A stretch of 64,000 nt of DNA, taken from contig NZ_JAFQ01000004.1 in assembly GCF_000526215.1 (NCBI RefSeq), forward strand, positions 3,348,001 to 3,412,000, written 5' to 3'. Below the pieces are notes generated by a model. It saw nothing but the letters and a program-made list of their open reading frames with translations, was not told where the DNA came from and did not search any database. Source of the DNA: Nocardia sp. BMG51109 (GTDB lineage Bacteria; Actinomycetota; Actinomycetes; Mycobacteriales; Mycobacteriaceae). The position numbers and the translations under genes are program-made. Positions 1-64,000 of the stretch are shown piece by piece (the stretch's first letter is position 1; each line of letters begins with the position of its first letter).

Positions 1-3
1 CCC

Positions 4-1005
4 ATGAGAAAAGTCGCTGTCGTGTCGGCCGGCCTGGTGCTGGCGCTGCTCGCCGGTTGCGGTGGCTCCGAGCACTCCAAGGTTTCGGATGGCTCCGGGG
101 TCGACCGCGGCTCCGCGTCGGTGGCGGCGCCCGCGCTGCGCGAGGGGGCACCGGCCAGGCCGAAACAGCAGAACAGCGACTCCGTGGACAGCACCGCCGA
201 ACGCCGCGAGGTCGTCACCGGCAGCGTCGACATCACCACCGACGATCCGATCGCGGCGGCAGGCAAGGTCGACGAGCGGGTGCGGGCGGTGCGGGGACGG
301 GTGGACAGCCGCTCCGAACAACCCGACACCGATACCACGAAACCCCATGCGGCACTGACTGTTCGGATCCCCGCCGACCAGACCGACGGGTTCATCACCG
401 GCCTGCGCGACGTCGGCGAGGTCACCGACGTGACGACCCAGCGCGAGGACGTCACCATGCAGTGGCAGGACCTGGACGCCCGGATCCGAGCGCTGCAGGC
501 CTCGGTCGACCGCCTGCGGGCCCTGATCGCCGGCGCCGCTACGACGGCCGACCTGATCGCCGCCGAGAACGCCCTGTCCAGCCGGCAGGGCGAACTGGAC
601 AGCCTCACCGCCCGCAAACGTCAGCTCGACGACCAGATCTCCCTGTCGACCCTGACCATCGACCTCGGCACCGACGAGCCGCCGCGGTCGAGGCCGGACA
701 ATTACTGGAACCGGATCGTGGACGGCTGGCACTCGCTGCTGAGCGCCCTGCGCGCGACCGGCAATGCCATTCCGTGGCTCGGCTTCCTACTGGTGATCGC
801 CGCCCTCGTCTGGGGTGCGGTGCGGATACGACGCTCCGGGAAGCAGAACGCGGTGCCGGAGCCCGAGCCTGTCTCGGTCTCGGTCTCGGTCTCGGCGAAA
901 GATACTGCGGCCGAAGAGGTTTCGTCCTCTTCCGGAGGCAGGGAAGAATCGGGAGGTGCCGGTGCCGCCGACGGTGGTTCGGGCCGTGATCAAGCCGAAC
1001 AGTAG
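4..1005 (+). CDS. DUF4349 domain lipoprotein
   Basis: Predicted exported lipoprotein of 333 residues. It opens with a short positively charged N-terminus and a hydrophobic stretch ending in a lipobox, LLAGC, with the acylated Cys near residue 19. A disordered Ser/Ala/Arg-rich linker follows to about residue 65. Residues 70-225 match the DUF4349 pattern, with two alpha-beta halves around a helical, probably coiled-coil section. A single membrane segment (WLGFLLVIAALVWGAV) lies near 258-275, followed by a Ser/Glu/Gly-rich cytoplasmic tail carrying a VSVSVSVS repeat. An N-terminal lipid anchor plus a C-terminal membrane helix is typical of the family; its function is unknown. The 3' end overlaps the next gene by about 50 bases. 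Confidence 0.85.
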   Translation: MRKVAVVSAGLVLALLAGCGGSEHSKVSDGSGVDRGSASVAAPALREGAPARPKQQNSDSVDSTAERREVVTGSVDITTDDPIAAAGKVDERVRAVRGRVDSRSEQPDTDTTKPHAALTVRIPADQTDGFITGLRDVGEVTDVTTQREDVTMQWQDLDARIRALQASVDRLRALIAGAATTADLIAAENALSSRQGELDSLTARKRQLDDQISLSTLTIDLGTDEPPRSRPDNYWNRIVDGWHSLLSALRATGNAIPWLGFLLVIAALVWGAVRIRRSGKQNAVPEPEPVSVSVSVSAKDTAAEEVSSSSGGREESGGAGAADGGSGRDQAEQ

Positions 1006-1195
1006 AAAGGGCCCGCTGGTCGAAACCCTCGACGACGGCACGCTGTGCCTGTACGTCCGGGCCCCCGCGGTGGAGGGCAAGGCCAACAAGGCCGCCGTCG
1101 AGCTCCTGGCCGGCCACTACGGCGTCCCGAAGTCCGCGGTCCGGCTGGCCGCGGGCAGCACCGCCCGCCACAAGCGCTTCGAGATAGCGGAGTGA
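956..1195 (+). CDS. DUF167 (YggU-family) small protein
   Basis: A 79-residue protein with the DUF167 hallmarks: the basic motif KPNSRKGPLVE near the start, LYVRAPAVEGKANKAAVELL in the middle, and a C-terminal SGSTARHK-like segment (AAGSTARHKRFEI). The family is widely conserved and has no firmly assigned function. I chose the GTG at 956 because it gives the normal family length and begins just before the conserved core; upstream in-frame codons belong to the Ser-rich tail of the DUF4349 gene read in another frame. It overlaps that gene by 50 bases, so the two are probably co-transcribed and translationally linked. An upstream start is possible but would add non-conserved sequence. Confidence 0.85.
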   Translation: MPVPPTVVRAVIKPNSRKGPLVETLDDGTLCLYVRAPAVEGKANKAAVELLAGHYGVPKSAVRLAAGSTARHKRFEIAE

Positions 1196-1224
1196 CCGAG
1201 ACCGCGCGGCCACACCCGGCCCGG

Positions 1225-1701
1225 CTACACGGCGCCCGGGAACCCCAGTTGCCGCCATGCCTCGTACACCGCCACCGCCGCGGAATTGGCCAGGTTCATC
1301 GACCTCCGTCCCGGCAGCATCGGGATCCGGAGCCGGTCGGTGATGCGGGAATCGGCGAGTACCTCCTCGGGCAGCCCGGTCGGCTCCGGCCCGAACAGCA
1401 GCACGTCCCCCTTGCGATAGGCGATATCGGTATTGCGGGTGGTCGCCTTGGTGGTGAACGCGAAAACCCGCTCGGGCCGGATGGTGTGCCAAGCGGCGGC
1501 GAGGTTTTCGTGCACGGTGACCGAGGCCAGGTCGTGGTAGTCCAGTCCGGCCCGCCGCAGCTTCGGCTCGGACAGATCGAATCCCAGCGGCTCGATCAGA
1601 TGCAGTTCGCATCCGGTGCCGGCCGCGAGCCGGATCGCGTTACCGGTATTGGGAGGTATCCGAGGCTCGAAGAACACCACATGGAGCACGGGCACCAGCA
1701 T
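1225..1701 (-). CDS. trmL: tRNA (cytidine(34)-2'-O)-methyltransferase
   Basis: SPOUT-class RNA methyltransferase of 158 residues, the usual length for TrmL. It starts LHVVFFEPRIPPNTGNAIRL, the conserved N-terminal motif, and carries the SAM-binding trefoil-knot elements LLFGPEPTGLPEE and IPMLPGRRSMNLANSAAVAV. TrmL 2'-O-methylates the wobble base of tRNA-Leu isoacceptors. I placed the start at the ATG 52 codons into the longer open frame because everything upstream is unconserved and overlaps the promoter region of the divergent DUF3017 gene. It converges on the DUF167 gene with a 29-base gap. Confidence 0.9.
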   Translation of the reverse strand: MLVPVLHVVFFEPRIPPNTGNAIRLAAGTGCELHLIEPLGFDLSEPKLRRAGLDYHDLASVTVHENLAAAWHTIRPERVFAFTTKATTRNTDIAYRKGDVLLFGPEPTGLPEEVLADSRITDRLRIPMLPGRRSMNLANSAAVAVYEAWRQLGFPGAV

Positions 1702-1774
1702 CGCATGCGGCGGGTGCGCCCCGGGGCGGTGGTCGTGTCGAGACCGGGAGCGTCGGCAATGGAAGAATCGGGGC

Positions 1775-2110
1775 GTGATCGAAGTGGATGAGGGAGGAGG
1801 AGCCCCCGCGCCCCCCGCACGGCACCCCAACCCGGTCGGCCGATTCTTCGGCAACCACCTGCCGATGCTGCTCGTGGTGGCGGTCCTGCTGGTCGCGGTG
1901 ATCTTCGTGGCGCAGGATCGCTGGCGGCGCGGCGCCTACGTGATCGGCGGCGCGACGCTGCTGGCGGCCGCGCTGCGGGCGTGCCTGCCGACGGCGCGGG
2001 TCGGTCTCCTGGCGGTCCGCAGCAAGCCGTTCGACATCGGTACCTACACCGTGCTGGGCGGTCTCATCATCGTGCTGGCCGCGACGATCAGCAGCCTCGG
2101 CGTCGGCTGA
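1775..2110 (+). CDS. DUF3017 membrane protein
   Basis: Small integral membrane protein of 111 residues. After a short acidic and Pro-rich N-terminus there are three likely membrane helices, at about 29-47 (HLPMLLVVAVLLVAVIFVA), 54-71 (AYVIGGATLLAAALRACL) and 88-108 (YTVLGGLIIVLAATISSLGV), with the conserved RVGLLAVRSKPFD loop before the last. This matches DUF3017, a mycobacterial and nocardial family of unknown function. The GTG at 1775 gives the usual length. It is divergent from trmL with a 73-base gap and convergent with metX with only nine bases between stops. Confidence 0.8.
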   Translation: MIEVDEGGGAPAPPARHPNPVGRFFGNHLPMLLVVAVLLVAVIFVAQDRWRRGAYVIGGATLLAAALRACLPTARVGLLAVRSKPFDIGTYTVLGGLIIVLAATISSLGVG

Positions 2111-2119
2111 CCGGCGATC

Positions 2120-3280
2120 TCAGCGCTCGGACCGGGTCGCCCGCACCAGCTCCATGGTCTCGGTCAGCAGCTTGCCGACCGCCTCGATCTCGGTGAGGAA
2201 CCCGTCGTGCCCGTCGCGCGAGTGCACCACCTCGAGGCCCTTGCAGCCGGGTAGCAGATCGGCCAGCTCCTGCTGTGTGCGCAGCGGATACAGCCGGTCG
2301 GAGTCGACGCCGCCGACGATGCACGGCACCGCGGTGCCGGCCAGCGCGGCCTCGATCCCGCCCCGCCCGCGGCCCACGTCGTGCCGGCTCATCGCCTCGG
2401 TCAGCAGCACGTAGGTGGCCGCGTCGAAGCGCCGCGACAGCTTCGCCCCCTGGTACTCGAGATAGCTCTGCACCGCGTAGCGGCCGCCGTTGCGGGGATC
2501 CTCGTCGCCCTGTGGCTGATTCTCGAAGCGGTGGTCCAGCTCGAAGTCGGTGCGATAGGTCAGGTGCGCGATCCGGCGGGCGATCCCCAGCCCGGTGGTC
2601 GGCGCCCGGCCGGTGCCGTGATAGTTGCCGCCCTGCCAGTCCGGATCGGCCTTGATGGCCGCGACCTGCGTGGTCTGGGTGCCGATCTGATCGGCGGTGG
2701 CACGCGCGCCGACGGCCAGCACCAGCGCGGCCTCGACCCGCCGCGGGTGGCCGATCATCCATTCCAGGACCCGCATCCCGCCCATCGATCCGCCGACCAC
2801 GGCGGCCAGCCGGTCGATACCCAGCAGGTCGATCAGGTTCACCTCGGCGGTCACCTGATCGCGGATGGAGATACCGGGAAACCGTGCGCCCCAGGGCCTT
2901 CCGTCCGGCGCGGGAGATCCGGGCCCGGTACTGCCCTTGCAGCCGCCGAGCACGTTGGTGGAGATCACGCACCACTCGTCGGTGTCCAGCGGCGCGCCCG
3001 GCCCGACGATGCCGTCCCACCAGCCCGGCAGCTGGTGCGGTTCGGTGGGCGCGCCCACCACATGGGAATCGCCGGTCAGGGCGTGCTCGATGAATACGAC
3101 GTTGTCCCGCTCGGACGACAGTTCACCCCAGCGCTGCACGGCGAGCTTCACATCGGGGACCACCGCCCCGCTCTCCAGCCGCACATCCCCGATGGCAATG
3201 GTGCCGAGTGTGCCGTCCGGCGGCGGTAGCAGCGTGGCCGCGGCCGAACGGTCCGTCTCCGAGCCGATGCCCACGGTCAC
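2120..3280 (-). CDS. metX: homoserine O-acetyltransferase
   Basis: Alpha/beta-hydrolase-fold enzyme (about 386 residues) that acetylates L-homoserine with acetyl-CoA, the first committed step of methionine synthesis in actinobacteria. Diagnostic motifs are [37 protein letters not shown] and the nucleophile elbow [14 protein letters not shown] (Ser near 165). The rest of the triad is in [11 protein letters not shown] (Asp) and SRDGHDGFL (His). The length agrees with mycobacterial MetX. I chose the GTG at 3280 because its GTGA overlaps the TGA of the preceding 186-codon frame, implying translational coupling; GTG 3283 is an alternative. The operon lies behind the SAM-IV-type riboswitch and Cys leader at 3882-4044. 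The expected partner metY is absent from the intervening space. Confidence 0.92.
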
Positions 3281-3837
3281 CACGCCGCCGTCGCCAACCC
3301 GGCACGCCGACCGGCCGACACATCGTCGATGCCCGCGCTGCCGATACCCGCGCTGCCGATACCGACGTTCCACCCCGGGCCGCCGCCGGGAATCCGCCGC
3401 ACCCTGTCCGCCGGCCGCGGGGCCGGTACCGGGCGAACGACAGCGAAACGCACATCATCGATGGTAGCCACCCGCCCCGGGGACGCCGTTCGCCCGGCGC
3501 TGCGGAAGGTGGTGAGTGCGGGGCCGCCGACGGCAGTGCGTACTTTGCCGTGGGTAGCGGTGTGTGCGGTGGTGCGGGTCGCTGTGTGTGTGGTGCCGGT
3601 CGGGCCGAGGGTGATCGTGCGTGCGAGGGCGGCGGAATGCGCGGCGCCGGGTGCGGTCGTGCGTGCCACGTCGCGGGTGTGCGCCATGCCGGGCACAGCG
3701 ATGCGTGCGGCGCCGGGGGGGAAGGGGCGCTGTCGATGCGCCGTGCGGGCTCCCAGGGTGCCGGGGCCGGCCCGGTGCCGGTCGGTCGCGTGGCTCCGGT
3801 TCGCCGGATCGTGCCCGGACGTGGTCGAGTCGCTCAT
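3277..3837 (-). CDS. Low-complexity ORF in the metX leader operon
   Basis: Open frame of 186 codons between the Cys leader peptide and metX, unlike any family I recognise. It is rich in Ala, Thr, His, Arg and Gly with few hydrophobic residues, and includes a short repeat, [13 protein letters not shown]. Two facts favour translation. A ribosome-binding-like CTGGAG lies about ten bases before its ATG, and its TGA overlaps the metX GTG. The first fifteen residues ([15 protein letters not shown]) look like an ordinary soluble protein start, but no MetY core motifs follow. It may be a disordered protein, a degraded replacement for metY, or a non-coding mRNA leader that happens to be open. Confidence 0.35.
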
Positions 3838-3881
3838 GTACTACTCCAGGTGCGGTGTGCCGAGAGGCGGCGTGCGGCCCG

Positions 3882-3917
3882 TTATCGGGATTCGAATCTC
3901 GAAAGGCAACAACACAT
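3882..3917 (-). CDS. Polycysteine leader peptide (11 aa)
   Basis: Very short frame encoding MCCCLSRFESR and a TAA stop, with a near-perfect Shine-Dalgarno AGGAGGT (3924-3930) seven bases before the ATG. Three consecutive Cys codons (TGT TGT TGC) directly after the start are the signature of cysteine-sensing leader peptides, where ribosome stalling at Cys codons changes downstream mRNA folding. It lies between the SAM-IV-type riboswitch and the 186-codon frame leading to metX. A segment just downstream (3859-3866, CTCTCGGC on the minus strand) can pair with the 3' arm of the riboswitch-terminal hairpin, offering a switchable structure. The coding assignment rests on the SD and Cys run; the regulatory role is inference. 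Confidence 0.7.
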   Translation of the reverse strand: MCCCLSRFESR

Positions 3918-3939
3918 GTCGGTGACCTCCTGATAGTCG

Positions 3940-4044
3940 CGCTTGCTCTCGGCTTTCGAGAGCCTGGTCATCACCCGGAGCACCCCACCGCAACTGGAGG
4001 GTTGCCGGCCAGCGAGCCGGGGCTTGGCGCTGGCACTCATGACC
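3940..4044 (-). promoter_or_regulatory. SAM-IV-type S-adenosylmethionine riboswitch
   Basis: Read on the minus strand, the segment begins GGTCATGAGTGCCAGCG and closes with GGTGATGACC, so the outer P1 stem pairs GGTCAT (4039-4044) with ATGACC (3966-3971). Inside are the SAM-clan core features: CAAGCCCCGGCT, GCTGGCCGGCAACCCTCC and GCGGTGGGGTGC. A 7-bp hairpin, GCTCTCG/CGAGAGC with an AAAGC loop (3945-3963), follows directly, as expected for SAM-IV, the actinobacterial form. A possible -10 box (TACCAT, 4052-4057) sits just upstream. SAM-IV elements control methionine genes, in keeping with metX downstream. SAM-I is the main alternative class. Confidence 0.85.
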
Positions 4045-4096
4045 TGACTGGATGGTAGCGGATCGCCGGCGCGGGAAGCGAGACGAGGTCGGGGAG

Positions 4097-4771
4097 CTAA
4101 CCCCCGGCCTCACTCGCCCGGGCCACCGGGACCGCGCAGCGGCCGACGAACTCGTCGTAGGCGCCCCGGACGGCCCGGATGGTCGCCTCCGCCGACTCGG
4201 CCGGCGCGCACTCCGGAAGCTGGGCATCGCATTCCATCCCGGTGCGCAGGATCGCGTTCCAGGTCGCGGCGATGAGTCGCACGGTGAGCGAGTCGGGCTC
4301 GGCGCCGACTCGTTCGGCAAGGGCCGAGTGGATTTCGACGATCTTGCTGTCGGTGAACTCCATGCTGCGCGCGCGCACCGTCGGGCTGGATCGCGTGATC
4401 CGCTGCATGTGCTGGAACCACTCGAAGGGCAGCGGCCCGCCGCCCTCGATGCTCTCGGTGGTGACCGCCAGGTAGGTGTCGAAGAGGGCCTGCAACTCGT
4501 TGCCGGTGATCGGCTGTTCGCGCAGGTGGGCGGCGATGATCCGGCCCCACTCCTCGATCGGGGCGAGGACGATGTCCTCCTTCAGTTCGAAGTACCGGCT
4601 CACCGTCCGCGGCGATACGTCGGCCGCCTCCGCGATCTGCTCGACCGTGGTCGCCTCGAAGCCGTTCTCGTCGCACAACCGCAGCGCCACCTCGATGATG
4701 CGGCGCCGGGTCTGCTGCTTCTTGCGTTCGCGCAGGCCGGGCTGGTCTGGACGCGGCGGTGAGTCGAGCAT
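4097..4771 (-). CDS. TetR family regulator of the adjacent DHA2 pump
   Basis: A 224-residue one-component repressor. The N-terminal DNA-binding domain (about 13-62) reads GLRERKKQQTRRRI, then TTVEQIAEAADVSPRTVSRYF, the helix-turn-helix. The ligand-binding half (65-224) is variable and carries a single Cys pair region near the C-terminus. The GLRERKK start motif marks the TetR subfamily that usually sits beside drug-efflux pumps. It is divergent from the DHA2 transporter with 136 bases between starts, where TGAC/GTCA half-sites lie. It probably represses both itself and the pump; the ligand is unknown. Confidence 0.9.
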   Translation of the reverse strand: MLDSPPRPDQPGLRERKKQQTRRRIIEVALRLCDENGFEATTVEQIAEAADVSPRTVSRYFELKEDIVLAPIEEWGRIIAAHLREQPITGNELQALFDTYLAVTTESIEGGGPLPFEWFQHMQRITRSSPTVRARSMEFTDSKIVEIHSALAERVGAEPDSLTVRLIAATWNAILRTGMECDAQLPECAPAESAEATIRAVRGAYDEFVGRCAVPVARASEAGG

Positions 4772-4801
4772 GCCCCGATTCTATCGCTATCGGCTCTCAT
4801 T

Positions 4802-4872
4802 GTGACGAGTACCGCCAAATGTCATAGTCGGACACTTTTCTCTTGACGCCAATTGTCAGACGGTGCCACTAT
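4802..4872 (+). promoter_or_regulatory. Promoter and putative TetR operators of the pump gene
   Basis: TTGACG (4843-4848) and CACTAT (4867-4872) form a -35/-10 pair with an 18-base spacer. Within and just upstream, two related segments, CGCCAAATGTCA (4812-4823) and CGCCAATTGTCA (4848-4859), each sit downstream of a TGACG. The second forms TGAC-GCCAAT-TGTCA across the promoter. The placement over the -35 and spacer fits repression by the divergent TetR protein. It also shows that the GTG at 4863 cannot be the gene start, as it lies in the -10 region. No binding data are available. Confidence 0.5.
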
Positions 4873-4907
4873 GGCTGCACATTCCTTCCGATGCAGGAGT
4901 CCCCCTC

Positions 4908-6398
4908 ATGACCGAAACCGGGACACTCGTTTCTCCCGATACCTCCGCCGGGCCGAAGAGTTCGGCGCGCTGGTGGGCGCTGGGCGTGATCGCCCTGGCC
5001 CAGCTCATGGTGGTGCTGGACGCCACCATCGTCACGATCTCGCTGCCGTTCGCCCAGCAGGACCTGGGCATCAGCGACGGCGACAAACAGTGGGTGCTCA
5101 CCGCCTACACGCTCATCTTCGGCGGCCTGCTGCTGCTCGGCGGCCGCCTCGCCGACTATCTGGGCCGCCGCCGGATCTTCCTGATCGGCCTCGTCGGCTT
5201 CGCCGGGGCCTCCGCGCTGGCCGGGCTGGCGCAGAATGCCGCGCAACTGTTCGCCGGGCGCGCACTGCAGGGCGCCTTCGCCGCGCTGCTGGCCCCGGCG
5301 GCCCTGTCGCTGGTGTCGGTGACGTTCACCGAACCGCGCGAAAGGGCAAGGGCCTTCGGCGTTTTCGCAGCCGTGTCCGGAGGCGGCGCGGCCATCGGCC
5401 TGATCGCCGGCGGGGCGCTCACCGAATACGCCGACTGGCGCTGGTGCCTGCTGGTCAACACGCCCGTCGCGCTGCTGGCGCTGGTCGGCGCCTTCTTCTT
5501 CGTGATCAAGGACGTCCCCGCGCCGCGGACCGGCGGTTACGACGTGGCGGGCGCGGTGACCGTCACGCTCGGCCTGATCGCGGTGGTGTACGGATTCAGC
5601 CGGGCCGCCGAGGACGGCTGGCTGGCCTCGTCCACGCTCGCGCTGCTGATCGCGGGTGTGGCGCTGCTGATCGCCTTCGTCGGCATCGAGCGGCGTACGT
5701 CGAACCCGCTACTGCCGCTGCATATTCCGGGTGAGCTCAATCGCGGCGGCTCGTTCCTGGTGGCGCTGCTGGTGCCGATCGCGATGTTCGCGATGTTCAT
5801 CAACCTCAGCTACTACCTGCAGATCACCCTCGGATACAGCCCGCTGAAGGCCGGCGTGGCATTCCTGGCCTTCCCGATCGGGATCGTGATCTCGGCGGGT
5901 GTGGCCGGTTCGCTGCTGCCGAGGATCGGGCCGCGGCCGCTGATGATCGGCGGCGGAGTGCTGGGCATCGCCGGCCTGGTGTACCTGGCGCAGTTGAGCT
6001 TCGGCGACAGCTTCGCCACCACCGTGCTGCCCGCGACGGCATTGATCGCGCTGGGTATGGGTGCGCTGTTCGTCTCCATGCAGACCACGGCGCTGCATCA
6101 GGTCGATGCCGAGGATTCCGGCGTGGCCAGCGCACTGCTCAACGCGGCCCAGCAGGTCGGCGGCGCCATCGGCACGGCCCTGCTGACCACCATCTCGGTC
6201 CAGGTGGCCCAGCGCTATGCGGAGAACAACCCGGCCGTCGACAACCTCGCGGCCCGGGCGGCGATCCACAGCTACGACATCGCCTTCTACATCGGCGCCG
6301 GGTTCTTCCTGGCCGCGATCGTCATCGTCGTGCTGATGATCCGGGACAAGCCGGAAAACCTGCTGGAGGGGTCGGAGCATACGGCGGCCGGTGTCTGA
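4908..6398 (+). CDS. DHA2 family MFS drug transporter
   Basis: Proton-driven efflux pump of 496 residues with about 14 predicted membrane helices. The sequence shows the DHA2 (EmrB/QacA) signatures: motif D1-like LDATIVTISLPFAQQDLG in helix 1, motif A GGRLADYLGRRRIF between helices 2 and 3, motif C-type GGGAAIGLIAGGALTEY in helix 5, and WRWCLLVNTPVALLAL after it. I start at the ATG at 4908 rather than an upstream in-frame GTG, because the latter lies in the promoter. Substrates are not predictable. It is divergent from a TetR gene, the standard arrangement for an inducible pump, and is followed by a strong terminator. Confidence 0.9.
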   Translation: MTETGTLVSPDTSAGPKSSARWWALGVIALAQLMVVLDATIVTISLPFAQQDLGISDGDKQWVLTAYTLIFGGLLLLGGRLADYLGRRRIFLIGLVGFAGASALAGLAQNAAQLFAGRALQGAFAALLAPAALSLVSVTFTEPRERARAFGVFAAVSGGGAAIGLIAGGALTEYADWRWCLLVNTPVALLALVGAFFFVIKDVPAPRTGGYDVAGAVTVTLGLIAVVYGFSRAAEDGWLASSTLALLIAGVALLIAFVGIERRTSNPLLPLHIPGELNRGGSFLVALLVPIAMFAMFINLSYYLQITLGYSPLKAGVAFLAFPIGIVISAGVAGSLLPRIGPRPLMIGGGVLGIAGLVYLAQLSFGDSFATTVLPATALIALGMGALFVSMQTTALHQVDAEDSGVASALLNAAQQVGGAIGTALLTTISVQVAQRYAENNPAVDNLAARAAIHSYDIAFYIGAGFFLAAIVIVVLMIRDKPENLLEGSEHTAAGV

Positions 6399-6420
6399 TT
6401 TGTCACAGTCTGTGACGCAC

Positions 6421-6450
6421 AGCGAGCCCGGGCGATGTCCCGGGCTCGCT
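6421..6450 (+). terminator. Hairpin terminator after the pump gene
   Basis: Perfect 12-bp inverted repeat, AGCGAGCCCGGG / CCCGGGCTCGCT, with a six-base loop, 22 bases after the stop codon. There is no T-tract, which is common for actinobacterial terminators. Confidence 0.75.
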
Positions 6451-6748
6451 GCCGTCCGGGAAGGGATCGGCCGTGCTCGTCGGCTTACCTCGCATTTGTC
6501 AGTGCCGGCCGGTACGTTGCCGATCTCACCCCGCCGGCGCCTCGCCCGGAGCGGACGCGACCGTCTCGCGATGGGACAACCGCTGGAATTGAGACCCAGC
6601 GCACCAGTACGCTTGTCTTGTTTAGCACCTCGAGTCTCGCCGACAGAGCGGGACGTATACGTTGTCTGTTGAACAGCTGGGGTCCGCTCACAAGCGTGTT
6701 CACCTGGCCGTGCAATGGGAGCACCTTCCTAGGAGGACACGAAGATCC
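6451..6748 (+). other. Non-coding upstream region of icd
   Basis: About 300 bases between the pump terminator and icd with no credible gene. It must hold the icd promoter; I see a 10-bp palindrome ACGTATACGT at 6653-6662 and a ribosome-binding site AGGAGGA at 6731-6737, but no convincing -35/-10 pair. Confidence 0.5.
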
Positions 6749-7966
6749 ATGTCCAAGATCAAGGTTGAAGGTACCGTCGTCGAACTCGATGGCGACGAGA
6801 TGACCCGGATCATCTGGCAGTTCATCAAGGACAAGCTGGTCCACCCGTACCTCGACATCAATCTCGAGTATTACGACCTCGGTATCGAGTACCGCGACAA
6901 GACCGACGATCAGGTGACCGTCGACGCCGCCAACGCCATCAAGCAGCACGGCGTGGGCGTCAAGTGCGCGACGATCACCCCCGACGAGGCGCGCGTCAAG
7001 GAATTCGGCCTGAAGAAGATGTGGCGGTCGCCCAACGGCACCATCCGCAACATCCTCGGTGGCACGATCTTCCGCGCCCCGATCATCATCTCCAACGTCC
7101 CGCGCCTGGTTCCGGGCTGGACGAAGCCGATCATCATCGGCCGCCACGCGTTCGGCGACCAGTACCGCGCCACCGACTTCAAGGTGCATCAGGCGGGCAC
7201 CGTCACCCTCACCTTCACACCGGAGGACGGCAGCGAGCCGATCCAGCAGGAGGTCGTGAAGATGCCCGAGGACGGCGGTGTCGTCATGGGCATGTACAAC
7301 TTCAAGAAGTCCATCGAGGACTTCGCGCGCGCGTCGCTGAACTACGGGCTGCAGCAGAACTACCCGGTCTACATGTCGACGAAGAACACCATCCTGAAGG
7401 CCTACGACGGCATGTTCAAGGACACCTTCCAGGAGATCTACGAGACCGAGTTCAAGAACGAGTTCGACGCGGCCGGCCTCACCTACGAGCACCGGCTGAT
7501 CGACGACATGGTCGCCTCCGCGCTGAAGTGGGAGGGCGGCTACGTCTGGGCCTGCAAGAACTACGACGGCGACGTGCAGTCCGACACCGTGGCGCAGGGC
7601 TTCGGATCGCTGGGCCTGATGACCTCGGTGCTGCTGACCCCGGACGGCAAGACCTGCGAGGCCGAGGCGGCGCACGGCACCGTGACCCGCCACTACCGGC
7701 AGCATCAGCAGGGCAAGCCGACCTCCACCAACCCGATCGCGTCGATCTTCGCGTGGACCCGCGGCATCGCGCATCGCGGCAAGCTGGACAACACCCCCGA
7801 GGTGGTCGGCTTCGCGCAGGCCCTCGAGGACGTCGTGATCAAGACCGTCGAGGACGGCCAGATGACCAAGGACCTGGCGCTGCTGGTCGGCGGCGATCAG
7901 GGCTACCTGACCACCGAGGAGTTCCTCGGCGTGCTCGACGCCAACCTGGCCCGCCAGCTGCGCTGA
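6749..7966 (+). CDS. icd: NADP-dependent isocitrate dehydrogenase
   Basis: Oxidatively decarboxylates isocitrate to 2-oxoglutarate in the TCA cycle, producing NADPH. The 405-residue protein belongs to the dimeric, eukaryote-like NADP-IDH type (as mycobacterial Icd1), not the E. coli type. It starts with the family pattern [13 protein letters not shown] and contains [33 protein letters not shown] (substrate-binding Ser/Asn/Arg), the metal-binding [20 protein letters not shown] and the nucleotide-binding [17 protein letters not shown]. The ATG follows AGGAGG at the right spacing. Single-gene unit with its own terminator. Confidence 0.95.
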
Positions 7967-7989
7967 GCCTCGCGCGAGACGACACATTC

Positions 7990-8029
7990 CGGGCACCCGC
8001 CCCCACCTTCCGGTGGCCGCGGGTGCCCG
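7990..8029. terminator. Bidirectional terminator after icd
   Basis: Inverted repeat CGGGCACCCGC / GCGGGTGCCCG, 11 bp with an 18-base loop, between the convergent icd and the coiled-coil protein gene. It can serve both strands. Confidence 0.75.
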
Positions 8030-8051
8030 ACTTGTCTGAACGCACCGGACC

Positions 8052-8399
8052 CTACCGCTGCTTCATCAGCGTCACCGCCTCGGCGATCGTGTGCGTCAGC
8101 TGCTGGAGCTGTCCGTTCATGGTGTCGAGGCGTTGATCCATGGTGTCGAGGCGTTGGTCCATGCGGTCGAAGCGCTGATCCATGCCGTCGAGGCGCCGCC
8201 CGTGCTGGCGGAGGGTTGCGATCAAAATCCCGAACTGGCGGCCGCTGGTGTTCTGGAATCGACGTAAGCGCAGGTCGACGCCTCGTACCGCGGCCAGTGC
8301 GGTGTGCGCGGTCCGGTTGGAATCGTCGATGAGTTCGTAGATGTCATCGACGTCGTGTCGCAACCGATCAACAACGGGGTCACGCTGCGGCTTGGTCAT
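8052..8399 (-). CDS. Small coiled-coil protein with tandem heptad repeats
   Basis: Hypothetical 115-residue protein, almost entirely helical and probably a coiled coil. Residues 75-100 repeat a seven-residue unit, RMDQRLD / TMDQRLD / TMNGQLQ, matching an imperfect 21-bp tandem repeat in the DNA (about 8117-8200). Repeats like this can arise by slippage and would lengthen the coil without breaking frame. No catalytic or DNA-binding motif is visible. The ATG (MTKPQRDPVV) was chosen because upstream codons overlap the promoter side of the divergent MFS gene. The function is unknown. Confidence 0.7.
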   Translation of the reverse strand: MTKPQRDPVVDRLRHDVDDIYELIDDSNRTAHTALAAVRGVDLRLRRFQNTSGRQFGILIATLRQHGRRLDGMDQRFDRMDQRLDTMDQRLDTMNGQLQQLTHTIAEAVTLMKQR

Positions 8400-8577
8400 G
8401 CCGATAACGCTAGAGGCTGCGCGGGCCCGCCGGAAGCGGTCGATCGGCGATTGGGGATAACTCTCCGATGTGGACAAAGACCGTTTCGACCTGCGGTATT
8501 TCGGTCGGTGAGTGAGATCACCGGCGATCGGGGATGCCCGGGCATTCGCCGCCGTGTTGGGCAGAGTCGTGGCTTCC

Positions 8578-9825
8578 GTGACCGCGCCCGATGCGGCGTC
8601 CTCCCAGTCTTCGTCCGACACCCCCGCCGGGCGCACCGGCTGGCACATACCCGCGGTGCTGGCCATGGCGCTCGGCGGTTTCGGCATCGGCACCACCGAA
8701 TTCGTCACCATGGGTTTGCTGCCGGACGTCGCGCAGGCCATGAACGTCTCGGAGCCGACCGCGGGACATGCGGTGTCGGCGTACGCCCTCGGAGTGGTCG
8801 TCGGCGCACCGGTGATCGCCGCGGTGTGCGCCCGGATGCCGCGCAAGCGTCTGCTGATCGCCCTGATGGTGGCCTTCACGGTGGGCAATGCGGCCTCGAT
8901 GCTGGCGCCCTCGTTCGAGACGCTGATCCTGGCGCGCTTCGTGACCGGACTGCCGCACGGCGCCTACTTCGGCGTGGCATCGCTGGCCGCGGCGACACTC
9001 GCGCCGGCGGGGCAGCGCGCCAAGGCGATTGCCGCGGTTATGCTGGGACTGAGCGCCGCCAATGTTGTCGGCGTTCCCGCCGCCACCTGGCTCGGCCAGA
9101 ATCTGGGCTGGCGCGACGCCTATCTCGTGGTCGCGGTCATCGGCCTGGCGACGGTGTTCGCGATCGCGAAATTCGTCCCGCAGCTGACCGGTATCCGCGT
9201 CACCGATCCACGCACCGAACTCGGCGCGCTGCGCCGCTCGCAGGTGCTGCTGACGCTGCTGGTCGGCGCCGTCGGCTTCGGCGGCATGTTCGCCGTCTAC
9301 ACCTACGTCACCACCACCCTCACCGATGTCGCCGGCATGCCGGTGGGCCTGGTGCCGCTCGTGCTGGCACTGTTCGGCCTGGGCATGGTCGCCGGGAACA
9401 TCGTGGGCGGCGTGCTCGCCGACCGCGGCGTGGACGGTTCGGTATTCGCGGTGCTCGTGGCGATGATCGTGATTCTCGCGGGATTCGTTGCGGCCGCGCA
9501 CAATCCGTACACGGCCGGAGTCGGCATCTTCCTGGTCGGCGCCTGCGGGTCGGCGCTGTCGCCAGGCTTGCAGACCCGGTTGATGGACGTGGCCCACGAT
9601 GCCCAGACCCTCGCCGCCGCGCTCAATCACGCCGCGCTGAATATCGCCAATGCGGCAGGTGCGTGGCTCGGCGGCGTGGTGATCGCGGCCGGTCTGGGAT
9701 ACACCGCCCCGGCGATGGTGGGGGCCGGCCTGGCCGTGGCGGGATTACTGCTGTTCACGATCACCGTCCTGCTCGCCCGGCGCGGTGGAGGTGCGGGCGC
9801 GGCCCCGGGTTCGTCGGCCGCGTGA
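8578..9825 (+). CDS. MFS transporter, DHA1 (AraJ/Cmx-like)
   Basis: Predicted 12-helix exporter of about 415 residues. The start of helix 1, GGFGIGTTEFVTMGLLPDVA, is the hallmark of the AraJ/CmlA-like DHA1 group, which includes chloramphenicol and sugar efflux proteins. Motif A is degenerate (ARMPRKRLLIALM), and motif C-like FVTGLPHGAYFGVASLAAAT is present. The GTG at 8578 gives a normal cytoplasmic N-terminus; GTG 8569 and an upstream GTG at 8512 are alternatives. A TetR gene lies 72 bases downstream on the same strand with its own operator-like site, so the two may not be one operon. The substrate is unknown. Confidence 0.85.
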   Translation: MTAPDAASSQSSSDTPAGRTGWHIPAVLAMALGGFGIGTTEFVTMGLLPDVAQAMNVSEPTAGHAVSAYALGVVVGAPVIAAVCARMPRKRLLIALMVAFTVGNAASMLAPSFETLILARFVTGLPHGAYFGVASLAAATLAPAGQRAKAIAAVMLGLSAANVVGVPAATWLGQNLGWRDAYLVVAVIGLATVFAIAKFVPQLTGIRVTDPRTELGALRRSQVLLTLLVGAVGFGGMFAVYTYVTTTLTDVAGMPVGLVPLVLALFGLGMVAGNIVGGVLADRGVDGSVFAVLVAMIVILAGFVAAAHNPYTAGVGIFLVGACGSALSPGLQTRLMDVAHDAQTLAAALNHAALNIANAAGAWLGGVVIAAGLGYTAPAMVGAGLAVAGLLLFTITVLLARRGGGAGAAPGSSAA

Positions 9826-9860
9826 TCGCGGGCCGATGCGGATCCACCGCACCGCCCGTT

Positions 9861-9884
9861 TTCATACAGACCTGAATGTAAGTG
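9861..9884 (+). promoter_or_regulatory. Putative AcrR-like operator before a TetR gene
   Basis: The 24 bases run CATACA, eight bases, then TGTAAG, resembling the inverted-repeat layout of AcrR-type operators. It lies 14-37 bases before the TetR start at 9898, where an autoregulatory site is expected. A cleaner version of the same half-site occurs at 10912-10929. Confidence 0.45.
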
Positions 9885-9897
9885 TAGAATTCCCGGA

Positions 9898-10542
9898 ATG
9901 ACCAGGCCCGCGATATCGAAGCCGCAGCGCCGCACGCAGGAGCAGCGCAGCAGCGAGATGCGCGTCCGGCTGCTCGACGCCACGATCGACTGCCTGGTCG
10001 AATACGGTTACGCGGGCACCACGACGCCGCGGGTCGCCGAGCGTGCCGGCGTGACGCGGGGTGCGCAGGTGCATCATTTCGGCTCCAAGACCGACCTGGT
10101 CGTGGCCGCGATCAGCCATCTCGCCCAGCGGCGCACCGAGGCCGCGATGCGGGAACTCGACCGCTTCCGGCGCGAGGGCGACCCGTTGGCCGCGGTCCTG
10201 GACTTCCTCTGGGAACTGCATCAGGGCCCGCTGTTCATCGCCGCCATGGAGCTGTGGGTGGCGGGTCGCGTCGACCGCCTCCTGGCCGCGGAGATGGCGA
10301 AGGTCGAGCCGTTCGTCAACAACGCCGTCCTGATGTCGGTCGCCCAACTGGTGCCGGACGAGGTCGACCGGAAGGTCGCCCGGGATTTCCTCTACACGGC
10401 GATGGACGCCCTCCGCGGAATCCTGATGTCCGACTTCATCGATCCGGATTCCGACCGGGCCCGCCGCCGATGGGCACGGGCCGCCGCCCACCTGCGCCTG
10501 GCGGCGGAATCCGTACTGCCGACTCTGCGCGCCGAGAGGTAG
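9898..10542 (+). CDS. TetR/AcrR family regulator
   Basis: Repressor of 214 residues. DNA-binding domain at about 18-65: RVRLLDATIDCLVEYGYAGT, then TTPRVAERAGVTRGAQVHHF, a helix-turn-helix with the unusual QVHHF recognition end typical of regulators of acyl-CoA and lipid catabolism clusters in actinobacteria. The C-terminal half is all-helical. It stands upstream of the thiolase/SRPBCC/MaoC/SDR operon on the same strand, and an operator-like palindrome of matching half-sites lies between. It most likely controls that operon and itself, with an acyl-CoA or steroid-type ligand; this is inference from context. Confidence 0.88.
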   Translation: MTRPAISKPQRRTQEQRSSEMRVRLLDATIDCLVEYGYAGTTTPRVAERAGVTRGAQVHHFGSKTDLVVAAISHLAQRRTEAAMRELDRFRREGDPLAAVLDFLWELHQGPLFIAAMELWVAGRVDRLLAAEMAKVEPFVNNAVLMSVAQLVPDEVDRKVARDFLYTAMDALRGILMSDFIDPDSDRARRRWARAAAHLRLAAESVLPTLRAER

Positions 10543-11001
10543 ACCCGAACACGCGCCGCGGCAACGACATACAACCATCGCGCCGGAGCCCGTGCCGGAC
10601 AACGTGTTCGGATGGCCGCCAGTCCTCTACCGGTCGACTGCCGGAGCGGCGCGCCCGCCCGACGGGTCGACGGTAGCGGAGACTTCCGCCGAGCATCCCG
10701 GGTGAGCCGACAGTCCGGTGTCCTGTCGCTGGTGCGTGCCCCCGATCCGGGTACGACGGCGCCGCGGTCCGGCTCGTGCGCATTCGTCGTCCGGCGATCG
10801 GTCGGTCCGGTGGTTTCGTCGTCGGTCGGGCCCGAGCGGGCACCGGTGTCCGGCGATCTGTTGCTGACGATCTGGCCTTCCTGCTTGGCCCGAACGCCCC
10901 CTTGCGCTCTTACATACAGCTTTGTATGTTTGTTTTTATCCGATCCGGAGCGGATCGCCGATGTCGCCGCGCGGGGGCGGTGGCCCGAGGTGAGGAGTTC
11001 G
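10543..11001 (+). other. Regulatory intergenic region before the thiolase operon
   Basis: About 460 bases with no gene I would defend; the long frames here are GC artefacts. The right-hand 90 bases become markedly AT-richer and contain the palindrome at 10912-10929, likely the promoter of the operon starting at 11002. A GAGGAG ribosome-binding site is at 10992-10997. Confidence 0.55.
10912..10929 (+). promoter_or_regulatory. Palindromic operator ACATACA-N4-TGTATGT
   Basis: Perfect 7-bp inverted repeat with a four-base spacer in an AT-rich pocket about 75-90 bases before the thiolase-like gene. The half-site ATACA/TGTAT matches the partial repeat before the TetR gene at 9898, making both likely targets of that regulator. 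No binding data are available. Confidence 0.65.
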
Positions 11002-12216
11002 ATGGCGAACAAGGTTTACGTCGTCGGTGTCGGCATGACGAAGTTCGAGAAGCCGGGGCGGCGGCAGGTGGAGGATGCGGACGGGACCCGGGCCTGGGAC
11101 TACCCCGACATGGCGCGGGAGTCCGGCACGAAAGCCCTTGCCGACGCGGGGATTTCCTACGATCGGGTGCAGCAGGCGTATGTCGGCTACGTGTACGGTG
11201 AGTCGACGTCCGGGCAGCGCGCCGTCTACGAGCTGGGGATGACCGGCATTCCGGTGGTCAACGTCAACAACAACTGTTCGACCGGTTCCACCGCGCTCTA
11301 CCTTGCCGCACAGGCGATTCGGGGCGGGCTGGCCGACTGCACGCTGGCGCTGGGCTTCGAGAAGATGCAGCCCGGGTCGCTCGGATCCACCTGGGACGAT
11401 CGGGAACAGCCGATGGCCAAGCACCTGATGGCGCTGGCCGAGATCTCCGAGGTGCTGTTTCCGCCGGCGCCGTGGATGTTCGGCGCGGCCGCCCGCGAGC
11501 ACATGCTCGCCTACGGCACCACCGCCGAGCACTTCGCGAAGATCGGGTACAAGAACCACAAGCATTCGGTGAACAACCCGTATTCGCAGTTCCAGGAGGA
11601 GTATTCGCTGCAGGACATCCTCGGCGCGCGGATGATCTACGACCCGCTGACCAAGCTGCAGTGCTCGCCGACATCGGACGGGTCCGGCGCGGTGGTCCTC
11701 GCCTCCGAGGCTTTCGTCGACGAGCACGGCCTGGCCGGCCGGGCGGTGGAGATCGTGGGGCAGGCCATGACCACCGACTTCGCCTCCACCTTCGACGGCA
11801 CGGCCAGGGGCATCGTCGGCCACGACATGAGTGTGCAGGCCGCCCGGCAGGTCTACGACCGGTCCGGTCTGGGCCCCGAGGATTTCCAGGTCATCGAGCT
11901 GCACGACTGCTTCTCGTCCAACGAGCTGCTGCTGTACGAGGCGCTGGGGCTGTGTGGCGAGGGCGAGGCGGGAAAGCTCGTCGACGACAACCTGACCACC
12001 TACGGCGGCACCTGGGTCGTGAACCCGTCCGGCGGGCTGATCTCCAAGGGACATCCTTTGGGCGCAACGGGTTTGGCGCAGTGCAGCGAGCTGACGTGGC
12101 AGCTGCGCGGACAGGCCGACAAGCGTCAGGTGCCGAATGTGACCGCGGCACTGCAACACAACATCGGGCTGGGCGGGGCCGCGGTCGTCACCGCCTACCG
12201 GCGCGCAGAGAGCTGA
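11002..12216 (+). CDS. Thiolase-superfamily lipid-transfer protein (SCP-x/Ltp type)
   Basis: A 404-residue thiolase-fold protein of the SCP-x/lipid-transfer subgroup, which cleaves or retro-aldol-cleaves acyl-CoA intermediates in fatty-acid or sterol side-chain breakdown. The nucleophile is Cys92 in [15 protein letters not shown]. Other active-site loops are [28 protein letters not shown] (His) and [10 protein letters not shown], where classical thiolases have a Cys and this group has His. The start is an ATG behind GAGGAG. It is the first gene of a four-gene run (thiolase, SRPBCC, MaoC, SDR) resembling peroxisomal-type beta-oxidation. The substrate is not readable from sequence. Confidence 0.88.
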
Positions 12217-12230
12217 CGAGAGGAAACACC

Positions 12231-12668
12231 ATGGGGCACATCGAATACACCAGGACGCTGTCCGTCCCGCCCGAGGCGCTGTGGGCCGTCGTCGGCAACC
12301 CGAACACCTGGGGCGACTGGTTCTCCATCCACGAGCGCTGGATGGAGGAGCCGCCGGCCACCCTCGAGGTGGGCGACAAGCTGGTCGCCAAGATCGTCAT
12401 GCTCGGCATGGCCAACAAGTTCGAGTGGCATGTCGCGGCGGTCGAGGCGCCGCGCACCCTGACCCTGGCGGCGACCGGAATGGCCGGCGTGCGAGTCGAA
12501 TTCACCTTCGCCATCGCGCCCGACGGCGACGGCGCGGAGCTGTCGGTGAACGGCGACTTCGAGGGCGCGCTGATCAAGGGTGCGCTCGGCAAGGCCGTGG
12601 AGAAGGACGGCGTCGCGCAGCTCGAGAAGTCGCTCGCGCAGCTCGAGACGCTGGCCGCGGCGGCATGA
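12231..12668 (+). CDS. SRPBCC family protein (polyketide cyclase/START-like)
   Basis: A 145-residue single-domain protein of the SRPBCC fold (a helix-grip hydrophobic pocket). It starts HIEYTRTLSVPPEALWAVV, the standard first strand and helix, followed by the WGDWF-type loop and the strand pair GDKLVAKIVMLGM / FEWHVAAVEAPRTLTLAATG, ending in a long C-terminal helix. Such proteins bind lipids or polyketide-like ligands. It lies 14 bases after the thiolase gene with an AGAGGAAA ribosome-binding site, so it probably handles an intermediate of the same pathway. No catalytic residues can be assigned. Confidence 0.85.
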   Translation: MGHIEYTRTLSVPPEALWAVVGNPNTWGDWFSIHERWMEEPPATLEVGDKLVAKIVMLGMANKFEWHVAAVEAPRTLTLAATGMAGVRVEFTFAIAPDGDGAELSVNGDFEGALIKGALGKAVEKDGVAQLEKSLAQLETLAAAA

Positions 12669-12739
12669 GCGGTCAAGCGCGGAGGCGGCAGCGGAGTGTA
12701 ACCACGGAGCGCTCCGCTCGTGCCGGGGAAGGACACAGC

Positions 12740-13654
12740 ATGAGCGAGCGATCGGTGGGCGCGGAGACCGCCGGCCGGACGGTCGAATTCGATGCCTCCG
12801 GCCTGAACCTCTGGTGCGACGAGGAGCGTTTCGAGGTGCGGCGGGAGCGGATCGCCGAGTACGCCGCCGCGACCAACGATCCCATCGAGGCGCACCGCAC
12901 CGGCACGGTGGCCCCGCCGGTCTTCGCGATCGTCCCGGTCTTCGACGCCATGCTGGTGCCCGTCATCGACGTCGCGCCGATGGACATCTTCGGCCGGGTC
13001 GTGCACGGCGAGCAGGACTTTCATTTCCACCGCCCGATCCGCCCGGGCGAGACCCTGGTCTCGCGGGCGCGGGCGATCGGGTACGCCGGCAAGCCGAACG
13101 GCAGCGGCATCACGGTGCACATCGAATCCCGCACCGAGGACGGCGAACTCGTCAACGAACAGTACCTGACGGCGTTCTTCCGCAGGATCGACGCGGGCGG
13201 AACGGTCGGGCGGGCCGCCCCGGAGCACCGTTTCGACGAGAACCTGCGGGCACACGATCCGGTGGCCGAGGTGCCCCAGCACATCGACGACGACCAGACC
13301 TACCGCTACGCACCGGCTGCCGGCGATCCGGTGCCGTTACACCTGGACGACGAGGTCGCCAGGGCGGCCGGGCTGCCCGGCATCATCGCGCACGGCCTGT
13401 GCACCATGGCCTTCGCGTCCTGGGCGGTGCTGACCGAGGTCGGCGACTCGGATGCCACTCGGCTGCGGCGATTCGCGGTGCGCTTCGCCAAGATGGTCCT
13501 TCCCGGTGACGATCTGCACACCAGGGTCTGGCGGTCCGGCTCCGAAAACGGCGTGACCACATACGCTTTCGAAACGGTTCGCGGCTACGACCGGTCCGGC
13601 CGGGGCCCTGCGGACGTCGTGCTGAGCGACGGCCTGGCCGAGATCGCGGACTGA
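12740..13654 (+). CDS. MaoC-like double hot-dog dehydratase
   Basis: A 304-residue protein with two hot-dog domains, similar in layout to (R)-specific enoyl-CoA hydratase 2. The N-terminal half (about 25-145) contains FHFHRPIRPGETLVSRA, a degenerate FAS1-type hot dog. The C-terminal half (165-300) carries the hydratase 2 signature as GDPVPLHLDDEVARAAGL, with Val where Asn is usual, then IIAHGLCTM; the catalytic Asp/His pair appears to be kept. It would hydrate 2-enoyl-CoA in the pathway served by its neighbours. It is 71 bases after the SRPBCC gene, and the SDR follows 56 bases later. Confidence 0.85.
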   Translation: MSERSVGAETAGRTVEFDASGLNLWCDEERFEVRRERIAEYAAATNDPIEAHRTGTVAPPVFAIVPVFDAMLVPVIDVAPMDIFGRVVHGEQDFHFHRPIRPGETLVSRARAIGYAGKPNGSGITVHIESRTEDGELVNEQYLTAFFRRIDAGGTVGRAAPEHRFDENLRAHDPVAEVPQHIDDDQTYRYAPAAGDPVPLHLDDEVARAAGLPGIIAHGLCTMAFASWAVLTEVGDSDATRLRRFAVRFAKMVLPGDDLHTRVWRSGSENGVTTYAFETVRGYDRSGRGPADVVLSDGLAEIAD

Positions 13655-13710
13655 CCCGGCGAGCGGACTCGACCCGCAGGTCGCTCGAACCACAGATCAG
13701 GAGACAACGA

Positions 13711-14580
13711 ATGGGTGCACTGGAGGGCAAGGTCGCCGTCGTCACCGGCGCCGGGCGCGGCATCGGCCGCGAGCACGCGCTGCTGTTCGCGCGGGAGGGC
13801 GCGGCGGTCGTGGTGAACGACCTGGGCGGCGACGGCGCCGGCGAGGGCAGCGACGTCGGCCCGGCGCAGGAGGTGCGCGACGAGATCCTGGCCGCGGGCG
13901 GGTCGGCCGCCGCCGACACCGGCAGCGTCGCCACCTGGGACGGCGCGAAGAACCTGGTGGACAAGGCGATCGCGGAGTTCGGCACGCTCGACGTCGTGGT
14001 CAACAACGCCGGGATCCTGCGCGACGGATTCCTCGCCGGCCTCGAGGAGTCGCAATGGGACGCGGTCATCGCCGTGCATCTGAAGGGGCACTTCAACGTG
14101 CTGCGGCACGCGGCCGCGTACTGGAAGCAGCAGTCCAAGGCGGGTATTCAGCCCCGGGCCGCGGTCATCAACACCGCCTCCGCCTCGGGTCTCACCGTGC
14201 CCAATGCCGGTCAGGTCAACTACGGCGCGGCGAAGGCGGCGATCGCCGCGATGACCCTGGTCGCCGCCGAAGAACTGGAGCGATACGGGGTGCGGGTGAA
14301 CGCCATCGCCCCCATGGCCCGCACCCGCTTGACGCTGGCCACGCCGGGCCTGGGCACGGTGTTCGCCGCCGAGGTGCCCGACGGCGAGTTCGACGCCTTC
14401 AGCCCGGCCAATATCTCCCCGCTGGTGGCCTACCTGGCCGCCGATGCGTGCCCGATCACCGGCAAGGTGTTCGCGGTGCAGGGCGGAGCGATCTCCGAGC
14501 TGGCCGGCTGGCACGACGTGAAGACCATCGAGACCGAGGGCCCCTGGCGGATCGACGACATCGCCGCTCGGCTGCCGTAG
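13711..14580 (+). CDS. SDR oxidoreductase, MFE-2/17beta-HSD4-like
   Basis: Classical short-chain dehydrogenase of 289 residues that would oxidise a 3-hydroxyacyl-CoA. The cofactor loop is VVTGAGRGIGREHALLFARE, with VVVNDLGGDGAGEGSD after strand 2, the same long acidic loop seen in peroxisomal multifunctional enzyme 2. NNAGILRD and the catalytic Ser-Tyr-Lys (INTASASGL, then VNYGAAKAAI) are present. The Asp after strand 2 suggests NAD preference. With the MaoC hydratase and thiolase upstream it completes hydration, oxidation and cleavage. The start follows AGGAGAC. A terminator follows at 14639. Confidence 0.9.
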   Translation: MGALEGKVAVVTGAGRGIGREHALLFAREGAAVVVNDLGGDGAGEGSDVGPAQEVRDEILAAGGSAAADTGSVATWDGAKNLVDKAIAEFGTLDVVVNNAGILRDGFLAGLEESQWDAVIAVHLKGHFNVLRHAAAYWKQQSKAGIQPRAAVINTASASGLTVPNAGQVNYGAAKAAIAAMTLVAAEELERYGVRVNAIAPMARTRLTLATPGLGTVFAAEVPDGEFDAFSPANISPLVAYLAADACPITGKVFAVQGGAISELAGWHDVKTIETEGPWRIDDIAARLP

Positions 14581-14638
14581 CTTCGAAACCGCCGCCGTGA
14601 GGCCTGGCACGCCGCGGCGGGCCGGTGCCGCGAGTGCA

Positions 14639-14680
14639 GCCGGCGGATCGGTGCCGAGGGGTGATGACCGATCCGCCGGC
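14639..14680. terminator. Bidirectional terminator between SDR and hydrolase
   Basis: Perfect 14-bp inverted repeat GCCGGCGGATCGGT / ACCGATCCGCCGGC with a 14-base loop, between two convergent genes. The right end lies five bases from the hydrolase stop codon. Confidence 0.8.
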
Positions 14681-14685
14681 CTCCC

Positions 14686-15537
14686 TCACACCGCACGCAG
14701 ATGCGTGCGGCTGGCATAGATGTGCTCGGCGAGGAGCGTCGCGACCCGGTCCGGTGCCTCCAGCATCGGGACGTGCCCGACGCCGTGCACCAGAATGCGG
14801 TCCGCGGCATCGGACAGGTCGCGCAGGAAGACCCTGGCGTACAAGCGGTTCGGGATTATCCGGTCGTGTTCGCACAGCAGCAGGCGCACCGGGGTCGGCA
14901 GGGCCGACAGCTCCGCGAGGGAAGGTATGCGCAACGCGGTGATCAGCAGCGGGATCATCCCCGGGCAGTGCATCGCCGAGGTGATCGCCGCCTCCACGCC
15001 GCGCCGGGCCGCCGCCGCGGTGTCCTTGGTCAGCATGAATGCCGCGAATTTCCTCGCGGGAGCGCCGAACCGGACGGCGCGCGGCATCCGCTTGCCCACG
15101 GTCACCACCGGCCACAGCGACAGGAACTTCAGGCCCAGCCGAATCTGCAACAGCGACGGGGATTTCCAGCCGCCGGCCGGGGCGATCGCGGTCAGTGTCC
15201 GGGCCCTGCCGCGCCGCGCCAGCTCGAACCCGACCCAGCCGCCGAGCGAGTTGCCGGCGATATGGCAAGTGCGCCAGCCCAATTCGTCGAGTTGCGCCTC
15301 CACCTGGTCGGCCAGGGTGTCGATACCCAGGTGCCGGCCGCGCACCTGGGGCCCGCCCCAGTGGCCGGCGAAGGCCGGGGCGAACACCTCGCAGGTCCCC
15401 GACAACCGGTCGGCCACCTGCTCCCAGCAGTGCGGCGACAGCATGAAGCCGTGCAGGAGCAGGAGCGGATCGCCGGACCCCGTGTGCAGGGCCGTCATCG
15501 GTACGAGCGGGACGGACTCGGTGGTGTCGGACGTCAT
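14686..15537 (-). CDS. Alpha/beta hydrolase
   Basis: A 283-residue alpha/beta-hydrolase-fold protein. It shows LLLLHGFMLSPHCWEQV (oxyanion-hole HGF), the nucleophile elbow HIAGNSLGGWVGFELA (Ser near 104), the acid in LLLCEHDRIIP and the catalytic His in HGVGHVPMLEAPD. A mobile cap lies between about 135 and 205. The fold covers esterases, lipases, epoxide hydrolases and C-C hydrolases, and nothing here decides between them. The ATG at 15537 (MTSDTTESV) is preferred over upstream frames because AAGGGG precedes it. It is convergent with the catabolic operon, so a shared pathway is possible but unproven. Confidence 0.85.
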   Translation of the reverse strand: MTSDTTESVPLVPMTALHTGSGDPLLLLHGFMLSPHCWEQVADRLSGTCEVFAPAFAGHWGGPQVRGRHLGIDTLADQVEAQLDELGWRTCHIAGNSLGGWVGFELARRGRARTLTAIAPAGGWKSPSLLQIRLGLKFLSLWPVVTVGKRMPRAVRFGAPARKFAAFMLTKDTAAAARRGVEAAITSAMHCPGMIPLLITALRIPSLAELSALPTPVRLLLCEHDRIIPNRLYARVFLRDLSDAADRILVHGVGHVPMLEAPDRVATLLAEHIYASRTHLRAV

Positions 15538-15732
15538 CGTCGCACCCCTTCCTGGACCGCGGTGTCCACAGGGAGTGTTGATGACCAGCATTCTACGGTC
15601 GATAGGCGGTCGGCATCATGCGTACGCCCGGGATACGGCCCGGCAAATCTCGCCGGGCGGGGCGCGCGCCGCGCGGCCCCGGCGGCCGGCAGGCGATGTG
15701 TACCGCATCCGCTTTCGCGTTATCGTGAGGCG

Positions 15733-16569
15733 GTGACCCCCCTCGATCTTCCCTATGAGACCTGGTCAGACGATTCCTCTCGGTACTGCACGATATCGAC
15801 GATCAACGTGAACGGGGTGCGCGCGGCGACCGGCAAGACGGGCCGCGGGATGCTCGAGTGGCTGGCGACGACAGACGCCGACATCATCTGCCTGCAGGAG
15901 ACCCGGGCAACCGACGAGCAGACGCACAAGGCGCTGGCGCCCGCGCTGGCCGACGGCTGGCACCTGGCGCACGCGGAGCCGGGGCGCAAGGGCCGGGCCG
16001 GGGTGGGGATCCTGTCCCGCCGCGAGCCGCGGGCGGCCCGGATCGGCTTCGGGAGCACCGAGTTCGACGGCATGGGCCGCTACGTCGAGGTCGAATTCGA
16101 CGGGCTCACCGTCGCGAGCGTGTATGTGCACACCGGCGAGGCCGACACGCCGATGCAGGACGAGAAGTACCGGTTCCTGGGCGAGCTGGGTGCCCATCTG
16201 AAGGCACAGACCGGCGACTTCGTGATCTGCGGCGACTGGAATGTCGCGCACACCGAACTCGACATCAAGAACTGGAAGGGCAACGTCAAGAACTCCGGCT
16301 TCCTGCCCGGCGAGCGCGCCTGGATCGACGAGGTGCTGGCCGCCGGATACGTGGACGTGGTCCGCGAGCTGCATCCGGGCGTGCCCGGACCGTACAGCTG
16401 GTGGTCCTACCGCGGCCGGGCCTTCGACAACGATGCCGGCTGGCGCATCGACTACCACCTGGCCCGCGGCGAGGTGGCCGGCCGGGCGAAACAGGCCGTG
16501 GTGGAGCGCGCCCCGGAGTACGCGCTGCGCTGGTCGGATCACGCCCCGGTGACGGTGCGGTACCGATGA
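15733..16569 (+). CDS. xthA: Exodeoxyribonuclease III (AP endonuclease)
   Basis: A 278-residue exonuclease/endonuclease/phosphatase-fold DNA repair enzyme acting at abasic sites. Motifs in order: TISTINVNGVRAA (metal-binding Asn), DIICLQETRA (Glu), DFVICGDWNVAHTELDIKNW (Asp-Asn pair), DNDAGWRIDYHLA and the terminal WSDHAPVTVRYR (Asp-His). This is the ExoIII family in its actinobacterial form. The GTG start at 15733 gives conserved length; the long open frame upstream is an artefact of the antisense hydrolase gene. Its TGA overlaps the ATG of the RNase gene by four bases, which is unusual company for a repair enzyme. Confidence 0.92.
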   Translation: MTPLDLPYETWSDDSSRYCTISTINVNGVRAATGKTGRGMLEWLATTDADIICLQETRATDEQTHKALAPALADGWHLAHAEPGRKGRAGVGILSRREPRAARIGFGSTEFDGMGRYVEVEFDGLTVASVYVHTGEADTPMQDEKYRFLGELGAHLKAQTGDFVICGDWNVAHTELDIKNWKGNVKNSGFLPGERAWIDEVLAAGYVDVVRELHPGVPGPYSWWSYRGRAFDNDAGWRIDYHLARGEVAGRAKQAVVERAPEYALRWSDHAPVTVRYR

Positions 16570-17033
16570 ACCTGTCCGACAAGCGAATGCGCACCCTGCT
16601 GGTGCTCGCCGGTCTGGTGGTCACCGTGGTGGTCGCGGGCGTGCTCGCGCTGCGCGGCGGCACCGACGCCGGGTCCGGCGCGAACTCGGTCGCCGCGAGC
16701 GCCACTGCGAAGGCGGGCGCTGCCGCAGCCGCCGTCACCAGCCGTGCGCCCGGCGTTCCCGACGGTGCGTACCGGACGCTGGCCGAGATCGATGCCGGCC
16801 GCTGGCCCGACTCGGCCGGCGCTCCCGGCACCAAAGGCGGTGACCAGTGGATGAATCGCGAGGGAACACTGTCGAAGAAGGACTCCTCCGGCAAGGCCAT
16901 CACCTACAAGGAATGGGACGTGAATCCGAAGAAGCGTGGCCAGACCCGCGACGCCGAACGGATCGTCACCGGTAGTGACGGCTCGGCCTACTACACGGGA
17001 GACCACTACAAGACCTTCACGAGGATGCGGTGA
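16566..17033 (+). CDS. Secreted barnase-like guanyl-specific ribonuclease
   Basis: A 155-residue exported RNase of the N1/T1/barnase group. A basic N-terminus and a hydrophobic helix (LLVLAGLVVTVVVAGVLAL, about 11-29) form a signal peptide or anchor, followed by an Ala/Ser linker to residue 60. The catalytic domain has YKEWDVNPKKRG (Glu general base), RDAERIVTGSDGSAYYTGD (Arg) and DHYKTF (His), the complete Glu-Arg-His set. It overlaps xthA upstream by four bases. Its stop overlaps the barstar start (TGATG), so enzyme and inhibitor are translationally coupled. The role may be extracellular RNA use or interbacterial competition. Confidence 0.9.
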   Translation: MNLSDKRMRTLLVLAGLVVTVVVAGVLALRGGTDAGSGANSVAASATAKAGAAAAAVTSRAPGVPDGAYRTLAEIDAGRWPDSAGAPGTKGGDQWMNREGTLSKKDSSGKAITYKEWDVNPKKRGQTRDAERIVTGSDGSAYYTGDHYKTFTRMR

Positions 17034-17512
17034 TGACCACGCCGATAACGTTGTCGCAGTTCCTGTCCGGCGCCGGCGGCAAGTCGCACGAGACCACCAC
17101 CACCGGCCCGGTACTCGGCGCGATTCCGGTGCCTGACGGTGATTTCAGCGGTGTTCGCTTCCGGGCCCCCGGCGGCTACCTGGTGCGGGAGCTGCGGGGC
17201 GCCAAGATGCGCACCACCGAGGGTGTTTTCGACGAGTTCGCGGCGGCGTTCCAGTTCCCGTACTACTTCGGGGAAAATAAGGACGCCTTCGACGAATGCC
17301 TGCGCGACCTGGCGGATTTCGTCGGGTCGGCACCGGGATACGCTGTGCTGATCCGGGATTCGGATCAGCTGCTGGCCGAGGAGCCCGGCCAGCGGGACTG
17401 GTTCGCCGAGGCCATGCGCGACGCCGCCGCGCACCGGGCATCGCACGGCGGCGTGTTCCGAGTCGTGCTACAGGGCAGTCCCACCCTCGAAGCCGCGCCC
17501 CTCACGATGTGA
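17033..17512 (+). CDS. Barstar family ribonuclease inhibitor
   Basis: Cytoplasmic inhibitor of 159 residues paired with the RNase encoded immediately upstream; the ATG overlaps the RNase stop codon. The barstar core appears in the C-terminal 100 residues: a lead-in strand (YLVRELRGAKMRT), the inhibitory helix region EGVFDEFAAAFQFPYYFGEN, then KDAFDECLRDLADF and the VLIRDSDQLL strand. Asp/Glu residues on the YFGEN segment plug the RNase active site in the known complex. The N-terminal 45 residues are extra relative to classical barstar (about 90 aa). It protects the producer from its own toxin. Confidence 0.9.
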   Translation: MTTPITLSQFLSGAGGKSHETTTTGPVLGAIPVPDGDFSGVRFRAPGGYLVRELRGAKMRTTEGVFDEFAAAFQFPYYFGENKDAFDECLRDLADFVGSAPGYAVLIRDSDQLLAEEPGQRDWFAEAMRDAAAHRASHGGVFRVVLQGSPTLEAAPLTM

Positions 17513-17677
17513 CCGGTGGCCCGGGCTGGGCACTGTGCACCGGTGTCGATCGGCTCGGTGTGCACTGTGACCATGCGGCCCGATGTCGAGCCGGAATGGG
17601 TGATCCGGTTGCTGTGAGATTGGTCTATCACTCGCGGAACCGCCGTAGTGGCGGCGGCGCGGGCGGACCATGAACGC

Positions 17678-17959
17678 GTGAGACTCACCGTAGCTCTCGA
17701 CCCCGACGTGGCCCAGCTGCTCGCGACCGTCGTTCGCGCACAGGGTCGGCCGAAGGCGCGCATCGTCAACGACGCGCTACGCCGGGCCCTGGCCGAATCG
17801 ACCGGCCGGGCGGCTCCCGAACCGCGGTCCGAGCTGTTCCCGGACCCGGAGCTGCGGAGGGAGGCCGCCGAACACTCCGATGAGATGGCGATCAATATCG
17901 CGCTGCACCGCTATTTCGGCCTGCCGCCCCGGCTGTACGTCGTGCCGAACGACGAGTGA
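17678..17959 (+). CDS. Ribbon-helix-helix antitoxin-like protein
   Basis: A 93-residue protein whose N-terminal part (VRLTVALDPDVAQLLATVVR, then GRPKARIVNDALRRALA) has the strand-helix-helix layout of CopG/Arc-type DNA-binding antitoxins. The rest (residues 50-93) is acidic and ends in a short helical segment, FGLPPRLYVVPNDE, of the sort that contacts a toxin. No toxin gene is adjacent: upstream is the barnase/barstar pair and downstream a convergent TetR gene. The GTG at 17678 was chosen because it begins the first strand; GTG 17648 is an alternative. It may be a solitary regulator or an orphan antitoxin. Confidence 0.65.
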   Translation: MRLTVALDPDVAQLLATVVRAQGRPKARIVNDALRRALAESTGRAAPEPRSELFPDPELRREAAEHSDEMAINIALHRYFGLPPRLYVVPNDE

Positions 17960-18021
17960 CACCGCGTCCTGCCGTGTGCGTAGTCGCGGATGCGGCGAGA
18001 AGCGGTGCGGCCCGGCCGGAT

Positions 18022-18657
18022 TCAGCGCAGGCGTCCGGCGAGGTCCTCGCCGAGCAGGACGAAGACGTCGGTGGTGTGCTCGATCAGCTCGTCGCGCGTC
18101 ATGGCGAGATCGCCGTGCAGCCAGCTGGTCAGGGTCTGGGCGAGTCCGCCGACGAGGTAGGTGGCCCGGAAGTCGATCGCCGGATCCGGGTCGGGAGTCG
18201 AGAGCCCGTAGAAGTCGATGCCCTCGGTGGCAACGAGTTTCGCGAACGAGCGAATGGTATCGAGGGTGCGCGCGCGGAGTTCGGGGGTTGCGGTGCCGAC
18301 GATCGACGTCACCCGGGCCTTGCGCGGATCGTCGGTGAGCACGTGGATGCCCGCCGCGATGGCCGCCCGCGCCGTGCCGCGGGTGTCGGCGGGTGCCGCC
18401 TGTAGCCCCGCCACGATGGCGACGGCCAGCTCCTCCGCGATGCCGTCGAACAGCGCCGTCAGCACGGCGTCGCGGCCGTCGAACTGTTCGTAGTAGTAGC
18501 GCTCGTTCAGCCCCGCCCGCGTGCACAGCCCGGCGACGGTGAGCTTCTCCGAGCCCTGATTACCGATGATCTCCAGCGCTGCGTCGAGTAGCGCGGCCCG
18601 GCGCTGGGCGCGCCGCTCCGCCGCGGAGAGCCCGCCGTATGTCCGCTGCGCTGCCAC
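18022..18657 (-). CDS. TetR family regulator of the MpaB-type oxygenase
   Basis: A 211-residue repressor. DNA-binding domain at about 18-64: RRAALLDAALEIIGNQGSEK, then LTVAGLCTRAGLNERYYYEQF, where RYYYEQF is the recognition-helix end. The ligand domain (70-211) is helical and includes WLHGDLAMTRDELIEHTTD near the C-terminus. It is divergent from the DUF2236/MpaB gene at 18804 with 146 bases between starts. Two near-identical dyad sites lie in that gap, so it is the obvious candidate to bind them and repress both genes. Confidence 0.9.
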   Translation of the reverse strand: MAAQRTYGGLSAAERRAQRRAALLDAALEIIGNQGSEKLTVAGLCTRAGLNERYYYEQFDGRDAVLTALFDGIAEELAVAIVAGLQAAPADTRGTARAAIAAGIHVLTDDPRKARVTSIVGTATPELRARTLDTIRSFAKLVATEGIDFYGLSTPDPDPAIDFRATYLVGGLAQTLTSWLHGDLAMTRDELIEHTTDVFVLLGEDLAGRLR

Positions 18658-18729
18658 GCCCCGATTGTGTCACGGTGCGCGCCGTCGGCCCGTGGCGCTC
18701 GAAGGTCGCGGTTGGTGCAGCGATCGTCG

Positions 18730-18785
18730 ATTCTGGTGGTACCTCTTGCCAGATTGTGGATTCTGGTGGATCCTATTGCCAGAAT
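18730..18785 (+). promoter_or_regulatory. Twin operator sites ATTCTGG-N12-CCAGAWT
   Basis: Two 26-bp dyads at 18730-18755 and 18760-18785, each ATTCTGG, twelve bases, then CCAGATT or CCAGAAT. The spacer is also nearly conserved (TGGTACCTCTTG versus TGGATCCTATTG). Their starts are 30 bases apart, about three helical turns, so two dimers would bind the same DNA face. They sit between the divergent TetR and MpaB-type genes, ending 18 bases before the latter's start. Confidence 0.75.
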
Positions 18786-18803
18786 CTCTACCAGGAGGCG
18801 ACG

Positions 18804-19736
18804 ATGCCCGACACCGGCTATTTCTCCGACGATTCGATGATTCGGCGCGTCATGCGCAAGCGGGCGGTCGGCCTCACCTACGGCCAGCGCGCGCTGGTGA
18901 TCGGCGCGGTCCACCCGCTGCTCTACGTGGGGACCGCCGAGAACACCGAGCACCGGACCACGCCCTACACCCGGCTCGCGCTCACCGGCCGGCTGTTCGA
19001 GGCGGTGTTCCTGGGCAGCAGGGACGAGGCCGACCGGGCACTGGCCTTCACCCGCAAGAAGCACGTCCGGGTGCGCGGCGAGCTGCCGGAGGACGCCGGG
19101 GCGCACTATCCCGCCGGGAGCGGGTACTCCGCGATGGACCCGCACCTGATGTTCATGACCATGGCGTTCACTTTCGACTCCGCCGAGGTGATGCACGATC
19201 TGCTGGTCCGCAGGCTCGCCACCGCCGAGCGGGAGGACCTGTACCAGGACTACGTGCGCTGGGGCGAACTGTTCGGCATGCCGCGCGACGCCGCCCCGGC
19301 CGACTACCCCGCTTTCCGCCGCTATTTCGACGGCTACCTGGCCTCCGGCGACCTGCACCTGACCGACGAGGCGCAGCTGGTCGGCTCCTACCTGGCCGGC
19401 AAGCAGGTGCCGTACCCGATGCCGATGCCGCTGCACCAGGTGACCTCGAGCGTCTTCCTGCTGATCCAGGGCAGCCTCCCGGCCCGAATTCGAGAGATGT
19501 ACGGAATCCGCTGGGGCACCAGGGAGGAACTCACCTTCCGGGCCGTCGCCCGGGGAGTTCGGACCGCGCACATCAAGCCGCCGCTCACGCCGGGCCCGCT
19601 GCGCAACACGCTCGCCGGTCCCAGCGCCCCCGTTTACCGGATGCTCACCCGCCGCGAACACGAACTCGTGAACTCCGGCCGCCCGAGCATGCCCGGCGTC
19701 GACCCGCGCACCCACGCCCAACGCGCCGCCGGATAG
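18804..19736 (+). CDS. Oxygenase MpaB/DUF2236 family protein
   Basis: A 310-residue helical protein of the DUF2236 (MpaB/latex-clearing protein-like) family, whose characterised members are b-type haem oxygenases or oxygen-dependent cleavage enzymes. Recognisable parts are LTYGQRALVIGAVHPLLYVG near residues 20-40, the FEAVFLGSRDEADRAL segment, HVRVRGELPEDAGAHYPAGS and the central MDPHLMFMTMAFTFDSAEV. Histidines in these segments could ligate haem, but I cannot name the ligand with confidence. The ATG follows AGGAGG. It is probably repressed by the divergent TetR protein through the twin sites upstream. The substrate is unknown. Confidence 0.82.
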   Translation: MPDTGYFSDDSMIRRVMRKRAVGLTYGQRALVIGAVHPLLYVGTAENTEHRTTPYTRLALTGRLFEAVFLGSRDEADRALAFTRKKHVRVRGELPEDAGAHYPAGSGYSAMDPHLMFMTMAFTFDSAEVMHDLLVRRLATAEREDLYQDYVRWGELFGMPRDAAPADYPAFRRYFDGYLASGDLHLTDEAQLVGSYLAGKQVPYPMPMPLHQVTSSVFLLIQGSLPARIREMYGIRWGTREELTFRAVARGVRTAHIKPPLTPGPLRNTLAGPSAPVYRMLTRREHELVNSGRPSMPGVDPRTHAQRAAG

Positions 19737-19759
19737 CCGGGCACCGGGTCGGGCCTCGC

Positions 19760-21889
19760 TCAGTCCGCGCTGACGCCGGTCCGTCCGTTCTCGACGTGGC
19801 CGGTGATTCGGCGACGGAACTCCGGTTCCTCGGCGGCGGTGACTTCCACGTCGTACCAACCGTTTTCGGTGCTCCAGTCGACGACGCGGGTGGCTCCGGC
19901 GGCCAGGTCGACATCCTCCCGGACCTGGCCGTAACGCAGCGGACCGAGCGACAGTGTGACGCTCTGCCGCCCCCGGTTGGCCAGCGCGATCCGCACCCGA
20001 GACCCCGACGGCGCCGTGCCGACCTCGATACCGGCGGCCGCACCGCCCGTGCTCCCGCGCATCTCGTACCAGAACCGATTCGGCCCCTGCACCACCAGAT
20101 CGTAAGTGCCGCCGACGCCGAATGTTTCGGCCGATTCGCCGCGCACATCGCGATGCCGCGGATCCTCCGACACCCCGCCGAACGGATAGATGGCGAAATG
20201 CGCCGATGCCGCACCGCTGTTGGCCAGCCGGACGGTCAGCGTCGATCCGGACACCGCCCCCGACACCGACGGCTGATACGGCAGCGGCCGCGCGGGCCGC
20301 GATCCCGGCTCCTGCTCCGGCAGCGCCGGCGCATTCGGCGGCACCGGCTTCCACCGGCCGATGGGTTTCGGAACATCGTGGGGCCTGCTCAATTTCGGCG
20401 GTTCACCGGCGCTCGTGAAGTCGAACACCGACCGCATATCCCCGCACACGGTGCGCCGCCAGTCGCTGATATTCGGCTCGCGCACCCCCGTCACCAGCTC
20501 CAGGAAGCGAAGCACCGACGTGTGATCGAAGACCTCGGAATTCACGTATCCGCCGATGGTCCACGGCGATACCACCGTCATCGGCACCCGCGGCCCCAGT
20601 CCGATCGCCTTGCCGTCGTACCAATCGTCACCCGCGCCGCCGCCGGGCCGCGGCGGCACCGGCGACGGCACGTGGTCGAAGTATCCGTCGTTCTCGTCGA
20701 AATTGAGGAAAATCGCTGTCTTGGACCAGGTTTCGAGGTCGGACGCCACGAGGTCGAGCAACCGGTAGATCAGGTTCGCGCTACCCAGCGGCGTCGACAC
20801 CGACGGATGCTCGCTGTAGGCCGCCGGCGGCACCAGCCAGCTCACCGCGGGCAGTGTCCCGGCCTCGATATCGGCGCCCAGCCGCCGCAGCAGGGTGTCC
20901 GGCTCGCTGCGATACATCCCCCGATCGAACAAACCGCGCTCGTGCGCGTCCAGCCTCGCCCGCGCCGCCTCGAACTGCGCCAGCAGGCGCTGACGTTCCT
21001 CCGGTGTCTTGTTCGGCAGCGCCTCGTAGAACTTCTCCGTCGTCGGATGGTTCCCCTCGACCTGGGCCAGCACCTTGCCGCCGATCCGCTTGAACGGCGC
21101 GAAATACTCGACCGGATTGTCGGTGAAGTTGTCCCACTCCTGATAGATCTGCCACGAAACTCCGGCGGCCTCCAGGCGTTCCGGATAGGTCGTCCAGTCG
21201 TAGCCGGGATGCCCGGCGTCGTAGGCGGCATTGTCCACGGCGCGCTTGCCGCCGGGCTCGTATCCGGTGGTGCCGGTGAAGAAGTAGTTGCGATTCGGAT
21301 TGGTCCCGCCGAACAGCGAGCAGTGGTAGGCGTCGCACAGCGTGAAGGTGTCGGCCAGCTCGTACTGCAGCGGCAGGTCCCGGCGCTCGTAATAGGTCAT
21401 GGTCGCCGCGGTCTTCGCCGGGATCCAGCCGTCCCACCAGCCCTGCGCCCAGGCCGCAGTGCTGCCGGGCCAGTCGTGGTCGAGACTGTCCAGGTACTGG
21501 ATGTCGCTGTCGGGGCGCCCGGCCCGCGCCGCCGCCTCCCGCAGCGAGAACGGCGAGACCGCGCCGGTCAGCCCGCCGGCCCGCTCGAGGGCCTTCATCA
21601 GCGGCGAACCGTCCGTCGCCGGCTGCCGGAAGACCGACGAGCCGTTGCGCAGCCGCAGCGGCGTGGAATCGGAGAATCCCCGGACACCCCGCAGCGTCCC
21701 GAAGTAGTGGTCGAACGAGCGATTCTCCTGCATCACCAGGATGACGTGCTCGACGGCCCGCGGTCCGCCGGGACGCATCGGCGCGGCCATGGCCCGATGC
21801 AACGCGGGCGGCAGCAGGGACAGGGTGGCCGAACCGGCCGCCAGCGTGACCGCCGAGCCGATCAGCTGCCGCCGGGAGATGCCGGACAT
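19760..21889 (-). CDS. Tat-exported phosphocholine-type phospholipase C
   Basis: A 709-residue exported enzyme hydrolysing phospholipid head groups. The N-terminus has a twin-arginine signal (SRRQLIGSAVTLAAGSATL), which supports the ATG at 21889 over a longer frame. The alkaline-phosphatase-like catalytic domain starts HVILVMQENRSFDHYFGTLR (metal and nucleophile region), with CDAYHCSLFGGTNPNRNYFF, the metal-binding FLNFDENDGYFDHVPSP and FDHTSVLRFLE. Two C-terminal DUF756-type domains (about 500-700) complete the usual bacterial PLC architecture. It is a single-gene unit. Such enzymes supply phosphate or choline and can be cytolytic; the exact head-group preference is inference. Confidence 0.92.
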   Translation of the reverse strand: MSGISRRQLIGSAVTLAAGSATLSLLPPALHRAMAAPMRPGGPRAVEHVILVMQENRSFDHYFGTLRGVRGFSDSTPLRLRNGSSVFRQPATDGSPLMKALERAGGLTGAVSPFSLREAAARAGRPDSDIQYLDSLDHDWPGSTAAWAQGWWDGWIPAKTAATMTYYERRDLPLQYELADTFTLCDAYHCSLFGGTNPNRNYFFTGTTGYEPGGKRAVDNAAYDAGHPGYDWTTYPERLEAAGVSWQIYQEWDNFTDNPVEYFAPFKRIGGKVLAQVEGNHPTTEKFYEALPNKTPEERQRLLAQFEAARARLDAHERGLFDRGMYRSEPDTLLRRLGADIEAGTLPAVSWLVPPAAYSEHPSVSTPLGSANLIYRLLDLVASDLETWSKTAIFLNFDENDGYFDHVPSPVPPRPGGGAGDDWYDGKAIGLGPRVPMTVVSPWTIGGYVNSEVFDHTSVLRFLELVTGVREPNISDWRRTVCGDMRSVFDFTSAGEPPKLSRPHDVPKPIGRWKPVPPNAPALPEQEPGSRPARPLPYQPSVSGAVSGSTLTVRLANSGAASAHFAIYPFGGVSEDPRHRDVRGESAETFGVGGTYDLVVQGPNRFWYEMRGSTGGAAAGIEVGTAPSGSRVRIALANRGRQSVTLSLGPLRYGQVREDVDLAAGATRVVDWSTENGWYDVEVTAAEEPEFRRRITGHVENGRTGVSAD

Positions 21890-21926
21890 GTCCGTAGTGA
21901 AGCAGCGACACGCGGACGCTGGGTAA

Positions 21927-23114
<1,188 letters not shown>

Positions 23115-23219
23115 CGTCCACCTCGCGGGGCTGCGTGCGATAGCCGCCCGCGTGGACCGGCGTGGTAGCCCACGTCCCGGCCCTGTCGCGCGGGTGGCCG
23201 ACGGCTTTCGGGAGGACGG

Positions 23220-24230
23220 GTGTTCGGCAAGGTCAAGGCGCGAATCGAAGGCGAAGTGCAGGCGCGGCCCTGGCTGGACCACCTCATCCGGGCCGGCGGG
23301 CGGTACCAGCGTCAACGCGGCGACTACTTCGCGGCCGGTATCACGTATTTCACTGTGCTGTCGCTGTTTCCACTGCTCATGGTGGGTTTCGCGATCGCCG
23401 GATTCGTGCTGTCGCGCAATCCGGATCTGCTGAACGAGATTCAGCAGAAGATCGTGGACAAGATTCCGGGATCCTTCGGCGGGCAGGTGACCGACCTGAT
23501 CGATCAGGCGATCAAGTCGCGGGGCGGCGTCGGCGTGCTGGGCCTGGTCGGCGCGCTGTACGCCGGGCTGGGCTGGATGGCCAACCTGCGGGCCGCGCTC
23601 ACCGAGCAGTGGGAACAGAAAGTGCCGGACGGCAATTGGGTCGGCAGCAAGGTGTCGGATCTGCTCGCCCTGCTCGGACTGGGTGTGGCGATGGGGGTTT
23701 CGCTGGGCCTGTCGGCCCTGGCGGGCGGCGGCCTGGGCCGCAGCGTCCTGAAATCCGTCAACCTCGATACCGCGCCCGGAGCAGGGACGCTGCTCACCGT
23801 CTTGTCGCTGGTACTGGCGGTGTTGTCGTCGTGGGCGGTGTTCGTCTGGATCATCGCCCGATTGCCGCGGCAGCCGGTGACTTTCGTGAGCGCGACGAAG
23901 GCGGCCCTGCTCGCCGCGATCGTTTTCGAACTCTGGAAGCAGATCGCCAGCATCTATCTGAAATCGGTGCTGACCAGCCCGGCCGGCGTCGCCTTCGGCC
24001 CGATCATCGGCCTGATGGTGTTCGCCTACATCACCGCCCGCATCATCCTGTTCGCCACGGCGTGGGCGGCGACCGCGAGGGAGAACGAGCCGGAGGCCGA
24101 AATCGCCCCGCCCCCACCGGCGATCATCACGCCGCGGGTCACCGCGGGGATGTCGGCGATGGCGGGGGCGGCGATGTTCGGTGCCGGGGCGGTCGCGGGG
24201 GCGCTGGTCGGTCTGTGCCGACGACGGTGA
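23220..24230 (+). CDS. YihY/BrkB family inner-membrane protein
   Basis: A 336-residue integral membrane protein of the YihY/BrkB family (DUF/UPF0761), with six or so helices. A soluble N-terminus (FGKVKARIEGEVQARPWLDHL) is followed by the conserved YFAAGITYFTVLSLFPLLMV and later helices ending AFGPIIGLMVFAYITARIILF. The C-terminal tail is Pro-rich. The family was once called ribonuclease BN in error; no enzymatic role is established. The GTG start follows GGAGGA. It lies 105 bases after trpS and is probably co-transcribed. Confidence 0.88.
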   Translation: MFGKVKARIEGEVQARPWLDHLIRAGGRYQRQRGDYFAAGITYFTVLSLFPLLMVGFAIAGFVLSRNPDLLNEIQQKIVDKIPGSFGGQVTDLIDQAIKSRGGVGVLGLVGALYAGLGWMANLRAALTEQWEQKVPDGNWVGSKVSDLLALLGLGVAMGVSLGLSALAGGGLGRSVLKSVNLDTAPGAGTLLTVLSLVLAVLSSWAVFVWIIARLPRQPVTFVSATKAALLAAIVFELWKQIASIYLKSVLTSPAGVAFGPIIGLMVFAYITARIILFATAWAATARENEPEAEIAPPPPAIITPRVTAGMSAMAGAAMFGAGAVAGALVGLCRRR

Positions 24231-24367
24231 AAGCTCCTCCGTCCTCGGCGAACTCGCGTTGTCGTGTCGATCGTGCACCATGGTCGCTGTGAGCTGGTAG
24301 GCCCGCTGGGTACGCCGACGATGGGGTAGGCCGCACCGTACGGCGTCGGAACCGTCACCGGTTCCCG

Positions 24368-25126
24368 TCAACGAGCCTCGGGGTCGAGTGCCAGCACCGA
24401 GCGGCCACCGTCGACGGGCAGGGTGGCGCCGTTGACGAAGCCGCCGTCCGCGGACAGCAGGAATTCGACAGCGGCGGCGATCTCGTCGCCGGTCGCGACC
24501 CGGCCCAGCGGGTGCAGCGTGGCCATGTCACGTTCGACGGCCGCCGCGGCGTCCTTGCTCAGGCCGGACAGGTATTCCTCGTACCGTTCCGTGGCGACCG
24601 AGCCGGGCGCGACGGCGTTCACCCGGATTCCGTTCCGCCCGTACTCGACTGCCAATGCCCTGGTGAGTCCCTCGATCGCCGCCTTGGCCGTGCTGTAGGG
24701 CAGCGCTCCCGGTACGGCCCGGCGCGCCTGGTGCGAGCTGATGTTCACGATCGAGCCACCGGTGCCCGCGGCCAGGAATCGCCGGACGGCGGTGCCACAC
24801 CCGACCACGGCGGGCCGCAAATGCGCGGTGATGAGATCCAGAACCTCGTCTGCGCCGTCGGAATCCAATGCGGCATCACGGAATACGGCGGCATTGTTCA
24901 CCCACCCGGCGAACGTCCCGGCCTCCTGAGCGCGATCGGCGGCCTGCTCGGTGGTGGGTTCGGACGCGGCGTCTCCCACCACCGCCGTGATTCGCCCCGC
25001 TGCCCAAGCCAGCGCCCCGACATCGCGTTCCACCACCACAACCGCGTGCCGATGTGTCAGTAGCCGTTCCACGATGGCGCGGCCGATACCTCTCCCGCCG
25101 CCGGTGACCACGTAGGACTGTGTCAT
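24368..25126 (-). CDS. SDR family oxidoreductase
   Basis: Short-chain dehydrogenase of about 252 residues. The start SYVVTGGGRGIGRAIVERLL is the Rossmann cofactor loop, with VVVVERDVG and an Asp after strand 2. NNAAVF replaces the usual NNAG, and the catalytic set is ISSHQARRAVPGALPYSTAKAAI (Ser, Tyr, Lys). The C-terminal GFVNGATLPVDGG is standard. Substrate unknown. In-frame ATGs at 25135 and 25144 are possible alternative starts, none with a clear ribosome-binding site. It has no obvious operon partner. Confidence 0.85.
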   Translation of the reverse strand: MTQSYVVTGGGRGIGRAIVERLLTHRHAVVVVERDVGALAWAAGRITAVVGDAASEPTTEQAADRAQEAGTFAGWVNNAAVFRDAALDSDGADEVLDLITAHLRPAVVGCGTAVRRFLAAGTGGSIVNISSHQARRAVPGALPYSTAKAAIEGLTRALAVEYGRNGIRVNAVAPGSVATERYEEYLSGLSKDAAAAVERDMATLHPLGRVATGDEIAAAVEFLLSADGGFVNGATLPVDGGRSVLALDPEAR

Positions 25127-25199
25127 CGAACCCATGGTAGACAACGGAATTCAGAGCAAGGCGCGGCCCGGATTCAGGACCGTAAGGGCGCGTTCCGGG

Positions 25200-25397
25200 T
25201 CAGGCAAGCATGTCGTCGAGTGTGGTTGCGGTCAGTATCCGGGTCGACCACGCGCGGACCTGGGCTTGGTCGGCGGATCGGACGTGCTGAACGGCGGCGG
25301 CGGGCAGCGGCCCGAATTTCACGGTCATCTGCTCGAGCAGCGCTTCCGCGCGACCGCGTGCCTCTCCACGCGCTTCGATGATTGCTTCCGTGGTCAC
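25200..25397 (-). CDS. Short DUF4351-like protein (Rpn nuclease C-terminal fragment)
   Basis: A 65-residue protein beginning EAIIEARGEARGRAEALLEQ, then FGPLPAAAVQHVRSADQAQV and a terminal LTATTLDDMLA. This reads like the C-terminal DUF4351 tail of Rpn/PD-(D/E)XK-type nucleases, in which an EARGEARG coil precedes a small helical domain. No nuclease part is present upstream. It has a GTG start behind GGAGG, so it may still be expressed on its own; Rpn genes are known to use internal starts to make a short C-terminal form. Alternatively it is the relic of a full-length gene. Function is unknown. Confidence 0.5.
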   Translation of the reverse strand: MTTEAIIEARGEARGRAEALLEQMTVKFGPLPAAAVQHVRSADQAQVRAWSTRILTATTLDDMLA

Positions 25398-25780
25398 GAT
25401 CGCCTCCTTCGCACGCGGGCCGAGCCGCTCGAATACGGTGCCGCATTCTCACTCCGTCCCAGCACTTTCCGCGCGTACGCGTCGTGCGGGCCGGAAGCCT
25501 CCCCCTTCATGACCGTGACGCTACACCCCGCCACCGACAGCCGGACTCGCGGTCAGCTCCGGTCCGGGTGCGGGACCGCATGGATGGCGCCCGAAATCCG
25601 CTGTTGCAGTATCGAATAGAGTCCGGGCAGCGGATCGGGTCGGAGCTGCTGACGGTTCGGAACGTGGCAGCCGCAGGTAGGTTGGATACGGTTGATCTCG
25701 GTGGGTACGACGTTGCCTGTGAATAGGGTGCCGATACCTCCTGGCGGAGCTGTTGTGAAGGGGTACGGGAGGATACGGTG
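25398..25780 (+). other. Intergenic stretch without a gene
   Basis: About 380 bases between the DUF4351-like gene and the next SDR. Open frames here have no conserved features and are unlikely to be real. GGGAGG at about 25767 is the ribosome-binding site of the SDR. No clear promoter or repeat seen. Confidence 0.45.
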
Positions 25781-26569
25781 ATGACGCAGTCGGATCTCGC
25801 CGGGCGAACGTATGTGGTCACCGGTTCCGCTTCCGGCATAGGCGCGTCGACCGCCGCCCTGCTTCGAGAGCGCGGCGCCCAGGTCGTCGGTTGTGATCTC
25901 GCCGATGCTGAAGTGAACGCCGACCTTTCCACGCCCGAGGGCCGCCGGTCCCTGGTCGAGCAGGTGAGTGGGTACGGGACGATCGACGCGGTGCTGGCCG
26001 TCGCCGGTGGCGGCGCGACCGGCCTGCTGGAAACGAACTACTTCGGCGCGGTCGCGACGTTGCAGGGGCTGCGCCCGCTGCTGGCGCGGAGCCCGGCGCC
26101 GCGCGCGGTGGCGGTGTCGTCCACCTCCTCGCTGGAACCGGCGGACGAACGCATCGTGCGGGCATGCCTCGACGGCGACGAGGCCGCGGCCGTCGCCTAC
26201 CTCGCGGCCGACCCGTCCGCCGGGGGCGCGACCGGCGGATACGGCATCGCGAAACGCGCCTTGAACCGCTGGGTGCGCACAGCGGCCCCGACCGCCGAGT
26301 GGGCCGGCTCCGGCATCGCCCTCAACATCGTCGCCCCGGGCGTAGTCGACACCCCGGCAGCGGCCTGGATCCTCGCCGACGACGAGACCCGCAAGGCCGT
26401 CGAAACCGCTGCGCCCCAACCGTTCGGCGGATTCCCCGGCCGCCCGGAATGGGTCGCCGAACTTCTGTGCTGGCTGGCAGGCCCGGACAACCGGTTCGTG
26501 ACCGGCCAGGTCATCTTCGCTGACGGAGGTTCGGAAGCAGCGGTCGTCGGCGACCGCCGTTGGCGGTGA
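25781..26569 (+). CDS. SDR family oxidoreductase (3alpha-HSD-like)
   Basis: A 262-residue short-chain dehydrogenase. Cofactor loop YVVTGSASGIGASTAALLRE, then VVGCDLADAEVNADL, a short strand-2 region that resembles 3-alpha-hydroxysteroid dehydrogenase/carbonyl reductases, in which the strand after VDL is shortened. Catalytic residues are in VSSTSSLEP (Ser) and GGYGIAKRALNRW (Tyr, Lys). The long insertion ADERIVRACLDGDEAAAVAY between them is also typical of that group. NNAG is replaced by VAGGGATG. The ATG at 25781 directly follows an in-frame GTG. Convergent with the pentapeptide gene, three bases apart. Confidence 0.85.
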   Translation: MTQSDLAGRTYVVTGSASGIGASTAALLRERGAQVVGCDLADAEVNADLSTPEGRRSLVEQVSGYGTIDAVLAVAGGGATGLLETNYFGAVATLQGLRPLLARSPAPRAVAVSSTSSLEPADERIVRACLDGDEAAAVAYLAADPSAGGATGGYGIAKRALNRWVRTAAPTAEWAGSGIALNIVAPGVVDTPAAAWILADDETRKAVETAAPQPFGGFPGRPEWVAELLCWLAGPDNRFVTGQVIFADGGSEAAVVGDRRWR

Positions 26570-26572
26570 CAC

Positions 26573-28048
26573 TCACGGACCGTTGCCGCTGCCCATGGTC
26601 GGTTTTGCGGTTGTTGTCGCAGGCGGCCAGCTCTGTGGTTCGATATTCGCCGGTTTCTCCGTGATGTCCTGGTCCCAGTCGAATTCCGGATCGGGCGGGC
26701 CCCAGCGGGCGGGGGCTTCGAAAACGATTCGCTCGGAGCCGAAGTCGGCGTTCGCGAAGGTGGCCGGACCGTTGAACCTCGCCCCGATGAACCCGGCAGG
26801 ACCGTTGAACACAGCCTCGGAGAACTGCGCCTCGACGAACGCGGCCTGGTCGAATTCGGCGTGGCCGCTGAACGTCGTCTTGCCGAATCCGGCGGCATCG
26901 CTGAACGTCACGTTCCGGAATCCGCTGTGGCCGTTGAACGTCGCACCGCGGAACACCGCGCCACGATGGAAGGTTGCGTGGTCGAACCTGGCGTGTCCGT
27001 TGAATGTCGCCCGGTAGAATTCCGCACCGTTGAACGTTGCCCAGTGGAACCGAGCGTGGCCGTTGAACGTCACCCGGTAGAACCCGGCGTCATCCTTGAA
27101 CGCTGCTTCTTGGAACTTGGCGCCGTCGTTGAATACGGTCTCGTCGAATCGGACTGGGCCGTGGAAGACCGCGCCATCGAAGCCGACATGGCCATTGAAC
27201 GTTGTCCCCTCGAATCCGGCGGGGCCGTGGAAGGTCGTCCTTTCGAATCCTGCGGGGCCGTCGAATGTGGCCGTGTCGAACCGGGCGAGGCCGGAAAACA
27301 CAGCGCCACGGAATGCGACCTCCTCCAGGTGCGCGGTGCGAAAGTCGAAATTGCTTGTCGACCAGCTGTATTCGGCCTCGGGTTGGAGGTGGTCCGCGAT
27401 GACCCGGACGATGGTTCGCCGCACCTCGCGGTCGTTCTGCCGGTACTCGACATGCTCCTCGGTTTCGCCGCCGCCCTCGCGAGGGGTGGTGGTCACGAGT
27501 TTGGCGCGCCCGCTGCTGCCGTGGCCGGGGTCGTAGGGCAGGCGCAGGTAGCCGCAGAGGACGTCGATACATTGCTGCCGGCGTGAGCCCTCGGAATCGT
27601 CGGCGGCGGTTGCCATCGCGTACACCCCCGCGATCCGGACCGCGACATCGGCCGTGCCGAGCTGTCCCGCTGCCGCGCCGAAACGTTCGACGAACCGGCC
27701 CTGCTCGATATCCCGTTGGCGGCGGTAGGCGATCACCAGCGCGACGATCCCGCCGACACCGGCGACGATCGTCAATGCCACCCGGGTGATATCGATCGGC
27801 GCCGCCTTAGCCTCGCTGGCAGGCAGAACCGCGCGCAGGATCCCGTACGCCGCGATGGCGACGGCGAGCCCCGCGCCGAGCGCGAAACCGACGGCGGAGA
27901 ACAGCCTGACCCGGCCCACGCTGCGCCCGATCGTCCTGTAGCGCTTACTGACTCCCGCGCGCACAGCGGTCGTCGGCCGCGTTTCCGTTCCGGTAGCGCG
28001 ACTCGTCCTGCCCAGCATCGCTCGATTGTGACCGATGCCCACCGCCAT
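26573..28048 (-). CDS. Pentapeptide-repeat membrane protein
   Basis: A 491-residue protein. Two membrane helices lie near residues 55-75 (GFALGAGLAVAIAAYGILRA) and 90-110 (VALTIVAGVGGIVALVIAYR). A soluble region follows (DVLCGYLRLPYDPGHG, then a charged stretch). From about 235 to 420 there is a right-handed beta-helix of pentapeptide repeats built on F-N/H-G-x-A/x units such as ATFNGHARFDH, in an almost perfect ten-residue period. The arrangement matches a widespread actinobacterial family of membrane-tethered pentapeptide proteins of unknown role. The start is uncertain: ATG 28048 or 28018. The repeats are highly regular at DNA level (30-bp period) and could recombine. Confidence 0.85.
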   Translation of the reverse strand: MAVGIGHNRAMLGRTSRATGTETRPTTAVRAGVSKRYRTIGRSVGRVRLFSAVGFALGAGLAVAIAAYGILRAVLPASEAKAAPIDITRVALTIVAGVGGIVALVIAYRRQRDIEQGRFVERFGAAAGQLGTADVAVRIAGVYAMATAADDSEGSRRQQCIDVLCGYLRLPYDPGHGSSGRAKLVTTTPREGGGETEEHVEYRQNDREVRRTIVRVIADHLQPEAEYSWSTSNFDFRTAHLEEVAFRGAVFSGLARFDTATFDGPAGFERTTFHGPAGFEGTTFNGHVGFDGAVFHGPVRFDETVFNDGAKFQEAAFKDDAGFYRVTFNGHARFHWATFNGAEFYRATFNGHARFDHATFHRGAVFRGATFNGHSGFRNVTFSDAAGFGKTTFSGHAEFDQAAFVEAQFSEAVFNGPAGFIGARFNGPATFANADFGSERIVFEAPARWGPPDPEFDWDQDITEKPANIEPQSWPPATTTAKPTMGSGNGP

Positions 28049-28383
28049 GGCGGGTCGAAGCGACTGACCGCGGTTCTCGTGGCCGACGAACGGTAGCCCA
28101 GACCACAGGGGTCTACGGTCAATTGTCCCAGGCTTTCTCGGACGTTGCCGCGCGCCGGTTCGAGTGCCTCGCCGGCGAGTTGCGTAATGAGTGCACCGAG
28201 ATCGGCACCGTACGGTGTGACCGTCTGGTCGATTCCACGGATTCGAGCGAGCCATCCGCTCGGACATGCACAGAGACTCCGTACCGTGTAGCAGTCGCGG
28301 TATCGGTCAGCAGGGCGCGCTGAACGCTCTCCAGCCCAAGTAAGGCCAATCCCGCCTAGAACAAATGTCAACTCGAGGAGTCG
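28049..28383 (-). pseudogene. Possible frameshifted small gene
   Basis: The 335 bases between the pentapeptide gene and the lipoprotein gene hold two partial reading frames on the minus strand that read well in succession. One frame (from 28349) gives GVSVHVRADGSLESVE; the next frame gives VTPYGADLGALITQLAGEAL, then EPARGNVRESL. Joined, the pattern (strand, strand, long helix) recalls YbaB-like or type VII-associated small proteins, so a single-base shift near 28235 may have broken one gene. The evidence is weak, and the stretch may simply be non-coding. Confidence 0.3.
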
Positions 28384-28911
28384 GTGAATCCGGTGCAAGT
28401 TCGGAGTCGCAGTAGGTGGGTAGCGATGGGTGCGGCCGTAACTGCCGCGGTCACCGTCATGACGGTGCCGGGATGTGCGTTCGTCTTCAATCGCGTGGAA
28501 GTCGTCGAGGACGACTCGGCGGTGGACGCGGCATTCCAGCGAGTGCTGGACTCACGGGCGCCGGCCCGCCTGGGCGATGTGATCACCCAGGCCGGTTTGC
28601 CGTTCGGCTCCTGGGATCGGATGTATACGTTCAGTTCGATGGTCGAAAGTGACGAGATCAATGACAAGCTCGGCACCGACGCGTATTGGACTGGCCTTCC
28701 CGGAAATTCGGATGGGTCCGTACAGGTCTTCGTGAACGGCAACGAAGCTGTCGGCGCCTACTATGACACTGTGCCAGGGCACGGTGTGCTTGGCGACGAT
28801 GCGTACGCCACGCCGGACTCGGCGGCGACGCCGACGAGCGAAGTGGAGATCGATCAGGTGACCCAGCAGCCGACGACGTTCTGGTACATCGAGATCGAAG
28901 AGTTCAGCTGA
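28384..28911 (+). CDS. Lipoprotein of an island-specific family (copy A)
   Basis: A 175-residue predicted lipoprotein: basic N-terminus (VRSRSRWVAMG), hydrophobic segment and lipobox TVPGC near residue 31. The mature part has VEVVEDDSAVDAAF, ARLGDVITQAGLPFGSWDRMY, NSDGSVQVFV and DDAYATPDSAATP. The same blocks recur in the protein at 33442-34038 (RVEVVRDDSAVDGAW, LPLDAWDRMY, GSDGYVQVFL, DGHYATPDSMVTP), so the two are paralogues. No known domain comes to mind. The two copies bracket the EspG/PPE-like operon, which suggests a role in the same island. GTG start behind GAGGAG. Confidence 0.65.
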   Translation: MNPVQVRSRSRWVAMGAAVTAAVTVMTVPGCAFVFNRVEVVEDDSAVDAAFQRVLDSRAPARLGDVITQAGLPFGSWDRMYTFSSMVESDEINDKLGTDAYWTGLPGNSDGSVQVFVNGNEAVGAYYDTVPGHGVLGDDAYATPDSAATPTSEVEIDQVTQQPTTFWYIEIEEFS

Positions 28912-28968
28912 GTGGAGGAGTAACTCCGACCCACCGTCATGGCGGGCCGACCCGTCCGTGAGGAACCG

Positions 28969-29040
28969 GTGAATCGAGTGCGTGTTCGCAATCGCGATAG
29001 GTGGTAGCCATGGGTACGGCAGTGGCCGCCGCTGTCAGTA
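28969..29040 (+). pseudogene. Remnant 5' end of a third lipoprotein copy
   Basis: These 72 bases match the first 75 of the intact gene at 28384: GTGAATC, GTTCG, AATCGCGATAGGTGG against AGTCGCAGTAGGTGG, then ATGGGT, GGCAGTGGCCGCCGCTGTCA. A single-base deletion after AGGTGG puts a TAG in frame, giving VNRVRVRNRDRW and a stop. The rest of the gene is missing; the next gene (EspG, opposite strand) ends two bases later. It is thus the debris of a tandem duplication. Confidence 0.6.
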
Positions 29041-29041
29041 T

Positions 29042-29761
29042 CTATTCGTGTAGCGAATCCCGTTGTGCCATGTGCTCGATCTCGCGACGGATCGTTTCCT
29101 GGGAGCAGGGCTGGATGTGGAAGTCGTTGTACTGCTGGCGGTAGACGTAGCGGCCGTCGCCCTCGACGTCGAACCAGCTGAGGTATTGCGGTGGCAGGGG
29201 GCGGGGGTTCTGGAGGCCGCACAGGACCTCGATGTGGCCCGAGCCCGTGCGCGGGGCGTGCAGCAGGCGTCGCATCCGGTCGGTGATGGTTTCCTTTGTG
29301 CCGGTCCAGGATTCGAGGCTGGTCCTGATCTGGTCGAAGCCCTCGACCAGCGCCGGGTGGCGCCCGGCCGGAACGTCGCCGAGCACAGCCGCGAACACTT
29401 TGGGCACGATCGCGGGGGAGCCGACCTCGATCACGACATTGCCCCCGAATTCGTCGGTGACACCGGGGCGTTGCACCATGGTGACGCCGACCGTGGTGTC
29501 GACGGCGCCGAAGGCCCGCACCGGGCGCCTACGCTTGCCCGTAATCACCAGCGACACAGCAGGATTCGATGCCACTCGGAGAACCGCGGCCAGATCCGGA
29601 TCAGGCCCCGGCGAAAGCCGCGCGCTCAACTCCTGTTTCAGCTTCGCGTACTCGTCCTGCCAGCGCACCGCCGAGATCAGTTTGAGCGGATACGGATACC
29701 GATCCTGCCCCGTCTCGTTCCAGACGTACATGAACTCATCCGGCGTGAACTCCCACTTCAC
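29042..29761 (-). CDS. espG: EspG family ESX secretion chaperone
   Basis: A 239-residue cytosolic protein of the EspG family, which binds PPE-type substrates and escorts them to type VII (ESX) secretion machines. It starts WEFTPDEFMYVWNETGQDRYPYPL, the typical N-terminal strand-helix, and contains the beta-sheet core VVIEVGSPAIVPKVFAAVLGD and the helix SLESWTGTKETITDRMRRLL. Slightly shorter than mycobacterial EspG (about 280). Its ATG overlaps the stop of the PPE-like gene upstream by four bases, the coupling expected for a chaperone and its client. No ESX ATPase or membrane genes lie in the window. Confidence 0.85.
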   Translation of the reverse strand: MKWEFTPDEFMYVWNETGQDRYPYPLKLISAVRWQDEYAKLKQELSARLSPGPDPDLAAVLRVASNPAVSLVITGKRRRPVRAFGAVDTTVGVTMVQRPGVTDEFGGNVVIEVGSPAIVPKVFAAVLGDVPAGRHPALVEGFDQIRTSLESWTGTKETITDRMRRLLHAPRTGSGHIEVLCGLQNPRPLPPQYLSWFDVEGDGRYVYRQQYNDFHIQPCSQETIRREIEHMAQRDSLHE

Positions 29762-31134
29762 CCCCGGCGGCCCTCATTATCCGGATTCACCTGCGCCGCA
29801 GGAATATCCGAGCCGATCGCCTGGGGAACGGCCGGGTCGATGTGCCCCAGCAGCTCCTCCTCGCGGTCGATGACGAGATAGTCGGGCGTCTTGTGCTCCC
29901 GCTCATCCTCTTCACCCCTACGCGCACCGGGCCCCATGCCGGGCATTCCACCCATTCCGGGCATGCCGGATCTACCCGCACTACCACCGGAAGCGGCTGC
30001 GGCAGCGGGGTTTCCGGAACCTGGTGCTCCGGGAAGCTTGCCTCCGGGACCACCTTTGCTTCCCCCCATGCCTCCCGTGCCGCCGCCCGCCGCGCCGGAC
30101 CCGCCGCGGCCCGCACCGCCCCCGCTGCCACCGGGACCACCACCGAAACCGGCCGGCGTGGTGGCCGTACCCGCGCCCGCCGGGCCGGTGCCGGTACCCG
30201 GCTGGCCGGAAGACGTCGGCTGATTACCTTGGCCACCAAGCGGATTCGATGAGTCACCAGCCGTGCTGGCCGCTTCCGTCGCCGCCGGTTCGTCCCCGGT
30301 ACCAGGTTGCCCAGCGGGACCTTCAGGTGTGCCATCCTGCCCGCCGGAGCCGCCTGTGCCGCCCGGGCCACCGGGACCACCGGTTCCGGCCGTCCAGCCG
30401 CCGCTGTCGTTGCCGGGGCCGCCGGGTGCTTCGACGGGGATGAAGGTGGGGACGTTGTCGCCGGCGGGACGGTAGATCGGGTCGTAGTTCTGCCGCATGG
30501 CATCTATAGCGAGCCGATGCTGTTCCTCTTCGTCGCGTCCCGCTCCTATGGCAGCAGCAGGTGATGCACCACCGGTCAGTATCGGGAACAAACCGTTGAC
30601 ATCGGCCGGAATGGTGCCGGTGGGGGTTGGGGCGGGAGTCGCCGGCGGCGGGACCGACCGTTTGACGGTCTCGGCACCGTAACCAACCGAATCGATGCGA
30701 ACACCGACGTTCCGGATCACATTCTGCACGCCGGTAGCCTGTTTGACGAACTTCTGGGCGGCGTCGCGCCCTGCATCGGCGAACTGACCTTGAAAGCCTT
30801 CGGACAAGGCTTTCTGGATGGACAAGTTCAGTCCGAAAAGCGCACCGCTCAGCCCGCTGGCGATATCGTTCCACTTCTTGGCATGGCCGAGCATGAGGTC
30901 CGGCCTCATCTCCTGCACCTTGGTGTGAATATCCGCGTGGGACATTGTTTCCCAGTGTTCGAGGTCCGCGATGTATGCGGGATCCGTCCCCGGGTGCGTG
31001 ATGTCCTTCTGCGTCAGCTCGACGCCATGCTGAGTCTGTCTCGCTTGGTCGCGATTCCGCAGGAATTCAGGGTCCTGACCGGTCACCAGGCCGCCGAAGC
31101 GGTAGGGATCGAAGGGTTCGTCCTCGGCACCCAT
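29758..31134 (-). CDS. PPE-like/ESX substrate with Gly-Pro-rich tail
   Basis: A 458-residue candidate secretion substrate. Residues 1-165 are helical (VELTQKDITHPG, then WETMSHADIHTKVQE, WNDIASGLSGALFGLNLSIQ, FADAGRDAAQKFVKQ), as in WXG100/PPE proteins, though the Pro-Pro-Glu motif itself is absent. Residues 170-250 form a linker, and 250-400 are extremely rich in Gly, Pro, Ser and Thr, with the low-complexity run typical of nocardial PPE-like proteins. The C-terminus is acidic and basic mixed (GARRGEEDERE, EELLGHIDPAVPQA). It is translationally coupled to EspG. Exact family placement is uncertain. Confidence 0.75.
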   Translation of the reverse strand: MGAEDEPFDPYRFGGLVTGQDPEFLRNRDQARQTQHGVELTQKDITHPGTDPAYIADLEHWETMSHADIHTKVQEMRPDLMLGHAKKWNDIASGLSGALFGLNLSIQKALSEGFQGQFADAGRDAAQKFVKQATGVQNVIRNVGVRIDSVGYGAETVKRSVPPPATPAPTPTGTIPADVNGLFPILTGGASPAAAIGAGRDEEEQHRLAIDAMRQNYDPIYRPAGDNVPTFIPVEAPGGPGNDSGGWTAGTGGPGGPGGTGGSGGQDGTPEGPAGQPGTGDEPAATEAASTAGDSSNPLGGQGNQPTSSGQPGTGTGPAGAGTATTPAGFGGGPGGSGGGAGRGGSGAAGGGTGGMGGSKGGPGGKLPGAPGSGNPAAAAASGGSAGRSGMPGMGGMPGMGPGARRGEEDEREHKTPDYLVIDREEELLGHIDPAVPQAIGSDIPAAQVNPDNEGRRG

Positions 31135-31136
31135 GA

Positions 31137-31772
31137 TCAGTTGTCCTTACCGATGGAGGGCTCGATCGCCGTGGCGATGTCGAGAAGGTTGTCGCAGGGC
31201 TTGATGCCCTGTACGCCGCCGTCGATGGTCAAGGTCGACAAGATGTCGACGAAGCCGACCTTCGTTCTCATGTGGATCTCGCATCCACGTTTGACACCCG
31301 GGTCGTGAACCCACAGCGCCTCCCTGCCATTGACGTTGGTCGGCTCACTCCAACCGCCGTTCTTCTGCAGATCCTCGTCCCAGGTCACGTTGCCGGACAT
31401 CACTGTCAGGTAGCGGGTGTCTGTCTTGAATTTGCAGATCAGGAAGGTCTGTTCAGCGATTTGATCGTCACCACGTTGGCGGGTGTTCGGATCGATACCG
31501 GCTTTCGAAACTGCGTCGTCGGGAATCCAGGTGCAGGGATCGAAGACGACATTCGGCCGGCCCGAGTTCTTGCTGTACGGGGGCGGAGGCTGTAGCGACG
31601 AAGCTGTCAGCGTCGGCCGCCCTGGCTGGGCGTTGGAACTCGTCGGTGCGTTCGCCGCCGGTGACTCAGCTGTCGTATCGGAAGACTGATCGTTACCTGA
31701 CGAGCAGCCAGTGGCCAAAACGGCTGTGGCCGCGATCGTCGCCAAGCACGCGCTTTGCAGCAGTCTTCTCAT
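31137..31772 (-). CDS. DUF3558 lipoprotein
   Basis: A 211-residue lipoprotein: signal peptide with lipobox AVLATGC near residue 23, a Ser/Thr/Pro linker, then a DUF3558 domain (about 70-205). Its key features are the conserved FDPCTWIPDDAVSKAGIDP and two further cysteines, one in FLICKFKTDTRYLTVMS and one in VKRGCEIHMRTKVGF, plus GIKPCDNLL. Mycobacterial members (LprQ-like group) are surface lipoproteins of unknown function often found near PE/PPE or ESX loci. It overlaps the previous gene by ATGA and is followed by the PPE-like gene two bases later. Confidence 0.85.
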   Translation of the reverse strand: MRRLLQSACLATIAATAVLATGCSSGNDQSSDTTAESPAANAPTSSNAQPGRPTLTASSLQPPPPYSKNSGRPNVVFDPCTWIPDDAVSKAGIDPNTRQRGDDQIAEQTFLICKFKTDTRYLTVMSGNVTWDEDLQKNGGWSEPTNVNGREALWVHDPGVKRGCEIHMRTKVGFVDILSTLTIDGGVQGIKPCDNLLDIATAIEPSIGKDN

Positions 31773-32137
31773 GACTCGAGCCCTGCTCCTGCGGCGAAGA
31801 TTGCTCGTTTGTTCATGGCGTCTGCCTCCTCGAAAAGATTGCCTGCCTGCAGGTACGCAGCGGCCATCCGAAACGCGGCTTCCTGCAGCCCGGATAGCGC
31901 TTCGTGCAAAGCTTGTCCTTTGCGGCCGAATCCGTCCTGGAGTTCACCTGCAGACTTGAATCCGCCAAACCCGTCCAAGGCGCGGAGTGTGTTGGCGTTG
32001 TCGACCATGGTGGACAGAGAGTCGCCGAACCGCTGAAAGATCTCAGCGCACTTGCGTGCCGCACCCTCCTCCATCTTGAATGTCCCCGCGCTGGCGTCCT
32101 GCCAGAGCCCGTTCGCTGTCGACTGCCCCACATCCAT
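31769..32137 (-). CDS. Small helical ESX substrate-like protein
   Basis: First gene of the operon: a 122-residue all-helical protein. It resembles WXG100/EspC-type type VII substrates in size and helix-turn-helix layout (SAGTFKMEEGAARKCAEIFQ, then LSTMVDNANTLRALDGFGGF as the turn, then a long helix with GLQEAAFRMAAAYLQAGNLF). A true WXG is absent (GFGGF instead). A C-terminal YLQAGNLFEEAD fits the loose YxxxD/E export signal. The ATG at 32137 is supported by length; its stop overlaps the DUF3558 ATG. It is divergent from the XRE gene. Confidence 0.75.
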   Translation of the reverse strand: MDVGQSTANGLWQDASAGTFKMEEGAARKCAEIFQRFGDSLSTMVDNANTLRALDGFGGFKSAGELQDGFGRKGQALHEALSGLQEAAFRMAAAYLQAGNLFEEADAMNKRAIFAAGAGLES

Positions 32138-32356
32138 CGACAGGCCCTCCCTTCGCGCTTGTCCGCCTACCTTACTGGACGCACTGTCGACGCTCCTGGT
32201 TCCCCCGACATCCGGATTTGGTAGCCGGATGCGGCGAAAGATGCAACACTTCCTGGGATTATGCGGTGATCGCATGAGAATCCGCGTTGGCGGGGTCGGG
32301 GGATGTAGCTCGGTGGTGTGCTGGCGGGGTCCAACCAAACCTGGAGGGAGACGGGC

Positions 32357-33235
32357 ATGTCGGAGTGCGGATCCACGCTGCCGCGGAGGCAACTCGGTCG
32401 GTACCTGCGCAATGGGCGGGAGGAGTGCGGGCTCACGTTGCAGCAAGCCGCTGCGCTCATCAATCGCAGCGCGAGTACCTTGCAGCGGATCGAGAAGGGG
32501 ATGGTGGCCAACCTGCGGGAGGAGGATCTGGAAGCGCTGTGCAAGATCTACGAGTTCGATGAGCATCAGACGGCAGCGATGAAAGTTCTTGCAGCCCAAG
32601 GCAATATCCTCAACTGGTGGTCCGAGTACGGGGACTTGATCCCCGGGAACTTCGACTTCTATGTCGGCTTGGAAGCTGCCGCACACAGTGTGGCGACATA
32701 CCAATCCGAGCTGATCCCAGGACTGCTTCAGATTCCTGCCTACGCAAGTGCGCTGATACACGCCGTCTATCCCGATGAGCTCCCGGAGGAGCACCAACGC
32801 CGTGTTCGGTTGCGCATGCGACGTCAGATCAGGATTACGCGTAAGGCGCAGCCGATCTACCTCGACGTCGTCCTGCGCGAGTCCGCCGTGCGCGGCCTGG
32901 TGGGTGGCCCACGAGTAATGGCCGCCCAACTCAAACATCTCGCTGACATCGGTACGCGTCCGAATGTCAACGTGCGGGTGCTGCCGTTCTGCGCTGGACT
33001 CCCGTTGGGAGTCGCTGTAGGTCCATTCGTCCTTCTCGAGTTCGGAAACGACGCCAAGGGAGAGGAGAACGAGCCGCCGGTCGTCTATGTGGAGCAGTTC
33101 GCTGGTGACTTGTATCTGGAGAAAGGCGGGGTCGTACAGCGGTACCATCGGGCCTACGAGAGCATCCGCAACCAGGCCCTGGATGAGGTTGCCAGCCGAA
33201 ATATGCTTCGGCAGTTAGCGAAGGAGTATGCGTGA
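32357..33235 (+). CDS. XRE family regulator with DUF5753 domain
   Basis: A 292-residue regulator. The N-terminal helix-turn-helix (about 9-65) reads RRQLGRYLRNGREECGLTLQ, QAAALINRSASTLQRIEKG, then a linker, and residues 95-285 are a DUF5753 ligand or partner domain (ELIPGLLQIPAYASALIHAV, VRLRMRRQIRITRKAQPIYL, RPNVNVRVLPFCAGLPLGV, YVEQFAGDLYLEKG). In actinobacteria such proteins pair with a small DUF397 protein, and here the next gene is exactly that, with a GTGA overlap. They often regulate development or secondary metabolism. Divergence from the ESX-like operon makes it a candidate for controlling that. Confidence 0.9.
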   Translation: MSECGSTLPRRQLGRYLRNGREECGLTLQQAAALINRSASTLQRIEKGMVANLREEDLEALCKIYEFDEHQTAAMKVLAAQGNILNWWSEYGDLIPGNFDFYVGLEAAAHSVATYQSELIPGLLQIPAYASALIHAVYPDELPEEHQRRVRLRMRRQIRITRKAQPIYLDVVLRESAVRGLVGGPRVMAAQLKHLADIGTRPNVNVRVLPFCAGLPLGVAVGPFVLLEFGNDAKGEENEPPVVYVEQFAGDLYLEKGGVVQRYHRAYESIRNQALDEVASRNMLRQLAKEYA

Positions 33236-33435
33236 GCTTCGATCCGGTCGGTGTCGAGTGGTTCAAGAGCAGCTATAGCGGTGGGGACAAGGAGTGTGTC
33301 GAGGTTGCATTCCTGCCCGACAACCTTGTCGGCGTGCGTGATTCGAAGGCGCGCTCCGGCCCTGCTCTGGTATTCGGCGCTGCCGAGTGGTCGGCCTTCA
33401 CCGCGGCGGCTTCCCGGGGCGACTTCGACGGCTGA
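33232..33435 (+). CDS. DUF397 partner protein
   Basis: A 67-residue DUF397 protein with the family outline: WFKSSYSGGDKECVEVAF near the start, VGVRDSKARSGPALVF in the middle and a final WSAFTAAASRGDFDG. DUF397 proteins form functional pairs with XRE-DUF5753 regulators, modulating them like an antitoxin or anti-regulator. The GTG overlaps the stop of the upstream regulator gene by four bases, so the pair is translationally coupled. Confidence 0.9.
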   Translation: MSFDPVGVEWFKSSYSGGDKECVEVAFLPDNLVGVRDSKARSGPALVFGAAEWSAFTAAASRGDFDG

Positions 33436-33441
33436 CCTGCG

Positions 33442-34038
33442 ATGACGTGGCAGGCGTCCGGCCTGGCAACGGAGACCTTTACGTTGCGTACCCGTTCAGG
33501 TGATCGACCTCTTCGAGGCGACTGGGTAAGTCGCGGCTGTCCTGGCCGTCTGCTCGCATCAGTGGCGCTGTCGGTCGCCTTCCTGATGACAGGCACCGGG
33601 TGCGGTTACGTGTTCGGCGATCGCGTGGAAGTGGTTCGCGACGATTCCGCGGTGGATGGCGCGTGGGAGCGCATCAGGGAGTCCCGGCAGCCTGCGCGCC
33701 TCGGCGATGTAATAGCCGGGACGAATCTACCGCTCGATGCGTGGGACCGGATGTACCGGTTTCGGGCGTCGAGGGACGGTGGTGAGTTGAACGACGTCCT
33801 CGGGACGAATGTCCGATGGGGCGATCTGCCAGGCGGATCCGATGGGTACGTACAGGTTTTCCTGTACGAAGGCAGTGTCGTCCATGCGTTCGTCGATGAT
33901 GTTCCGTCATCGGGTGTCAGCGACGGGCACTACGCCACACCGGACTCGATGGTGACACCGGTGCAGCGGGAACGCGGAATGCCGACGGGGCCGGGGACCG
34001 AAGTCTATTGGGGGCTGGAGATCACCGAGGCCGGCTGA
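33442..34038 (+). CDS. Lipoprotein of an island-specific family (copy B)
   Basis: Paralogue of the protein at 28384-28911. The 198-residue product has a longer N-terminus (about 30 residues before the signal), a hydrophobic segment LLASVALSVAFLMTGTGC that ends in the lipobox Cys near 52, and then the shared blocks RVEVVRDDSAVDGAW, ARLGDVIAGTNLPLDAWDRMY, GSDGYVQVFL and HYATPDSMVTP. The extended N-terminus may be artefactual, but I see no better start codon. It lies seven bases after the DUF397 gene and may belong to that transcript. Function unknown. Confidence 0.65.
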   Translation: MTWQASGLATETFTLRTRSGDRPLRGDWVSRGCPGRLLASVALSVAFLMTGTGCGYVFGDRVEVVRDDSAVDGAWERIRESRQPARLGDVIAGTNLPLDAWDRMYRFRASRDGGELNDVLGTNVRWGDLPGGSDGYVQVFLYEGSVVHAFVDDVPSSGVSDGHYATPDSMVTPVQRERGMPTGPGTEVYWGLEITEAG

Positions 34039-34151
34039 AGCTCGAACACGGCGTCCTCGCCGCGCACAGTGGGCCGGTTCCTCATACCCTTGCAACGCAC
34101 CGGTGGATGTACCGCCGCGCAGCCGACCACGATGTCAGAACACTGGAGATC

Positions 34152-34853
34152 ATGCCCGAGCCCTATTTCTCCCCGGAGCAACTCGACGAAACCGGAAGTC
34201 CCGCTTGGATAAACGCGCTCGGCGGCGAGGAATACGATCCGAATCACCTGATTCATGTCGTCCGTGATCTCGAACCGGCGGACGCGCTGGAGGTGCTGGG
34301 CGTCGACCGGCAGGCGATCGGGCCGTGCGTCCTGCCCACCAGGAATCCCGATGATCGGACATCCCTGGCCCGGTTGGCCATCGCCCCGCTGAATCCCACC
34401 GTGGTACTCATTGCCGCCCGCATCGGTGATTGGACATTGATCTACGACGACCTCGGCGAGACCGGCTACCTCTGGCACCTCGAACAGCGTCCTCCGGTGG
34501 AGGCGGCCGAGGCGCTGTCCGCCAAGGGCACGGTGGCCGCTACCAGCAATGTCGCCATGACCGGGCACATCGGCTTCACCTACGCGGTCGACGGGAACAT
34601 CCTGTTCTGGCGTTCCCACGACGAGTTCGATCCCGATCTCGACGACGCACCTGCGGAGGCGCGGGCGGCCACCGAGTCCGCCGGCACCATCGACGCCGAG
34701 TTCGACGACGGCGTCACCATGCGAACGATCTGCGCCCTCACCGGCCTACCCCGCACCTTGGCCGAACTCCGCGAAATCCCGCTGATGATCGCCCCCTACG
34801 ATTCCCGCCCGCAACTGTTCCGATCCCCCGGCCTGCTGTTCGATACACCTTAG
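34152..34853 (+). CDS. Conserved hypothetical protein
   Basis: A 233-residue soluble protein I cannot place confidently. Readable elements are FSPEQLDETGSPAWINALGG, ADALEVLGVDRQAIGP, a hydrophobic strand pair TVVLIAARIGDWTLIYDDLG, then HIGFTYAVDGNILFWRSHDE and the C-terminal TICALTGLPRTLAELREIPL. This layout (ADALEVLG near the start, DWTLIYDD in the middle) recalls the DUF6461-like hypothetical proteins of actinomycetes, but that link is tentative. No signal peptide or membrane helix. The ATG follows CTGGAG. Confidence 0.65.
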   Translation: MPEPYFSPEQLDETGSPAWINALGGEEYDPNHLIHVVRDLEPADALEVLGVDRQAIGPCVLPTRNPDDRTSLARLAIAPLNPTVVLIAARIGDWTLIYDDLGETGYLWHLEQRPPVEAAEALSAKGTVAATSNVAMTGHIGFTYAVDGNILFWRSHDEFDPDLDDAPAEARAATESAGTIDAEFDDGVTMRTICALTGLPRTLAELREIPLMIAPYDSRPQLFRSPGLLFDTP

Positions 34854-34914
34854 AAGGCAAGCCTTTCCGTCAGTCCCGGCACGAATCCGCGTTGCCCGCA
34901 CCCATACTGGAGCT

Positions 34915-35649
34915 ATGGTCGAGAATCCGATGCCGGGCGGTTTCGTCAACCGCGTTGTCCGGGTGGGGAACACCGTCCGTCGGGAACCGGGCGAGCGCGC
35001 CGAATTCGTCCGTCGGCTGCTACACCACTTCGAGGAGCAGGGGTGGGACGGTGCGCCCCGATTCCTCGGCACGGACGCACAGGGGAGGGACGTGTTCACC
35101 TATCTGGCGGGACACGTCGCGTATCGACCCACGGGGCCCGAGGTGAGTGAACCCGACACCCTCGTCCGCGTCGCGCGACTGGTCCGGCGTTTCCACGACC
35201 TGACCGCCGGAACACCCCTGGCCGGCGGTCAGGAGGTGGTCTGCCACAACGATTTGTCGCCGAAGAACACCGTCTACGACCTCGGCGGCCACACCGCGCG
35301 GCCGATCGCCTTCATCGACTGGGACCTCGCCGCGCCGGGTGTTCGCATCCACGACGTCGCCCACATGTGCTGGCAGTACCTGTATCTCGGCCCGGACGTG
35401 CGGGACGTCGGCGAGACCGCGACACGGATGCGGCTGCTGTGCGATGCGTACGGTCTGGACGATCGCAGCGCCGTCATCGACACGATCCTGTGGTGGCAGG
35501 ACCGTTGCCGGCACGGAATCGAAGAGCGCGCCGCCGCCGGCTCCCCGGCGATGGTGGCCCTGCGCGACGCGGGCGTCCCCTGTGCGATCCGTGCCTCCTC
35601 CACCTGGATACGCGCCCACCGCCCGCTACTGCAATCCCACCTGACCTGA
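34915..35649 (+). CDS. Phosphotransferase (APH/choline kinase-like)
   Basis: A 244-residue kinase-fold protein. Conserved elements are GFVNRVVRVGNTVRREPG (a truncated nucleotide-binding lobe), the catalytic loop VVCHNDLSPKNTVYD (Asp base, Asn metal ligand) and the DFG-equivalent IAFIDWDLAAPGVRIHDVAH. This places it in the aminoglycoside phosphotransferase/choline kinase superfamily. It is shorter than typical APH enzymes (about 260-300), mostly through a reduced N-lobe. Small molecules such as aminoglycosides, homoserine or sugars are possible substrates; none can be chosen. Confidence 0.85.
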   Translation: MVENPMPGGFVNRVVRVGNTVRREPGERAEFVRRLLHHFEEQGWDGAPRFLGTDAQGRDVFTYLAGHVAYRPTGPEVSEPDTLVRVARLVRRFHDLTAGTPLAGGQEVVCHNDLSPKNTVYDLGGHTARPIAFIDWDLAAPGVRIHDVAHMCWQYLYLGPDVRDVGETATRMRLLCDAYGLDDRSAVIDTILWWQDRCRHGIEERAAAGSPAMVALRDAGVPCAIRASSTWIRAHRPLLQSHLT

Positions 35650-35726
35650 CCCACTCCCGGGCGTCGCCGACGAGCGTGCACAGCGGGGCGGAGCCCCAAG
35701 GTGCGTGTCGCTGCCACGTTGCACAC

Positions 35727-36788
35727 TCACGGGCTCTCCAGGGGGTGTCTGGTGGTGGAGGCGGTGCGGTTGCCGAAGCCGAAGGTGGTGACGAGGTCGT
35801 CGGCTATCTGGATGAGGGTGTCGCGGCCCTCGACCCTGGAGACCCAATCCATGGGCAGGGCGGGGAGGCCGTGGACGGCGCCCAGGAGGTTGCCGGTGAC
35901 CGCGCCGGTGGAGTCGGAGTCGCCGGAATGGTTCACCGACAGCAGGAGTGCGGTGCGCACGTCGCCGGTCCGGGCCGCGATCAATGCGCAGTACACCGCG
36001 ACGGCCAGGCACTCCTCGGCGATCCAGCCCTGGCCGACCTGCGCGACCTGTTCGGGTGTCGCCGGATGCTCGGCCAGGTCGACCGCGCGCGCGAGTGCCG
36101 CTGTCGCCGTTTTCGAAGCGGGAAAGGATGATAGCTGGGATATGGTCTGCTGCACCGCTATCGATAGCTCGGTACCGCTCACCACCCGGTCGATCAGTGC
36201 CGCGAACGCGCCGGCGGCGAGGTATCCGGTCGGATGGCCGTGCGTGAGTTGCGCGGCCCGTGCGGCCGTGCTGAAGGCCCACTCGGGGCCCGCGCCGATC
36301 AACCCGAACGGTGCGGATCGCATGACCGTGCCGCACCCCTTCGAGTCGTGATTGACCTGTCCCTTCTCGCCGAGCGGACGCGGCGCGACATATCCGACGG
36401 CCTGCTGGTTCAGTCCGGTCATGCACGCGTTCCCCGGCGCCCGCACCGCGTACAGGAAGGGCAGGCTCGTCAGCCACCCATCGGCCGGCGGCCTCGACTC
36501 GTCCTCCCGCTGCGTCTGCAACCAGCGCAGATACGCCCGCCGCAGCGCCGGTACCGGATCGGCGCCCGGCGCGCAGCGCAGCAGCCCTTCCGCGGTGAAC
36601 AGGGTCATCTGGGTGTCATCGGTGATCTGCTGCGGCGCGGTCTCATCGTGTTGCGGGAGAAAGCCCGTCACGCCCGACTCCCCGTAACGCTCCCGAATCT
36701 GCCCGATCTGCAGGAATTCGATGGGCCATCCGAGCGCATCGCCCACCGCGCCGCCGAGCAGCGAACCGCGCACCCGATCGAAGACCAT
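35727..36788 (-). CDS. ADP-ribosylglycohydrolase family protein
   Basis: A 353-residue member of the ADP-ribosyl-glycohydrolase (DraG/ARH) family, which removes ADP-ribose from proteins or nucleic acids. The binuclear magnesium site is recognisable: GGAVGDALGWPIEF at the start, ITDDTQMTLFTAEGLL (two Asp), and NHSGDSDSTGAVTGNLLGA near the C-terminus (Asp-x-Asp and Thr/Ser). The ATG at 36788 (MVFDRVRGS) gives a normal N-terminus; upstream in-frame extensions are unconserved. No ADP-ribosyltransferase is evident next to it. It may reverse a host- or self-directed ADP-ribosylation. Confidence 0.9.
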   Translation of the reverse strand: MVFDRVRGSLLGGAVGDALGWPIEFLQIGQIRERYGESGVTGFLPQHDETAPQQITDDTQMTLFTAEGLLRCAPGADPVPALRRAYLRWLQTQREDESRPPADGWLTSLPFLYAVRAPGNACMTGLNQQAVGYVAPRPLGEKGQVNHDSKGCGTVMRSAPFGLIGAGPEWAFSTAARAAQLTHGHPTGYLAAGAFAALIDRVVSGTELSIAVQQTISQLSSFPASKTATAALARAVDLAEHPATPEQVAQVGQGWIAEECLAVAVYCALIAARTGDVRTALLLSVNHSGDSDSTGAVTGNLLGAVHGLPALPMDWVSRVEGRDTLIQIADDLVTTFGFGNRTASTTRHPLESP

Positions 36789-36970
36789 TGTGTAATCCAC
36801 CACGGAATACAAACTTACGCAACCGACTTGACGGTACGCAGCGCCGTGGCACCGAATCACAGCCGGGTCGCCGATAGGGAGACGGATACTACGGCGCGGA
36901 TGTCGAACACATCGCCGCGACGACTCGTCAACCCCACCTCCGGGTCGTACCGCGCGACAGTATCGGATTG

Positions 36971-37007
36971 AAAAACCTTGGGGAGCAGTGGTTTACACTC
37001 CCCAAGG
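36971..37007 (-). terminator. Intrinsic terminator after the KGG protein gene
   Basis: Perfect 10-bp stem CTTGGGGAG-type repeat (36976-36985 and 36998-37007) with a 12-base loop, followed on the minus strand by a TTTTT tract (36971-36975). It is the only clear hairpin-plus-T-run terminator I found in the window. Confidence 0.85.
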
Positions 37008-37023
37008 ACTCTTCGAAGGCGAC

Positions 37024-37224
37024 TCAGTGGCCGCCATGGCTGTGCTGCCCACCACGGGACTTGGCCTCGCTCGGCTGGGCGGCCGCGCCCTTCCGGCCGG
37101 CCTCCGACGGGTCGGCGCTGTGCTCGGAGCCGAAGCTGCCGGAGCTGGCCGCTCCGCCCTTGTGGGCCTGCTTCTCGGTATCCGGACGATTACCGAACTG
37201 GCCGGGATTCTTGGGGTCCGCCAT
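37024..37224 (-). CDS. KGG-repeat stress protein
   Basis: A 66-residue hydrophilic, disordered protein of the general stress family. The motif PGQFGNRPDTEKQAHKGG near the start is the KGG repeat unit; later residues are Gly, Ser and His rich (GGQHSHGGH at the end). Such proteins accumulate under starvation and desiccation. The ATG at 37224 (MADPKNPGQF) follows GAGGAGAA; the open frame continues upstream without conservation. Confidence 0.8.
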   Translation of the reverse strand: MADPKNPGQFGNRPDTEKQAHKGGAASSGSFGSEHSADPSEAGRKGAAAQPSEAKSRGGQHSHGGH

Positions 37225-37330
37225 TGTCGTTCTCCTCTCTCCGGACTCCTTGTTCGAGCCTCTATGCGGCTCGTTGTGCCGGGTGCCCGGACATCCGGGA
37301 CCCAAACAGCTCGAAAGAGAGGACGTTCCG

Positions 37331-38632
37331 CTATCGGCGCGACCTGCCGGTCAGCGACCAGGCGGCGACCGCCAGCACGAGCACGGCCCCCAGACCGCCC
37401 ACGATCAGGACGGTCAGCAGGTTCTCGCTGTGATGCTCCTCCGGTGCCGCCGTACCGGTGTCGCGCGGCGGCGGAGAGGCAACGGCCACATTGGTATTCG
37501 ACGATTTCGTGCCGTCGTCCGGCAGCGCTCCGACGCTCGCGTCGGAGGCCAGCGCGAACCCGTAGTCCAGCAGTCGTGCCGCCTGCTGGGGCGGCCGGAT
37601 GGGCAGCACATCGGCCTGTAGCAGCGTGACGACGAGCCGGTGCCCGCCCCGTTCGGCGGCGGTGACGAAGGTCTGACGGGCGTCGTCGGTGTAACCCGTC
37701 TTGCCGCCGAGGGTGCCCTCGTAGTCGTAGAGCAGGTGGTTGTCGTTGGCGATCGGGAAGCCGGGGTGGTCCTGGTCGCCGGGGATCTGCGGGTTCGGGG
37801 GGAATCCCGGGAAGTCGACCTGTTCGGTGTGGATCAGCTCGGCGAAGGTCGGGATCGTCATCGCGTCGCGGAACAGCGCGGCCAGGTCGTAGGCCGAGGT
37901 GCTCATTCCGGGCCCGTCCAGCCCGGACGGGGTGGCGGCGCGAGTGTCCAAGGCGTGCAGGCGTTTTGCCTGCTCGTTCATCTTCTCGACGGTGGCCTTC
38001 TCGCCGCCGAGCTGGGTGGCGATGGCGTGCGCGGCGTCGTTGCCCGAGCACATGATCAGGGCCTGCATCAGCTGCCGGTTGGTGTACCGACCGCCGACGC
38101 CGATCCCGACCCGGGTGCCGTCGGCGTTGGCGTCGTCCTGCGTGCCGACCACCACTTTGTTCAGGTCGAGGGTGCGCAGCGCGACGGCGGCGAGCAGCAC
38201 CTTGATGGTCGACGCGGGGCGGTACCGGCCGTGCGGATCCTTCGCCGCCAGCACGCGTCCGGTATCGAGGTCGGCGATCAGCCAGGCGGTGGCGGAGAGG
38301 TCGGCGGGGACGGGCGGTGCGCCCTCGGGCAGAACGACACCGCAGGCGCCGAGCCTGTCGCCCCCGATCGGCGGCGACTGGACCGGCAGCGGCGTCGGAG
38401 CCGCCTCGCCGGGCTGCGGCACCTCGGAGGTGTCGATCGCGGGCGGCGGCGCGGTCCGGTTGGGGCAGGAATCCGTATTCGGCGTGGCGAACGGTACCGG
38501 GGCGGAGACACCCGGGGCGGCGGTGGCCACGCCGGTCAGCGCGGTAGCGCCGACTAGCCCGGCCGCCAGCGCGGCAGCCGCGAACGATCCGAGGCGGCGG
38601 ACGCGCCGGGACATGCAGGGGTTCATCGCCAT
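37331..38632 (-). CDS. D-alanyl-D-alanine carboxypeptidase (PBP5-type)
   Basis: A 433-residue exported penicillin-binding protein that trims the terminal D-Ala of peptidoglycan stem peptides. It has a signal peptide (RLGSFAAAALAAGLVGATAL), a long Pro/Ala linker (45-100) and a catalytic domain with all three motifs: SxxK as PASTIKVLLA, SxN as MCSGNDAAHAI, and KTG as GGKTGYTDDARQTF. A C-terminal membrane helix (TVLIVGGLGAVLVLAVAAWSL) anchors it outside the cell, in place of the amphipathic helix of E. coli PBP5. This is the mycobacterial DacB-like architecture. Divergent from the MFS gene, sharing an AT-rich promoter region. Confidence 0.9.
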   Translation of the reverse strand: MAMNPCMSRRVRRLGSFAAAALAAGLVGATALTGVATAAPGVSAPVPFATPNTDSCPNRTAPPPAIDTSEVPQPGEAAPTPLPVQSPPIGGDRLGACGVVLPEGAPPVPADLSATAWLIADLDTGRVLAAKDPHGRYRPASTIKVLLAAVALRTLDLNKVVVGTQDDANADGTRVGIGVGGRYTNRQLMQALIMCSGNDAAHAIATQLGGEKATVEKMNEQAKRLHALDTRAATPSGLDGPGMSTSAYDLAALFRDAMTIPTFAELIHTEQVDFPGFPPNPQIPGDQDHPGFPIANDNHLLYDYEGTLGGKTGYTDDARQTFVTAAERGGHRLVVTLLQADVLPIRPPQQAARLLDYGFALASDASVGALPDDGTKSSNTNVAVASPPPRDTGTAAPEEHHSENLLTVLIVGGLGAVLVLAVAAWSLTGRSRR

Positions 38633-38680
38633 GGAGCTTATGCGGCGCCGGGCCCGGGCGCTGCCGACCGTCCCGACTGT

Positions 38681-38759
38681 GACAGTTCCGGTATTGACAT
38701 AAACTACGAAATGAGAGTTACTGTCAAAAACAACAAGACATCAAATGATCGGAACTGTC
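38681..38759 (+). promoter_or_regulatory. AT-rich divergent promoter with TGACA/TGTCA half-sites
   Basis: Unusually AT-rich stretch between the carboxypeptidase and MFS genes. It carries an outer repeat GACAGTTCCG (38681-38690) / CGGAACTGTC (38750-38759) and inner half-sites TTGACA (38694-38699) and TGTCAA (38722-38727). TTGACA can also be the -35 of the MFS promoter. Given a TetR gene downstream of the pump, these are likely its operators. Confidence 0.55.
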
Positions 38760-40319
38760 ATGAAGACGTCGGATGCGCGTGCGGGGACGGCGCACGGTGA
38801 CACCTCGGCACCCGCGGGCAGGGCACGGTGGCTGGCGCTGGGCGCGCTCGCCGTGACGATGCTGACCATCGGTCTCGACACCACGGTGCTGGTGGTGGCG
38901 CTGCCCACGATGGCCGTCGATCTACAGGCGAATACCGCTGCGCTGCAATGGTTCACGACCGCGTACACGCTGGCGCTCGCCGGTGTGATGCTGCCCGCCG
39001 GTGCGCTCGGCGACCGCTACGGCCGCAAGAAGTTCCTGCTCGCGGCGCTCGTCCTGTTCGGTGGCGCATCGGTCTGGTGCGCGCTGGCCACCTCGTCCGG
39101 CGAGCTCATCGCCGCCCGGGCGGTGCTGGGCATCGCGGCCGCGACGATGATGCCGCTGTCGATGGCGGTGCTGCCGTCCATGTTCCCGGAACAGGCGGAA
39201 CGGCAACGGGCCATTACCATTTGGGTCACCTCGACCGCGATCGGCCTGCCGCTGGGGCCGATCATCGGCGGCTGGCTGTTGCAGCACTTCTGGTGGGGTT
39301 CGGTGTTCCTGCTCAACGTGCCGCTGGTGATCGTCGGTCTGGTCGCGGTGGCGGTGCTGGTCCCGGAGTCCCGCAGCGACAACAGGTTTCCGATCGACGT
39401 GCCGGGCGTGGTGCTCTCGGTGAGCGGCATGCTCGCGCTCACCTACGGCTTCATTCGCCTCGGTGAACAGGGCTGGGGCGATGCGATCGGCTGGGCGGCC
39501 GTGCTGGGTGGCGTGGCCGTGCTGGTGATGTTCGTGCTGACGCAGCGGCGAACCTCGCACCCGCTGGTGGATCTCGGCCTGTTCGCGACCAACGGATTCC
39601 GCTGGGGCACCGGGCTTTCCATTCTGGTGCAGTTCGCGATGCTCGGGCTGTTCTTCACCGTGCCGCAGTACTTCCAGGAGGTGCTGGGCGCCGATTCGCT
39701 CGGTAGCGGGTTGCGCCTGCTGCCGCTGATCGGTGGACTCGTCGTCGGCACCCGGCTCACCGACAAGCTGCTGCCGAAGCTGGGTGTGCGAGTGATGATC
39801 ACGGCCGGATTCGTGGCACTGAGCGCGGGATTGATCATGGGCGCGCTGACCCCGGTGTCCGTCGGCTACGGCTACAGCGCCGCCTGGATCACCATTCTCG
39901 GCGCCGGTATGGGCTTGGTGATGCCCTCCGCGATGGGGATCGCGATGGGGGAGCTGACCGCCGAGCGGTCCGGTTCCGGATCGGCCCTGCTGCAGGCGGT
40001 CCGGCAGGCCGGCGGCACCATCGGTGTCGCGGTGCTGGGGACGGTGCTGGCCTCGCAGTACCGGTCCGAGCTGGGCGGGTACGACGTCGAACCGGTCTCC
40101 GACGGGGTGAGCGCCGGAGTCGCGGTGGCGCACAAGCTGGGCGATCCGCAGATGCTCGAGCATGTGCGCTCGGCGTTCGTCGGGGGCATGAGCGCGATGC
40201 TGTGGGTGTGCGCCGGGATCTGCCTCGTGGCCGCGGTACTGGCGGCGATCTTCATCCGTGGCCGGGTACCCGACACGCCGGATGGGGGAGGTGCGGGAGA
40301 ATCGGCTCATGTCGGCTGA
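38760..40319 (+). CDS. DHA2 family MFS drug transporter
   Basis: A 519-residue, 14-helix efflux pump of the DHA2 (EmrB/QacA) family. Helix 1 has TIGLDTTVLVVALPTMAVDL (motif D1), then motif A as GALGDRYGRKKFLLAALV, and GPIIGGWLLQHFWWGSVFLL in helix 5-6, the proline/glycine-rich antiporter motif. It resembles the pump at 4908 but is clearly a distinct gene. ATG 38760 or 38745 may be the start; the latter lies within an operator half-site. It overlaps the downstream TetR gene by 11 bases, so regulator and pump are one transcript. Confidence 0.9.
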   Translation: MKTSDARAGTAHGDTSAPAGRARWLALGALAVTMLTIGLDTTVLVVALPTMAVDLQANTAALQWFTTAYTLALAGVMLPAGALGDRYGRKKFLLAALVLFGGASVWCALATSSGELIAARAVLGIAAATMMPLSMAVLPSMFPEQAERQRAITIWVTSTAIGLPLGPIIGGWLLQHFWWGSVFLLNVPLVIVGLVAVAVLVPESRSDNRFPIDVPGVVLSVSGMLALTYGFIRLGEQGWGDAIGWAAVLGGVAVLVMFVLTQRRTSHPLVDLGLFATNGFRWGTGLSILVQFAMLGLFFTVPQYFQEVLGADSLGSGLRLLPLIGGLVVGTRLTDKLLPKLGVRVMITAGFVALSAGLIMGALTPVSVGYGYSAAWITILGAGMGLVMPSAMGIAMGELTAERSGSGSALLQAVRQAGGTIGVAVLGTVLASQYRSELGGYDVEPVSDGVSAGVAVAHKLGDPQMLEHVRSAFVGGMSAMLWVCAGICLVAAVLAAIFIRGRVPDTPDGGGAGESAHVG

Positions 40320-41139
40320 TTCGAGGGCACGCTCGGCGGGAGCGTCGGGGCGCGAGGCGAGTGAGGGATCCCGCCCCGGTAGCGGAGCGGGACCCCGCAA
40401 GGCTGGGCGAGTGTCGCCGTCGGGCCGGGGTACGGGCGAGCGGGCCGCAGGCGGCGGGACGTCGCCGCGTGTGGAGGCGAGGGCGGTGCCCTCGGACACC
40501 GCGGTATCGGCTCATGCCACCGCGAAGGCACCGTCGACGCCGTCGCGGGGACATGCCGGAGTGGTGCCGCCCCGGATGGGCCTGCGCGAGCGCAAGAAGG
40601 AGCGCACCCGGCGCACCATTCGTACCGAGGCATTCCGGCTGTTCGCAGACCACGGATACAACGAGACGACCGTGGAGCAGATCGCGGAGGCGGCGGAGGT
40701 CTCGCCGAGCACGTTCTTCCGCTACTTCCCGTCGAAGCAAGACCTCGTGATGGCCGACGATCTGGACCCGATCATGATCGAGGCGCTGGAGCGACAGCCG
40801 GCGGAACTCTCGATGCTGGAGGCGTTCCATCGTGCCGTCCTGGAGACGTTCGCGTCCATTCCCGAGGAGGGCTTCGCGTTCGAGCGACGGCGGCTGGAGT
40901 TGATTCGGTCGGTACCGGAGTTGCGGGGCGCGCTGGCGCACGAGTACGACCGCAGCGTGGACATGGTCGCCGATCTGACCGCCGCACGGACCGGGCGGTC
41001 GGCCACCGATCTCGAGGTGCGGGCCTTCTCCGGCGCTCTGATCGGTGCCGCTCTGGCCGCGCTACTCGACCGTGATCCGTACGACGCCGCGACCATTACG
41101 CGGGTTATGGACTTCCTGTCGGACGGTATGCGGATTTAG
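40309..41139 (+). CDS. TetR family regulator with long disordered N-terminus
   Basis: A repressor of 276 residues if started at the ATG overlapping the pump stop. Residues 1-88 are Gly/Ser/Arg/Pro-rich and disordered, which is unusual. The DNA-binding domain (90-140) begins GLRERKKERTRRTIRTEAFR and includes TTVEQIAEAAEVSPSTFFRY, the same subfamily as the TetR protein at 4097. A start at the ATG just before GLRERKK (40576) would give a standard 187-residue protein, but has no ribosome-binding site, while GGGAG precedes 40309. It likely autoregulates the pump operon through the TGACA/TGTCA sites. Confidence 0.82.
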   Translation: MSADSRARSAGASGREASEGSRPGSGAGPRKAGRVSPSGRGTGERAAGGGTSPRVEARAVPSDTAVSAHATAKAPSTPSRGHAGVVPPRMGLRERKKERTRRTIRTEAFRLFADHGYNETTVEQIAEAAEVSPSTFFRYFPSKQDLVMADDLDPIMIEALERQPAELSMLEAFHRAVLETFASIPEEGFAFERRRLELIRSVPELRGALAHEYDRSVDMVADLTAARTGRSATDLEVRAFSGALIGAALAALLDRDPYDAATITRVMDFLSDGMRI

Positions 41140-41251
41140 TCCGTTGCCGAAGTGGGTCTGCCGGAACGACTCCCGGTTCGGCTGAGCCTGTGCTGTCCCG
41201 GCCCGATCCAGGTCCGACTCGCCAGGACAGCACCGCCGCAACGGGTTACGG

Positions 41252-42139
41252 CTATGCGGTATCCCCGACGTGCGAGGCGACGACATCGTCGGTCATCGTG
41301 GCGAAGAAGCCACCGATCATGTCCTCGATCTCGGAAACCGATTCCGCGCAGTACAGGACGGGTTGGTAGTGGGTTATGTCGTAGGTGCGCGTGCCCATCT
41401 CGACGACATTCAACGGCCGCAGTTCGGCGTGCCGGAACTCCTCTATCTCCCCGAAGGACGATAGCAATCCTGCTCCGTAGCAACGGATCTCGGTGCCCTC
41501 GCGGACCACGCCGAACTCCAGGGAGAACCAGAACACATCGGCGAGGAACTTCAGCGCGGCCTCGGTTTCCAGGCGGGCGACGGCGGTCCCCGCCTCGGCG
41601 TAGATCGCGGCGAACCGTGGGCTCGCCAATTGGTTCGCGTGCCCGATGATTTCGTGAATGGCGTCCGGTTCGGGCGTGTAGAGCGGCGCGGAGTGATGCC
41701 GGATGTACTGGGTGGAGTGGAAGATCCGGTCGGCGAACGAGCCGAAGAACTCCCGCAGCGGCACCAGCCCGGCGGCCGGAACGTAGCGGAACCCGCTGAG
41801 CGGCAACAACTTCGATGAAACCTCGTCGAGCTGGGGGATGTGGCCGGAGGGCAGGCCCAAGCGCTGCTCGCCCTCCAGCACCTCCCGTGCGGCGTAGGTG
41901 CGATGCTTGCGCGCCAGTTCGGCGGAGACGATCCGCCAGACCTCCTGCTCCTCGTCGGTGTAGTCGATCCGCGGCGCCGGCTCCCCGGGCCGGTACGCCA
42001 GCGCCCGGGCGGCGATCGCATTGCGGCGGGTCCGATATTCCGGGTCGTTCGCACCGGGATGCTCGTCGCTCAGGTGCACGGTCACGTCACCGTCGTCCCC
42101 GGTGGTCACCGGCGAGTACAGCTGAGCCTCCTCGAACAT
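41252..42139 (-). CDS. phhA: Phenylalanine 4-monooxygenase
   Basis: Pterin- and iron-dependent hydroxylase converting phenylalanine to tyrosine, of about 295 residues. The iron site is complete: HEIIGHANQL supplies the two His, and the Glu lies in FWFSLEFGVVREG. Other family blocks are YVPAAGLVPLREFFGSFADR, HSTQYIRHHSAPLYTPEPDA and IRCYGAGLLSSFGEIEEF. The catalytic domain is of the bacterial monofunctional type, with a short N-terminal extension. ATG 42139 is preferred over a TTG four codons upstream. No pterin recycling gene is adjacent. The role is Phe catabolism or Tyr supply. Confidence 0.93.
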   Translation of the reverse strand: MFEEAQLYSPVTTGDDGDVTVHLSDEHPGANDPEYRTRRNAIAARALAYRPGEPAPRIDYTDEEQEVWRIVSAELARKHRTYAAREVLEGEQRLGLPSGHIPQLDEVSSKLLPLSGFRYVPAAGLVPLREFFGSFADRIFHSTQYIRHHSAPLYTPEPDAIHEIIGHANQLASPRFAAIYAEAGTAVARLETEAALKFLADVFWFSLEFGVVREGTEIRCYGAGLLSSFGEIEEFRHAELRPLNVVEMGTRTYDITHYQPVLYCAESVSEIEDMIGGFFATMTDDVVASHVGDTA

Positions 42140-42280
42140 GACTCGATGCAAGCACTACTGGGCGAATCCGACAACAAACGTCCAGCCTGCTGAACAAATT
42201 GCCTAGTGGATCGTTCGGCATCGCCGGTAGGGAGTCGGTGTATTCCCGTCGTGCTCGTCTTGGTGTGCGGAGACGCCGAA

Positions 42281-42320
42281 AGCCCGTCCGGTCGGGGCAC
42301 ATTGCCAGGCCGGACGGGCT
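42281..42320 (-). terminator. Terminator of the DUF4396 gene
   Basis: Perfect 11-bp inverted repeat AGCCCGTCCGG / CCGGACGGGCT with an 18-base loop, ten bases past the stop codon of the minus-strand gene. Confidence 0.75.
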
Positions 42321-42329
42321 CGCGGGGGG

Positions 42330-42815
42330 TTAGTGGTGGCCGTGCAACGAGTGCATCACGGCGTGCCCCTTGCCGCGGCCGATCATCCACTTGTTCACCG
42401 GCGTGGTGACGACGAACGCGACGGCCAGGGCGAAGATCAGCGATCCCCAGAACAGGGCGTCGGTCAGGCCCGCATCCATCGCCCCGGGCACCGCCAGCAC
42501 CACGGCGTTGTCGATGATCTCCATGACGATGATCGAGACGGTGTCGGCGGTCAGCGCCAGCGACACGGCGGCACCGATGCCGAGCCCGGCGGCCAGACCG
42601 CTGCGCATGGTCAGCGCGTAACCGAACACGAACGCCAGCACGATCGCCAGGATCATGGTCGGCGCGTTGTGCCACCCCAGCGCCGTGCCGATGACCATGC
42701 CGAGGATCTCACCGATGGCACAGCCGGTGAGGCAGTGCAGGGTCGCGGTGGCCGCCATCTTCCAGCCGGCCGGAACGCGTGAGGTGTGAGCCGAGTGGTC
42801 CATATGTCTGGTCAT
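42330..42815 (-). CDS. DUF4396 membrane protein, likely copper-responsive
   Basis: A 161-residue integral membrane protein of the DUF4396 family with four predicted helices (for example CLTGCAIGEILGMVIGTALG, MILAIVLAFVFGYALTM and GLGIGAAVSLALTADTV). The cytoplasmic or outer ends are rich in His: RHMDHSAHTS at the start and HAVMHSLHGHH at the end, which suggests metal binding. The CsoR-like operator at 42928 controls its promoter, tying it to copper. The ATG at 42815 follows AGAGGGG. A role in copper handling is inference from the operator and the His-rich ends. Confidence 0.8.
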   Translation of the reverse strand: MTRHMDHSAHTSRVPAGWKMAATATLHCLTGCAIGEILGMVIGTALGWHNAPTMILAIVLAFVFGYALTMRSGLAAGLGIGAAVSLALTADTVSIIVMEIIDNAVVLAVPGAMDAGLTDALFWGSLIFALAVAFVVTTPVNKWMIGRGKGHAVMHSLHGHH

Positions 42816-42924
42816 GGTATGCCCCTCTGCGGTGGTCTCATGCTGATGCGCGTCGCGATCATGCTGGTCACCGCCGCCGCGCCGGGCTTCACGGTCTGCC
42901 GGGGTGATCGTTCCGCACAACCGT

Positions 42925-42952
42925 AGAATACCCCTATGGGGTATAGGGTCAA
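42925..42952 (-). promoter_or_regulatory. Promoter with CsoR-like copper operator
   Basis: ATACCCC-TAT-GGGGTAT, a perfect 7-3-7 palindrome at 42928-42944, lies between a minus-strand TTGACC (-35, 42947-42952) and TATTCT (-10, 42925-42930) spaced 16 bases. A/T-flanked C4/G4 tracts are the hallmark of CsoR/RcnR family operators, and the position across the spacer is the classical one for repression. The csoR gene is not in the window. Confidence 0.75.
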
Positions 42953-43104
42953 GGGGTTCGTATCCCATGTGCGGTATCGCCTACATCACTGTCGCGCGAA
43001 GCCGATCGTGCCGCCGACCGGAACCATGCGGCGCGATAGGAGAAGGCTTCGAGCGAACAGGGACCCGAGGTGGCGCGGCTTCCCCGGTGTTCGGCCACCA
43101 CGAC

Positions 43105-43142
43105 GAAGGCCGCCTTCACCACGAATGATGAAGGCGGCCTTC
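43105..43142 (-). terminator. Terminator of the sdhCDAB operon
   Basis: Perfect 14-bp inverted repeat GAAGGCCGCCTTCA / TGAAGGCGGCCTTC with a ten-base loop, 26 bases beyond the sdhB stop on the minus strand. No clear T-tract. Confidence 0.75.
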
Positions 43143-43167
43143 GGTTTCGGTCTGTGAGCGGCCGGGT

Positions 43168-43941
43168 TCAGCGGGCGAACAGCAGGGCCCGCTTGACCTC
43201 CTGGATGGCCTTGGTGACCTCGATGCCGCGGGGGCAGGCGTCGGTGCAGTTGAAGGTGGTGCGGCAGCGCCAGACGCCCTCGACGTCGTTGAGGATGTCG
43301 AGGCGTTCGCGGGCACCCTCGTCGCGGCTGTCGAAGATGAAGCGGTGCGCGTTCACGATCGCGGCCGGGCCGAAGTAGCTGCCGTCGTGCCAGTACACCG
43401 GGCACGAGGTGGTGCAGCAGGCGCACAGGATGCACTTGGTGGTGTCGTCGAACCGGGCGCGGTCGGCCTGGCTCTGGATGCGTTCGCGGGTGGGCTCGTT
43501 GCCGTGCGTGATCAGGTACGGCTTGACCGCGCGGAACGCGTCGAAGAACGGCTCCATGTCGACCACGAGGTCCTTCTCCACGGGCAGGCCACGGATCGGC
43601 TCGACGCTGATGGTCAGGTCCTTGCCGTTCTTGGGCAGCATGTCGCGCATCAGCACCTTGCACGCCAGCCGGTTCACGCCGTTGATGCGCATGGCGTCGG
43701 ACCCGCAGACGCCGTGCGCGCACGAGCGCCGGAAGGTGAGCGTGCCGTCCAGGTAGGACTTGATGTAGATCAGCACGTTCAGGAACCGGTCGGTCGGCAG
43801 CACCGGCACCCGGAACGAATCCCAGTGGGCGCCCTTGCCGTCCTCCGGGTTGAACCGGGCGATCTTGACCGTGATGATGGTCGACCCGTCCGGAACGGGG
43901 GCGGGCTTCTGCGTCGTCGGAGCTTCGGCTACAGCAGTCAT
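43168..43941 (-). CDS. sdhB: Succinate dehydrogenase iron-sulfur subunit
   Basis: A 257-residue electron-transfer subunit of complex II. The 2Fe-2S domain is seen as RSCAHGVCGSDAMRINGVNR with LACKVLM. The C-terminal 4Fe-4S and 3Fe-4S clusters are in CILCACCTTSCPVYW (first group) and WRCRTTFNCTDACPRGIEV (second). The 3Fe-4S/4Fe-4S pattern and length match mycobacterial Sdh2-type SdhB. It overlaps sdhA by one base and is last in the operon. Passes electrons from FAD in SdhA to quinone at SdhC/D. Confidence 0.96.
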   Translation of the reverse strand: MTAVAEAPTTQKPAPVPDGSTIITVKIARFNPEDGKGAHWDSFRVPVLPTDRFLNVLIYIKSYLDGTLTFRRSCAHGVCGSDAMRINGVNRLACKVLMRDMLPKNGKDLTISVEPIRGLPVEKDLVVDMEPFFDAFRAVKPYLITHGNEPTRERIQSQADRARFDDTTKCILCACCTTSCPVYWHDGSYFGPAAIVNAHRFIFDSRDEGARERLDILNDVEGVWRCRTTFNCTDACPRGIEVTKAIQEVKRALLFAR

Positions 43942-45758
43942 CAGTACTTACGCTCCATCGGCTCGTAACGGGTCTGCACCACCGGCTTGAAGTCGAGCCG
44001 GATGTCGGCGATCAGCTCGGCGTGCTGCTTACCCTGCTCGACTTGCTTGTACGCCATGGTGTGGCGCATGAAGTTGGTGTCGTCGCGGTCCGGGTAGTCC
44101 TCGCGGGCGTGGCCGCCGCGCGACTCCTTGCGATTCAGCGCGCCGACCACGGTGACCTCGGCCAGCTCCAGCAGGAAGCCCAGTTCGACGGCCTCGAGCA
44201 GATCGCTGTTGTAGCGCCGGCCCTTGTCCTGCACGGTGATGTGCTCGTAGCGCTCCTTGAGCGCGTGGATATCGGTGAGCGCCTGCTTGAGGGTCTCCTC
44301 GGTGCGGAACACCGCGGCGTTGGCGTCCATCGTGTTCTGCAATTCGGTGCGGATGTCGGCGACGCGCTCGTTGCCGTGCTCCGACAGCAGCTGGGCCAGC
44401 CAGCCCTGCACGTAGTCGGCCGGGTTCTCCGGCATCTCGACGAACTCGGCCCGCTGGGCGTACTCGGCCGCCGCGATGCCGGAGCGGCGCCCGAAGACGT
44501 TGATGTCCAGCAGCGAGTTGGTGCCGAGGCGGTTCGATCCGTGCACCGACACGCAGGCGCATTCGCCGGCCGCGTACAGGCCCGGGACGACATCGGAGTT
44601 GTCGCGCAGCACCTCGCCATGGATGCGGGTCGGGATGCCGCCCATCACGTAGTGGCAGGTCGGCATGACCGGCACCGGCTCCTTCACCGGGTCGACGCCC
44701 AGGTAGGTGCGGGAGAACTCGGTGATGTCGGGCAGCTTCTCCTCGAGCACGTCCTCGCCGAGGTGGGTGACGTCGATGAAGACGTAGTCCTTGTTCGGGC
44801 CGCCGCCGCGGCCCTCCAGGACCTCCTTGACCATCGAGCGGGCCACGATGTCGCGCGGCGCCAGGTCCTTGATGGTGGGGGCGTAGCGCTCCATGAACCG
44901 CTCGCCGTCGGAGTTGCGCAGGATGCCGCCCTCGCCGCGGACCGCCTCGGAGATCAGAATGCCGAGCCCCGCCAGGCCGGTCGGGTGGAACTGGTGGAAC
45001 TCCATGTCCTCCAACGGAAGTCCCTTGCGGAACACGATCGCCATGCCGTCGCCGGTCAGCGTGTGGGCGTTGGAGGTGGTCTTGTACATGCGACCGGAAC
45101 CGCCGGTGGCGAAGATGATCGCCTTGGCGTGGAACACGTGCAGGTTGCCGGTGGCCAGCTCGTAGGCGACCACGCCGGTGGCGACCGGACCGCGCTCGGT
45201 CTCGGTGATCAGCAGGTCCAGCACGTAGAACTCGTTGAAGAACTCCACGCCGTGCTTGACGCAGTTCTGGTACAGCGTCTGCAGGATCATGTGGCCGGTG
45301 CGGTCGGCGGCGTAACACGCGCGCCGGACCGGGGACTTGCCGTGGTCACGGGTGTGCCCGCCGAAACGGCGCTGGTCGATCTTGCCTTCCGGCGTCCGGT
45401 TGAACGGCAGGCCCATCTTCTCCAGGTCGAGCACGGCGTCGATGGCCTCCTTGGCCATGATCTCCGCGGCGTCCTGGTCGACCAGGTAGTCGCCACCCTT
45501 GACGGTGTCGAAGGTGTGCCACTCCCAGTTGTCCTCTTCGACATTCGCCAGCGCGGCGCACATGCCGCCCTGCGCGGCGCCGGTGTGGCTGCGCGTCGGG
45601 TACAGCTTGGTCAGCACGGCCGTGCGGGTCCGGGGTCCGGATTCGATCGCCGCGCGCATCCCCGCACCGCCGGCGCCGACGATCACGACGTCGTACCGGT
45701 GCTCCTGGACGGAACGAGTCTCACCTGTCCCGATGCTCTGTTCGGTCTGCTCACTCAT
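43941..45758 (-). CDS. sdhA: Succinate dehydrogenase flavoprotein subunit
   Basis: Catalytic subunit of complex II, 605 residues, oxidising succinate to fumarate. The FAD-binding start is DVVIVGAGGAGMRAAIES; the covalent-FAD His lies in YPTRSHTGAAQGGMCAAL. The active site has RRFGGHTRDHG and HQFHPTGLAG, and the capping arginine is in HYVMGGIPTRIHGEVLRD. GSNRLGTNSLLDINVFGRRS near the C-terminus is also conserved. Sixteen bases separate it from sdhD upstream. High similarity to actinobacterial SdhA proteins is expected from these motifs. Confidence 0.97.
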   Translation of the reverse strand: MSEQTEQSIGTGETRSVQEHRYDVVIVGAGGAGMRAAIESGPRTRTAVLTKLYPTRSHTGAAQGGMCAALANVEEDNWEWHTFDTVKGGDYLVDQDAAEIMAKEAIDAVLDLEKMGLPFNRTPEGKIDQRRFGGHTRDHGKSPVRRACYAADRTGHMILQTLYQNCVKHGVEFFNEFYVLDLLITETERGPVATGVVAYELATGNLHVFHAKAIIFATGGSGRMYKTTSNAHTLTGDGMAIVFRKGLPLEDMEFHQFHPTGLAGLGILISEAVRGEGGILRNSDGERFMERYAPTIKDLAPRDIVARSMVKEVLEGRGGGPNKDYVFIDVTHLGEDVLEEKLPDITEFSRTYLGVDPVKEPVPVMPTCHYVMGGIPTRIHGEVLRDNSDVVPGLYAAGECACVSVHGSNRLGTNSLLDINVFGRRSGIAAAEYAQRAEFVEMPENPADYVQGWLAQLLSEHGNERVADIRTELQNTMDANAAVFRTEETLKQALTDIHALKERYEHITVQDKGRRYNSDLLEAVELGFLLELAEVTVVGALNRKESRGGHAREDYPDRDDTNFMRHTMAYKQVEQGKQHAELIADIRLDFKPVVQTRYEPMERKY

Positions 45759-45774
45759 GAGTGGTGGCCTGTTC

Positions 45775-46206
45775 CTAACTGATGTTGGGGTCGAAGGTGA
45801 AGATCACGTAGGTGCCTACGCCCATGATCAGAATCATCGAGACCACCAGCAGGGTCTTGAGCCAGAAGCGGGTGGAGTCCTTGCGGGCGTAGTCGTCGAT
45901 GACGGTGCGCAGGCCGTTGCCGCCGTGCAGCTGCGCCAGCCACAGCATGGTCAGGTCCCAGAGCTGCCAGAACGGGCTCGCCCAGCGGCCGGCGACGAAG
46001 GCGAAGTTCAGCCGGTGCACGCCGCCGTCGAGCATCAGCATGATGAACATGTGGCCGAGCACCAGCACGACCAGCAGCAGGCCGGAGAAGCGCATGAACA
46101 GCCAGGCGTACTTCTCGAAGTTGTTGCCCGCGAGGCGGCGCGGCGCGTTGGGCGCGGCGAGGCTGGCCGGGATGTCGTGGGACTTACCGAGAACGGGTGC
46201 GGTCAT
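45775..46206 (-). CDS. sdhD: Succinate dehydrogenase membrane anchor subunit D
   Basis: A 143-residue membrane anchor of complex II with three helices: AWLFMRFSGLLLVVLVLGHM (first, carrying the likely haem-ligand His), FWQLWDLTMLWLAQLHGGNG (second) and FWLKTLLVVSMILIMGVGTY (third). RFSG and HGGNGLR-like positions match the conserved quinone/haem region of SdhD. The ATG is two bases after the sdhC stop codon, so both anchors are translated together. Confidence 0.93.
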   Translation of the reverse strand: MTAPVLGKSHDIPASLAAPNAPRRLAGNNFEKYAWLFMRFSGLLLVVLVLGHMFIMLMLDGGVHRLNFAFVAGRWASPFWQLWDLTMLWLAQLHGGNGLRTVIDDYARKDSTRFWLKTLLVVSMILIMGVGTYVIFTFDPNIS

Positions 46207-46208
46207 GA

Positions 46209-46610
46209 TCAGTGCTCCGTCAGCAGGTAGAAGAACTGGCGGCCGATGCCGGCGCCGGCGACCAGGATCCAGATCGCGAGCACGATCCAGAGCATCTGGC
46301 GCTGGAAGCGCGGGCCCTTCGACCAGAAGTCGACCAGGATCACGCGGATGCCGTTGAGCGCGTGGAACAGCACGCACACGACCAGACCCATTTCCATCAG
46401 GGCCACGAGCGGGTTCTTGTACGTCTCGATCGCCTGGTCGTAGGTGTCCGGGCTGACCCGCACGAGCGCGGTGTCGAGCACGTGCACGAACAGGAAGAAG
46501 AAGATCGTGACGCCGGTGATCCGGTGCAGCGCCCAGGACCACATGCCCGGGTCGCCGCGGTACAGCGTCTTCCGCTTCGGCTGTGCCGGAGCTTCCAGTG
46601 TGGCGGTCAT
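46209..46610 (-). CDS. sdhC: Succinate dehydrogenase cytochrome b556 subunit
   Basis: The other haem/quinone-binding anchor, 133 residues and first gene of the operon. It has the conserved SWALHRITGVTIFFFLFVHV (helix 1, Ser/Arg of the quinone site and haem His), LVVCVLFHALNGIRVILVDF (helix 2) and MLWIVLAIWILVAGAGIGRQ (helix 3). The start at 46610 (MTATLEAP) was chosen as all conserved parts begin after it, though the open frame continues 105 bases upstream. Promoter in the region shared with cdd. Confidence 0.93.
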   Translation of the reverse strand: MTATLEAPAQPKRKTLYRGDPGMWSWALHRITGVTIFFFLFVHVLDTALVRVSPDTYDQAIETYKNPLVALMEMGLVVCVLFHALNGIRVILVDFWSKGPRFQRQMLWIVLAIWILVAGAGIGRQFFYLLTEH

Positions 46611-46920
46611 AGAGTGCGGTGCCTCCAACGTCGTTGATGGATCCGGTCGCGGTTTCGGCACGCGGGCTGACCGAGCCGTTGGATCTGGAAAACACCAGCT
46701 CGTGCCCGGGGGCAACGCCCCGGTGGCGGTGGCCGGCCCGCCGCCGGGAACCTGAACCGATCTGTCTCGAACTCTAATCCCCGGCGATTCGCGGAACTAA
46801 TTCGGCGTGGCGCGCGTTGGCCCGTAATTCGGTGAGTTAGGTTTGCCTTGCCTGATGAATTGACCGGCCCGTCATGCCATTCCTACGGTCGTATGCGACG
46901 CATCCGAGTGGAGGTCCGAT
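46611..46920. promoter_or_regulatory. Divergent promoter region of sdhC and cdd
   Basis: About 310 bases without a gene, holding divergent promoters. An iron-box-like element TTAGGTTTGCCTTGCCTGA (46837-46855) matches 14 of 19 bases of the IdeR/DtxR consensus as I know it. The stretch 46790-46990 is AT-richer than its surroundings and continues into the first codons of cdd. GGAGG at 46910-46914 is the cdd ribosome-binding site. Confidence 0.55.
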
Positions 46921-47328
46921 ATGCCCGAAATTGAGTGGGATGCATTGCGTCGCAAGGCATTTCAAGTTATGCAGAATGCGTATGCACCGTACTCCCGGTT
47001 TCCGGTCGGAGCCGCTGCTCGCACCGTCGATGATCGCATTGTGAGCGGGTGCAATGTGGAGAATCTCTCATATGGCCTCGGCCTCTGTGCCGAATGTGTA
47101 CTCGTGGGTAACTTTTGCGCGAGCGGTGGCGGGCGTTTGCTGGCGGTTTCCGTCTGCGATTCCCGGGGCGCGATTCTGATGCCGTGCGGGCGGTGCCGGC
47201 AAGTGCTCTACGAGCACGGAGGGGCGGAGATGCTGGTGGACCATCGGGGTGGGCCGGTATCGCTGGGGAGTTTGCTGCCCGATGCCTTCGGGCCGGATGA
47301 TGTGGCCGCCGGGCGGCGGGAGATGTGA
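46921..47328 (+). CDS. cdd: Cytidine deaminase
   Basis: A 135-residue zinc enzyme converting cytidine and deoxycytidine to uridine forms. The catalytic motifs are GCNVENLSYGLGLCAECVLV (Cys-Ala-Glu) and MPCGRCRQVLYE (PCxxC), so all zinc ligands and the proton-shuttling Glu are present. Family blocks PYSRFPVGAAARTVD and GCNVENLSYG are intact. The tetrameric short form is as in mycobacteria. The first 25 codons use more A/T than the neighbouring genes. It is divergent from sdhC and belongs to the nucleoside-salvage set with deoA and add downstream. Confidence 0.95.
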   Translation: MPEIEWDALRRKAFQVMQNAYAPYSRFPVGAAARTVDDRIVSGCNVENLSYGLGLCAECVLVGNFCASGGGRLLAVSVCDSRGAILMPCGRCRQVLYEHGGAEMLVDHRGGPVSLGSLLPDAFGPDDVAAGRREM

Positions 47329-47492
47329 ATTTCGGCACCCTGGCGAGGTTTTGGCAACTTTTCGACGCCGGCGGGCCGGTTTCGCGGGCTGAAACGGCCC
47401 GGCGACCCGGGCCGAGATTCTTGTGAATCCTTCACGGGGGCAATGTTTTACACACCTCGTTTTTACGCATCCTCGGCGGCGCCGAACCGGCG

Positions 47493-47828
47493 TCATGTGT
47501 CGGGTGGCGTCTGTTTCGAGGGGCGCCGGGGGATGACGCACCCCCGCCCGAGAGGGTGCATCGCCTCGGCCTCCAGCGCCGCCTCGACCTCTTCGGCGCT
47601 CGCCGGGGCGATCTCGCCGATCTCGCCCCCGGTGATGCCGAGCCTCCCCATGATCGACTCGAGGCCCCGGCCCATCCGGTTCGCGTGCTCGATCAGCCGC
47701 CCGGTCTCGAGCCGGTCGCGCACGCAGGCCCGGGTGAGCGCGTGCATCGACTCCCGATAGCTGTAATCGATATCCGCGAGCCAGGCCTCGACCTCGGTGA
47801 CGCGGCGCTCCAGATTCGAGTAGGTCAT
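47493..47828 (-). CDS. Small coiled-coil protein (paralogue 1)
   Basis: A 111-residue hypothetical protein beginning MTYSNLERRVTEVEAWLADI, with an extended helix region RESMHALTRACVRDRLETGR. It aligns with the next gene upstream (MSYAELDRRVARLERIVTDI): the spacing of SY/TYxxLxRRV, the later MxRLG or MxHLG element (IMGRLGITG versus IMAHLGLAP) and the acidic AxxEEVEAAxEA or TDAEIDAAFEEK tail are shared. So it is a tandem duplication. The start ten codons into the frame is supported by that alignment. No function known. Confidence 0.65.
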   Translation of the reverse strand: MTYSNLERRVTEVEAWLADIDYSYRESMHALTRACVRDRLETGRLIEHANRMGRGLESIMGRLGITGGEIGEIAPASAEEVEAALEAEAMHPLGRGCVIPRRPSKQTPPDT

Positions 47829-47871
47829 GCGCCCACAATTCTTCTTCGAACGACGCATGAGTCTGCCGTCG

Positions 47872-48144
47872 TCACGTGGTCTTCTCCTCGAACGCCGCGT
47901 CGATCTCCGCGTCCGTGGGTGGTGTCGCCACCGGCGACCCGATCGGGGCGAGGCCCAGGTGCGCCATGATCTGGCCGACGCCGGAGCCGAGAATGTTCAT
48001 GCCGTCGAAGAGTCGGCTGTTGGCGAGCTGTACCCCTGTGACGTCTCTCCGTAGCTCGAGAATCGAGTTACCGTAGCCGTCCTCGATATCGGTGACGATC
48101 CTCTCCAACCTGGCCACTCGACGGTCCAGCTCGGCATAGCTCAT
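47872..48144 (-). CDS. Small coiled-coil protein (paralogue 2)
   Basis: A 90-residue hypothetical protein, paralogue of the gene immediately downstream on the same strand (44 bases between coding ends). It begins SYAELDRRVARLERIVTDIE and has SILELRRDVTGVQLANSRLF, GMNILGSGVGQIMAHLGLAP and an acidic C-terminus. Probably a helical hairpin. The ATG follows AGGGGGAA. It is divergent from deoA with about 175 bases between starts. Confidence 0.68.
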   Translation of the reverse strand: MSYAELDRRVARLERIVTDIEDGYGNSILELRRDVTGVQLANSRLFDGMNILGSGVGQIMAHLGLAPIGSPVATPPTDAEIDAAFEEKTT

Positions 48145-48320
48145 TGTTCCCCCTGCCATCGATCCGATGATGGCGGCGACGCTACCCCGGCGCACCGACA
48201 GTTACCGCGTGTCGGCGTGCGATCCGGGTTCGCGCACCCCGCCCCGGTTCGCGCACCCCGTGCGCGGGACACGGGCGGCGCGTCGGGCGGTTCGGCCGGT
48301 TGTCTGCGAGGCTGTCGGGC

Positions 48321-49613
48321 ATGGCGAATGCGCAGTCGGCGGTGTCGGTGATCGCGGCCAAGCGGGACGGGGGAGAGCTCCGCGACGATCAGATCGACTG
48401 GGTGGTGGATGCTTTCACCCGCGGCGCGGTGGCCGACGAGCAGATGTCGGCGCTGGCGATGGCGATCCTGCTGCGCGGGATGACGCGGCGGGAGATCGCG
48501 CGGTGGACGCGGGCGATGATCGAGTCCGGCCGGCGGCTGGAGTTCACCGATCTGCCGCGGCCGACCGTCGACAAGCATTCCACCGGCGGGGTGGGGGACA
48601 AGATCACGCTGCCGCTCGCACCCTTGGTCGCCGCCTGCGGGGCGGCCGTCCCGCAACTGTCGGGCCGCGGATTGGGGCACACCGGTGGCACATTGGACAA
48701 GCTGGAGTCGATACCCGGCTGGCGGGCCGATATCTCGGTGCCGCGGATGCGGGAGATCCTGGCGGATCCGAAGATCGGCGCGGTGGTGTGCGCGGCGGGC
48801 GCCGATCTCGCCCCGGCCGACAAGCGGCTCTACGCGCTGCGCGATGTGACCGGCACCGTGGAATCCGTTCCGCTGATTGCCAGTTCGATCATGAGCAAGA
48901 AGATCGCGGAAGGAACCGCCGCGCTGGTGCTCGACGTCAAGGTGGGCGCCGGGGCCTTCATGAAGGATCTCGCCGCGGCGCGTGAATTGGCCACGGCCAT
49001 GGTCGAATTGGGCAGCGATGCGGGCGTGCGCACGGTGGCGCTGCTGACCGCGATGGACACCCCGCTCGGCCGCACCGCGGGCAACGCCCTGGAGGTGGCC
49101 GAGGCCGTCGAGGTGCTGTCGGGCGGCGGTCCGGCCGACGTCGTCGGGCTCACCGTGGCTCTGGCCCGGGAGATGCTGGCGCAGGCGGGGATTCACGATA
49201 TCGATCCCGCCGAGGTGCTCGCCGACGGCCGGGCGATGGACCAGTGGCGAGCCATGATCACGGCCCAGGGTGGCGATCCCTACGCGCCGCTGCCGCGCGC
49301 GGCGCACACCGAAACGGTCACCGCCGAACGCTCCGGCATCCTCGCCCGCCTCGACGCCCTGGCCGTCGGCCGGGCCGCATGGCGCCTCGGCGCCGGCCGC
49401 ACCCGCCAGGGTGACCCGGTCCAGTACGGTGCTGGCGTCGAGATACACGCGCGGCCAGGAGATTCCGTTACCGCGGGCCAACCTCTGCTGACCCTCCACA
49501 CCGACACCCCGGACGTCCTCTCCGCTGCCCTCGACGACCTGCGCGACGGCTACGCCATCGGTCCGGACCTGGTCGAACCCACACCGGTCGTTCTGGACCG
49601 CATCGCCCCTTGA
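48321..49613 (+). CDS. deoA: Thymidine phosphorylase
   Basis: A 430-residue pyrimidine nucleoside phosphorylase, cleaving thymidine or deoxyuridine to base and deoxyribose-1-phosphate. The phosphate-binding motif is VDKHSTGGVGDKITLPLAPL, followed by SGRGLGHTGGTLDKLESIPG, the signature of the family. ASSIMSKKIAEGTAALVLDVKVG-type residues (written here only in part: SSIMSKKIAEGT) bind substrate. The ATG at 48321 gives the same length as the mycobacterial protein; an in-frame TTG upstream is less likely. Placed between cdd and add. Confidence 0.94.
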   Translation: MANAQSAVSVIAAKRDGGELRDDQIDWVVDAFTRGAVADEQMSALAMAILLRGMTRREIARWTRAMIESGRRLEFTDLPRPTVDKHSTGGVGDKITLPLAPLVAACGAAVPQLSGRGLGHTGGTLDKLESIPGWRADISVPRMREILADPKIGAVVCAAGADLAPADKRLYALRDVTGTVESVPLIASSIMSKKIAEGTAALVLDVKVGAGAFMKDLAAARELATAMVELGSDAGVRTVALLTAMDTPLGRTAGNALEVAEAVEVLSGGGPADVVGLTVALAREMLAQAGIHDIDPAEVLADGRAMDQWRAMITAQGGDPYAPLPRAAHTETVTAERSGILARLDALAVGRAAWRLGAGRTRQGDPVQYGAGVEIHARPGDSVTAGQPLLTLHTDTPDVLSAALDDLRDGYAIGPDLVEPTPVVLDRIAP

Positions 49614-49940
49614 CCGGGATGTTCTCCGAAATATCCGGGGCGCGGGGGAAGCCGCCGTTGCCAGTCGAGCTGGACGGACTTCCGATACTGCTCGATCGGT
49701 ACCGCACCGTCGTGCACGAACGCTGAACCGGTCCCCGCGTAGACGACGAGCGCGGCCGATGACTTCTCTTCGCGCCGTATGCAGTCCAGCGACACCACGT
49801 CGAGCAGATCGCCGAGCTGACGGAACGCGGGAGACGATCGAGCGACACGCGGGCGACATCGCGGCTACGACATGCCAGCGAGCGGATGGACATGCCGAGA
49901 GTCGGCTGCGGAACGGGGTGGATGGGGATAGCGTCGGTGC
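49614..49940. other. Intergenic region with a possible gene relic
   Basis: About 330 bases between deoA and add. On the minus strand 49625-49850 reads SLDCIRREEKSSAALVVYAG, then VPIEQYRKSVQLDWQRRLPP, which looks protein-like but has no obvious start, ribosome-binding site or known family. It may be a gene fragment. No clear promoter found for add. Confidence 0.35.
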
Positions 49941-51122
49941 ATGACTGGACCGATGCCTTTGACTCTTGCCTCGATCCGCCAAGCCCCCAAGGCAGTACTG
50001 CACGATCATCTCGACGGTGGGCTGCGGCCGGCAACCGTACTCGAACTGGCTACCCAGTGCGGCTACGACCAACTACCGGCATCCGATGCCGAATCCCTGG
50101 GCCGATGGTTCCGCGACGCGGCCGACAGCGGGTCGCTGGAGCGCTACCTGGAGACCTTCACCCACACCGTCGCGGTGATGCAGACCCCGGAGGGCCTGCG
50201 CCGGGTGGCCCGCGAGTGCGCCCTGGACCTGGCGGCGGACGGCGTGGTGTACGCCGAGGTGCGGTTCGCGCCCGAACAGCATCTCGAGCGCGGCCTGACC
50301 CTGGACGAGGTGGTCGAGCACACGCTCGCCGGATTCCGGGAGGGCGCCGATCTCGCCGCCGAGGCCGGCACGCCGATCCGTATGACCTGCCTGCTGACCG
50401 CCATGCGGCACGCCGCCCGGTCGCTCGAGATCGCGGAACTGGCGGTGCGCTTCCGGGACCGCGGGGTCGGCGGTTTCGACATCGCGGGCGCCGAGGCCGG
50501 CTATCCGCCCAGCCGGCACCTGGACGCCTTCGAGTACATGCACGCCAACTGCGCCCACGTCACCATCCACGCCGGCGAGGCGTTCGGCCTGCCGTCCATC
50601 CACGAGGCGGTGGCGTTCTGCGGCTGCGACCGGCTCGGCCACGGCGTGCGCATCACCGACGACATCTTCGATTCCGACACCCCGGTGCCGGCGTCGGGGC
50701 CCGAAGGCGGCAGCTTGCGTCACCACCGAGGGTCCCGCTGGCACCGGAACTCCGACACCGCTACCGGCGCCGAACCACGCCTCGGCCTGGTCGCGAACTA
50801 CGTGCGGGACAAGCGGATTCCCTTGGAGCTGTGCCCGTCGTCGAATGTGCAGACCGGAGCGGTGCCGTCGCTGGACAAGCATCCGTTCGACCTGCTGGCC
50901 CGGCTGCGTTTCCGGGTCACGGTGAACACCGACAACCGGCTGATGAGCGACACCGATATGAGCCGCGAGATGGGCAAGCTGGTGGACACCTTCGGCTACG
51001 GCTGGAGCGATCTGGAACGCTTCACCATCAACGCGATGAAGTCGGCCTTCATCCCGTTCCCGGAGCGGTTGCGCATCATCGACGAGGTCATCAAGCCCGG
51101 CTACGCGGTGTTGCTCGGCTGA
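49941..51122 (+). CDS. add: Adenosine deaminase with an internal insertion
   Basis: A 393-residue zinc enzyme converting adenosine to inosine. The active site is complete: [19 protein letters not shown] (HxH), [28 protein letters not shown] (His, Glu), [12 protein letters not shown] (His) and [10 protein letters not shown] (Asp). Mycobacterial orthologues have about 365 residues; this one carries some 28 extra after [12 protein letters not shown] (about 246-279), a Gly/Ser/Arg/His-rich stretch ([19 protein letters not shown]) where others have a short loop. The reading frame is kept. It would sit at the surface in the fold, so activity is probably not lost. GTG/ATG start ambiguity is minor. 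Confidence 0.94.
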
Positions 51123-51138
51123 GCCACGCCGGGTGCTC

Positions 51139-51164
51139 GGCTGAGCCGTGCGCCCGGCTCAGCC
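51139..51164. terminator. Bidirectional terminator after add
   Basis: 9-bp inverted repeat GGCTGAGCC / GGCTCAGCC with an eight-base loop between the convergent add and Rv3311-like genes, overlapping the stop of the latter. Confidence 0.6.
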
Positions 51165-52412
51165 CTTCTGCAGCCGGGTCTCGAACGCCTGCTCCAGGGC
51201 CCGCCACGCCTCGGCCTCGGCCGCGAACGGCGGGCTCGGGGCCATCCGGGTCGGGTCGGGCTCCAACAGGTACGACACGTACCAGCCCAGCGGGACCGAC
51301 TTGGCCAGCGCCTGCTCGACCGACTCGTCGCCGGCGTAATCGGCTGCGTCGGTGAACAATTCGACCGCCAGGTCGAGCTGATCGACATCGACCGACTTGG
51401 GCCCCTCGGCCAGATCGTCGGCCAGGCCGGGCAGCACGTAGACGTTCTCGTCCTCCACCTCGATCTCGAGCGAGCCGTCGGTGGCCGCGGTCTGCACGTC
51501 GGCGTACGTGCTCACACGGGCCAGATCGTGCTCGTGGGCGTCGGCGAGGTAGCGCGCCAGGGCCCGCTCCGAGGTGAACACCGTGATGGTGCCGTCGGTG
51601 CCGAGGAACACCGGATCGTCGTCGAGGTAGCAGCGCAGCGTGAAGAAGGTGTCTCCCGAAGTGACGATCTTGACCGGGTCGATGCCGACCTCGTGCCAGA
51701 GGGTCTCGTCCTCGTCTTCGTCGTCCTCGTCGGTCTTGCTCAGGTCGACCGGCTCGAAGTCGTTGTCGTCGTCGGTGTCCGCAGCGTCCTCGGCATCGAC
51801 GACGTTCTCCTCGGCCGCGAGCAGTTCCGCCTCGGCCACCGACACCGCCTCGGCGTCGACGTCCGGTGTCCGCACCGTCGAATCGATGGCGTCGACCACC
51901 GCGTCCCAGTCCTTGGCGATGGCCGAGCCGATCTGGTCCCACAGCTCCTCGCCCTCGCGGCCGACGAACGCGCTCACCCCGGCGGGCAGCGCGCCGAGCA
52001 CCGGATGCGAGCCGAAGAACTTCGTCACCACCTCGAGTTCGCACACCTCGCCGAGGGTGCGGACCATGTCGAGGGTCTCCTCCAGTTCCTGCAGGATCTC
52101 CGGGTCCGGATCGCCCGCCGCCAGCTCGGGCACGCCGACCAGGTCGAAGACGTACTGCTCCTCCGGTTCCAGCTCGGCGGCCGACAAACCGGCCACCACG
52201 TCCCACGACGGATGGTCCACCAGATCGTTGTCGTGGTTGGTGCGGATGAACGCGGCGAGCTCGGCGACGGACTCGAAGCCGTAGAGAACGTCCTCGTGCC
52301 CCAGGAACGCCTCCCACTCGTCGTCACCGTCCCGCCAGCGCGGTGCCCACAGTGTGACGAGGTCGCCGTCGGTCAGGCCGAGCTCGATCGGGACGATGTC
52401 TCCAGAAGCCAT
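51159..52412 (-). CDS. Conserved acidic hypothetical protein (Rv3311-like)
   Basis: A 417-residue cytosolic acidic protein. It begins DIVPIELGLTDGDLVTLWAP and has WEAFLGHEDVLYGFESVAEL, then a strongly acidic middle (residues 215-240, runs of Asp and Glu), IVTSGDTFFTLRCYLDDDPV and ESVEQALAKSVPLGWYVSYL. The position next to add and upp matches Rv3311 of M. tuberculosis, a conserved protein of unknown function sometimes annotated as primosomal without basis. No enzymatic motif visible. Convergent with add; upstream lies the YbaB-like/NlpC cluster. Confidence 0.8.
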   Translation of the reverse strand: MASGDIVPIELGLTDGDLVTLWAPRWRDGDDEWEAFLGHEDVLYGFESVAELAAFIRTNHDNDLVDHPSWDVVAGLSAAELEPEEQYVFDLVGVPELAAGDPDPEILQELEETLDMVRTLGEVCELEVVTKFFGSHPVLGALPAGVSAFVGREGEELWDQIGSAIAKDWDAVVDAIDSTVRTPDVDAEAVSVAEAELLAAEENVVDAEDAADTDDDNDFEPVDLSKTDEDDEDEDETLWHEVGIDPVKIVTSGDTFFTLRCYLDDDPVFLGTDGTITVFTSERALARYLADAHEHDLARVSTYADVQTAATDGSLEIEVEDENVYVLPGLADDLAEGPKSVDVDQLDLAVELFTDAADYAGDESVEQALAKSVPLGWYVSYLLEPDPTRMAPSPPFAAEAEAWRALEQAFETRLQKG

Positions 52413-52445
52413 GAACGGAAGCCTATCTAGCCGACGCGCGCGGCA

Positions 52446-52793
52446 CTATTCGGCCCGCCCCCCAACAGTTCCCGACGCAGGGGTTTCCGGCTCCGGCGGC
52501 ACGAACGCGGAGTTCAACTTGCCGACCACCTCGGAGCGCTGGGAGCCCGCGTCCTGGGCGGCCTGCTGGCACGCCCAGATGATCAGCTGGCCGACCTCGG
52601 CCGGCGGCCGGGAAGTGACCGGCTCGGCGAGTTCGAGGGCCACCAGTGCGCCGTTCGAGTCGACCTCGACCGTCACCGAGCCGTCGTCGGCGGTATAGCG
52701 GCCGCGCACCTGCTGGAGCCCGTAGAGCGCGGCCTCCAGCGCCTCGAGCTTGTCGGTCGCCCGCGCGACCAGGGCGTCCATCTCCGCGCTCAT
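52446..52793 (-). CDS. YbaB/EbfC family-like protein
   Basis: A 115-residue protein with the YbaB outline: an N-terminal helix (DALVARATDKLEALEAALYG), beta-strands RYTADDGSVTVEVDSNGALV and a C-terminal helix (VGQLIIWACQQAAQDAGSQR). In Mycobacteriales such proteins commonly accompany type VII substrates. The ATG follows GGAGGAGA. It is last in the operon of the EspC-like, NlpC/P60 and 117-residue proteins. A nucleoid role, known for other YbaB proteins, cannot be assumed. Confidence 0.75.
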   Translation of the reverse strand: MSAEMDALVARATDKLEALEAALYGLQQVRGRYTADDGSVTVEVDSNGALVALELAEPVTSRPPAEVGQLIIWACQQAAQDAGSQRSEVVGKLNSAFVPPEPETPASGTVGGRAE

Positions 52794-52809
52794 GCTGTCT
52801 CCTCCGCGC

Positions 52810-53163
52810 TCATACCGGCCGCATCCAGGTCGTGGGGCCGGTGTCGGCGTCGTCCATGCGGTCCAGTTCGTCGACCGCTTGCGCACGGGTGGGCAGCCCG
52901 AGCTTGTCCAGCACCTCCGTCGGCATGCCGGACTCGGCCAGCAGTTCGCGCCGGCGGGCCTTGGCGACGATCGCCGACCGCTTGGTCAGCCGCAGGATCT
53001 CCGCGGCCAACGCCTTTGCGCCGTAGCGGTATTCACTGCGCTCGAATTTGATCTCGACCGGCATGCCCTGGTCGGTGGCCCGCACGCTGATGGTGCCGCC
53101 GCGGTTGGTGCTGGCGGCCACGGTGACGTTGGGGATCTGCTGCTGTGGTTGCTGCGAGGTCAT
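52810..53163 (-). CDS. Hypothetical protein of the NlpC cluster
   Basis: A 117-residue protein with a Gln-rich start (TSQQPQQQIPN), strands VTVAASTNRGGTISVRATDQ and PVEIKFERSEYRYGAKALAA, then helices with LTKRSAIVAKARRRELLAES. The layout (two strands then helices) resembles the YbaB-like protein next to it, so it may be a diverged relative. It overlaps the NlpC/P60 gene stop by four bases. Cytosolic; function unknown. Confidence 0.7.
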   Translation of the reverse strand: MTSQQPQQQIPNVTVAASTNRGGTISVRATDQGMPVEIKFERSEYRYGAKALAAEILRLTKRSAIVAKARRRELLAESGMPTEVLDKLGLPTRAQAVDELDRMDDADTGPTTWMRPV

Positions 53164-54305
53164 GAGGTGGGCCTGTAGAAACCGTGGAACGACATTCCGC
53201 TGTTCTCCGTTCGAATCGGACCGGTCTGTACGGGATCACCGGCCTCGACTAGCTGTCCGTTGCCGATGACCATCGCGACGTGGCCGTCCCAGACGGCTAG
53301 ATCGCCGGGCATCAGATCGCCGGGACTCACCGGGGTGGCGCCGGAACTCTGATCGGCGGCCAGGCGCGGGATATCGACGCCGGCCTCGCCGTAGGCCCAC
53401 TTGGTGAGCCCGCTGCAGTCCAACCCCGAGCCGGGGGAGTTGCCGCCCCATACATAGGGGGTTCCCTGCGCGCTCAGCGCCGACTTCACCGCGGTGGCCG
53501 CCTTCTCGTTGGGGGCCTCGACCTGGCTGCCGTCGGGCAGGGTGATCATCACGCCGCCGTGCCTGCCGGGCTTGTCGCCGCCGGCGTACTTGTTGTTCGG
53601 CGTGCCGTTGCCGTTGCCGCTGCTGTTCGGGCGCGAGGGCGTGGACATGGAGGCGGGGCTGACCAGCGTGTCCATCATCGACCCGCCGGTGGAGGCCACG
53701 GTGCTCAGCATCGGGGCGGCCTGTTGCAGACCGCCGGCGATCGGCGCGGCGGCGGCCGCCGGGGCGACCGGCGTGCTCGCCGGCGGAGGCGTGGACGGCG
53801 GCGGGGTCAGCTCGCCCATCGAGGAGGTGTGCGTGTCGAGTTCGGAGCGGGTGCGGGTCACGACGCTGACGGCCTGGTTGAGATGGTCGATGGCGGAGCC
53901 GACCACGGCCGCCAGCCCGGGCGGGGTGGTGACGGCCGGGCCCAGCGCCGTCACCGAGCGCGCGAACGACTGCAGGATGTCGTCCAGCTCCTTCTGCCCG
54001 GTGTGGACCGAGGCTGCCGCCTGCGAGACCACATCGGCCATATCCAGGCCGCGGGTGGAGATGGTGGCCGACGACGTCTGTACCTTGAGGGCCTTGTCCA
54101 TCGCGGCGTCGCCGCCGCGGCCCTCGTAGGCGTCGGTCAGCTGGTTGATGCCGGCGCTGCCGGCCCGGTGAATTCCGTCCAGGGTGGTGGACGTCTGACG
54201 GAGCGCATCGGCCGGGCCGTCGGTGGGCATCACGCCGCTGCCGAAGGCCGACAGCAACTCGATGATCGGCTGGGCCAGGGCATCGAGGTTGATCACACCC
54301 GTCAC
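53160..54305 (-). CDS. NlpC/P60 peptidase with WXG100-like N-terminus
   Basis: A 381-residue probable cell-wall hydrolase. The N-terminal 160 residues are helical (LRQTSTTLDGIHRAGSAGIN, LNQAVSVVTRTRSELDTHTS) and resemble type VII substrates, with no classical signal peptide. A Pro/Ala/Ser-rich linker (165-240) leads to an NlpC/P60 domain: GTPYVWGGNSPGSGLDCSGL (nucleophile Cys) and GDLAVWDGHVAMVIGNGQL (His). The Cys-His pair is intact and would cut peptidoglycan stem peptides. ESX-dependent export is inferred from the N-terminus. Four-base overlaps to the EspC-like gene before it and the 117-residue protein after it. Confidence 0.85.
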   Translation of the reverse strand: MTGVINLDALAQPIIELLSAFGSGVMPTDGPADALRQTSTTLDGIHRAGSAGINQLTDAYEGRGGDAAMDKALKVQTSSATISTRGLDMADVVSQAAASVHTGQKELDDILQSFARSVTALGPAVTTPPGLAAVVGSAIDHLNQAVSVVTRTRSELDTHTSSMGELTPPPSTPPPASTPVAPAAAAAPIAGGLQQAAPMLSTVASTGGSMMDTLVSPASMSTPSRPNSSGNGNGTPNNKYAGGDKPGRHGGVMITLPDGSQVEAPNEKAATAVKSALSAQGTPYVWGGNSPGSGLDCSGLTKWAYGEAGVDIPRLAADQSSGATPVSPGDLMPGDLAVWDGHVAMVIGNGQLVEAGDPVQTGPIRTENSGMSFHGFYRPTS

Positions 54306-54622
54306 GGCAGATCTCCCTCGGTGGCGCGGACGGCCGCGGCGTTGCCGAGATCGGTCTCGGCGTGGGCGGCGGCCGTGCCCGCCGCCGCGGCGCCCATGCT
54401 GCCCAGCACCGCCGATAGTTCCCCGATACCCGCCACGTGCCCGGCGTGCGCGGCCGCGTACGCGGCGACGAAATCGCCTCCGATCAGCCCGAAGATCGGA
54501 CCCAACAGCAGCGGATCGGCGCCGGCCGCGCGGGCCGCCGCCATGGCCATCTCACCGGACAGGCCACCGGCCGTCGCGCCGTAGGCGGCGACGCCCTCGG
54601 TGTCGACCGAGATCTTGTGCAT
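54302..54622 (-). CDS. EspC-like type VII secretion target
   Basis: A 106-residue helical protein starting [20 protein letters not shown], with a long Ala/Gly-rich second part ([20 protein letters not shown], then [20 protein letters not shown]) and an acidic end. This is the profile of the EspC/DUF2580-type ESX substrates found in Mycobacteriales. ATG 54622 has GGGGGA at a proper distance, so it is preferred over 54628. First gene of a cluster with the NlpC/P60 protein, suggesting they are exported together. Confidence 0.75.
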
Positions 54623-54766
54623 CAACATCCCCCATCGTGCTGGTCTGCTGGCAGATTACGTCATCCGACTACTTCGACGCAGGTACCACGGGAACAGTTC
54701 CACCCCAGGAACGAGAAATCCGCCGCAGGACCGAATCCCGGCCCGCACAGACCTTATCGTTCCCTC

Positions 54767-55390
54767 ATGCGCACGCACATCGTGGACCATCCGCTCACCG
54801 CCGCCCTGTTGACGACCATGCGCGACGAGCGCACGGGAAATCCGGGCTTCCGCGCCGCGCTGCGCGACCTGACCGGGTTCCTGATCTACGAGGCGCTGCG
54901 CGAGGCCCCGCTGACCGGATTCGCGGTCGCCACCCCGGTCGAGCCGACGGAGGGCGTGCGGCTGGCCCGGCCGCCGCTGCTGGTTCCGGTGCTGCGGGCC
55001 GGGCTGGGCATGGTGGACGCCGCCAGCGCGCTGATTCCCGAATCGCGGGTGGGTTTCGTCGGGGTCGCCCGGGACGAGCGGACCCACCGCCCGGTGCCGT
55101 ACATGGAGTCGCTGCCCGAGGATCTGTCCGAACATCCGGTGTTCGTACTGGATCCCATGCTGGCGACCGGCGGCTCGATGTGCCACACCCTGGAACTGCT
55201 GGCCGCCCGCAATGCCACCGACATCACCGCCGTCTGCGTGGTCGCCGCGCCCGAAGGCATTGCCGCGCTGGAGGGTTCCGGGCAGCCGGTGCGGCTGGTG
55301 ACCGCGGCCGTCGACCGCGGGCTCAACGAGAACGCGTTCATCGTGCCCGGCCTCGGCGACGCGGGCGACCGGCAGTTCGGACCCCGCTGA
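54767..55390 (+). CDS. upp: Uracil phosphoribosyltransferase
   Basis: A 207-residue salvage enzyme making UMP from uracil and PRPP. The PRPP-binding motif is [20 protein letters not shown], the uracil-recognition region is [20 protein letters not shown], and the flexible-loop element [17 protein letters not shown] is present. The length is typical. The start ATG follows no strong ribosome-binding site. It is divergent from the EspC-like gene and convergent with pmmB. Confidence 0.96.
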
Positions 55391-55415
55391 GCGCCGGCCG
55401 TAGCGGCGCGGACCG

Positions 55416-57017
55416 TCAGAGCTTCTCGCAGTATTCGCGCAGCTCCGACAGCCGCTGTGCGGCGGCCCGTTTCGCGTCGGCGAGCGCGGCCGCCGACGAA
55501 ACCGGCTGCACGACTTCGAGATAGCACTTGAGCTTGGGTTCGGTACCGGAGGGCCGGATCACGATCCGCTGCGACTCGCCCTCGAAGATCAGCGCGTCGG
55601 TGCGCAGCCCGCCCCGGGCCTGCGCCAGATCGGTGCAGGTGACCGGGGTGCCCGCGATCATCTCGGGCGGGGTGTCGCGCAGGCGCGCCACGACGTCGGC
55701 GGCCGCGTCCTGGCCGGCCAGGCGCACCGAGACCTGATCGCCGGCGTGCAGGCCGAAGCGCAGCGCGTAGTCGTCCAGGATGTCGAGCGGATGCTGCCCG
55801 GCGGCGCGCAGCCGCGCCATCAGGTCGGCGGCCGCCACCGCCGCCGAGACACCGTCCTTGTCGCGTACGGACGCCGGATCCACGCAGTGCCCGATGGCCT
55901 CCTCGTACGCGTAGACCAGGCCCTCGCCCGCTCGCGCCAGCCATTTGAAGCCGGTGAGCGTCTCGGCGTACCGGGCGCCGCGCGCCGGGGCCAGCTCGCG
56001 CAGCAGCCGCGAGGACACGACCGTCGTGGCGACCAGGGCGTCCGGTGGCGCGGTCCGCAGCACGTAATCGGCGAGCAGGACGCCGGTGTGGTCGCCGCGC
56101 AGCATCCGCCACCCGTCCGGACCGGGCACGCCGATCGCGCACCGGTCGGCATCCGGATCCAGCGCGACGGCGATATCCGCGCCGACCCGCTCGGCCAGTT
56201 CCAGCAGCAGATCGGCGGCGCCCGGCTCCTCCGGATTCGGGAACGGCACGGTCGGGAAGTCCGGGTCGGGCGCGAACTGCTCGACCACCACGTGCACATC
56301 GGTGAATCCCGCCGCGTGCAGCGCCGTCACGGCGGGCTCGCCGCCGACGCCGTGCATCGGGGTCAATGCGATGCGCAGGTCGCCGCGCCGGGCGGTGCCC
56401 CGGTCGGCGGTGCGGGCGGTCGAGACGGGGAGTCCCGCGCCGGTGTCCGGACCGCCGAGCACATGCGGCAGCGAGGCGACGCGGGCCAGGTAGCGCCGGA
56501 CGATCTCCTCGCCCATATCGGTGACCGTGGCACCGACCGACAGCGTCAGCGCCGTGGGACCGGGTGCGGTCGGCCCCGGATCGGCGCGCGGAATCGGCTC
56601 GCGCACCGCCTCGATGCAGCGTTCGATCTCGGCGTCCGACGGCGGGACCAGCTGGCGGCCGCCCTCCAGGTACACCTTGTACCCGTTGTCTCCGGCGGGA
56701 TTGTGCGAGGCCGTGATCTGTACGCCCGCAACGGCTCCCACCTCACGCACCGCGAACGCGAGGACGGGCGTGGGGAGCGGGCGGGGCAGCGACAGCACCG
56801 AGAATCCGGCGGCCGCGAGGACCTCGGCCGTGACCGTGGCGAATTCGGCAGAGCCGTGCCGGGCGTCGCGGCCGACCACTACCAGCCCGCCGCCCAGGCA
56901 CCGGTCCCGCAGCCAGCCGGCCAGTCCGGCCGTCGCGCGCGCGACCGTCTCCACGTTCATACCGTCGGGTCCGTCCCGCAGCGGCCCCCGCAGGCCCGCC
57001 GTCCCGAATCGGAGCAT
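55416..57017 (-). CDS. pmmB: Phosphohexomutase (phosphomannomutase/phosphoglucomutase)
   Basis: A 533-residue alpha-D-phosphohexomutase. In order: substrate entry LRFGTAGLRGPLRDGPDGMN, the phosphoserine loop ITASHNPAGDNGYKVYLEGG, the magnesium loop ALDPDADRCAIGVPGPD, the sugar-specificity loop region LRGDHTGVLLADYVL and the phosphate-binding RPSGTEPKLKCYLEV. It corresponds to mycobacterial PmmB. The first Met (57017) is used; the open frame upstream runs into the antisense of deoD and is spurious. Together with deoD it could process pentose or hexose phosphates. Confidence 0.92.
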   Translation of the reverse strand: MLRFGTAGLRGPLRDGPDGMNVETVARATAGLAGWLRDRCLGGGLVVVGRDARHGSAEFATVTAEVLAAAGFSVLSLPRPLPTPVLAFAVREVGAVAGVQITASHNPAGDNGYKVYLEGGRQLVPPSDAEIERCIEAVREPIPRADPGPTAPGPTALTLSVGATVTDMGEEIVRRYLARVASLPHVLGGPDTGAGLPVSTARTADRGTARRGDLRIALTPMHGVGGEPAVTALHAAGFTDVHVVVEQFAPDPDFPTVPFPNPEEPGAADLLLELAERVGADIAVALDPDADRCAIGVPGPDGWRMLRGDHTGVLLADYVLRTAPPDALVATTVVSSRLLRELAPARGARYAETLTGFKWLARAGEGLVYAYEEAIGHCVDPASVRDKDGVSAAVAAADLMARLRAAGQHPLDILDDYALRFGLHAGDQVSVRLAGQDAAADVVARLRDTPPEMIAGTPVTCTDLAQARGGLRTDALIFEGESQRIVIRPSGTEPKLKCYLEVVQPVSSAAALADAKRAAAQRLSELREYCEKL

Positions 57018-57055
57018 CAGCGGCTTCCCTTCCGGCGTCGTCGGATCGGTGCGTT

Positions 57056-57835
57056 CTACAGTCGCTCCAGGACACCCCGCAGCAACTTGCCCAACCGCGG
57101 TGCCGCGGCGTTCCCCTCGGCCAGCACCTCGGCGTGCGACAGATGTTCGCCCGTGACCCCGGCGGCCAGGTTGGTGACCAGGGAGATACCGAGCACCCGG
57201 ACACCGGCGGCGCGGCAGGCGATGGCCTCCAGCACCGTCGACATACCGACCAGATCGGCGCCCATCGTGCCGAGCATCCGGATCTCCGCGGGGGTTTCGT
57301 ACTGCGGTCCGGTGAGGCCGGCGTACACGCCCTCGGTCAGGCTCGGATCGATGTCGCGGGCCAGCGCCCGCAGTTCCGGATCCCAGGCATCGACCAGGTC
57401 GACGAACGTGGCGCCGGACAGCGGGCTGCGACCGGTGAGATTGATGTGGTCGCCGATCAGCACCGGCTCGCCGACGCGCAGGCCGGGCCGGATGCCGCCG
57501 GCGGCGTTCGTCAGCACCACCGTCTCGGTGCCGGCCGCGACGGCCGCGTGCACGCCGTGCACCACCTGGTCCGGCTGGTAGCCCTCGTACAGATGCTGGC
57601 GGCCCATCAGCAGCAGTACCGGCGAGCCGTTCACGGGCACCGAATGCACGGTGCTGCCGTGCCCCCGGGCGGTGGGCGCGCCGAAGCCGGGGAGTTCCTC
57701 CATCGGCACGGAGGCCGACGGGTTCCCGATCTCCGCGGCCGCCTCCTGCCAGCCCGATCCCAGCACGACGGCGACCCGGTGGCGAGCGACTCCGGTCCGT
57801 TCGGCAATCGCCTCGGCGGCCTGTTCGGCAAGCAT
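57056..57835 (-). CDS. deoD: Purine nucleoside phosphorylase
   Basis: A 259-residue trimeric (low-molecular-weight type) PNP splitting inosine and guanosine. Key blocks are [16 protein letters not shown] (phosphate-binding Ser), [55 protein letters not shown] and [20 protein letters not shown], with VTN near the C-terminus (SLVTNLAAG) as the purine-recognition Asn. The ATG at 57835 ([10 protein letters not shown]) is the proper start; the frame before it is in the repeat region. 38 bases from pmmB downstream, so probably one operon. Confidence 0.94.
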
Positions 57836-57873
57836 GCGGGCCACGATAGTGGGGCCGGTCGCGGCGGCCGGTC

Positions 57874-58068
57874 GCGGGCACGGTGTAGTCCCGGCCGCGG
57901 GCGCTGTGTAGTTGTCATGACGGGCACCGTGTCGGGTACCGCGTAGTCGGGTGATGGGTACTGCGTAGCCCTGGTGACGGGCACTGCGTAGGCCCGGCGA
58001 CGGGACGGTACAGCCCCGGTGGCGGGCAGGGTGTAGTCCCGGTGACTTGCGCGCGTAGTCCCGGTGAG
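57874..58068. repeat. Degenerate tandem repeats between deoD and rnz
   Basis: About eight imperfect copies of a 22-25 bp unit, close to CGGGCACTGCGTAGTCCCGGTGA, in the gap between two divergent genes. For example GGGCACGGTGTAGTCCCGG, TGGGTACTGCGTAGCCCTGG, CGGGCACTGCGTAGGCCCGG and CGGGCAGGGTGTAGTCCCGG. VNTR-like, similar in position and appearance to mycobacterial interspersed repeats. Confidence 0.75.
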
Positions 58069-58109
58069 GTTCGGCGACGCCGGACGGTGCGGCAGGGCAG
58101 GATGAGGCC

Positions 58110-59024
58110 GTGCGTGAACTCGTCGTGCTGGGGACGGCCAGCCAGGTGCCTACCCGCCAGCGCAACCACAACGGCTACTTCCTGCGGTGGGACGGAGCGG
58201 GGCTGCTGTTCGATCCGGGGGAGGGCACCCAGCGGCAGATGCTGTACGCGGGTGTCTCGGCGGCGAGCATCACGTGCATCGGCATCACGCATTTCCACGG
58301 CGATCACTGCCTGGGCCTGCCGGGCGTGCTGGCCAGGCTGAACCTGGACCGGGTCGCCCATCCGGTCGACGTCTGCTTTCCGGCGGCCGACAGCGACTAC
58401 TTCGAGCGGCTGAGCCAGGTCGTGCCGCGGTACCGGGATCCGGGCCTGCGGTCGCATCCGATCCCCGACGACGGCCCGGTGCCGTTGCCGGACGCGCCTT
58501 TTCGGCTGGAGGCGGTGGCGCTGTCGCATCGGGTGGCGACGTTCGGGTACCGCCTGGCCGAACCCGACGGCCGGCGCATGCTGCCGGAAAAACTTGCTGC
58601 CCACGGAATTTCGGGCCCCGACATCGGGCGGTTGCAACGCGCGGGCGAGCTGCGTCTGCCCGGCGGGCGCGTGCTCACCCTCGACGAGGTGTCGACGGTG
58701 CGGCGCGGCCAGCGGTTCGCGTTCGTGATGGACACCCGGATGTGTTCGGGCGTCGAGGAATTGGCGCAGGATGCCGACATGCTCGTGATCGAGTCCACGT
58801 TCCTGGACGCCGACGCCGTGCTGGCACACGACTTCGGTCACCTGACCGCCGCCGAGGCCGCGCGGGTCGCCGAGGCGGCCGGGGTGCGCACGCTGGTCCT
58901 CACGCATTTCTCCCAGCGCTACCCCGATCTGGACGGCCATCGCGCCGAGGCGAGCAAGTACTTCCACGGTGACCTGGTGGTGGCCGAGGACCTCATGCGG
59001 GTACCGGTCCCTACCCGTCGGTAA
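58110..59024 (+). CDS. rnz: Ribonuclease Z
   Basis: A 304-residue metallo-beta-lactamase-fold endonuclease that matures tRNA 3' ends. The metal site is [15 protein letters not shown], with further ligands in [25 protein letters not shown] (Asp) and [12 protein letters not shown] (HFSxR). The homology region [20 protein letters not shown] also fits. The start is GTG at 58110 ([10 protein letters not shown]). It is divergent from deoD across a tandem-repeat region and followed by an enoyl-CoA hydratase-like gene 30 bases on. Confidence 0.94.
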
Positions 59025-59054
59025 CTTGTGTCCTACCGCGGTTAAGCTGAGCGT

Positions 59055-59768
59055 ATGCCGTACTTGCAGCGCGATGGGGACGTCTTCGTCCTCTACCTCG
59101 GCAACGAGGGCCGGACCGACAGTGAGAACCGCTTCCACCCCGACTGGATCGAGGAGTTCCACGGTCTGCTGGATCAGGTCGAGGCCGCCGGGGCGTCCGG
59201 CGAGCCGGCGGCGCTGGTCACCGTGTCCACCGGCAAGTTCTACAGCAACGGACTGGACACCGACTGGCTGTTCGGCAACTACGACCGGATGCACTGGTAT
59301 CTGGATCGCGTGCATTCGATGTTCAGCCGTTTGCTGACCTTCCCGATGGCCACCGTGGCCGCGGTGAACGGGCACGCCTTCGGCGCCGGCGCGATGCTGT
59401 CCACCTCGCACGACTTCCGGGTGATGCGCGCCGACCGTGGCTACTGGTGCCTGCCCGAGGTCCATCTGGGCATGCCGTTCACGGTCGCGATGAACGCGCT
59501 CGTCACCGAGCGGCTCACCAACCAGGTCGCGCTCGAGGCCATGACCACCGGCCGCCGTTACGGCGCCGACGACGCGATCGCCGCCGGTATCGTCGACGAG
59601 AAGGCCGACGGGGACAAGGTGACGGCCGCCGCGGTCACCCGGGCCGCCGCGCTGGCCGGCAACCGCAAGCCGAACCTGCCGGTGATCAAGCGCGCCCTGC
59701 ACGCCCGCGCGCTGGCCGGTCTGGCCACCCCGACCACGCCGGAGAATCTGGCATTCGCCGCCGGATAA
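59055..59768 (+). CDS. Enoyl-CoA hydratase/isomerase family protein
   Basis: A 237-residue crotonase-fold protein. The oxyanion-hole segments are STGKFYSNGLDTDWLF and NGHAFGAGAMLSTSHDFRVM; PEVHLGMPFTVAMNALVTER is the third typical block. The acidic catalytic residue expected near the second glycine loop of hydratases is not clearly present, so isomerase or other activity is possible. The family is close to eukaryotic ECI-like proteins that act on enoyl-CoA. Follows rnz by 30 bases; may be co-transcribed. Confidence 0.85.
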   Translation: MPYLQRDGDVFVLYLGNEGRTDSENRFHPDWIEEFHGLLDQVEAAGASGEPAALVTVSTGKFYSNGLDTDWLFGNYDRMHWYLDRVHSMFSRLLTFPMATVAAVNGHAFGAGAMLSTSHDFRVMRADRGYWCLPEVHLGMPFTVAMNALVTERLTNQVALEAMTTGRRYGADDAIAAGIVDEKADGDKVTAAAVTRAAALAGNRKPNLPVIKRALHARALAGLATPTTPENLAFAAG

Positions 59769-59810
59769 CCCGGGCGGCGGGACAGCGGACACAGTGCGAG
59801 ACTGTGTGCC

Positions 59811-61103
59811 ATGCCACGCAGCGTCGCCTCACCGACACCCGGCCGCGACTCGAACCGAACGGTCGGATCGGAATATAGCGGTCCGGCCGCGGCGCCCGGC
59901 GACACCCCGGCTCCCCCGGATCCCGCGCTGGTGACGGCCGCCGACACCGCCGTCGCCGCCGCGGCCGACGAGCTGATCGCGCTGTCGCACGATATCCACG
60001 CCGAGCCCGAACTGGCCTTCGAGGAGGTCCGCAGCGTCGCGAAAACCCTTGCGCCGCTACGGCGGCGCGGCTTCGAGATCGAATGCCCGGTGGCCGGTCT
60101 GGACACCGCGTTCACGGCCACCTACGGCAGCGGCGAGCTGATGGTGGGGATCTGCGCGGAGTACGACGCGTTACCCGAGATCGGTCACGCCTGCGGGCAC
60201 AACATCATCGCCGCGGCGGCGGTCGGTGCGGGACTGGGCCTGGCCGAGGTGGCCGATGCGTGCGGCATCACGGTGCGGGTGTTCGGGACGCCGGCCGAGG
60301 AGAGCGGCGGCGGCAAGGTACTGATGCTGGAGCGCGGCGTATTCGACGGCGCGGCGATGGCGATGATGGTGCATCCCGGTCCGTACGACATCGTCGGCGC
60401 GCGCTCGCTGGCCCTCGCCGATCTGTCGATCGTGTTCCACGGGCGCGAGGCACATGCCAGCGCGGCGCCCGAACAGGGCCGCAACGCGGGCGATGCGGTG
60501 ACGGTCGCGCAGGTTGCCCTCGGATTGCTGCGACAGCACCTGAACCCTGGACAACAACTTCACGGTATAGTCAAGACGGGTGGCGCTGCCCCCAACATAG
60601 TGCCCGGACATGCGGAACTGCTGTATTACCTACGGGCAGTCGACTCCGCATCCCTCGACGATCTGGTGCGACGTGCATCGGCCTGCTTCGAGGCGGGGGC
60701 ACTGGCGACCGGATGTACCCACGAGGTCCGGACGCTGGCGCCCACGTATGCCGAGCTGACTCCCGATCCCGCACTACTGTGTGCCTATCGCGAGCAGATC
60801 GTCGGCATGGGCCGCGTGCCGCTCGCACCGGATCTCGAGGCGGCGCGGCCACTGGGCAGCACCGACATGGGAAACCTCACCCATGTCATCCCGGGCATCC
60901 ATCCGGTTATCGGGATCGATGCCGGCGGCGCCGTCACGCATCAGCCGGAATTCGCGGCGGCGTGCGTCACGCCGTCGGCCGACGTCGCGATAACGGACGG
61001 GGCGACGGCGCTGGCGCGCACCGCGATCGGGGTCGCGGGCGATCAATCGCACAGGAACAGGCTGTTGGAGCGCAGCAGTCGGCGACAGGAGGACATTCGG
61101 TGA
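59811..61103 (+). CDS. M20 family amidohydrolase (AmiB1-like)
   Basis: A 430-residue metallopeptidase-fold enzyme. Metal-binding segments are GICAEYDALPEIGHACGHNI (His, Asp and Cys region), FGTPAEESGGGKVLMLERGV (Glu-Glu) and MVHPGPYDIVGARSLA, with a lid domain at about 200-320. It resembles AbgB/amidohydrolases acting on N-acyl amino acids or p-aminobenzoyl-glutamate. It takes the position of Rv3306c (amiB1) in M. tuberculosis. A 50-residue Pro/Ser/Ala-rich N-terminus precedes the domain. Downstream lies a second M20 gene. Confidence 0.88.
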   Translation: MPRSVASPTPGRDSNRTVGSEYSGPAAAPGDTPAPPDPALVTAADTAVAAAADELIALSHDIHAEPELAFEEVRSVAKTLAPLRRRGFEIECPVAGLDTAFTATYGSGELMVGICAEYDALPEIGHACGHNIIAAAAVGAGLGLAEVADACGITVRVFGTPAEESGGGKVLMLERGVFDGAAMAMMVHPGPYDIVGARSLALADLSIVFHGREAHASAAPEQGRNAGDAVTVAQVALGLLRQHLNPGQQLHGIVKTGGAAPNIVPGHAELLYYLRAVDSASLDDLVRRASACFEAGALATGCTHEVRTLAPTYAELTPDPALLCAYREQIVGMGRVPLAPDLEAARPLGSTDMGNLTHVIPGIHPVIGIDAGGAVTHQPEFAAACVTPSADVAITDGATALARTAIGVAGDQSHRNRLLERSSRRQEDIR

Positions 61104-61176
61104 TCGAGCTCGAGAGCGAAACCTGGACGCGGCGCGCAGTGTGCACTGCGGCACCGGGCGCCGGCGAGGTGACGCC

Positions 61177-62571
61177 GTGAGCACGACCGACGGATCGGAG
61201 ACCACACCGCAAGCGGCCCGGCAGGAGACCGCGGGAACCCCGGGCGCCGCGGCGCCGAACGGCACCGCCGCGGCGGCCAACGGCTGTGTCACCGCACCGA
61301 ACGGCACTGCTCCGGCACCGAACGGCACTGCTCCGGCACCGAACGGCAGCGCTCCTGCGCCGAACGGCAGCGCTCCTGCGCCGAACGGCGCCGCCCGGGC
61401 GTCCACCGCGGCGGCCGCGCGCCGGGCGGTGGACGCGTGGTTGCGCGAGCACACCGAGGACCTGACCGGGTGGCGGCGGCACATCCATGCCAATCCCGAG
61501 CTGTCCCGCACCGAATTCGCCACCACCGAGTTCATCGAATCCTGGCTGGTCAAGGCCGGTCTCGAACCGCGCAAGCTATCCGCCGGCGCCGGTCTGATCT
61601 GCGATATCGGCCCCGCGGGCCCGCGCATCGGCCTGCGCGCCGACATGGACGCCCTGCCGTTGCAGGAATACACGGGTCTTCCGTTCGCCTCTACCGTCCC
61701 GGGCGTGTCGCATGCCTGCGGGCACGACGCGCATACCGCCATCCTGCTGGGCACCGCGCTGGCGCTGGCCGAGGCGCCGGAGCTGCCGGTCGGCGTGCGA
61801 CTGGTGTTCCAGCACGCCGAGGAGGTCATGCCCGGCGGCGCCATCGATATGGTCGCGTCGGGTGCGGCGGAAGGCGTGTCGCGGATGTTCGCGCTGCACT
61901 GCGATCCGCGGCTGGAGGTGGGCCGGGTCGGTGTCCGGGTCGGCGCCATCACGTCGGCCGCCGACACCGTGGAGCTGGTGCTGGACTCGCCCGGCGGGCA
62001 CACCTCCCGGCCGCATCTGACCAGCGATCTGGTCTACGCGATCGGCACCGTGATCACCGGCCTGCCCGGGATCCTGAGCCGCCGCATCGATCCGCGCACC
62101 AGCACCGTGATGGTGTGGGGCGCGGTGTCGGCGGGCAAGGCGCCCAACGCCATTCCGCAGACCGGCATGCTCACCGGCACCGTCCGCACCGGCGATCACG
62201 CCACCTGGTCGCTGCTGGAGCCGATGGTCCGCGAGATCGTCGACGGCCTGCTGGCCCCGACCGGTGTGCGGTATCAGCTCAACTACAAGCGCGGCGTGCC
62301 CCCGGTGGTGAACGACGAGTACGCCACCCGGATGTTCGAGGACGCCATCCGCGCGCTCGGACCCGAGGCGCTGGCCGACACCCCGCAGTCCGGCGGCGGC
62401 GAGGACTTCTCCTGGTACCTCGAGGAGGTCCCCGGCGCGATGGCCCGCCTCGGTGTCTGGCGCGGCGAGGGCCCCCAGCTGGACCTGCACCAGCCGACCT
62501 TCGACCTGGACGAACGCGCCCTGGACGTCGGCGTGCGCACCCTGACGAACCTCGCCCTGCAGGCACGCTGA
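61177..62571 (+). CDS. M20D amidohydrolase with PNG-repeat N-terminus (AmiA1-like)
   Basis: A 464-residue enzyme, the partner of the preceding amidohydrolase (Rv3305c/amiA1 position). The catalytic domain (from about 82) has HIHANPELSRTEFATTEFI, IGLRADMDALPLQEYTGLPF, GVSHACGHDAHTAILLGTAL and LVFQHAEEVMPGGAIDMVAS. The first 75 residues carry about five copies of a seven-residue unit (TAPAPNG / SAPAPNG), reflected in 21-bp tandem repeats at about 61290-61390. That extension is not found in typical M20D enzymes and is likely disordered. The GTG at 61177 was chosen as the first start after the previous gene. Confidence 0.88.
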   Translation: MSTTDGSETTPQAARQETAGTPGAAAPNGTAAAANGCVTAPNGTAPAPNGTAPAPNGSAPAPNGSAPAPNGAARASTAAAARRAVDAWLREHTEDLTGWRRHIHANPELSRTEFATTEFIESWLVKAGLEPRKLSAGAGLICDIGPAGPRIGLRADMDALPLQEYTGLPFASTVPGVSHACGHDAHTAILLGTALALAEAPELPVGVRLVFQHAEEVMPGGAIDMVASGAAEGVSRMFALHCDPRLEVGRVGVRVGAITSAADTVELVLDSPGGHTSRPHLTSDLVYAIGTVITGLPGILSRRIDPRTSTVMVWGAVSAGKAPNAIPQTGMLTGTVRTGDHATWSLLEPMVREIVDGLLAPTGVRYQLNYKRGVPPVVNDEYATRMFEDAIRALGPEALADTPQSGGGEDFSWYLEEVPGAMARLGVWRGEGPQLDLHQPTFDLDERALDVGVRTLTNLALQAR

Positions 62572-62586
62572 TACGCCGCACGTCCT

Positions 62587-62931
62587 CCCGTTACGGCGTA
62601 TCGCGCGGGCCGTCGAGACCGATCTTGTTGCCCTGGTACGAGCGGGGTCTGCACGACGAAGTGGGGGTGACCGGCAGAGACTCGCGGTGTTGCCAGGATC
62701 ATGGGCTCGCGATCCTCGCGGCGTCAGAGTTCGAAGGTGCCCGGGCCGACGTTCTTGCTCCCCGTTACGGCGTATCGCGAGCCCTCGAGACCGACCTTGT
62801 TGCCCCGGTACTAGCGGGGTCTGCACGGCGAAGTGGGGGTGACCGGCAGAGACTCGCGGTGTTGCGAGGACCGTGGGCTCGCGGTCCTCGCGGCGTCAGA
62901 GTTCGAAGGTGCCCGGGCCGACGTTCTTGCT
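62587..62931. repeat. 174-bp direct tandem duplication
   Basis: Two copies, about 62587-62757 and 62761-62931, offset by 174 bases and highly similar throughout (for example CCCGTTACGGCGTATCGCG, then GAAGTGGGGGTGACCGGCAG and GTGCCCGGGCCGACGTTCTT in both). Copy 2 contains the last twelve codons of the gamma-glutamylcyclotransferase-like gene, which copy 1 repeats downstream of the stop. Confidence 0.85.
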
Positions 62932-63375
62932 GTTGCGGGTGCGAAGGGCGTGGACGTAATCGGCTGGGGCGCCGGCCTTTTCCGCGGCGTCGGCGATCAC
63001 GCCGATGTATCGGGCGGACGGCAGCCCGCCCTCGTAGGCGTCGAGGACATACAGCCAGGCCAGGACGGGCTCGGCGCCGGCGCCCGGGCCGGAGGTGACG
63101 CGGAGGCGGATCTTCTTGTGGATGCCGAAGTCCGAACCCTCCCAGCGGTCCAGGCTCAGCTCGTCCTCGGCGGAGACGTCGTAGAGCACGACGAAGACCC
63201 GCGAGCCGGGCTCCTCGACCACCGTCGCGAGCGGACCCTCCCAGCCGATGTCGTCGCCGGCGAAGGTCAGCCGCCAGCCCTCCAGCCACCCGGTTCCGTA
63301 CACCGGGGAGTGCGGGCAGCGCTTGAGCATCTGCTCGGGATCCATGTTGGACCCGTAGGCGGCGTATATCGGCAC
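62896..63375 (-). CDS. Gamma-glutamylcyclotransferase-like protein
   Basis: A 159-residue protein of the gamma-glutamylcyclotransferase (AIG2-like) fold. It begins YAAYGSNMDPEQMLKRCP, the nucleotide/substrate loop (YGSN), then has GWRLTFAGDDIGWEGPLATV and ELSLDRWEGSDFGIHKKIRL, with a Glu in the WEG segment. This matches the Rv3304-like family of mycobacteria. Reaction unproven for this branch. Its 3' end lies in the 174-bp duplication, so copies of the terminal residues VGPGTFEL appear again beyond the stop. Convergent to the M20D gene. Confidence 0.85.
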   Translation of the reverse strand: MPIYAAYGSNMDPEQMLKRCPHSPVYGTGWLEGWRLTFAGDDIGWEGPLATVVEEPGSRVFVVLYDVSAEDELSLDRWEGSDFGIHKKIRLRVTSGPGAGAEPVLAWLYVLDAYEGGLPSARYIGVIADAAEKAGAPADYVHALRTRNSKNVGPGTFEL

Positions 63376-63533
63376 CTGGAAAGGGTAGCTTGTGTTCGGT
63401 CGGCGCGGTTTCGCCCCGGTGGGTTTGTGTCATCTACTCACCGGTAGTGCGGTCGTACCTGTGCGGAGCAGGGCGGATAACGTTGGGTTATCCGGAGATC
63501 CCGGTTGGACGGTTCGACAGCGGAGGTACACAC

Positions 63534-64000
63534 ATGACCCGCATTGCCATCATCGGAGGCGGCCCCGCCGGTTACGAGGCGGCGCTGGTGGCGGCCCAGC
63601 ACGGCGCGACGGTGACGGTGATCGATAGCGACGGCATCGGTGGTGCGTGCGTGCTGTGGGACTGTGTGCCGTCGAAGACCTTCATCGCCTCCACCGGCGT
63701 GCGCACCGACCTGCGCCGCGCCCGCGACTTGGGCATCACGCTGCATCCGGCGCAGGCGCAGGTGCGGTTGTCGGAGGTCAACTCCCGGGTCAAGACGCTG
63801 GCGCAGGCGCAGTCCTCCGATATCCGGTCCAAGTTGCAGGCGGCCGGGGTGAGCATCCTCAACGGCCGCGGCCGGCTCATCGATCAGATCCCCGGCCTGG
63901 CCACCCACCTGGTGCGGGCCACATTGTCCGACGGCACGGAGCGGGTGCTCGAGGCCGACGTGGTGCTGATCGCGACCGGCGCGAGCCCGCGGGTGCTGCC
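63534..64000 (+). CDS. lpdA: Flavoprotein NAD(P)H-quinone reductase LpdA (partial, 5' end)
   Basis: The first 155 codons of a two-dinucleotide-binding flavoprotein, cut by the window end. FAD loop RIAIIGGGPAGYEAALVAAQ, then the redox region GGACVLWDCVPSKTFIAST with two cysteines four residues apart, as in dipyridine disulfide reductases; then AQAQSSDIRSKLQAAGVSIL and VLIATGASPRVL. It is the position of Rv3303c (lpdA), which reduces quinones and lacks part of that disulfide as I recall. Here both Cys are visible. The ATG follows GGAGG. The remaining 300 or so residues are outside the window. Confidence 0.9.
   Translation, partial: MTRIAIIGGGPAGYEAALVAAQHGATVTVIDSDGIGGACVLWDCVPSKTFIASTGVRTDLRRARDLGITLHPAQAQVRLSEVNSRVKTLAQAQSSDIRSKLQAAGVSILNGRGRLIDQIPGLATHLVRATLSDGTERVLEADVVLIATGASPRVL

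Follow-up and report, generated by a model that had tools for sequence, protein, structure and literature searches.

The stretch of DNA analysed here (the window, 64,000 nt of Nocardia sp. BMG51109) harbours on its reverse strand a SAM-IV riboswitch aptamer, a short upstream open reading frame (uORF) that opens with cysteine codons, a putative relic of metY and the gene metX, in this 5' to 3' order (Table 1). The Rfam covariance search returned SAM-IV as the sole gathering-level match of the window (cut-off 38, E 9.7e-19). The aptamer is full length (model positions 1-116 of 116) and stands 5' of methionine/sulfur genes, in agreement with a preliminary description of this DNA, which had placed a SAM-IV-type aptamer ahead of metX. 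The 3' tail of the aptamer, CAAGCGCG, is presumably the pseudoknot partner of the P3 loop; 15 nt separate its first base from the GGAG of the uORF Shine-Dalgarno (SD) sequence. The same description had pointed to an 11-codon frame with an ideal SD and Cys at codons 2-4, and the letters bear this out: the uORF reads ATG TGT TGT TGC CTT TCG AGA TTC GAA TCC CGA TAA and is intact, with SD, ATG, three Cys codons and stop all present. It is SD-led and lies directly 3' of the aptamer, that is, its start is not leaderless. The pattern GGAG-N4-11-ATGTGYTGYTGY has three occurrences in the whole 8.79-Mb genome, the other two being TGCTGCTGC.

Table 1. Features of the SAM-IV/uORF leader and of the frames behind it (window coordinates)
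Feature	Position	Strand	Basis
SAM-IV riboswitch aptamer	3934..4044	-	RF00634, 107.1 bits
Aptamer 3' tail CAAGCGCG	3938..3945	-	sequence
uORF Shine-Dalgarno AGGAGG	3926..3931	-	sequence; 2 bases past aptamer
Cys leader uORF MCCCLSRFESR + stop, 11 codons	3882..3917	-	sequence, conservation
GGAG, SD of putative metY relic ORF	3844..3847	-	sequence
Putative metY relic ORF, 186 codons	3277..3837	-	local alignment with metY ends
GTGA, relic stop codon over metX start	3277..3280	-	sequence
metX, homoserine O-acetyltransferase	2120..3280	-	NF047917.1 MetX_acetyl_MTB, 602.7 bits, cut-off 475

The preliminary description regarded this leader as that of metX; the next frame after the uORF, however, is the 186-codon ORF that overlaps the metX start. 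This ORF has no Pfam or NCBIfam family match. It resembles the N-terminus (MSDST..DPAN) and the C-terminal region (VATIDDVR..AGLATAA) of metY, the middle being lost. Its local alignment with the C-terminal part of metY scored 74, the highest of 500 shuffles reaching 58, and that with the N-terminal part scored 45, a value without a shuffle control. At the sequence level the ORF thus appears to be a metY relic. An orthologous metY is absent from the genome, where the best match (49% identity) lies in another place. What follows the leader in the window today is this relic, whose frame stays open up to the start of metX and overlaps it in GTGA. The uORF stop does not overlap a gene start in the manner of ppe2; the overlap found in the window is that of relic and metX. 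The metX of the window starts with GTG and matches Nocardia loci best, with 86% identity to N. wallacei (L097).

Two further SAM-IV elements are present in the same genome (C4:1729896-1730009, L001, and C4:2702145-2702264, L003), and in neither does an SD-led frame with Cys as its second codon lie within 100 nt of the tail. Downstream of the second comes an ORF judged rhodanese-like by eye, and ∼550 nt beyond it lies a gene 38-40% identical to metY. On the other side of the aptamer of the window, a same-strand gene for a TetR-family regulator (4097-4771) ends 52 nt away (4045-4096) and is divergent from an MFS transporter gene (4863-6398, forward strand), which scored 227.2 bits with the EmrB subfamily model, just below the cut-off of 230.2. 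No sigma-70-like promoter was found between positions 3200 and 4300 of the window.

Among 148 Nocardia genomes, 147 have metX (G122 being without it). The 147 metX loci read (L114-L260) leave out that of G029, located 86 bases from a contig end. A SAM-IV profile built from 11 of 33 sequences (orientation filter) found the element upstream of metX in 144 of the 147 loci; it was not found in L198 and L205, which are cut by contig ends, or in L260, a second metX copy that has metY upstream. Loci were called 'metY-bearing' if tblastn gave a match longer than 150 residues within the stretch fetched; on this definition the 144 SAM-IV leaders divide into 68 metY-bearing and 76 metY-less ones. In 66 of the 68 metY-bearing leaders there is a short uORF behind GGAGG that has two or more early Cys codons (at least three Cys within the first eight codons in 61, two in 5), and GGAGG lies at most 16 nt before the uORF in all 66. 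The remaining two leaders (L239, L241) have no Cys uORF, and metY starts soon past the aptamer. The 66 uORFs are 5-20 codons long and encode 39 distinct peptides (for example MCCCRSPFAFR, MCCCPSIRPS, MCCCG and MCCCCCSSSR), with Cys at codon 2 in every one and at codon 3 in 65. A conserved short upstream ORF with consecutive Cys codons, the membership feature of polycysteine attenuator uORFs, is therefore present. The succession of aptamer and polycysteine frame suggested for the window is real and, at the level of the genus, belongs to metY-bearing leaders; the conserved partner gene of the SAM-IV/uORF leader is metY.

The metY protein of N. seriolae (L036), the one scored, reaches 828.7 bits (cut-off 703) with the model of bifunctional O-acetylhomoserine/O-acetylserine (OAH/OAS) sulfhydrylases. 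Since the metY of the relatives is, on this single protein, a predicted bifunctional enzyme, it may serve methionine and cysteine synthesis both; the window has the relic only.

In metY-less leaders the uORF is less regular: 19 of the 76 have at least three Cys, 23 have two, 14 have fewer and 20 are without a short uORF, the two-Cys class including spurious or non-ATG frames (13 remain if ATG and proximity to the tail are demanded). Erosion is seen in many metY-less relatives, some of them close to the window. In N. wallacei (L097/L119), which lost metY, SAM-IV is kept and the uORF is gone; N. mexicana (L083), likewise without metY, has MSCRCS at the uORF; and the close relative L116 reads MSCRCSLCGTR. 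The preliminary description had named loss of the CCC frame in close relatives with the riboswitch as evidence against its idea; such loss is seen in part, in metY-less L097 and L083, whereas metY-bearing leaders keep the uORF in 66 of 68 cases. The presence of metY changes four times or more on a metX tree covering 64 named loci, and uORFs with at least two Cys are found in 41 of 42 metY-bearing versus 6 of 22 metY-less loci. Association of metY with the uORF (at least three early Cys in 61/68 versus 19/76 leaders) was nevertheless set aside as not significant, because this tree offers only four independent pairs.

At the place of the lost metY, 64 of the 76 metY-less Nocardia leaders carry an ORF ending in NTGA over the open metX frame; in the other 12, six have no such ORF, four fail the frame test and two leave the fetched stretch. 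Over the 68 measured, these ORFs span 6-186 codons, the shortest being six-codon frames such as MSEWSR (loci L116-L259). The identity of the ORF as a metY stub was aligned for the window only; metY-like pieces are visible in many other metY-less loci (NIGDVRSLVI in L119 and L180). For comparison, metY itself overlaps metX in 34 of the 68 metY-bearing loci. In the metY-less loci the gene has apparently turned into a coupling ORF. Judging from these frames, a lost metY would be reduced to a stub that is translated and still delivers ribosomes to metX.

As far as the genome of the window is concerned, the uORF may persist merely by inertia, as a decaying leftover of a leader whose metY is gone. 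The lack of an orthologous metY, the lower share of Cys-rich uORFs in metY-less leaders, and the altered or lost uORFs of the close relatives L116 and L119 are what one would expect of such a leftover. The uORF of the window is, however, intact and the relic ORF is still open into the metX start, while the link between metY and uORF does not reach significance with four independent pairs; for this one genome, decay by inertia is regarded as rather unlikely.

The arrangement extends beyond Nocardia. A strict pattern (aptamer tail, GGAGG, ATG and three consecutive Cys codons) matched 46 of 401 genomes of the family, in 5 of 31 genera, one of the matches (L282) looking spurious; the reversed-pattern control gave 0. 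Conservation of the uORF is far above chance. Thirty other genera were sampled with one genome each; all 30 genomes have metY, with SAM-IV at most 900 nt upstream in 22 and no SAM-IV within that distance in 8. Sought without any Cys criterion, an SD-led short ORF is present in 15 of these 22 leaders; Cys occurs in all but one of the 15, and more than once in 11. Cys accounts for 29 of the 80 codons of the 15 ORFs, versus 1.7 expected from base composition. The Cys uORFs here have 5-6 codons (MCCCSR, MCCCRR, MCCGHR, MCSCHE, MCSDC, MRCRHC), and Cys occurs only once in three of them (MSRCR twice, MCRSPR). Cys uORFs are present in the named genera Antrihabitans, Prescottella, Aldersonia and Rhodococcus; in Williamsia (L093), SAM-IV and metY are there but no Cys uORF is. 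An SD-led Cys uORF following a SAM-IV aptamer is thus conserved across metY-bearing Nocardia leaders and also occurs in several other genera of the family. Since the uORF is absent from 7 of the 22 leaders of other genera, which have no SD-uORF ahead of metY, and from 2 of the 68 of Nocardia, it is presumably not needed for control by SAM. In the other two SAM-IV classes (32 loci; L001, L003-L033), no SD-led frame with Cys as its second codon was found.

In Rhodococcus, Prescottella and other genera (L075, L080-L090, L304-L320), unlike Nocardia, a hairpin of the GGGTCCG..CGGACCC type is seen by eye to separate the uORF SD from the tail of SAM-IV, hence the link between aptamer and uORF may differ there. 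In some leaders of other genera (L316, L317, L320, L323), 203-302 nt separate the Cys uORF stop from the aligned metY start, a much longer gap than the 22-53 nt of Nocardia.

Taken in order, a SAM-IV aptamer, a strong SD, a very short uORF opening with Cys codons and the start of metY (in the window, of its relic) suggest a two-input 5' leader of a metY-metX operon, in which SAM-IV gates a Cys-sensing uORF; on balance, this reading seems probable. The distance from CAAG to the first GGAG is 11-17 nt in 140 of the 144 Nocardia metX/metY leaders and 16-17 nt at eight class-B (rhodanese) SAM-IV loci. Because the spacing of the uORF SD is close to that of the class-B gene SD, the ribosome-binding site (RBS) of the uORF is likely the first target of the aptamer in Nocardia, and, sitting where class-B SAM-IV has the gene RBS, it would have its access for ribosomes changed by SAM binding. 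The speed of the ribosome over the Cys codons would then report charged Cys-tRNA, as proposed for mycobacterial Cys-rich uORFs. In the last and weakest step, the presence or place of a ribosome on the uORF might alter the expression of metY, either via the RNA before the metY SD or via Rho, and metX would follow metY by coupling where the frames overlap. According to the preferred logic, shortage of SAM and shortage of cysteine would each raise expression.

Structure analyses were carried out on 59 of the 66 metY-bearing uORF leaders, corresponding to 57 distinct sequences (seven were missed by the metY-start pattern), with neither ligand nor pseudoknots in the folding model. The modelled accessibility of the metY SD, averaged over the 57 leaders, was 0.23 with no ribosome, 0.29 with an initiating one, 0.27-0.28 with a Cys-stalled one and 0.27 with one at the stop; this near-constant average gives no clear sign of translational attenuation via sequestration of this SD. 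A minority of leaders (e.g. L203, L213, L217, L233) behaved attenuator-like in the model: a ribosome stalled at Cys leaves their metY SD partly open, whereas it is closed when the uORF carries no ribosome or one that has reached the stop. The best helix between uORF and spacer scored 16.3 on average, versus 13.5 for shuffled sequences, and differs between clades, being strong in one of them (GUUGUCGAA:UUCGGCGAC). For the Cys codons, the stop region of the uORF itself is as ready a partner (0.25 of pairing) as the spacer (0.31); in 20 leaders of one clade they also pair with the stop region. In the window, the RNA behind the aptamer is no more stably folded than shuffled sequences (z +1.16).

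Several candidate pairings were discarded. Segments 3859-3866 and 3945-3951 had been suggested as alternative partners through which ribosome position could reach the fold of the aptamer; they do pair in the window (GCCGAGAG:CTCTCGGC, 8 bp), but the pairing is not conserved, since 7 or 8 pairs form in 2 of the 7 close relatives printed (L115, L116) and only 3 of the 57 metY-bearing leaders reach shuffle p<0.05 (mean 12.7 versus 11.8 shuffled), and it was rejected as the switch. The resemblance of the uORF SD to the P1 5' strand (GGTCA) was noticed by eye, and GGTCA is not kept in most of the relatives printed. RNAalifold on the 57 leaders gave only a weak, G-U-rich helix in which the uORF start pairs with the tail of the aptamer (-4.5 kcal/mol; z -3.9 versus column shuffles, which do not keep relatedness); it was not relied on, and single clades gave other folds.

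Instead of access to the metY SD, the last step may concern Rho: a ribosome on the uORF would shield or expose a C-rich spacer, and cysteine together with SAM would set Rho-dependent termination before metY. From the uORF stop to the metY SD, the spacer contains C 643, T 413, G 321 and A 301 over the 57 leaders, counts with no control composition beside them. There are 0 terminator-like sites between 3200 and 4300 of the window, which thus lacks the U-run hairpin of a classical attenuator and any intrinsic terminator in that region, and Rho is suggested for mycobacterial Cys leaders in passages of PMC1262725. On the other hand, only 22-53 nt lie between the uORF stop and the metY start in the 57 distinct Nocardia leaders, which is short for a Rho site, and the Rho-dependent route is accordingly considered possible but doubtful.

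The sign of the response to SAM deserves separate consideration. In free folding the uORF SD is hidden in the aptamer, 0.56 of it being paired there. With the aptamer set aside, its mean unpaired fraction rises from 0.22 to 0.48, and it is freer by more than 0.1 in 35 of the 57 leaders and less free in 4. These values would agree with an opposite wiring, in which the SAM-bound aptamer frees the uORF SD, translation of the uORF represses metY and a Cys-starved stall relieves the repression, so that only plenty of both SAM and cysteine would turn the operon off. The same sign is proposed for mycobacterial Cys uORFs in the available part of PMC13091356, and suppression of metE by its uORF in M. 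tuberculosis, as given in the text seen of PMC11260477, points the same way. At the eight class-B loci, however, setting the aptamer aside likewise raises the unpaired fraction of the gene SD, from 0.21 to 0.60, so that SAM would there switch on a sulfur gene, and in the window itself the uORF SD pairs little with the aptamer (0.06). Sequestration of the uORF SD in the apo state was therefore rejected as evidence, being identical in class B and hence uninformative. With both kinds of SD hidden alike in free folding, the sign of SAM gating is not fixed by these predictions; the opposite wiring is judged unlikely.

The choice of Cys codons bears on one more explanation. The TGT:TGC ratio is 190:8 in the 66 metY-bearing Nocardia uORFs, a count of related sequences, and 163:7 over the 57 distinct leaders, versus 117:267 in metX/metY coding sequence. 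This strong preference for TGT lowers the GC content near the start and would suit an AU-rich ATGTGTTGTTGT opening that merely keeps the RBS unstructured, with the Cys content incidental; yet other AU-rich codons would do, whereas Cys recurs in 14 of the 15 SD-uORFs of other genera and in frames as varied as MCSDC, MRCRHC and MSRCR, which makes such a start-site aid very improbable.

To return to the gated, Cys-sensing uORF, one mRNA for methionine-making genes may, judging from the sequences, sense two sulfur compounds. A broader proposition can be put forward tentatively, as plausible but open to greater doubt: a two-metabolite RNA logic gate, shared by several genera, in which a SAM aptamer would act on a Cys frame of 5-20 codons and thereby set a dual sulfhydrylase, the stub of the deleted gene being kept as a translated coupling ORF so that metX could inherit the gate. 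If confirmed, a single mRNA would weigh the end product methionine against cysteine, and the leader would provide a testable system for a riboswitch acting through translation of a five-codon frame, for which natural uORF-plus, uORF-minus and metY-relic variants exist.

Both riboswitches and amino-acid leader peptides are familiar devices, and the SAM-IV aptamer with a Cys uORF is a new combination of these two types. No report that places a cysteine uORF in series with a SAM riboswitch was found among the matches listed, in a literature of partial coverage; the papers co-mentioning the topics show no such pair in the text available (PMC3890552, PMC8079986, PMC13091356, PMC7790235, PMC2965389, PMC9971707, PMC2704369). 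In M. avium, SAM-IV is located upstream of an O-acetylhomoserine sulfhydrylase gene, according to the part of PMC3774663 seen. Like SAM-IV elements in general (RF00634), the one described here is a full-length aptamer 5' of methionine genes; unlike them, it is separated from the gene by a Cys uORF.

Polycysteine leaderless short ORFs of mycobacteria (M. smegmatis) were reportedly described by Canestrari et al. in 2020. Cys-rich uORFs act as cysteine sensors in M. smegmatis according to the accessible text of PMC9031893 and PMC13091356, and the excerpts of PMC9094748 and PMC13236596 likewise treat mycobacterial Cys-rich short ORFs as cysteine sensors. As far as these partial sources go, the mycobacterial ORFs share with the uORF of Nocardia the run of consecutive Cys codons ahead of sulfur genes, whereas the latter has an SD in front and follows a riboswitch aptamer. 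For Actinobacteria, Seliverstov et al. (2005) described leader peptides with Cys codons ahead of cys operons and of cbs (PMC1262725). In the sections consulted, these leaders resemble the present ones in their runs of Cys codons and in having no conserved terminator hairpins, and differ in that the runs lie near the stop codon; ahead of methionine operons, the same sections report no RNA structures that are conserved.

The closest parallel in architecture is the interplay of a B12 riboswitch and a uORF at metE and ppe2 of M. tuberculosis (PMC11260477). There, too, a riboswitch and a translated uORF stand together and translation of the uORF changes downstream expression, in the portion of that paper available; those uORFs are not amino-acid sensors, the word 'cysteine' not occurring in the text, and the ppe2 uORF overlaps the start of its gene by 4 nt, whereas the gap here is 22-53 nt. 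In the enterobacterial mgtA/mgtL leader, likewise, translation of a short leader ORF sets expression, in that case answering to an ion and involving Rho; as presented in the part of PMC11282234 seen, that system relies on Mg2+ and an acidic/Pro motif, in contrast to SAM and Cys in the leader described here, and belongs to another phylum.
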